From Clostridia bacterium (GTDB lineage: Bacteria; Bacillota; Clostridia; Oscillospirales; CAG-382), in the NCBI GenBank assembly GCA_017397605.1, contig JAFQII010000242.1, positions 1 to 14,215 of the forward strand: a stretch of 14,215 nt of DNA, given 5' to 3'. The notes beneath the pieces are model-generated. The model ran no database searches, was not told the DNA's origin, and worked only from the letters and a program-made list of their open reading frames with translations. Of the stretch, positions 1-14,215 are shown in pieces. Positions within the stretch are counted from its first letter, which is position 1; every line of letters starts with the position of its first letter. The position numbers were made by a program, and so were the translations under genes.

Positions 1-628
1 AATTGCGTTTTTGATCGGGGGTGGGCATCATGCCGCCGCCGTAATATCTGCCGTGCATCGTCGGGGCAAGCCAAACGTTTTGATAGGTGTGTTCCTTGCC
101 GTCCACCGTGACCGTCGCACTTGTCGGAACGTAATGAAACAGCAAGCCTTTGACCGCAATCATGGCGTAATTGATCTTTTGCTCTCCGCTTTCGCGCATG
201 CGGTCGCCCGCGTCGCAACAGTATCCGTCGATGCCGTAGCCGACACCGTTGAGAAAATGCGTTGTTGTTCCGCAGATCGTGACGGTCGGCAGGTTTTGGA
301 GAAATCCCGAGAGCTCGATCGGCTCGTCGGTCTCTTTTTGCCCGATGTCGTTGGCAAAATCGTTGCCCGTGCCTGCGGGAGAATAGTATAATTTGCACGG
401 AATCGTGATGCCCTTGGTTTCGTTGGCAAAACGGCACAGTGTTCCGTCGCCGCCGCAGAGAATGACGCTGTCCGTTTCGTCCGTCTGCTCAAAAAACGCA
501 GCGTAGTCTTTGATTCGGGTGAGGTCGCGCAACTTGGCGTTTTGGTATCGCAAAGCAAGTTGCTCTGCCTTTTGCCTGCACGATCCGTTGCCCGCAAGAG
601 GATTGAATAAAATATAGGTGTGATTCAT
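1..628 (-). CDS. YegS/BmrU-type diacylglycerol (lipid) kinase, partial
   Basis: The frame starts at an ATG ending at 628 and stays open to the left edge, so 209 residues are visible and the C-terminus is missing. The N-terminal half is a DAGK catalytic domain: a phosphate-loop-like FNPLAGNG at residues 8-15, the nucleotide-binding GGDGT at 59-63, and PAGTGNDF at 84-91, followed by NGVGYGIDG at 127-135 as in the YegS/BmrU family. Such kinases use ATP to phosphorylate diacylglycerol or related lipids at the inner face of the membrane. The start codon overlaps the stop of the upstream phosphatidyltransferase (ATGA, 625-628), which suggests translational coupling, and GGAG lies about 10 bases upstream of the ATG. 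The lipid substrate cannot be read from sequence; diacylglycerol recycling into phosphatidate and CDP-diacylglycerol is the natural inference from the neighbour. Confidence 0.88.
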   Translation of the reverse strand, partial: MNHTYILFNPLAGNGSCRQKAEQLALRYQNAKLRDLTRIKDYAAFFEQTDETDSVILCGGDGTLCRFANETKGITIPCKLYYSPAGTGNDFANDIGQKETDEPIELSGFLQNLPTVTICGTTTHFLNGVGYGIDGYCCDAGDRMRESGEQKINYAMIAVKGLLFHYVPTSATVTVDGKEHTYQNVWLAPTMHGRYYGGGMMPTPDQKRN

Positions 629-1197
629 GCGGTATGCTCTCCTTTTGACTGCCTGCGGATCGCGCGGACGTTTTTGATGCCGTACAGAACGGCGGAAACG
701 AGCATCATGCCCGTGCAGAGCAAAATGCATACGTCCGAAACGGCGTGCGGGATGCCGTTCCACAGCAGGTGCAATCCGATCACTGTGTATAACAGCAGCG
801 TCGTCAGTTTTCCGTGCCAGACCGCGCTCGGGACGGAATCGGTCTTTTGGATCGTCACAAGCCCGAGAATGCCCGCGGTGATTTCTTTGATTGCCAAAAC
901 GACAAACGGCATCAGCATGCGCGGAAACCGTTTGCAAAGGCAAAACAGCATCGCAAGCTGTGTCAGCTTGTCCGCGATCGGATCAAACGCCTTGCCGAAA
1001 TCGCTGACCATGTTGCATTTGCGTGCAATGATGCCGTCCGCAACGTCCGTCAGCCCCGAGAGGATCAACAGCGCCAACGCGTCAAGATTGCCGCCCTCCG
1101 TGCCGTACAGCCAAACGATGATCGGAATCAGACACAGCCGAAAAAACGATAACAGATTGGGAATCGTCAAGATCCCGTTTTTCTTGGTCGTTTCCAT
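625..1197 (-). CDS. CDP-alcohol phosphatidyltransferase family protein
   Basis: A 190-residue integral membrane enzyme. The full family signature D-x2-DG-x2-AR-x8-G-x3-D-x3-D is present: D51, D54, G55, A58, R59, G68, D72, D76. These Asp residues bind the metal ions and CDP-diacylglycerol. The N-terminal TIPNLLSFFRLCLIP resembles PgsA, and the length fits phosphatidylglycerophosphate synthase (about 180-190), but the acceptor alcohol is not certain, so no symbol is given. Several hydrophobic segments follow. An in-frame ATG lies upstream at 1254, but the start at 1197 is preferred because GGGGAG lies 8 bases before it and the protein then begins like its relatives. The gene overlaps the lipid kinase by 4 bases and lies 98 bases after a sensor kinase on the same strand. 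Its ribosome binding site is inside a strong hairpin. Confidence 0.88.
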   Translation of the reverse strand: METTKKNGILTIPNLLSFFRLCLIPIIVWLYGTEGGNLDALALLILSGLTDVADGIIARKCNMVSDFGKAFDPIADKLTQLAMLFCLCKRFPRMLMPFVVLAIKEITAGILGLVTIQKTDSVPSAVWHGKLTTLLLYTVIGLHLLWNGIPHAVSDVCILLCTGMMLVSAVLYGIKNVRAIRRQSKGEHTA

Positions 1198-1235
1198 AAA
1201 AAACACTCCCCTTGCCATGATGACAAGGAGAGTGT
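1198..1235 (-). promoter_or_regulatory. RBS-sequestering hairpin with terminator-like T run
   Basis: On the minus strand a 12-bp stem (arms 1224-1235 and 1203-1214, one U-G wobble, 9-nt loop) is followed by five T and then at once by the ATG of the phosphatidyltransferase gene. The 3' arm contains the Shine-Dalgarno GGGGAG. It could act as an intrinsic terminator or attenuator ending the kinase operon, as a translational switch, or both. No riboswitch aptamer was recognised in the 60 bases between the kinase stop and the stem. Confidence 0.6.
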
Positions 1236-1295
1236 AACATACCTTTTGCAACACAAGTTCAACTGTGTGTCAAATTTTGTTGAAAAAACTCTTTT

Positions 1296-2345
1296 TTACA
1301 ATTCGACGACAAACCTTGCGCCGCCCTCTTCGCGGTTTTGTGCGGTGATCCTGCCGCCGCAAATGGACAAAATGTTACGTACCAGTGCAAGCCCCAAGCC
1401 GTTGCCCGCCTGCTTGTGGGACGTGTCCGCCTGATAGAATTTGTCAAACAAGTGCTTCTGCGCTTCCTCCGTCAAGCCGCACCCTTCGTCCTCGATTACA
1501 AAGATGACATGCTTTTCGTCACGGAACAAACGCATGCGGATCACACCGCCGTCCGGGCTGAACTTGACCGCGTTGGAGATCAGATTGTCCCAGACGTGGT
1601 GCAAAAGCAGTTCACTGCCGAGGTATTCCACCTCGTCCAGCTCGATGTCAAAATCGATGTCTTTGGCAACCCACGCGTTTTCCAGCGCCAAAAGCGACTG
1701 CCTGATCTGCTCGTCTACCCGAAAACGCGATTTGTCCGTCTGGATGGAACGGTTTTCGAGCTTGGACAACAGCAGAATATTGCCGACGAGCGCGGACAAG
1801 CGGCGCGTGTTGAAAAGGATCTTGTCGATGTACTCCTGCTGTTCGTTCGTAAGAGAATCCCCGTTTTGCAACAGCGTGGTGTAGCCCTCGATCGCGTTGA
1901 TCGGCGTTTTGATCTCGTGGGATACGTTGGAGACAAAGTCGGATTGCAAAATTTCGGTCGCGGATAATTCCTGCACCATCATGTTAAAGCCCGCGTACAT
2001 CTCGCGGATCTCCTGCGAGCGCGATTTCTCACCGAGACGCACCGAAAAATCGCCGTCCGCAACCCTTTGCATGCCCTCGCGGAGCTTTTTGACGGGGTCA
2101 AAAAACAGCCTGGACAAAAACGCCGTTGCGATCAAGGCGACCGCGAGCGCAAACAGCGGCACCCAGATGATGTCGGGCACGACCGCCATGGCGGGGAAGA
2201 TGCGCGTCAGCAACGCCAAAAATCCGCTTGCCAGCAGAATGCTCACCAAAACCTCCGCGCCGACCAACAGCGTCAGCCGCGTTTTGAGCGAAAACCAGCC
2301 GACCTTATGCTTGCGAAGCTCGTCAAAGTGTTCCTTCGGCTTCAT
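1296..2345 (-). CDS. Sensor histidine kinase with a very short extracytoplasmic loop
   Basis: A 349-residue kinase. Two membrane segments (about 21-47 and 58-80) are separated by only about ten residues, so there is no extracellular sensor domain; this resembles intramembrane-sensing kinases. A HAMP-like linker follows (about 80-130). The HisKA domain carries the phosphoacceptor H143 in NVSHEIKTP. The HATPase domain has the N box with N254 and N258, the G1 box D286-x-G288-x-G290, the F box with FDKFYQADTSH, and G2 GNGLGL at 314-319. All catalytic motifs look intact. The start ATG overlaps the stop of the response regulator gene by 4 bases (ATGA), so the two are a translationally coupled pair. 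The stimulus is unknown; co-direction with two lipid genes hints at envelope stress, which is inference only. Confidence 0.93.
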   Translation of the reverse strand: MKPKEHFDELRKHKVGWFSLKTRLTLLVGAEVLVSILLASGFLALLTRIFPAMAVVPDIIWVPLFALAVALIATAFLSRLFFDPVKKLREGMQRVADGDFSVRLGEKSRSQEIREMYAGFNMMVQELSATEILQSDFVSNVSHEIKTPINAIEGYTTLLQNGDSLTNEQQEYIDKILFNTRRLSALVGNILLLSKLENRSIQTDKSRFRVDEQIRQSLLALENAWVAKDIDFDIELDEVEYLGSELLLHHVWDNLISNAVKFSPDGGVIRMRLFRDEKHVIFVIEDEGCGLTEEAQKHLFDKFYQADTSHKQAGNGLGLALVRNILSICGGRITAQNREEGGARFVVEL

Positions 2346-3013
2346 AACCGCACCACCTTGTAGCCCACCCCGCGCATCGTCACGATCTTAAAATCCGTGT
2401 TGTCGCGGAAACGGTCGCGCAGTCTGCCGATGTGCACGTCAACCGTGTGCGAGTCCGACTCGCTGTCAAAGCCCCAGATGTCATCCATGAGCTGTTGACG
2501 CGTAAAAATCTTGCCGGGGTAGGACGCCATTTTGTATAACAGCAAAAACTCCTTTTGCGGCAGAACAACGCTTTTGCCGCCTGCCGTCACGGAAAAGGAA
2601 TCGTATTCCAGCACCGTGCCGCCCAGCACCTGCTTGCGCTCGTTGATCATCTGCGCACGGCGCAAAAGCGCACCGACGCGCAGGACCATTTCGCCGACGT
2701 TGACGGGCTTGACCATGTAGTCGTCCGTCCCCGACAAAAAACCGCGCTGCATGTCGTCAAACGCATCCTTGGCGGTGATCATCAAAACGGGCGTGTGGTT
2801 GCCCGCTTCGCGCAGTTCGCGCACCAGTTCGTAGCCGTCCATGACGGGCATCATAATGTCCGAGATCAGCAAGTCATAATAATCGGCAAACATCGCGTCC
2901 AACGCTTCCTTGCCGTTTTCCGCCTCTTTGACGGTATATCCGTTTTTGAGCAGAACATGCGCAAACAGACGGCGCAGTTCTCTGTCGTCTTCCGCAATCA
3001 GTATCCTGAGCAT
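2342..3013 (-). CDS. OmpR/PhoB-family response regulator
   Basis: 223 residues. The receiver domain has acidic residues D9 and D10, phosphoacceptor D52 in SDIMMP, T80 and K102 (VKP). The C-terminal half is a winged-helix DNA-binding domain with the usual LPQKEFLLL start, the recognition-helix region HTVDVHIGRLRDRF, and the closing RGVGYK hairpin. Two ATG codons compete: GGAGG lies only 2 bases from the one at 3019 but 8 bases from the one at 3013, so 3013 is chosen. It is the first gene of the operon, transcribed from a consensus promoter at 3040-3068, and its stop overlaps the sensor kinase start. It is a paralogue of the second regulator in this window, of the same length and with the same receiver layout. 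Confidence 0.93.
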   Translation of the reverse strand: MLRILIAEDDRELRRLFAHVLLKNGYTVKEAENGKEALDAMFADYYDLLISDIMMPVMDGYELVRELREAGNHTPVLMITAKDAFDDMQRGFLSGTDDYMVKPVNVGEMVLRVGALLRRAQMINERKQVLGGTVLEYDSFSVTAGGKSVVLPQKEFLLLYKMASYPGKIFTRQQLMDDIWGFDSESDSHTVDVHIGRLRDRFRDNTDFKIVTMRGVGYKVVRL

Positions 3014-3039
3014 AAGCATTCCCTCCGTATTCTGTCTGT

Positions 3040-3068
3040 ATTGTAGCCTTTTTTCGGCATAATGTCAA
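3040..3068 (-). promoter_or_regulatory. Sigma-A promoter of the first two-component operon
   Basis: On the minus strand TTGACA (3063-3068), a 17-base spacer, and TACAAT (3040-3045). The response regulator start lies about 30 bases downstream. No clear operator palindrome overlaps it. Confidence 0.85.
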
Positions 3069-3144
3069 GTATCCATAGCATACTGCACGCACGTCAATTC
3101 TACATCAACAGAGTTTCAACTTTTGTTGAAAAAATACCAGGAAT

Positions 3145-3414
3145 GCAAAAAGCACTTGCATACGCAAGTGCGTTCCGCCGCCGGCTTGTGCTATGTCGCG
3201 GTTTTTCATGAAGCGCACAGCGTGCTTCATGTTCCCGATAGGGACGCGCATAGTGTGCTTCATTGCTCCAAAACAAAATCCCCCTACAGGAGGAGAAGTG
3301 ATATGCCGCCTGCGTCGGCGTGATATTACTCGCTATGGTCGCAGTGATATTGCTCCACTTCGTTCCGCAGTGATATCACTCGCCCCTGCAAGGGGCGAAT
3401 ATAACTGAAAAAAC
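3145..3414. repeat. Intergenic palindromic repeat block, copy A
   Basis: A chain of short stem-loops. A perfect 8-bp stem with 4-nt loop lies at 3152-3171; ATGAAGC/GCTTCAT arms span 3208-3230; GTGCTTCAT recurs at 3222 and 3255. From 3298 on, GTGATAT occurs at 3298, 3320, 3344 and 3370, each bounding a small palindrome, and the last forms GTGATATCAC. The block ends with a perfect 7-bp stem (CGCCCCT-GCA-AGGGGCG). The segment 3343-3376 is identical to 3496-3529, and 3373-3414 is identical to 3615-3656. Open frames through the block are short and follow the repeat, so no gene is called. From memory, similar mosaics are frequent between genes in gut Clostridia. Confidence 0.75.
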
Positions 3415-3449
3415 TCCATCTTACAAGTCCTGAGCTGTAAAATATTTTA

Positions 3450-3656
3450 GTGATATGCTTCGCTCGCGCTCAGCGTGATATTTTTGCTTCGCAAAAGTGA
3501 TATTGCTCCACTTCGTTCCGCAGTGATATTATATACGCCCCAAACAAACTTCCGGCGCTCTCCGTCCACAGACGGAGAGCATATCACGTCCGAAGGACAT
3601 ATCACTGCGTAGCAATATCACTCGCCCCTGCAAGGGGCGAATATAACTGAAAAAAC
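3450..3656. repeat. Intergenic palindromic repeat block, copy B
   Basis: A second chain of the same modules. GTGATAT occurs at 3450, 3475, 3497 and 3523; the inverted form ATATCAC occurs at 3581, 3599 and 3615. Modules between them are small palindromes, for example TTTTGC-TTC-GCAAAA, GTCC-GAA-GGAC and TGC-GTA-GCA, plus a perfect 10-bp stem with CACA loop at 3557-3580. The left half uses GTGATAT and the right half ATATCAC, so the whole block is roughly an inverted repeat. It shares a 34-bp and a 42-bp exact segment with copy A, and its right end merges into the tRNA terminator. The 35 bases between copies A and B show nothing recognisable. Confidence 0.75.
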
Positions 3657-3679
3657 CACTTCGTAAGAAGTGGTTTTTT
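3650..3679 (-). terminator. Intrinsic terminator of the tRNA operon (bidirectional)
   Basis: A perfect 13-bp stem, six A plus CCACTTC pairing with GAAGTGG plus six T, with a 4-nt loop. It begins one base past the CCA end of tRNA-Glu on the minus strand. Its symmetry means it could also stop transcription from the left. Confidence 0.9.
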
Positions 3680-3680
3680 C

Positions 3681-3755
3681 TGGTGACCCGTACGGGAATC
3701 GAACCCATGTTACTGCCGTGAAAGGGCGGTGTCTTAACCTCTTGACCAACGGGCC
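3681..3755 (-). tRNA. tRNA-Glu (anticodon TTC), CCA encoded
   Basis: The minus strand folds as a cloverleaf: acceptor GGCCCGT with ACGGGTC, discriminator A then CCA, D arm GTC/GAC, anticodon loop CTTTCAC, and T loop TTCGATT on an ATGGG/CCCGT stem. The anticodon stem CCGCC/GGCAG carries one C-A mismatch at positions 28-42, where the usual sequence would be GGCGG. It is the second tRNA of a two-gene transcript. Confidence 0.95.
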
Positions 3756-3758
3756 TTA

Positions 3759-3835
3759 TGGTAGCGGAAGGTGGACTCGAACCGCCGACCGACCGGGTAT
3801 GAACCGATTGCTCTAGCCAACTGAGCTATTCCGCC
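3759..3835 (-). tRNA. tRNA-Met (anticodon CAT, elongator type), CCA encoded
   Basis: Cloverleaf on the minus strand: acceptor GGCGGAA with TTCCGCT, including the G1-U72 pair also found in elongator tRNA-Met of Bacillus, then A and CCA. D arm GCTC/GAGC, anticodon loop TTCATAC, variable loop CGGTC, T loop TTCGAGT. The T stem GGCGG/CCACC has one C-A mismatch at 51-63. A CAT anticodon could also mark tRNA-Ile2 (lysidine-modified), but the acceptor and anticodon stem fit elongator Met better. It lies 3 bases upstream of tRNA-Glu and is first in the transcript. Confidence 0.93.
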
Positions 3836-3889
3836 ATTTTGTGTTCGAATGACGACCGAATGTGCGCTCTGTCGCCAGACAGCTTTGCC

Positions 3890-3918
3890 ATTATAACAAA
3901 AGATAATCGATTTGTCAA
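3890..3918 (-). promoter_or_regulatory. Consensus promoter of the tRNA operon
   Basis: On the minus strand TTGACA (3913-3918), a 17-base spacer, TATAAT (3890-3895), preceded by TG in extended -10 position. The predicted start is near 3883, and the leader opens with a hairpin (3866-3883) about 30 bases before tRNA-Met. Confidence 0.9.
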
Positions 3919-3968
3919 TAGGAAAACCGAAAAAATTTTAATTTTTTTCAAACATCTGTCCTGCTTGC

Positions 3969-3997
3969 TTGACAAATGCGTTCTTGCGGTATATAAT
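3969..3997 (+). promoter_or_regulatory. Consensus promoter of ddh
   Basis: TTGACA (3969-3974), a 17-base spacer, TATAAT (3992-3997): a perfect sigma-A promoter. The predicted start near 4004 leaves a leader of about 29 bases with the ribosome binding site AAAGGAAG. It lies back to back with the tRNA promoter. Confidence 0.9.
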
Positions 3998-4032
3998 CTT
4001 TTTGGCTTTTGACAGAAAGGAAGTTTTTGACT

Positions 4033-5010
4033 ATGACCATTCGTATCGGCATTTTGGGCTACGGAAACCTCGGACGCGGTGTGGAGTGCGCACTCCGTCA
4101 GAATCCCGACATGGAGCTCGTCGCGGTTTTTTCCCGCCGCGGCAACATTGACACGCTCACACATGCGCTGTCCCTGCCTTTGGACGCGCTGGAAGATTAT
4201 AAGGATAAAATCGACGTGATGATTCTGTGCGGCGGCTCGGCGACCGACCTGCCCGTGCAGACTCCCGAGTATGCGTCCATGTTCAACGTCGTGGACAGCT
4301 TTGACACGCATGCCAGGATCCCCGCGCATTTTGCGGCGGTGGACGCGGCGGCAAAAGCATCGGGCAAGTGTGCGGTCATTTCCGCAGGCTGGGATCCCGG
4401 TATGTTCTCTTTAAACCGTATTTACTCTATGGCTCTTCTGCCCGAGGGCGAAACATACACCTTCTGGGGCAGGGGCGTCAGCCAGGGACACTCCGACGCG
4501 ATCCGCCGTATCGACGGCGTCGTCGACGCAAGACAGTATACCGTTCCCGTCCCCGAAGCAGTTGCACAGGTGCGCTCGGGCGCGATGCCGACGCTTTCCA
4601 CGCGTGACAAACACACGCGCGAGTGCTTTGTCGTCGCAGAAGAGGGCGCCGACCTTGCACGCATCGAGCAGGAGATCAAAACGATGCCCAACTATTTTGC
4701 GGATTACGACACGACCGTGCATTTTATTTCCGCAGAGGAATTAAAGCGTGATCACGCCGCACTTCCGCACGGCGGCTCGGTCATCCGCACGGGCGTGACG
4801 GGACTGAACAAGGAGCACCGCCATGTGGTCGAGTACCAAATCAAACTGGATTCCAACCCCGAGTTTACCGCAGGCGCGCTGGTCGCGTCGGCACGCGCGG
4901 TCTACCGCTTGGCAAACGAGGGCAAGAGCGGATGCATGACCATGCTGGACATTCCGCCCGCGTACCTTTGCGCGATGTCGGGCGAGGAATTGAGAGCGGC
5001 GCTGTTATAA
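4033..5010 (+). CDS. ddh: meso-diaminopimelate D-dehydrogenase
   Basis: 325 residues, the usual family length. The enzyme (EC 1.4.1.16) makes meso-diaminopimelate in one NADPH-dependent step from tetrahydrodipicolinate and ammonia, feeding peptidoglycan and lysine synthesis. Seen here: the Rossmann motif GYGNLG at residues 9-14, SATDLP at 69-74, SFDTH at 89-93, the substrate-binding GWDPGMFSLNR at 119-129, and WGRGVSQGHSDA at 145-156. These match the Corynebacterium glutamicum enzyme closely as I recall it. The frame extends to a TTG at 4009, but the ATG at 4033 has AAAGGAAG 9 bases upstream and places the Rossmann motif at the usual distance. It is a single-gene transcript with its own perfect promoter and a strong terminator, suggesting steady high expression. 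Confidence 0.96.
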   Translation: MTIRIGILGYGNLGRGVECALRQNPDMELVAVFSRRGNIDTLTHALSLPLDALEDYKDKIDVMILCGGSATDLPVQTPEYASMFNVVDSFDTHARIPAHFAAVDAAAKASGKCAVISAGWDPGMFSLNRIYSMALLPEGETYTFWGRGVSQGHSDAIRRIDGVVDARQYTVPVPEAVAQVRSGAMPTLSTRDKHTRECFVVAEEGADLARIEQEIKTMPNYFADYDTTVHFISAEELKRDHAALPHGGSVIRTGVTGLNKEHRHVVEYQIKLDSNPEFTAGALVASARAVYRLANEGKSGCMTMLDIPPAYLCAMSGEELRAALL

Positions 5011-5028
5011 ATCATCGACTATCCGTAG

Positions 5029-5048
5029 GGTGGGGGCTTGCTCCCACC
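5029..5048. repeat. REP-like short palindrome after ddh
   Basis: GGTGGGGG and CTCCCACC form an 8-bp stem (one G-T pair) around a CTTG loop, 19 bases after the ddh stop and just before the ddh terminator. G-rich palindromes of this look are common intergenic repeats in Clostridia (recollection, not tested). Confidence 0.45.
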
Positions 5049-5058
5049 GCTTCTTTGC

Positions 5059-5103
5059 AAAAAAGATACCGCCCCGAATCAATCGGAAAGCGGTATCTTT
5101 TTT
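5059..5103 (+). terminator. Intrinsic terminator of ddh
   Basis: A perfect 14-bp stem, six A then GATACCGC (5059-5072) against GCGGTATC then six T (5090-5103). The 17-nt loop can add a CCGA/TCGG inner stem. Confidence 0.92.
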
Positions 5104-5140
5104 ATGTGGATTGTGTCGCAACCGAGCCTAAAAAAACATT

Positions 5141-5168
5141 AAAAAATGCGCCTACCGAAGCAGACGCC
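5141..5168 (-). terminator. UUCG-capped intrinsic terminator of the structured RNA
   Basis: On the minus strand GCGTCTGC, loop TTCG, GTAGGCGC form an 8-bp stem with two wobbles, followed by A and six T (5146-5141). Confidence 0.85.
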
Positions 5169-5336
5169 AAAAACGCAAACTCCGTTAGTCGCCAAACCAA
5201 CCTTTGTGATACCTGAGTATATCAGTTGCCGCAAAGTAGGAATTTGCATTTTATCAAATTCAACTTTACGACAAAAAAACGTGTATCAAAAAAAGAAAAT
5301 GCACCCAATGATCACAGCTTATTCGGTTGGTTTGGC
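5141..5336 (-). ncRNA. Structured RNA of unknown family, about 195 nt
   Basis: It has its own consensus promoter (5343-5371), a predicted start near 5336, and an intrinsic terminator at 5141-5168. The first 12 transcribed bases (5325-5336) pair perfectly with 5191-5202, closing a domain of about 145 nt. Inside lie a 6-bp stem (5311-5316 with 5205-5210) and a long apical hairpin at 5226-5274: an 11-bp stem with wobbles (5264-5274 with 5226-5236), then a 7-bp stem (5255-5261 with 5240-5246) and an 8-nt loop. Loop bases 5247-5252 can pair with 5297-5302, a possible pseudoknot. Two runs of seven U lie on the 5' side. The rod shape recalls 6S RNA, but I recognise no family sequence. The only frame inside (36 codons from the ATG ending at 5249) has no ribosome binding site. 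Confidence 0.72.
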
Positions 5337-5342
5337 ACTATC

Positions 5343-5371
5343 ATTATAACGTGTTGCTTGCAGTTTGTCAA
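5343..5371 (-). promoter_or_regulatory. Consensus promoter of the structured RNA
   Basis: On the minus strand TTGACA (5366-5371), exactly 17 bases, TATAAT (5343-5348). No start codon with a ribosome binding site follows before the terminator at 5141, so it should drive a non-coding transcript. Confidence 0.9.
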
Positions 5372-5402
5372 GTGGTTTTTACATAGATTTTCTTTGGGTT
5401 TC

Positions 5403-5437
5403 AAAAGGGTATTTCTTCTAAAAAGAAATACCCTTTT
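5403..5437 (-). terminator. Intrinsic terminator of the second two-component operon
   Basis: A perfect 15-bp stem, AAAAGGGTATTTCTT (5403-5417) against AAGAAATACCCTTTT (5423-5437), with a 5-nt loop. It lies about 30 bases past the last stop of the operon and can work on both strands, also insulating the RNA promoter next to it. An 8-bp perfect palindrome (TTGAGGGC-AGC-GCCCTCAA, 5446-5464) lies between it and the operon. Confidence 0.88.
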
Positions 5438-5468
5438 GCGGGTGTTTGAGGGCAGCGCCCTCAACTCC

Positions 5469-5861
5469 TCACTTCAACAACTCGTCCGACAGACGTAAGA
5501 TCTCGGGCGCGACGCGTGCGCGCTCTTTTTTGACGACGCGGTTGTAGATCGGGTACGCCAGCGCGACGAGCACCAAGCCGACAATGCCGACGGCGATGCC
5601 GGCAAGCATGCAGAGCTGTTCGTTCAAACCGATCACAGCACCGATGTCCGTCATGGCAAAGCTCATGCCCGTGCCGAGGATCAGCGCACCGAGAATGCCG
5701 ATCGCCAACGCATAGACGCTTGCTTTTTGTGTTACGCCCGCGTCAAGCTTGCGCAGACGGTCGATGCCGTTTTCCTCGGGGGAAAGGTATTTGCCGCGGA
5801 TCTTCTGGATCTCGGATTGCTCCTTGGCGGAATAGGTGTACCGAAAGGTTTTGTTTTCCAT
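5469..5861 (-). CDS. Small two-segment membrane protein of unknown function
   Basis: 130 residues: a charged cytoplasmic N-terminus (1-46), two membrane segments (about 48-70 and 84-105) with the conserved-looking GTGMSFAMTDIGAVIGL between them, YPIYNRV at the end of the second, and a basic then amphipathic C-terminus ending in LRLSDELL. It is clearly paralogous to the protein at 8560-8925, which shares MS-x2-MTD, YPIY and a final LSD. From memory, automated pipelines sometimes label this family dihydropteridine reductase; no nucleotide or pterin motif is visible, so I do not accept that. It is the last gene of the second two-component operon, 6 bases after the previous stop, with GGAG 9 bases before the ATG. 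It may be an accessory or target of that system. Confidence 0.85.
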   Translation of the reverse strand: MENKTFRYTYSAKEQSEIQKIRGKYLSPEENGIDRLRKLDAGVTQKASVYALAIGILGALILGTGMSFAMTDIGAVIGLNEQLCMLAGIAVGIVGLVLVALAYPIYNRVVKKERARVAPEILRLSDELLK

Positions 5862-5867
5862 CTTGTG

Positions 5868-6734
5868 TTACTCCAAAAAATATTTTCGCTCTCTGACCGA
5901 TCGCACGATCGTCAAAACGGAGAGGGTGATAATTGCGATGCTGACACCTGCGCCGGTCAGCACGATCAACAACCATTTGGTTTGCGCAGGAGTGTCCTTG
6001 CCAAACTGTGAGAGCATCGCTGTTTCCAGCGAGAGCATCGAAACGAGCGACGCGGACAGGGAGATCACGTCCGCAACCCTGACGACGGGGTCTGTTGATT
6101 TGCGGCGGCGGATCAAGCGCCGAATCGCCTGTACCGCAAAATAAAAGGTGTATGCCGCTACGACGTAGATCAGAATGCCGTCATAAACAAAGCCTTTGCC
6201 GACGTACAGGATCATCAGTACCGCGCCCGACAGTACAAAATTGACGGTCAGCAGCATGCATGCGCACAAAATCGCGCGCGTGTATTGACTGCTGAGACTT
6301 TTTGTACGGCGCGCAAGCAAAAAGCGCATCACCGCCAATACTGCGTAGTACACCGCCAAAAGCACAAACCACATCGAGCGGCTTTGCGTGTACGATAGCG
6401 CGTGAGCCCCTGCGTACAGCAAATTGATTGCAAACGAAACGTACAGCAATACGTGTGTGCGAAACGGTACGTCCGTCAAAAAACGGTGTGCGAGCGGCTT
6501 GCCGTGGAGCGCTTGCTTCCACGCGCGGTACTTTTTTGGAAACACCGTGCAAAAGAATATGCACAGCACCGCGAGCGTATAAAACGATGCCGCATAAGAA
6601 ACGTAGGCAAATACCGTCTGCTCCATGCGGCGGACAAAGATCATCGGAATACTGCATGCGCTGTACAGGACAAGCAAAAGCAACAGCCATATCGGCGGAA
6701 ACAGTAAATGACGCAAAAGCGTTTTCCGTTTCAT
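5868..6734 (-). CDS. Eight-segment membrane protein of unknown function
   Basis: 288 residues, mostly hydrophobic, with about eight predicted membrane segments (near 9-29, 41-65, 91-112, 120-140, 153-177, 183-203, 219-238 and 254-277) and basic inside loops such as RRTK and IRRLIRRRK. No enzyme, transporter or receptor motif was recognised. The frame is open further upstream into the kinase gene, but the ATG at 6734 is right: GGAG lies 8 bases before it and it falls 4 bases after the kinase stop. Genes on both sides in the same operon are a sensor kinase and a small membrane protein. As the kinase has almost no external domain, this protein could act as its sensing partner or as the regulated output; that is inference. 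Confidence 0.85.
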   Translation of the reverse strand: MKRKTLLRHLLFPPIWLLLLLVLYSACSIPMIFVRRMEQTVFAYVSYAASFYTLAVLCIFFCTVFPKKYRAWKQALHGKPLAHRFLTDVPFRTHVLLYVSFAINLLYAGAHALSYTQSRSMWFVLLAVYYAVLAVMRFLLARRTKSLSSQYTRAILCACMLLTVNFVLSGAVLMILYVGKGFVYDGILIYVVAAYTFYFAVQAIRRLIRRRKSTDPVVRVADVISLSASLVSMLSLETAMLSQFGKDTPAQTKWLLIVLTGAGVSIAIITLSVLTIVRSVRERKYFLE

Positions 6735-6738
6735 ATGC

Positions 6739-7806
6739 TTATCTCCGAATGCGGACGGTAAACGCCGTTCCTTTGCCGACGGCGCTCTCGACGGAGATCT
6801 CGCCCTGCAGAATGTCGATGACGCGCTTGACCAGCGCCAGCCCCAGGCCGTTGCCCTGCGTGGAATGCGACGTGTCGCCTTGGTAGAATTTTTCAAACAT
6901 GTGCTCGCCCACCTCGGGCGTCATGCCGATGCCCGTGTCGCGTACGGTCACGACGGCGTGGCGTTCCGTCGCAGTGAGGGAGACAGAGACCGTTCCTGCT
7001 TCGGGTGTAAATTTAAACGCATTGGAAAGCAGGTTGTTCCATACCAAGGACAAAAGCTCTGCGTCTGCTTTGACCGTGATGTTTTCGGCAAGAGCGGTCT
7101 CTACCGCAATGCCTTTGTCCTCCCAGACGGATTCGTACTGCAACAGACTTTCGCAGAGCTGTTCCGTCAAGTCAAACGCCTCCATACGGGGGTAGATCTG
7201 TTGGTTTTCGAGGCGGTTGAGCTTGAGGATGTTGGTCATCATGTCCGCCAACCGTTTTGCCCCGTCCGAAACGCCCTTGGCGTATTCCATGCGCTCTTCG
7301 CCGGACAGATCGGGCTGCTGCAAAAGCTTGCCGTAGTTTTGCATAACGGCGAGCGGCGTTTTCATCTCGTGGGAGACGTTGGCGATAAAATCGGTGCGCA
7401 GCGTTTCCACACTGCCCAATTCTTCGGCTAACTTGTTAAAACAGCGGATGATCTTGCGGAAGGTGTCGTCCGACGCAAACTGTTTTTTTTCGCTGATGCG
7501 GACCGAAAAATCGCCTTGCATCAGCTTTTCCGCCGCCTCGGTGATGCGTCTGACGGGAAGCTCTACCGTGTACTTGCGCCTGACGGCATCGATCACCGTC
7601 ACGGCGAGCGTCAAAAGCAACACGTTGCCAAAGGTCAGCTTTGCCGCAACGCCGATCGTCTCACTCGTCAGCGTTACGCCCAGCGATTCGGCAAGAAGGG
7701 TGACAAACAGCATCGTACAGCAGGAGATGATAAATCCGATCAGCAAAAAGAACGTCAGATAGCGGTTGAGCCATTTCAAAACGGACTTGAAACGCTTGCT
7801 TTTCAT
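6739..7806 (-). CDS. Sensor histidine kinase with a short extracytoplasmic loop
   Basis: 355 residues. Two membrane segments (about 17-39 and 54-75) leave an external loop of about 15 residues. A HAMP-like region follows (about 76-131) with GDFSVRISEKK, very like GDFSVRLGEKS of the first kinase in this window. HisKA has the phosphoacceptor H146 in NVSHEMKTP. The HATPase domain has N258 and N262, G1 D290-x-G292-x-G294, the F box FEKFYQGDTSH and G2 GNGLGL at 318-323. All motifs are intact. The ATG overlaps the regulator stop by 4 bases (ATGA). The shared TSH/GNGLGLALV signature and domain layout show the two kinases are paralogues. The signal is unknown; with so little outside the membrane, membrane stress or the adjacent membrane proteins are likely inputs. 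Confidence 0.93.
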   Translation of the reverse strand: MKSKRFKSVLKWLNRYLTFFLLIGFIISCCTMLFVTLLAESLGVTLTSETIGVAAKLTFGNVLLLTLAVTVIDAVRRKYTVELPVRRITEAAEKLMQGDFSVRISEKKQFASDDTFRKIIRCFNKLAEELGSVETLRTDFIANVSHEMKTPLAVMQNYGKLLQQPDLSGEERMEYAKGVSDGAKRLADMMTNILKLNRLENQQIYPRMEAFDLTEQLCESLLQYESVWEDKGIAVETALAENITVKADAELLSLVWNNLLSNAFKFTPEAGTVSVSLTATERHAVVTVRDTGIGMTPEVGEHMFEKFYQGDTSHSTQGNGLGLALVKRVIDILQGEISVESAVGKGTAFTVRIRR

Positions 7807-8474
7807 TTGATCACCGCCTTGTAGCCCAAGCCGTGAACCGTTTTGAGTTCAAACGCGTCGCAATCGGCGAGCTTGGTGCGCAGCTTGGTCATGTAGACGT
7901 CCACCGCGCGGGGAGCCGTTTCGGTGTCCGCGTCCCAGAATTCGTCCATGAGCTGTGTGCGCGTAAAGGTCTTTTTGGGGTAGGAGAGCAGTTTGTAGAG
8001 GATCAAAAACTCTCTGTGCGTCAGCGCGACCTCTTTGCCGTCGAGGTAGGCGGTGCGCTCGTCCGCATCCATGACAAACGAACCGATCTCCAAACGGTGC
8101 GACGATGCGATCTTGGCACGGCGCAAAAGCGCCCCGATGCGCAAAAACAATTCGTCAAGGTCGATCGGCTTGACCATGTAGTCGTCGATCCCGATACGAA
8201 ACCCCTGCTGCTTGGACGCCAGATCGTCGCGTGCGGTCATAAACAAAATCGGAATATCTTTGTCCAGCTCACGCACATTGCGCGCAAATTCAAAGCCGTC
8301 GATATCGGGCATCATGATGTCCGAAACGATCAGATCAAACATCGTGTCGTACATCGCGTCGTACGCCTCGCGTGCGTGCAGACAGCCGACTGCGCGGTAG
8401 CCGTTTTGATTCAAAAATGAACAAACCGTCTTGCAAAGCGCCTTGTCGTCCTCGACCACCAGAATAGAAAACAT
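7803..8474 (-). CDS. OmpR/PhoB-family response regulator
   Basis: 223 residues, the same length as the first regulator. Receiver: D9 and D10, phosphoacceptor D52 in SDIMMP, T80, K102 in MVKPI. The C-terminal winged helix has LTHREFLILYKLL, APRAVDVYMTKLRTKL and HGLGYK. The frame is open up to 8546, but the start at 8474 is chosen: GAGGAGG lies 8 bases upstream and the receiver then starts in the usual way (MFSILVVEDD). It is the first gene of a four-gene operon (regulator, kinase, eight-segment protein, two-segment protein). An extended -10 promoter lies about 30 bases upstream, and a palindrome sits in the leader just before the ribosome binding site, which may allow autoregulation. Confidence 0.93.
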   Translation of the reverse strand: MFSILVVEDDKALCKTVCSFLNQNGYRAVGCLHAREAYDAMYDTMFDLIVSDIMMPDIDGFEFARNVRELDKDIPILFMTARDDLASKQQGFRIGIDDYMVKPIDLDELFLRIGALLRRAKIASSHRLEIGSFVMDADERTAYLDGKEVALTHREFLILYKLLSYPKKTFTRTQLMDEFWDADTETAPRAVDVYMTKLRTKLADCDAFELKTVHGLGYKAVIK

Positions 8475-8486
8475 GCCATACGCCTC

Positions 8487-8524
8487 CTCATGATACATGA
8501 GTTTATCATAACATACAAATGTTA
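8487..8524 (-). promoter_or_regulatory. Promoter and palindromes of the second two-component operon
   Basis: On the minus strand an extended -10, TG-T-TATGAT (-10 hexamer at 8505-8510, TG at 8512-8513), lies about 30 bases before the regulator start, with no good -35. Two palindromes frame it: TAACAT-N4-ATGTTA at 8509-8524, touching the -10, and CTCATG-ATA-CATGAG at 8487-8501 in the leader, beside the Shine-Dalgarno. These are candidate operators. Confidence 0.5.
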
Positions 8525-8559
8525 AGATTTTGTTTACGTTTGGCATGTTTTTGTTTTTT

Positions 8560-8925
8560 TTATGTGCTTGTCATACTGTCGCTGAGCTCGATGATCTGCT
8601 TGGCATATTTTTTGCGTCTCGCACCGAGAATGGATTTGTAGATCGGGTAGTTGATGATTGCCATGAGCAAGCCGACCGCGCCGATGGCAATGCCGGGAAC
8701 CGTCATGTCGCCCAGACCGAGCTGATTTGCAAGGTCGGTCATGACCAAGCTCATGCCGCTGCCCATGATGATTGCGGCAAGCGAGCCGAAGGTGTACGCA
8801 AACGCGTTTGCGGGACGTTTGACCTTGGCGTCGAGTGCTTTGAGCGCATCCAACTGCGTGTGCTCTTTTTCGGTGTACTGCGTGCGGATCTTTTGTACGA
8901 GAAATTCGGTGTCGTTGTGTGCCAT
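8560..8925 (-). CDS. Small two-segment membrane protein, paralogue of the one at 5469-5861
   Basis: 121 residues. A charged N-terminal region with LDALKALDAKVKRP (25-38) is followed by two membrane segments (about 43-65 and 74-95) with GSGMSLVMTDLANQLGL between, then NYPIYKS and a basic C-terminus ending near IIELSDSM. The same pattern (GMS-x2-MTD, YPIY, LSD) occurs in the 130-residue protein that ends the two-component operon, so they are paralogues. Database labels of dihydropteridine reductase for such proteins (recollection) find no support in the sequence. Start at 8925: GAGGA lies 7 bases upstream. It lies upstream of, and in the same direction as, the regulator gene with an 85-base gap that holds the operon promoter and no clear terminator, so read-through is possible. 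Function unknown. Confidence 0.85.
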   Translation of the reverse strand: MAHNDTEFLVQKIRTQYTEKEHTQLDALKALDAKVKRPANAFAYTFGSLAAIIMGSGMSLVMTDLANQLGLGDMTVPGIAIGAVGLLMAIINYPIYKSILGARRKKYAKQIIELSDSMTST

Positions 8926-8958
8926 TGTGTTTTCCTCTTTTCGTTTGTTGTTGCACAC

Positions 8959-8995
8959 AGTATAAAGGACGCTTGTTTGCGAAATATTTTGCAAA
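8959..8995 (-). promoter_or_regulatory. Weak -10 with a near-perfect palindrome over the -35 region
   Basis: On the minus strand TATACT (8959-8964) is a possible -10 for the gene ending at 8560; no -35 is visible at the right distance. Just upstream lies a 20-bp near-palindrome, TTTGC-G-AAATATTT-T-GCAAA (8976-8995), with one mismatched pair. It could be an operator or activator site between the divergent genes. Confidence 0.4.
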
Positions 8996-9025
8996 TGTTT
9001 CTGTTTTATAAAAAAAGAAAATTTA

Positions 9026-9055
9026 TTGACAAATTTAACCACTATATGATATAAT
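9026..9055 (+). promoter_or_regulatory. Promoter of the deaminase/hydrolase operon
   Basis: TTGACA (9026-9031), an 18-base spacer, TATAAT (9050-9055) with TG in extended position. The ATG at 9088 follows GGAG by 9 bases. No SAH or SAM riboswitch fold fits in the leader of about 25 bases. Confidence 0.85.
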
Positions 9056-9087
9056 GTAATTTGACTAAATATACGGAGAATAAAAAG

Positions 9088-10347
9088 ATGGATAATATTC
9101 TGATCAAGCATACAAAAGCGCTGATTGACGGGGAAATGATCCCTGCCGATATTGCGATCAAGGACGGCATCATTCTTTCGATGGACGGCGCGCCCGAGGG
9201 CTTTGTGCCCGACACGGTGATTGACGGCGAGGGCAAGCTTTGCATGCCCGGTCTGGTCAACGCGCACACGCACGCATATATGTCGCTGTTCCGTTCCTAT
9301 GCGGACGACGTGGCGTTTGACAACTGGCTGTTTGGGCGCATTCTGCCCAAGGAAGACACGCTGACGCCCGAGGATGCGTACTGGGGAACGATGCTTTCCT
9401 GTATCGAAATGATCAAAACGGGAACGACCGCGTTCTGCGACATGCATTTGTTTGCGGGCATTCCTGCAAAAGCTGCGCACGACGCAGGCATGCGCGCGGT
9501 CATCACGCGCGGGCTGACGGGCTCGGACGGCGGAGAACGCCGTATTGCGGAGGCGCTCGACGAGTGGAACGAGTGGAAGCACGATCCGCTGATTTCGGGT
9601 ATGCTTGCACCGCACGCGATCTACACCTGCGACGAGCCGTTTTTGCACCGTGTCATGGAGGTCGCAGACGAAACGGGCTTGGGCATCAACATCCATTTGT
9701 CCGAGTCGCCTAAAGAAATCGATGACTGTTACGCCGCACACGGCTGTTCCCCCGTGGAATATCTTGCAAAAATGGGCATGTTCCGCCACAAAACGCTCGC
9801 GGCGCACTGCGTGCATCTTTCGGAAACGGACATCATGCTGCTTGCGGAGCACGGCGTTTCGGTCGCGCACAACCCCAAGAGCAACCTCAAGCTGGCAAAC
9901 GGTATTGCGCCCGTCAAGCAGATGCTGGATGCGGGCGTCAACGTCTGTATCGGTACGGACGGTGCAGGCTCCAACAACGCGCTCAACATGTTCTCGGAGA
10001 TGAACTTCGCCTGCCTGCTTCCCAAGGGCATCAACAAAGAGGGCGACGTCGTCTCCGCAAAAGAGGTCATCCGCATGGCGACCGTCGGCGGAGCAAAAGC
10101 GCTTGGCCTGCAAAACGTCGGCGAGCTCAAGGCGGGCATGCAGGCGGATCTTGCGATTCTGGATCTCGGGCAGGTCGCGTTCCGACCGCTTCACGATATT
10201 GCGGGTGCGCTCTGCTACGCGGCAAACGGCAGCGAGGTCGAAACCGTCATCATCGGCGGCGAGATCGTCATGCAAAACGGCGCGCTCACAAAAATCGACG
10301 AGGAAGAAGTCTACTACCACGCAGAACGCATTACCAAGGATTGGTAA
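9088..10347 (+). CDS. mtaD: SAH/MTA/5'-deoxyadenosine deaminase (amidohydrolase)
   Basis: 419 residues, typical of the MtaD/DadD amidohydrolases. It should hydrolytically deaminate S-adenosylhomocysteine to S-inosylhomocysteine, and probably methylthioadenosine or 5'-deoxyadenosine (EC 3.5.4.28/31/41). The metal and catalytic set is visible: H60 and H62 (NAHTH), H203 and E206 (NIHLSE), H240 (AAHCVH) and D291 (GTDG). A beta-sandwich domain is formed by the first 55 and last 60 residues, with KAGMQADLAILDL near 348-360. The frame extends to a TTG at 9061; the ATG at 9088 is supported by GGAG. The next gene starts about 14 bases on and encodes an S-adenosylhomocysteinase homologue, so the pair acts in methyl-cycle recycling. 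Substrate range among the three nucleosides cannot be decided from sequence. Confidence 0.9.
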   Translation: MDNILIKHTKALIDGEMIPADIAIKDGIILSMDGAPEGFVPDTVIDGEGKLCMPGLVNAHTHAYMSLFRSYADDVAFDNWLFGRILPKEDTLTPEDAYWGTMLSCIEMIKTGTTAFCDMHLFAGIPAKAAHDAGMRAVITRGLTGSDGGERRIAEALDEWNEWKHDPLISGMLAPHAIYTCDEPFLHRVMEVADETGLGINIHLSESPKEIDDCYAAHGCSPVEYLAKMGMFRHKTLAAHCVHLSETDIMLLAEHGVSVAHNPKSNLKLANGIAPVKQMLDAGVNVCIGTDGAGSNNALNMFSEMNFACLLPKGINKEGDVVSAKEVIRMATVGGAKALGLQNVGELKAGMQADLAILDLGQVAFRPLHDIAGALCYAANGSEVETVIIGGEIVMQNGALTKIDEEEVYYHAERITKDW

Positions 10348-10361
10348 AAAGGAGAAGAATG

Positions 10362-11609
10362 ATGTACGAGATTAAAAACCCCGACCTGTGGGAAAGCGGA
10401 AAGCGCAAGATCCTCTGGGTCAAGGAACATATGCCGCTGCTTCGCGGATTGGAAGAAGAATTTGCGCGCACCAAGCCGTTTGCGGGACTCAGGGTCGCGC
10501 TTTCGGTGCACCTTGAGGCAAAAACGGCTTACCTTTGCCGTGTACTTGCCGCGGGCGGTGCGGAAATGTATATTACGGGCAGTAACCCGCTGTCCACGCA
10601 GGACGACGTTGCCGCCGCGCTGGTCAAGGACGGCTTGCACGTTTATGCGGAGCATGCATGCTCCATGGAAACCTATCACCGCCACATCGCGCGCGTGATC
10701 GAAGCCGCGCCCAACCTCATCATCGACGACGGCGGCGACTTGGTTCACCTCATTCATACCGAATACAAGCATCTGCTTCCGAACGTGATCGGCGGCTGTG
10801 AAGAAACCACCACGGGCATTTTGCGTCTGCACGCGATGGAGCGCGATCACGCGCTCAAGTTCCCGATGGTGCTGGTCAACGACGCGGACTGCAAGCACTT
10901 GTTTGACAACCGTTACGGAACGGGACAGTCCGTTTGGGACGGTATCAACCGCACGACCAACCTGATCGTCGCGGGACAGACCGTGGTCGTTGCGGGCTAC
11001 GGCTGGTGCGGCAAGGGCGTTGCGATGCGTGCCAAAGGTCTGGGCGCATCCGTCATCGTCACCGAGGTCGATCCGATCAAGGCGATGGAAGCCGTCATGG
11101 ACGGCTTTGCGGTCATGCCGATGAAGGACGCATGCCCCAAGGGCGATTTCTTTGTCACCGTGACGGGCGATATGGAGATCATCACGACCGAGCATTTTCC
11201 GCTTCTCAAGGACGGCGCGATTCTGTCCAACGCAGGACATTTTGACGTGGAAGTCGACATGCAAGCCCTTCGCGCCTACGCCGTGCGTTCGTGGGAGGCG
11301 CGTCAGAATATTACGGGCTACGAGCTTCCGAACGGCAAAAAGGTCTACGTGCTTGCGGAAGGCAGACTGGTCAACCTCGGCGCAGGCGACGGACATCCGG
11401 CAGAGATCATGGACATGTCGTTTGCCGTGCAGGCGATGAGCGCGCTGTATCTGGTGCAAAACAAGGACACGCCCAAAGAGAGCAACGTCATTCCCGTTCC
11501 GCGCGAGGTCGATCTGGAGATCGCGCGCCGCAAGCTCCGTGCCTGGGGCATCGAAATCGACACGCTGACCGAAAAGCAAAAACAGTACCTCGGATCGTGG
11601 AACGTATAA
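10362..11609 (+). CDS. ahcY: S-adenosylhomocysteinase homologue, archaeal/Thermotoga type; probable S-inosylhomocysteine hydrolase
   Basis: 415 residues, shorter than canonical enzymes (about 430-470). Seen: DDGGDL at 122-127, E148 in CEETTTG, K178, D182 and N183 (as K186, D190 and N191 of human AHCY), the NAD-binding GYGWCGKG at 212-219, H293 in GHFDVEVD, and LAEGRLVNLG at 331-340. The substrate motif is H50-L-E-A-K54-T where human has HMTVET, so the adenine-contacting Glu59 becomes Lys. The C-terminus ends QKQYLGSW instead of KPDHYRY. Both traits occur in the archaeal branch that includes S-inosylhomocysteine hydrolase of Methanocaldococcus (known family knowledge). With a deaminase gene directly upstream, inosine plus homocysteine is the likely product pair. 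Two ATGs compete (10359, 10362); the second is 7 bases from GGAG and is preferred. Confidence 0.92.
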   Translation: MYEIKNPDLWESGKRKILWVKEHMPLLRGLEEEFARTKPFAGLRVALSVHLEAKTAYLCRVLAAGGAEMYITGSNPLSTQDDVAAALVKDGLHVYAEHACSMETYHRHIARVIEAAPNLIIDDGGDLVHLIHTEYKHLLPNVIGGCEETTTGILRLHAMERDHALKFPMVLVNDADCKHLFDNRYGTGQSVWDGINRTTNLIVAGQTVVVAGYGWCGKGVAMRAKGLGASVIVTEVDPIKAMEAVMDGFAVMPMKDACPKGDFFVTVTGDMEIITTEHFPLLKDGAILSNAGHFDVEVDMQALRAYAVRSWEARQNITGYELPNGKKVYVLAEGRLVNLGAGDGHPAEIMDMSFAVQAMSALYLVQNKDTPKESNVIPVPREVDLEIARRKLRAWGIEIDTLTEKQKQYLGSWNV

Positions 11610-11690
11610 AAAAATTCGCAAAGACTTACAAAATTTTCCGCGAACTGTTCATAATTGTATGGTATATTAAAGAAGAAGCGGGGTGAGAAG

Positions 11691-13157
11691 TTGTTTAAGA
11701 GTGTATTTTCACGCATGCTGTTTGCCTTTACGGTCATTTTGCTGATTTGTATCGTTTTGCTGGTCTCGGTCGTTGCATCGGGCTTGTACAGCGAGACGCA
11801 GGACAAGGAACTTTCGGAATTGGGCGTTGCCGCCAATGAGATCGGATTCTTTTTGGAGGAGATGCAACGCATTTCCAGCCTGCCCGTGCCGTTGCTTTTG
11901 CAGAGCGAGAGCTTTCGCTCCAACATGAACGGCATTGCGGATCTGACGGGCGCGGATATTTCCGTGCTTCGCACCGACGGTGTCGTGGCGACCAGCTCCG
12001 CATCACACCTGAAGATCGGCGATACGATGCTGTCCAAGGAAACGGTCGACAAGATCGTGGCGGATCACAACGAATATATCGTCAGCGATCTGGGCGGAAC
12101 GCTCGAGGGACGGCATCTCAACAGCTTTGCAGTCATCTGTGACAGCAAGGGCGTGCCCGTTTATCTCGTTGTCGTGACAGGCGACGAGGCGTTTGATCTG
12201 GATCTCGCCAATGCGGCGACCAAGCGCATGATCGTTGTCGCGCTTTGGATCTTTTTTGCGGCGATGGTCGTGATCTCTTTGATCTCCCGCCGTATCACCG
12301 ACCCGATCAAGCAGATCGGCGAGGCGGCAAAGGAATACGCCCAGGGCAGATTTACCGTCCGCGTCAAGGTGGACGGACAGGACGAGATCACCGAACTGTC
12401 GCGCGCGTTTAACAACATGGCGACCAGCCTTGCCACCCATGAGGAAAACCGAAACACCTTTATCGCCAACGTGTCGCATGACCTGCGCACGCCGATGACC
12501 ACGATCTCGGGCTTTGTGGACGGCATTCTGGACGGCACGATTCCGCCCGAGGAGCACAAGCGCTATCTGCAGACCATTTCGGGCGAGGCACACCGCCTGT
12601 CCCGCCTGGTCAACACGCTTTTGGAGGTCTCGCGGCTGGAATCGGGCAGAAGCATGAAAACGGTCGACTTCAATCTCACCGAAAAGGCGCGGCAGATTTT
12701 GATCTCTCTGATGGGCAAGATCGATGCCAAACGGCTTGACGTGGAGTTTGATTGCGACGACGAGGACGTCTACGTGCTCGCAGATCCCGACGCGATCCAT
12801 CAGGTGCTTTACAACCTGCTGGACAACGCGGTCAAGTTTACGCAGGAGCGCGGCACGATCTCAATCCGCATCGCATCGCGCGGCAAAAAAGCCCACGTTT
12901 CCGTCCGCAACACGGGAGAGGGCATCCCCGCGGAGGAGATCCCGCACATTTTTGAACGTTTTTACAAATCCGACCGCTCGCGCGGTCTGGACAAGACGGG
13001 TACGGGCTTGGGTCTGTACATCGTCAAGACCATTCTGGACAAGCACGGCGAGGATATTTCCGTGACGTCCGAGGTCGGCTCTTACACCGAGTTTACTTTT
13101 GGGCTTTCGCTGGGTGTCGGCAAAAAGACCAAGCCCATCGACAGCTTTGAATCATAA
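11691..13157 (+). CDS. WalK-like sensor histidine kinase without adjacent regulator
   Basis: 488 residues. Membrane segment at about 10-31, an external sensor region of about 145 residues (32-178, probably PAS/Cache-like with LTGADISVLRTDGVVATSS), a second segment at about 179-199, HAMP (about 200-252), HisKA with H263 in NVSHDLRTP, and HATPase with N375 and N379 and G2 GTGLGL at 436-441. In the G1 box the usual Asp is Asn (N407-TGEGI), which I recall as common in this clostridial subfamily. The start is taken as TTG at 11691, preceded by GGGGTGAG; the next in-frame ATG (11715) would cut into the first membrane segment. It lies 81 bases after the hydrolase gene with no terminator between, and 18 bases before an HtrA-type protease gene. 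No response regulator gene adjoins it. Confidence 0.9.
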   Translation: MFKSVFSRMLFAFTVILLICIVLLVSVVASGLYSETQDKELSELGVAANEIGFFLEEMQRISSLPVPLLLQSESFRSNMNGIADLTGADISVLRTDGVVATSSASHLKIGDTMLSKETVDKIVADHNEYIVSDLGGTLEGRHLNSFAVICDSKGVPVYLVVVTGDEAFDLDLANAATKRMIVVALWIFFAAMVVISLISRRITDPIKQIGEAAKEYAQGRFTVRVKVDGQDEITELSRAFNNMATSLATHEENRNTFIANVSHDLRTPMTTISGFVDGILDGTIPPEEHKRYLQTISGEAHRLSRLVNTLLEVSRLESGRSMKTVDFNLTEKARQILISLMGKIDAKRLDVEFDCDDEDVYVLADPDAIHQVLYNLLDNAVKFTQERGTISIRIASRGKKAHVSVRNTGEGIPAEEIPHIFERFYKSDRSRGLDKTGTGLGLYIVKTILDKHGEDISVTSEVGSYTEFTFGLSLGVGKKTKPIDSFES

Positions 13158-13175
13158 CCTGAAAGGAACAAAACC

Positions 13176-14215
13176 ATGAGCGAATGGAACAACGAAAACA
13201 ACGAAAATAAGGACGAACAGCAGATGGGTAACACGCCCGAGCAAACGCCCGAAGGTTCGCCCGAGGGCACAGAACAGCCCGCGCCCGAACAGCCGCCCAA
13301 GCCTCATTATGAGGAGCGCTCGACGTTTGGCGCATCTCCCGTCTATTCCTGGGACGGCAGACAGCCCGTACATCCCAAAAAACGCGGCAAGGCGGGTGTG
13401 TTTTTGGCAGTCGCGGTGGTTTGCCTGCTCTTGACGGCGGCGATCTGCCTGCCGACCATTCTGTACGCCGCAACGGGTGATTACGGCGCGCAAAAGAACC
13501 CGGGCACCGACAGTACGCCGAGCCTGCCTGCGGACGAATCGTACGACGGCAGTTTGGATGTCAGCCAGACCGTAGGCATCACCGATACGCCTTACGAGGA
13601 GCAGAGCGACCTTTCGGTGCTGTACGAAACTTGCAGTGTTTCCTGCGTGAGCGTTTATGTTACGCTCGACGGCGGTTATTCGCTCGGAAGCGGCTTTGTG
13701 CTGACTGCCGAGGGTTATATTGCGACCAACTACCACGTTGTCGAGGACGGCAGCTCCTACAAGGTCATTTTCTATGACGGCAAGGAATACGACGCCGAGC
13801 TGATCGGCGGCGACAAAACGCGCGATCTGGCGGTGCTCAAAATCAACGCCAAAGACCTCAAGCCGCTTGCGATCGGCACGCCGTACGACCTCACGCTTGC
13901 GGGCACGATGACGACGGGTATCGTCAGCGGACTTGACCGCAAGATCGAGATCACCAACGATTACGGCACCGTGATCAAAACGATGCGTCTCATTCAGACC
14001 GACACGGCGATCAACCCCGGCAACAGCGGCGGCCCGCTTTTGAACATGGCAGGCCAGGTCGTGGGCATCAACTCCCTCAAGCTGGCGGGCGAATACGAAG
14101 GAACGGGCTTTGCCATTCCGATGAACTACGCCGTCGGCATCCTCAACCAGCTCATTCAGTACGGCAAGGTTGTGGAAGACAACAGCGACCACGTGACCGC
14201 ATCCCCCCGTCTGGG
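13176..14215 (+). CDS. Membrane-anchored HtrA/DegP-like serine protease (S1C), partial
   Basis: The frame is open to the right edge; 346 residues are visible. Order: an acidic, Pro-rich cytoplasmic tail (1-66), a basic patch and membrane segment (about 73-99), a linker of low complexity, then a trypsin-like domain from about 143. Catalytic residues are H187 (TNYHVV), D217 (TRDLAVLK) and S284 (NPGNSGGP). Any PDZ domain would lie past the window. Such proteases degrade misfolded proteins on the outer face of the membrane. One oddity: LKPLAIG at 228-234 runs directly into TPYDLTLAGTMTTGIVSG; the usual segment like GDSD-x-L-x-VGD-x-V before AIG-x-P is absent, about 16-20 residues. AAAGGA lies 8 bases before the ATG. 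The gene follows the sensor kinase by 18 bases, so the two are probably co-transcribed. Confidence 0.88.
   Translation, partial: MSEWNNENNENKDEQQMGNTPEQTPEGSPEGTEQPAPEQPPKPHYEERSTFGASPVYSWDGRQPVHPKKRGKAGVFLAVAVVCLLLTAAICLPTILYAATGDYGAQKNPGTDSTPSLPADESYDGSLDVSQTVGITDTPYEEQSDLSVLYETCSVSCVSVYVTLDGGYSLGSGFVLTAEGYIATNYHVVEDGSSYKVIFYDGKEYDAELIGGDKTRDLAVLKINAKDLKPLAIGTPYDLTLAGTMTTGIVSGLDRKIEITNDYGTVIKTMRLIQTDTAINPGNSGGPLLNMAGQVVGINSLKLAGEYEGTGFAIPMNYAVGILNQLIQYGKVVEDNSDHVTASPRL

Follow-up and report, generated by a model that had tools for sequence, protein, structure and literature searches.

What might a perfect promoter serve when it is followed by a compactly folded transcript and a terminator but by no credible gene? 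This question is raised by the minus strand of the window (i.e., the whole 14,215-nt stretch of clostridial DNA analysed here), for which the initial annotation had proposed a stand-alone RNA resembling 6S RNA. The TTGACA-17-TATAAT promoter it described is real, matching at 12 of 12 positions (5371-5343; the looser threshold of the promoter scan, 9/12 matches, has an expectation of 1.2 sites per 1,501 bases). It was also right that no credible gene lies behind the element on the minus strand; the neighbouring ddh ORF, which is convergent, stops at 5010. The element and its parts are as follows.

5141..5336, minus strand: whole element, a putative 196-nt leader RNA that begins at the predicted +1 (G5336) and ends with the terminator U-run; fold z -5.7
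5343..5371, minus strand: sigma-70-type promoter TTGACA-17-TATAAT, 12/12 match, with 6 nt from the end of the -10 box to the first base of P1
5325..5336, minus strand: 5' strand of the closing stem P1, GCCAAACCAACC; 12/12 pairs with 5191-5202
5191..5202, minus strand: 3' strand of P1, GGUUGGUUUGGC; same basis as the 5' strand
5320..5324, minus strand: joint following P1, GAAUA, with AAUA as the family consensus; its columns are conserved in alignment A7
5255..5261, minus strand: strand a*, GAAUUUG, the 5' side of the apical stem and rival of b for strand a
5239..5252, minus strand: switching strand a, AAAAUGCAAAUUCC, comprising the apical loop and the 3' side of the apical stem; 14/14 complementary to b
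5180..5188, minus strand: strand c, the 5' strand of the antiterminator, CUAACGGAG; 8/9 pairs with 5152-5160, with one A.G mismatch in the window copy
5170..5183, minus strand: strand b, GGAGUUUGCGUUUU, pairing with a; the GGAG of b overlaps c
5148..5167, minus strand: intrinsic terminator hairpin GCGUCUGC-UUCG-GUAGGCGC; U-run 5141-5146
5152..5160, minus strand: 3' strand of the antiterminator, CUUCGGUAG, made up of the loop of the terminator and a portion of its 3' arm
4009..5010, plus strand: meso-diaminopimelate dehydrogenase (ddh), the convergent neighbour, outside the RNA unit

The RNA in the window and known families

The minimum-energy fold of the window RNA has -68.0 kcal/mol, compared with -44.2 ± 4.2 kcal/mol in 200 shuffled sequences (all folded without pseudoknots; z -5.7, with no shuffle as good). 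Three of the helices proposed at the outset recur in it, namely the exact 12-bp closing stem P1, the 6-bp stem at 5207-5224 and the UUCG-capped terminator, while the apical hairpin at 5226-5274 is present with 12 + 7 bp and not with the 18 bp claimed. The fold as a whole is branched, and the earlier description of a rod like that of 6S RNA does not fit it.

Searches against Rfam bore out the initial view that the element belongs to no known family. No covariance model reached its gathering level over the window copy, and hits up to E 10 comprised only snoRNA and microRNA families at chance level. Specifically, 6S RNA (SsrS, RF00013) gave no match to this copy, whether the cut-off was the gathering level or E 10, and no Rfam match to raiA RNA was listed for it. 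Across 20 further loci, no riboswitch or leader family was found over the element up to E 0.5. Two sub-threshold hits were MIR807, which lies over the element in locus L018 (28.3 bits against a gathering level of 113; E 0.13), and HPnc0260, which overlaps the edge of the element on the opposite strand in L013 (E 0.056). Phage records contained no match to the element, and we found no published description of it, including by a term search of the accessible text of PMC11109978, PMC8632094 and PMC8040213; an unnamed entry for this element is possible among the 3,161 human-microbiome candidates in the supplement of the last of these. The element is a member of an RNA family new to Rfam, of which we have more than 200 members in hand.

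Size, spread and closing stem of the family

When a 235-base stretch was used as blastn query, the own genome proved to contain one more copy, and 6 of 39 other relatives gave matches; the match in G025 spans 38 bases only (E 8e-4). We characterise the family through a covariance model, R1, built from 9 copies and covering a 68-nt 3' core; R1 includes the 3' strand of P1 but not its 5' strand or the promoter. Within the order, R1 matched 116 of 295 genomes at E 0.01 or better (own genome counted), with a best E of 1e-5 or better in 86; the 30 genomes with only weaker best matches (E above 1e-5) may represent plain terminators. Within the class, 80 of 391 genomes matched at E 1e-5 or better, and in a phylum-wide sample of 299 the own genome alone did so at E 1e-6. 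A single genome carried up to 10 matches in the order and up to 12 in the class, and the own genome, which is 61% complete, has 4 at E 1.4e-6 or better plus 2 weaker ones. The exact core pattern was found in at least 119 stretches in named genomes; one of the search patterns used misses the window copy itself, since it has a gap of 2 bases where the window has 3. Among the matches listed, 80 of 80 titles denoted metagenome-assembled or uncultured organisms, mostly Clostridia, Clostridiales, Oscillospiraceae and Ruminococcaceae, and many of the listed matches came from the gut of goat, sheep, deer, cattle, buffalo, yak or rabbit (the last read from 'Lapin'). Five IMG/VR contigs (L200-L204) also carry the core pattern. 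Given that the core in L204 is followed by a lipoprotein-like ORF, some of these contigs may be bacterial DNA filed as viral.

Three R1 alignments gave 230 rows and, with duplicates removed, 223 members, which include two doubtful rows (L018:2826-2893 and L080:1748-1828) and some partial or tandem second matches. Pattern-picked loci contributed 76 members (80 of the 119 were given to R1) and viral contigs contributed 3; selection by pattern favours consensus sequence in P1, b and c, and the remaining 144 members keep the results. Alignment A7 holds 93 of 140 non-redundant members with a P1-to-P1 length of 138-164, a range that leaves out the short forms described below. As controls we used both shuffles, which are uncorrected for relatedness, and slid versions of each helix, which do correct for it.

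P1 was found in 213 of the 223 members, or in 204 of 214 once the 9 model sequences are set aside, and the 10 members with no P1 were dropped. Its pairs 1-12 are 93-100% paired in the 213, with frequent compensatory changes (e.g., C:G to U:A or G:C at pair 3, or A:U to C:G at pair 5). The initial annotation had staked its proposal on homologues keeping both the closing stem and the apical hairpin: among the 93 aligned members P1 is indeed kept, through many compensatory changes, and the apical stem is kept more weakly (see below). In 204 of 213 members, P1 is preceded by a TA...T box at a distance of 4-10 nt, the spacing being exactly 6 nt in 166; control points further upstream gave such a box in 86 of 611 cases, and 164 members have a -35 box of at least 4/6. 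Given this promoter-like box, the transcript most likely starts at P1 throughout the family, as in the window.

Two mutually exclusive folds

Covariation in the family supports two folds, both of which contain P1. The first combines P1 and the UUCG terminator with a pseudoknot helix of 14-15 bp, AAAAUGCAAAUUCC/GGAGUUUGCGUUUU, between strands a and b. The terminator is 99.3% paired in the 223 members, with 210 double-change cells compared with 48 in shuffles. The a:b helix has 14 of 14 pairs in the window copy and 13.6 on average in the family, and strand a scores 28.3 with its own b, whereas the b of another member gives 25.7 ± 0.14 and shuffled inner sequence 15.2; once pattern-picked members are set aside, the other 144 score 28.2 and 25.1 (swapped). 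Columns of a:b in 172 members were 97.5% paired, against 89.7% in shuffles (maximum 90.9%), and showed 119 double changes against 12.6 (maximum 27); these 172 are those of the 213 members with at least 12 a:b pairs, shuffled within the same set, and the column values are inflated because of this filter and because registers were set per sequence. On A7 (93 sequences), fold 1 as a whole is 98.2% paired with 228 double-change cells (70.8 in shuffles), and its slid versions reach at most 47.7%, while the a:b helix by itself varies mostly one-sidedly, both sides having changed in 4 of 15 pairs.

The a:b helix was absent from the initial annotation and is the best-supported extra helix; in it, a pairs with the strand before the terminator. 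A different pseudoknot had been proposed there, between the apical loop and a U-rich 5' segment. Its 7 complementary bases exist in the window copy, but it is unsupported across the family, GCAUUUU/AAAAUGC scoring no better with its own partner than with a swapped one (means of 12.56 and 12.49; 200 members). Comparison of the members points to a conserved pseudoknot other than the one first suggested, joining apical strand a to the strand 3' of P1.

The second fold combines P1 with the apical hairpin a:a* and a 9-bp antiterminator, in which strand c pairs into the terminator loop and 3' arm. In many members c is CUAUCGGAG or CAAUCGGAG and pairs with CUUCGGUAG or CUUCGGUUG. Pairing in the antiterminator reaches 95.1%, compared with 89.5% in shuffles (maximum 90.7%) and at most 61% in slid versions; the 144 members not picked by pattern give 93.5% against 87.9% (maximum 89.4%), with 60 double-change cells against 18.4. 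Changes in the terminator loop are compensated in c in six loci (L062, L040, L056, L104, L131 and L143) and in part in L057, while terminator loops UACG and UGCG leave one antiterminator pair without its match in c. The apical stem a:a* is 87-93% paired in the 93 aligned sequences with few double changes; in 151 of 203 members filtered for pairing it is 89.0% paired against 82.7% in shuffles within the same set, a percentage that the filter (a loop of 8-9 and at least 4 pairs) inflates. On A7, fold 2 is 95.4% paired with 190 double-change cells (63.6 in shuffles), and slid versions reach at most 51.2%. For both folds on A7, none of 500 shuffles reached any of five measures.

Since GGAG is common to b and c, and strand a is common to a* and b, the two folds exclude one another. 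The family therefore has the anatomy of a transcription-attenuating switch, i.e., two exclusive and covarying folds, one with a terminator and one with an antiterminator. In isolation, the median helix energies in 187 members are about -12.9 kcal/mol for the terminator, -6.7 kcal/mol for the 9-bp antiterminator and -16.1 kcal/mol for a:b.

A shorter form, with 111-122 nt between the P1 ends, was seen in six loci (L056, L060, L066, L071, L078 and L231). It retains P1, a, b and the terminator and seems to have no P3/P4 region; as read by eye, a different and longer hairpin seems to hide strand a.

Genes behind the element and the proposed switch

We asked how often the element precedes a gene. 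A ribosome-binding site (RBS) with an ORF on the same strand (at least 50 codons, or at least 40 if running off the end) was found within 200 nt after the terminator in 175 of the 214 members for which 350 nt or more of downstream sequence was available (the other 9 of the 223 were too short), at a median distance of 26 nt, compared with 24 of 107 in a divergent-strand control; with the pattern-picked loci left out, the count was 110 of 140. The other 39 of 214 have no ORF by these rules, though some, such as L003, have one by laxer rules. A full 9-pair antiterminator is present in 124 of 157 members with an ORF and in 19 of 34 without. Given that an RBS and ORF stand behind so many members, we take the family to be a 5' leader and not a 6S-like RNA.

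A signal-like N-terminus was found in 60% of 152 downstream proteins and in 26% of 453 background ORFs (Fisher p 8e-14), and a lipobox in 19% and 4%, respectively; these tests used simple patterns on proteins of at least 90 residues, with background ORFs called mechanically in 75 loci. For family scans we used 148 of the 175 downstream proteins, each cut at 300 residues. The commonest Pfam families were BspA-type leucine-rich repeats (17 proteins) and zinc ribbons (8 to 11 per model), followed by the copper amine oxidase N-terminal domain (6), MazE/AbrB (6) and CHAP (5). No single pathway was apparent among the 25 commonest of 68 Pfam families, scans with PADLOC, PHROGs and NCBIfam revealed no single theme in the downstream proteins, and gene context offered no ligand candidate. 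In one locus (L138) an ORF 183 nt away, outside the protein scan, looks synthetase-like by eye. The element thus appears to precede many variable genes for surface and secreted proteins in gut Clostridia that are known mainly from assembled metagenomes.

We consider it highly probable, judging from the comparisons above, that the element belongs to a new family of leader RNAs acting in cis, which turn transcription of the gene behind them on or off by a choice between terminator and antiterminator. Two features typical of transcription-attenuating leaders are present in the family: an intrinsic terminator with a U-run before a gene (the window copy being without the gene), and a conserved antiterminator exclusive with the terminator (8 of 9 pairs in the window copy). 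The helices and their mutual exclusivity, like the promoter-like site and the position before genes, are established at the level of sequence; we infer from them switching between two states in vivo, its ON/OFF direction and sensing by the 5' domain. In the proposed mechanism, the transcript would start at P1, and strand a (AAAAUGCAAAUUCC) would either be hidden in the apical hairpin a:a* or pair with strand b (GGAGUUUGCGUUUU), which lies immediately 3' of P1. With a hidden, nothing would keep b and the overlapping c from invading the loop and 3' arm of the terminator, giving read-through (ON). With a:b formed, c would be blocked and the UUCG terminator would fold, so that transcription would stop (OFF); the 14-15 bp pseudoknot would thereby act as an anti-antiterminator. 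Because both folds are backed by covariation, they yield exact strand-swap predictions and could provide an entry to the signal that these bacteria sense.

Such a leader would share much with the terminator/antiterminator riboswitches of Bacillota, which likewise begin at +1 and have a closing P1, a pseudoknotted fold, an intrinsic terminator with a competing antiterminator, and an RBS and gene behind. It differs from them in three respects: no Rfam riboswitch or leader family matches it (window copy, and 20 loci up to E 0.5), its genes are varied and often encode surface or secreted proteins instead of one metabolic pathway, and the anti-antiterminator would be a pseudoknot of 14-15 bp. In Clostridia, surface genes are controlled by c-di-GMP riboswitches (GEMM), which resemble the new family in having many copies per genome and surface and secreted targets but differ in size and sequence and have no Rfam match in the window or the 20 loci. 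T-box leaders are also long leaders with a terminator/antiterminator choice; here, by contrast, no T-box Rfam match was found in the window copy or the 20 loci, and among the 148 downstream proteins scanned, the 25 commonest families include none for tRNA synthetases or amino acids.

A scattered gene set enriched in surface and secreted proteins suggests that the switch responds to a sensed input. About half of our confidence goes to a 5' domain that senses a small molecule or second messenger, one quarter to a protein or RNA factor as the input, and the rest to an input-free or physical switch or another explanation. More tentatively, and with somewhat less than even confidence, we propose a new and widespread riboswitch class of uncultured gut Clostridia in which a small molecule or second messenger is sensed directly and, through the pseudoknot-driven anti-antiterminator, governs a global regulon rich in genes for surface, secreted and lipoproteins; stand-alone copies such as that in the window would then be terminated RNAs that might titrate the signal or pair in trans (a with b) with further leaders of the family.

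Rather doubtful, in our judgement, is an attenuator governed not by a small molecule but by a protein (an antitermination factor) or an RNA acting in trans. In the 5' half, a hairpin followed by a U-run occurs in 52% of 183 members against 14% of shuffles (at -3 kcal/mol or better), which may be a pause site or a protein site, and a global regulator would fit the scattered regulon; on the other hand, no regulator gene is consistently linked to the element among the downstream proteins scanned. An input-free bistable RNA, in which a:a* and a:b compete closely and commitment is random or set by polymerase speed or temperature so that surface proteins are bet-hedged, seems unlikely to us. It would agree with the enrichment in secreted-like proteins and with the energies of pseudoknot-free folds, in which forcing the antiterminator costs a median of 0.0 kcal/mol above the minimum (10-90% range 0 to 2.7; the 169 members with at least 7 antiterminator pairs) and +2.0 kcal/mol in the window copy. 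A fine balance is found in ordinary riboswitches too, however, and the presence of a structured 5' domain speaks for more than chance switching.

That the element is a regulatory RNA in its own right (6S-like or some other sRNA), with a terminator that simply ends the transcript and an incidental closeness to genes, we now regard as very unlikely. The likeness to 6S RNA lies in the window element's length of about 190 nt, its own strong promoter and its long closing stem, and the idea draws further on the window copy, which has terminators behind it and no downstream gene, and on the 39 of 214 members without an ORF. Yet genes lie directly behind 175 of 214 members (24 of 107 in the control), a covarying antiterminator would be needless in a plain terminator, and the window copy has no 6S match. 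Moreover, 6S RNA is a stand-alone gene with few copies per genome that binds RNA polymerase through an open central bubble, whereas the new element is branched, with a multibranched interior predicted in the window in place of such a bubble, has no Rfam match, has a gene behind most relatives and occurs in up to 12 copies per genome. The original comparison with 6S RNA is accordingly abandoned. To a mobile DNA element or recombination site with a fold reflecting DNA symmetry (e.g., an integron attC site, the boxes of which follow RYYYAAC/GTTRRRY) we give hardly any credence: multiple and tandem copies, varied adjacent genes and the likeness of P1 GCCAAAC/GTTTGGC to attC boxes speak for it, but that P1 sequence departs from the consensus at position 4, C:G at P1 pair 5 in 20 of 213 members breaks the AAC/GTT box, the promoter spacing is fixed, the terminator has a covarying antiterminator, G.U pairs occur, and the genes lie behind the element and not in front.

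Under the leader reading, the window copy is a member that retains promoter, P1, a:b (14/14) and terminator. With no gene behind it and one A.G mismatch in its antiterminator, this copy should have a terminated RNA of about 195 nt as its main product; it may be left over from a unit that has lost its gene, or it may be a stand-alone RNA. Its location looks lineage-specific, since an R1 search of 17 other ddh loci of the same genus (about 1.5 kb on each side, with a distant second homologue, L288, left out) gave no significant match, the best score being at chance level (L284; 10.8 bits, E 0.41); with no such synteny, ddh is no clue to the element's function. Tandem arrangements were seen in two loci. 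In L231 (422-805) there are two complete units, each with promoter, RNA and terminator, and the gene behind the second unit appears, by eye, to recur in truncated form after the first; orphan copies may arise by duplication and gene decay, as this locus suggests. In L230 (423-909), an additional, partial 3' core lies behind each of the two tandem elements and carries a terminator of its own.

The window also contains a Gut-1 RNA (RF01706) at 3576-3649 on the minus strand (59 bits; gathering level 50), adjoined by two tRNA genes (3684-3755 and 3762-3835). In element-bearing loci, Gut-1 scores were 73.2 and 43.5 bits in L022 and 44.5 bits in L012, the latter two values being below gathering level.
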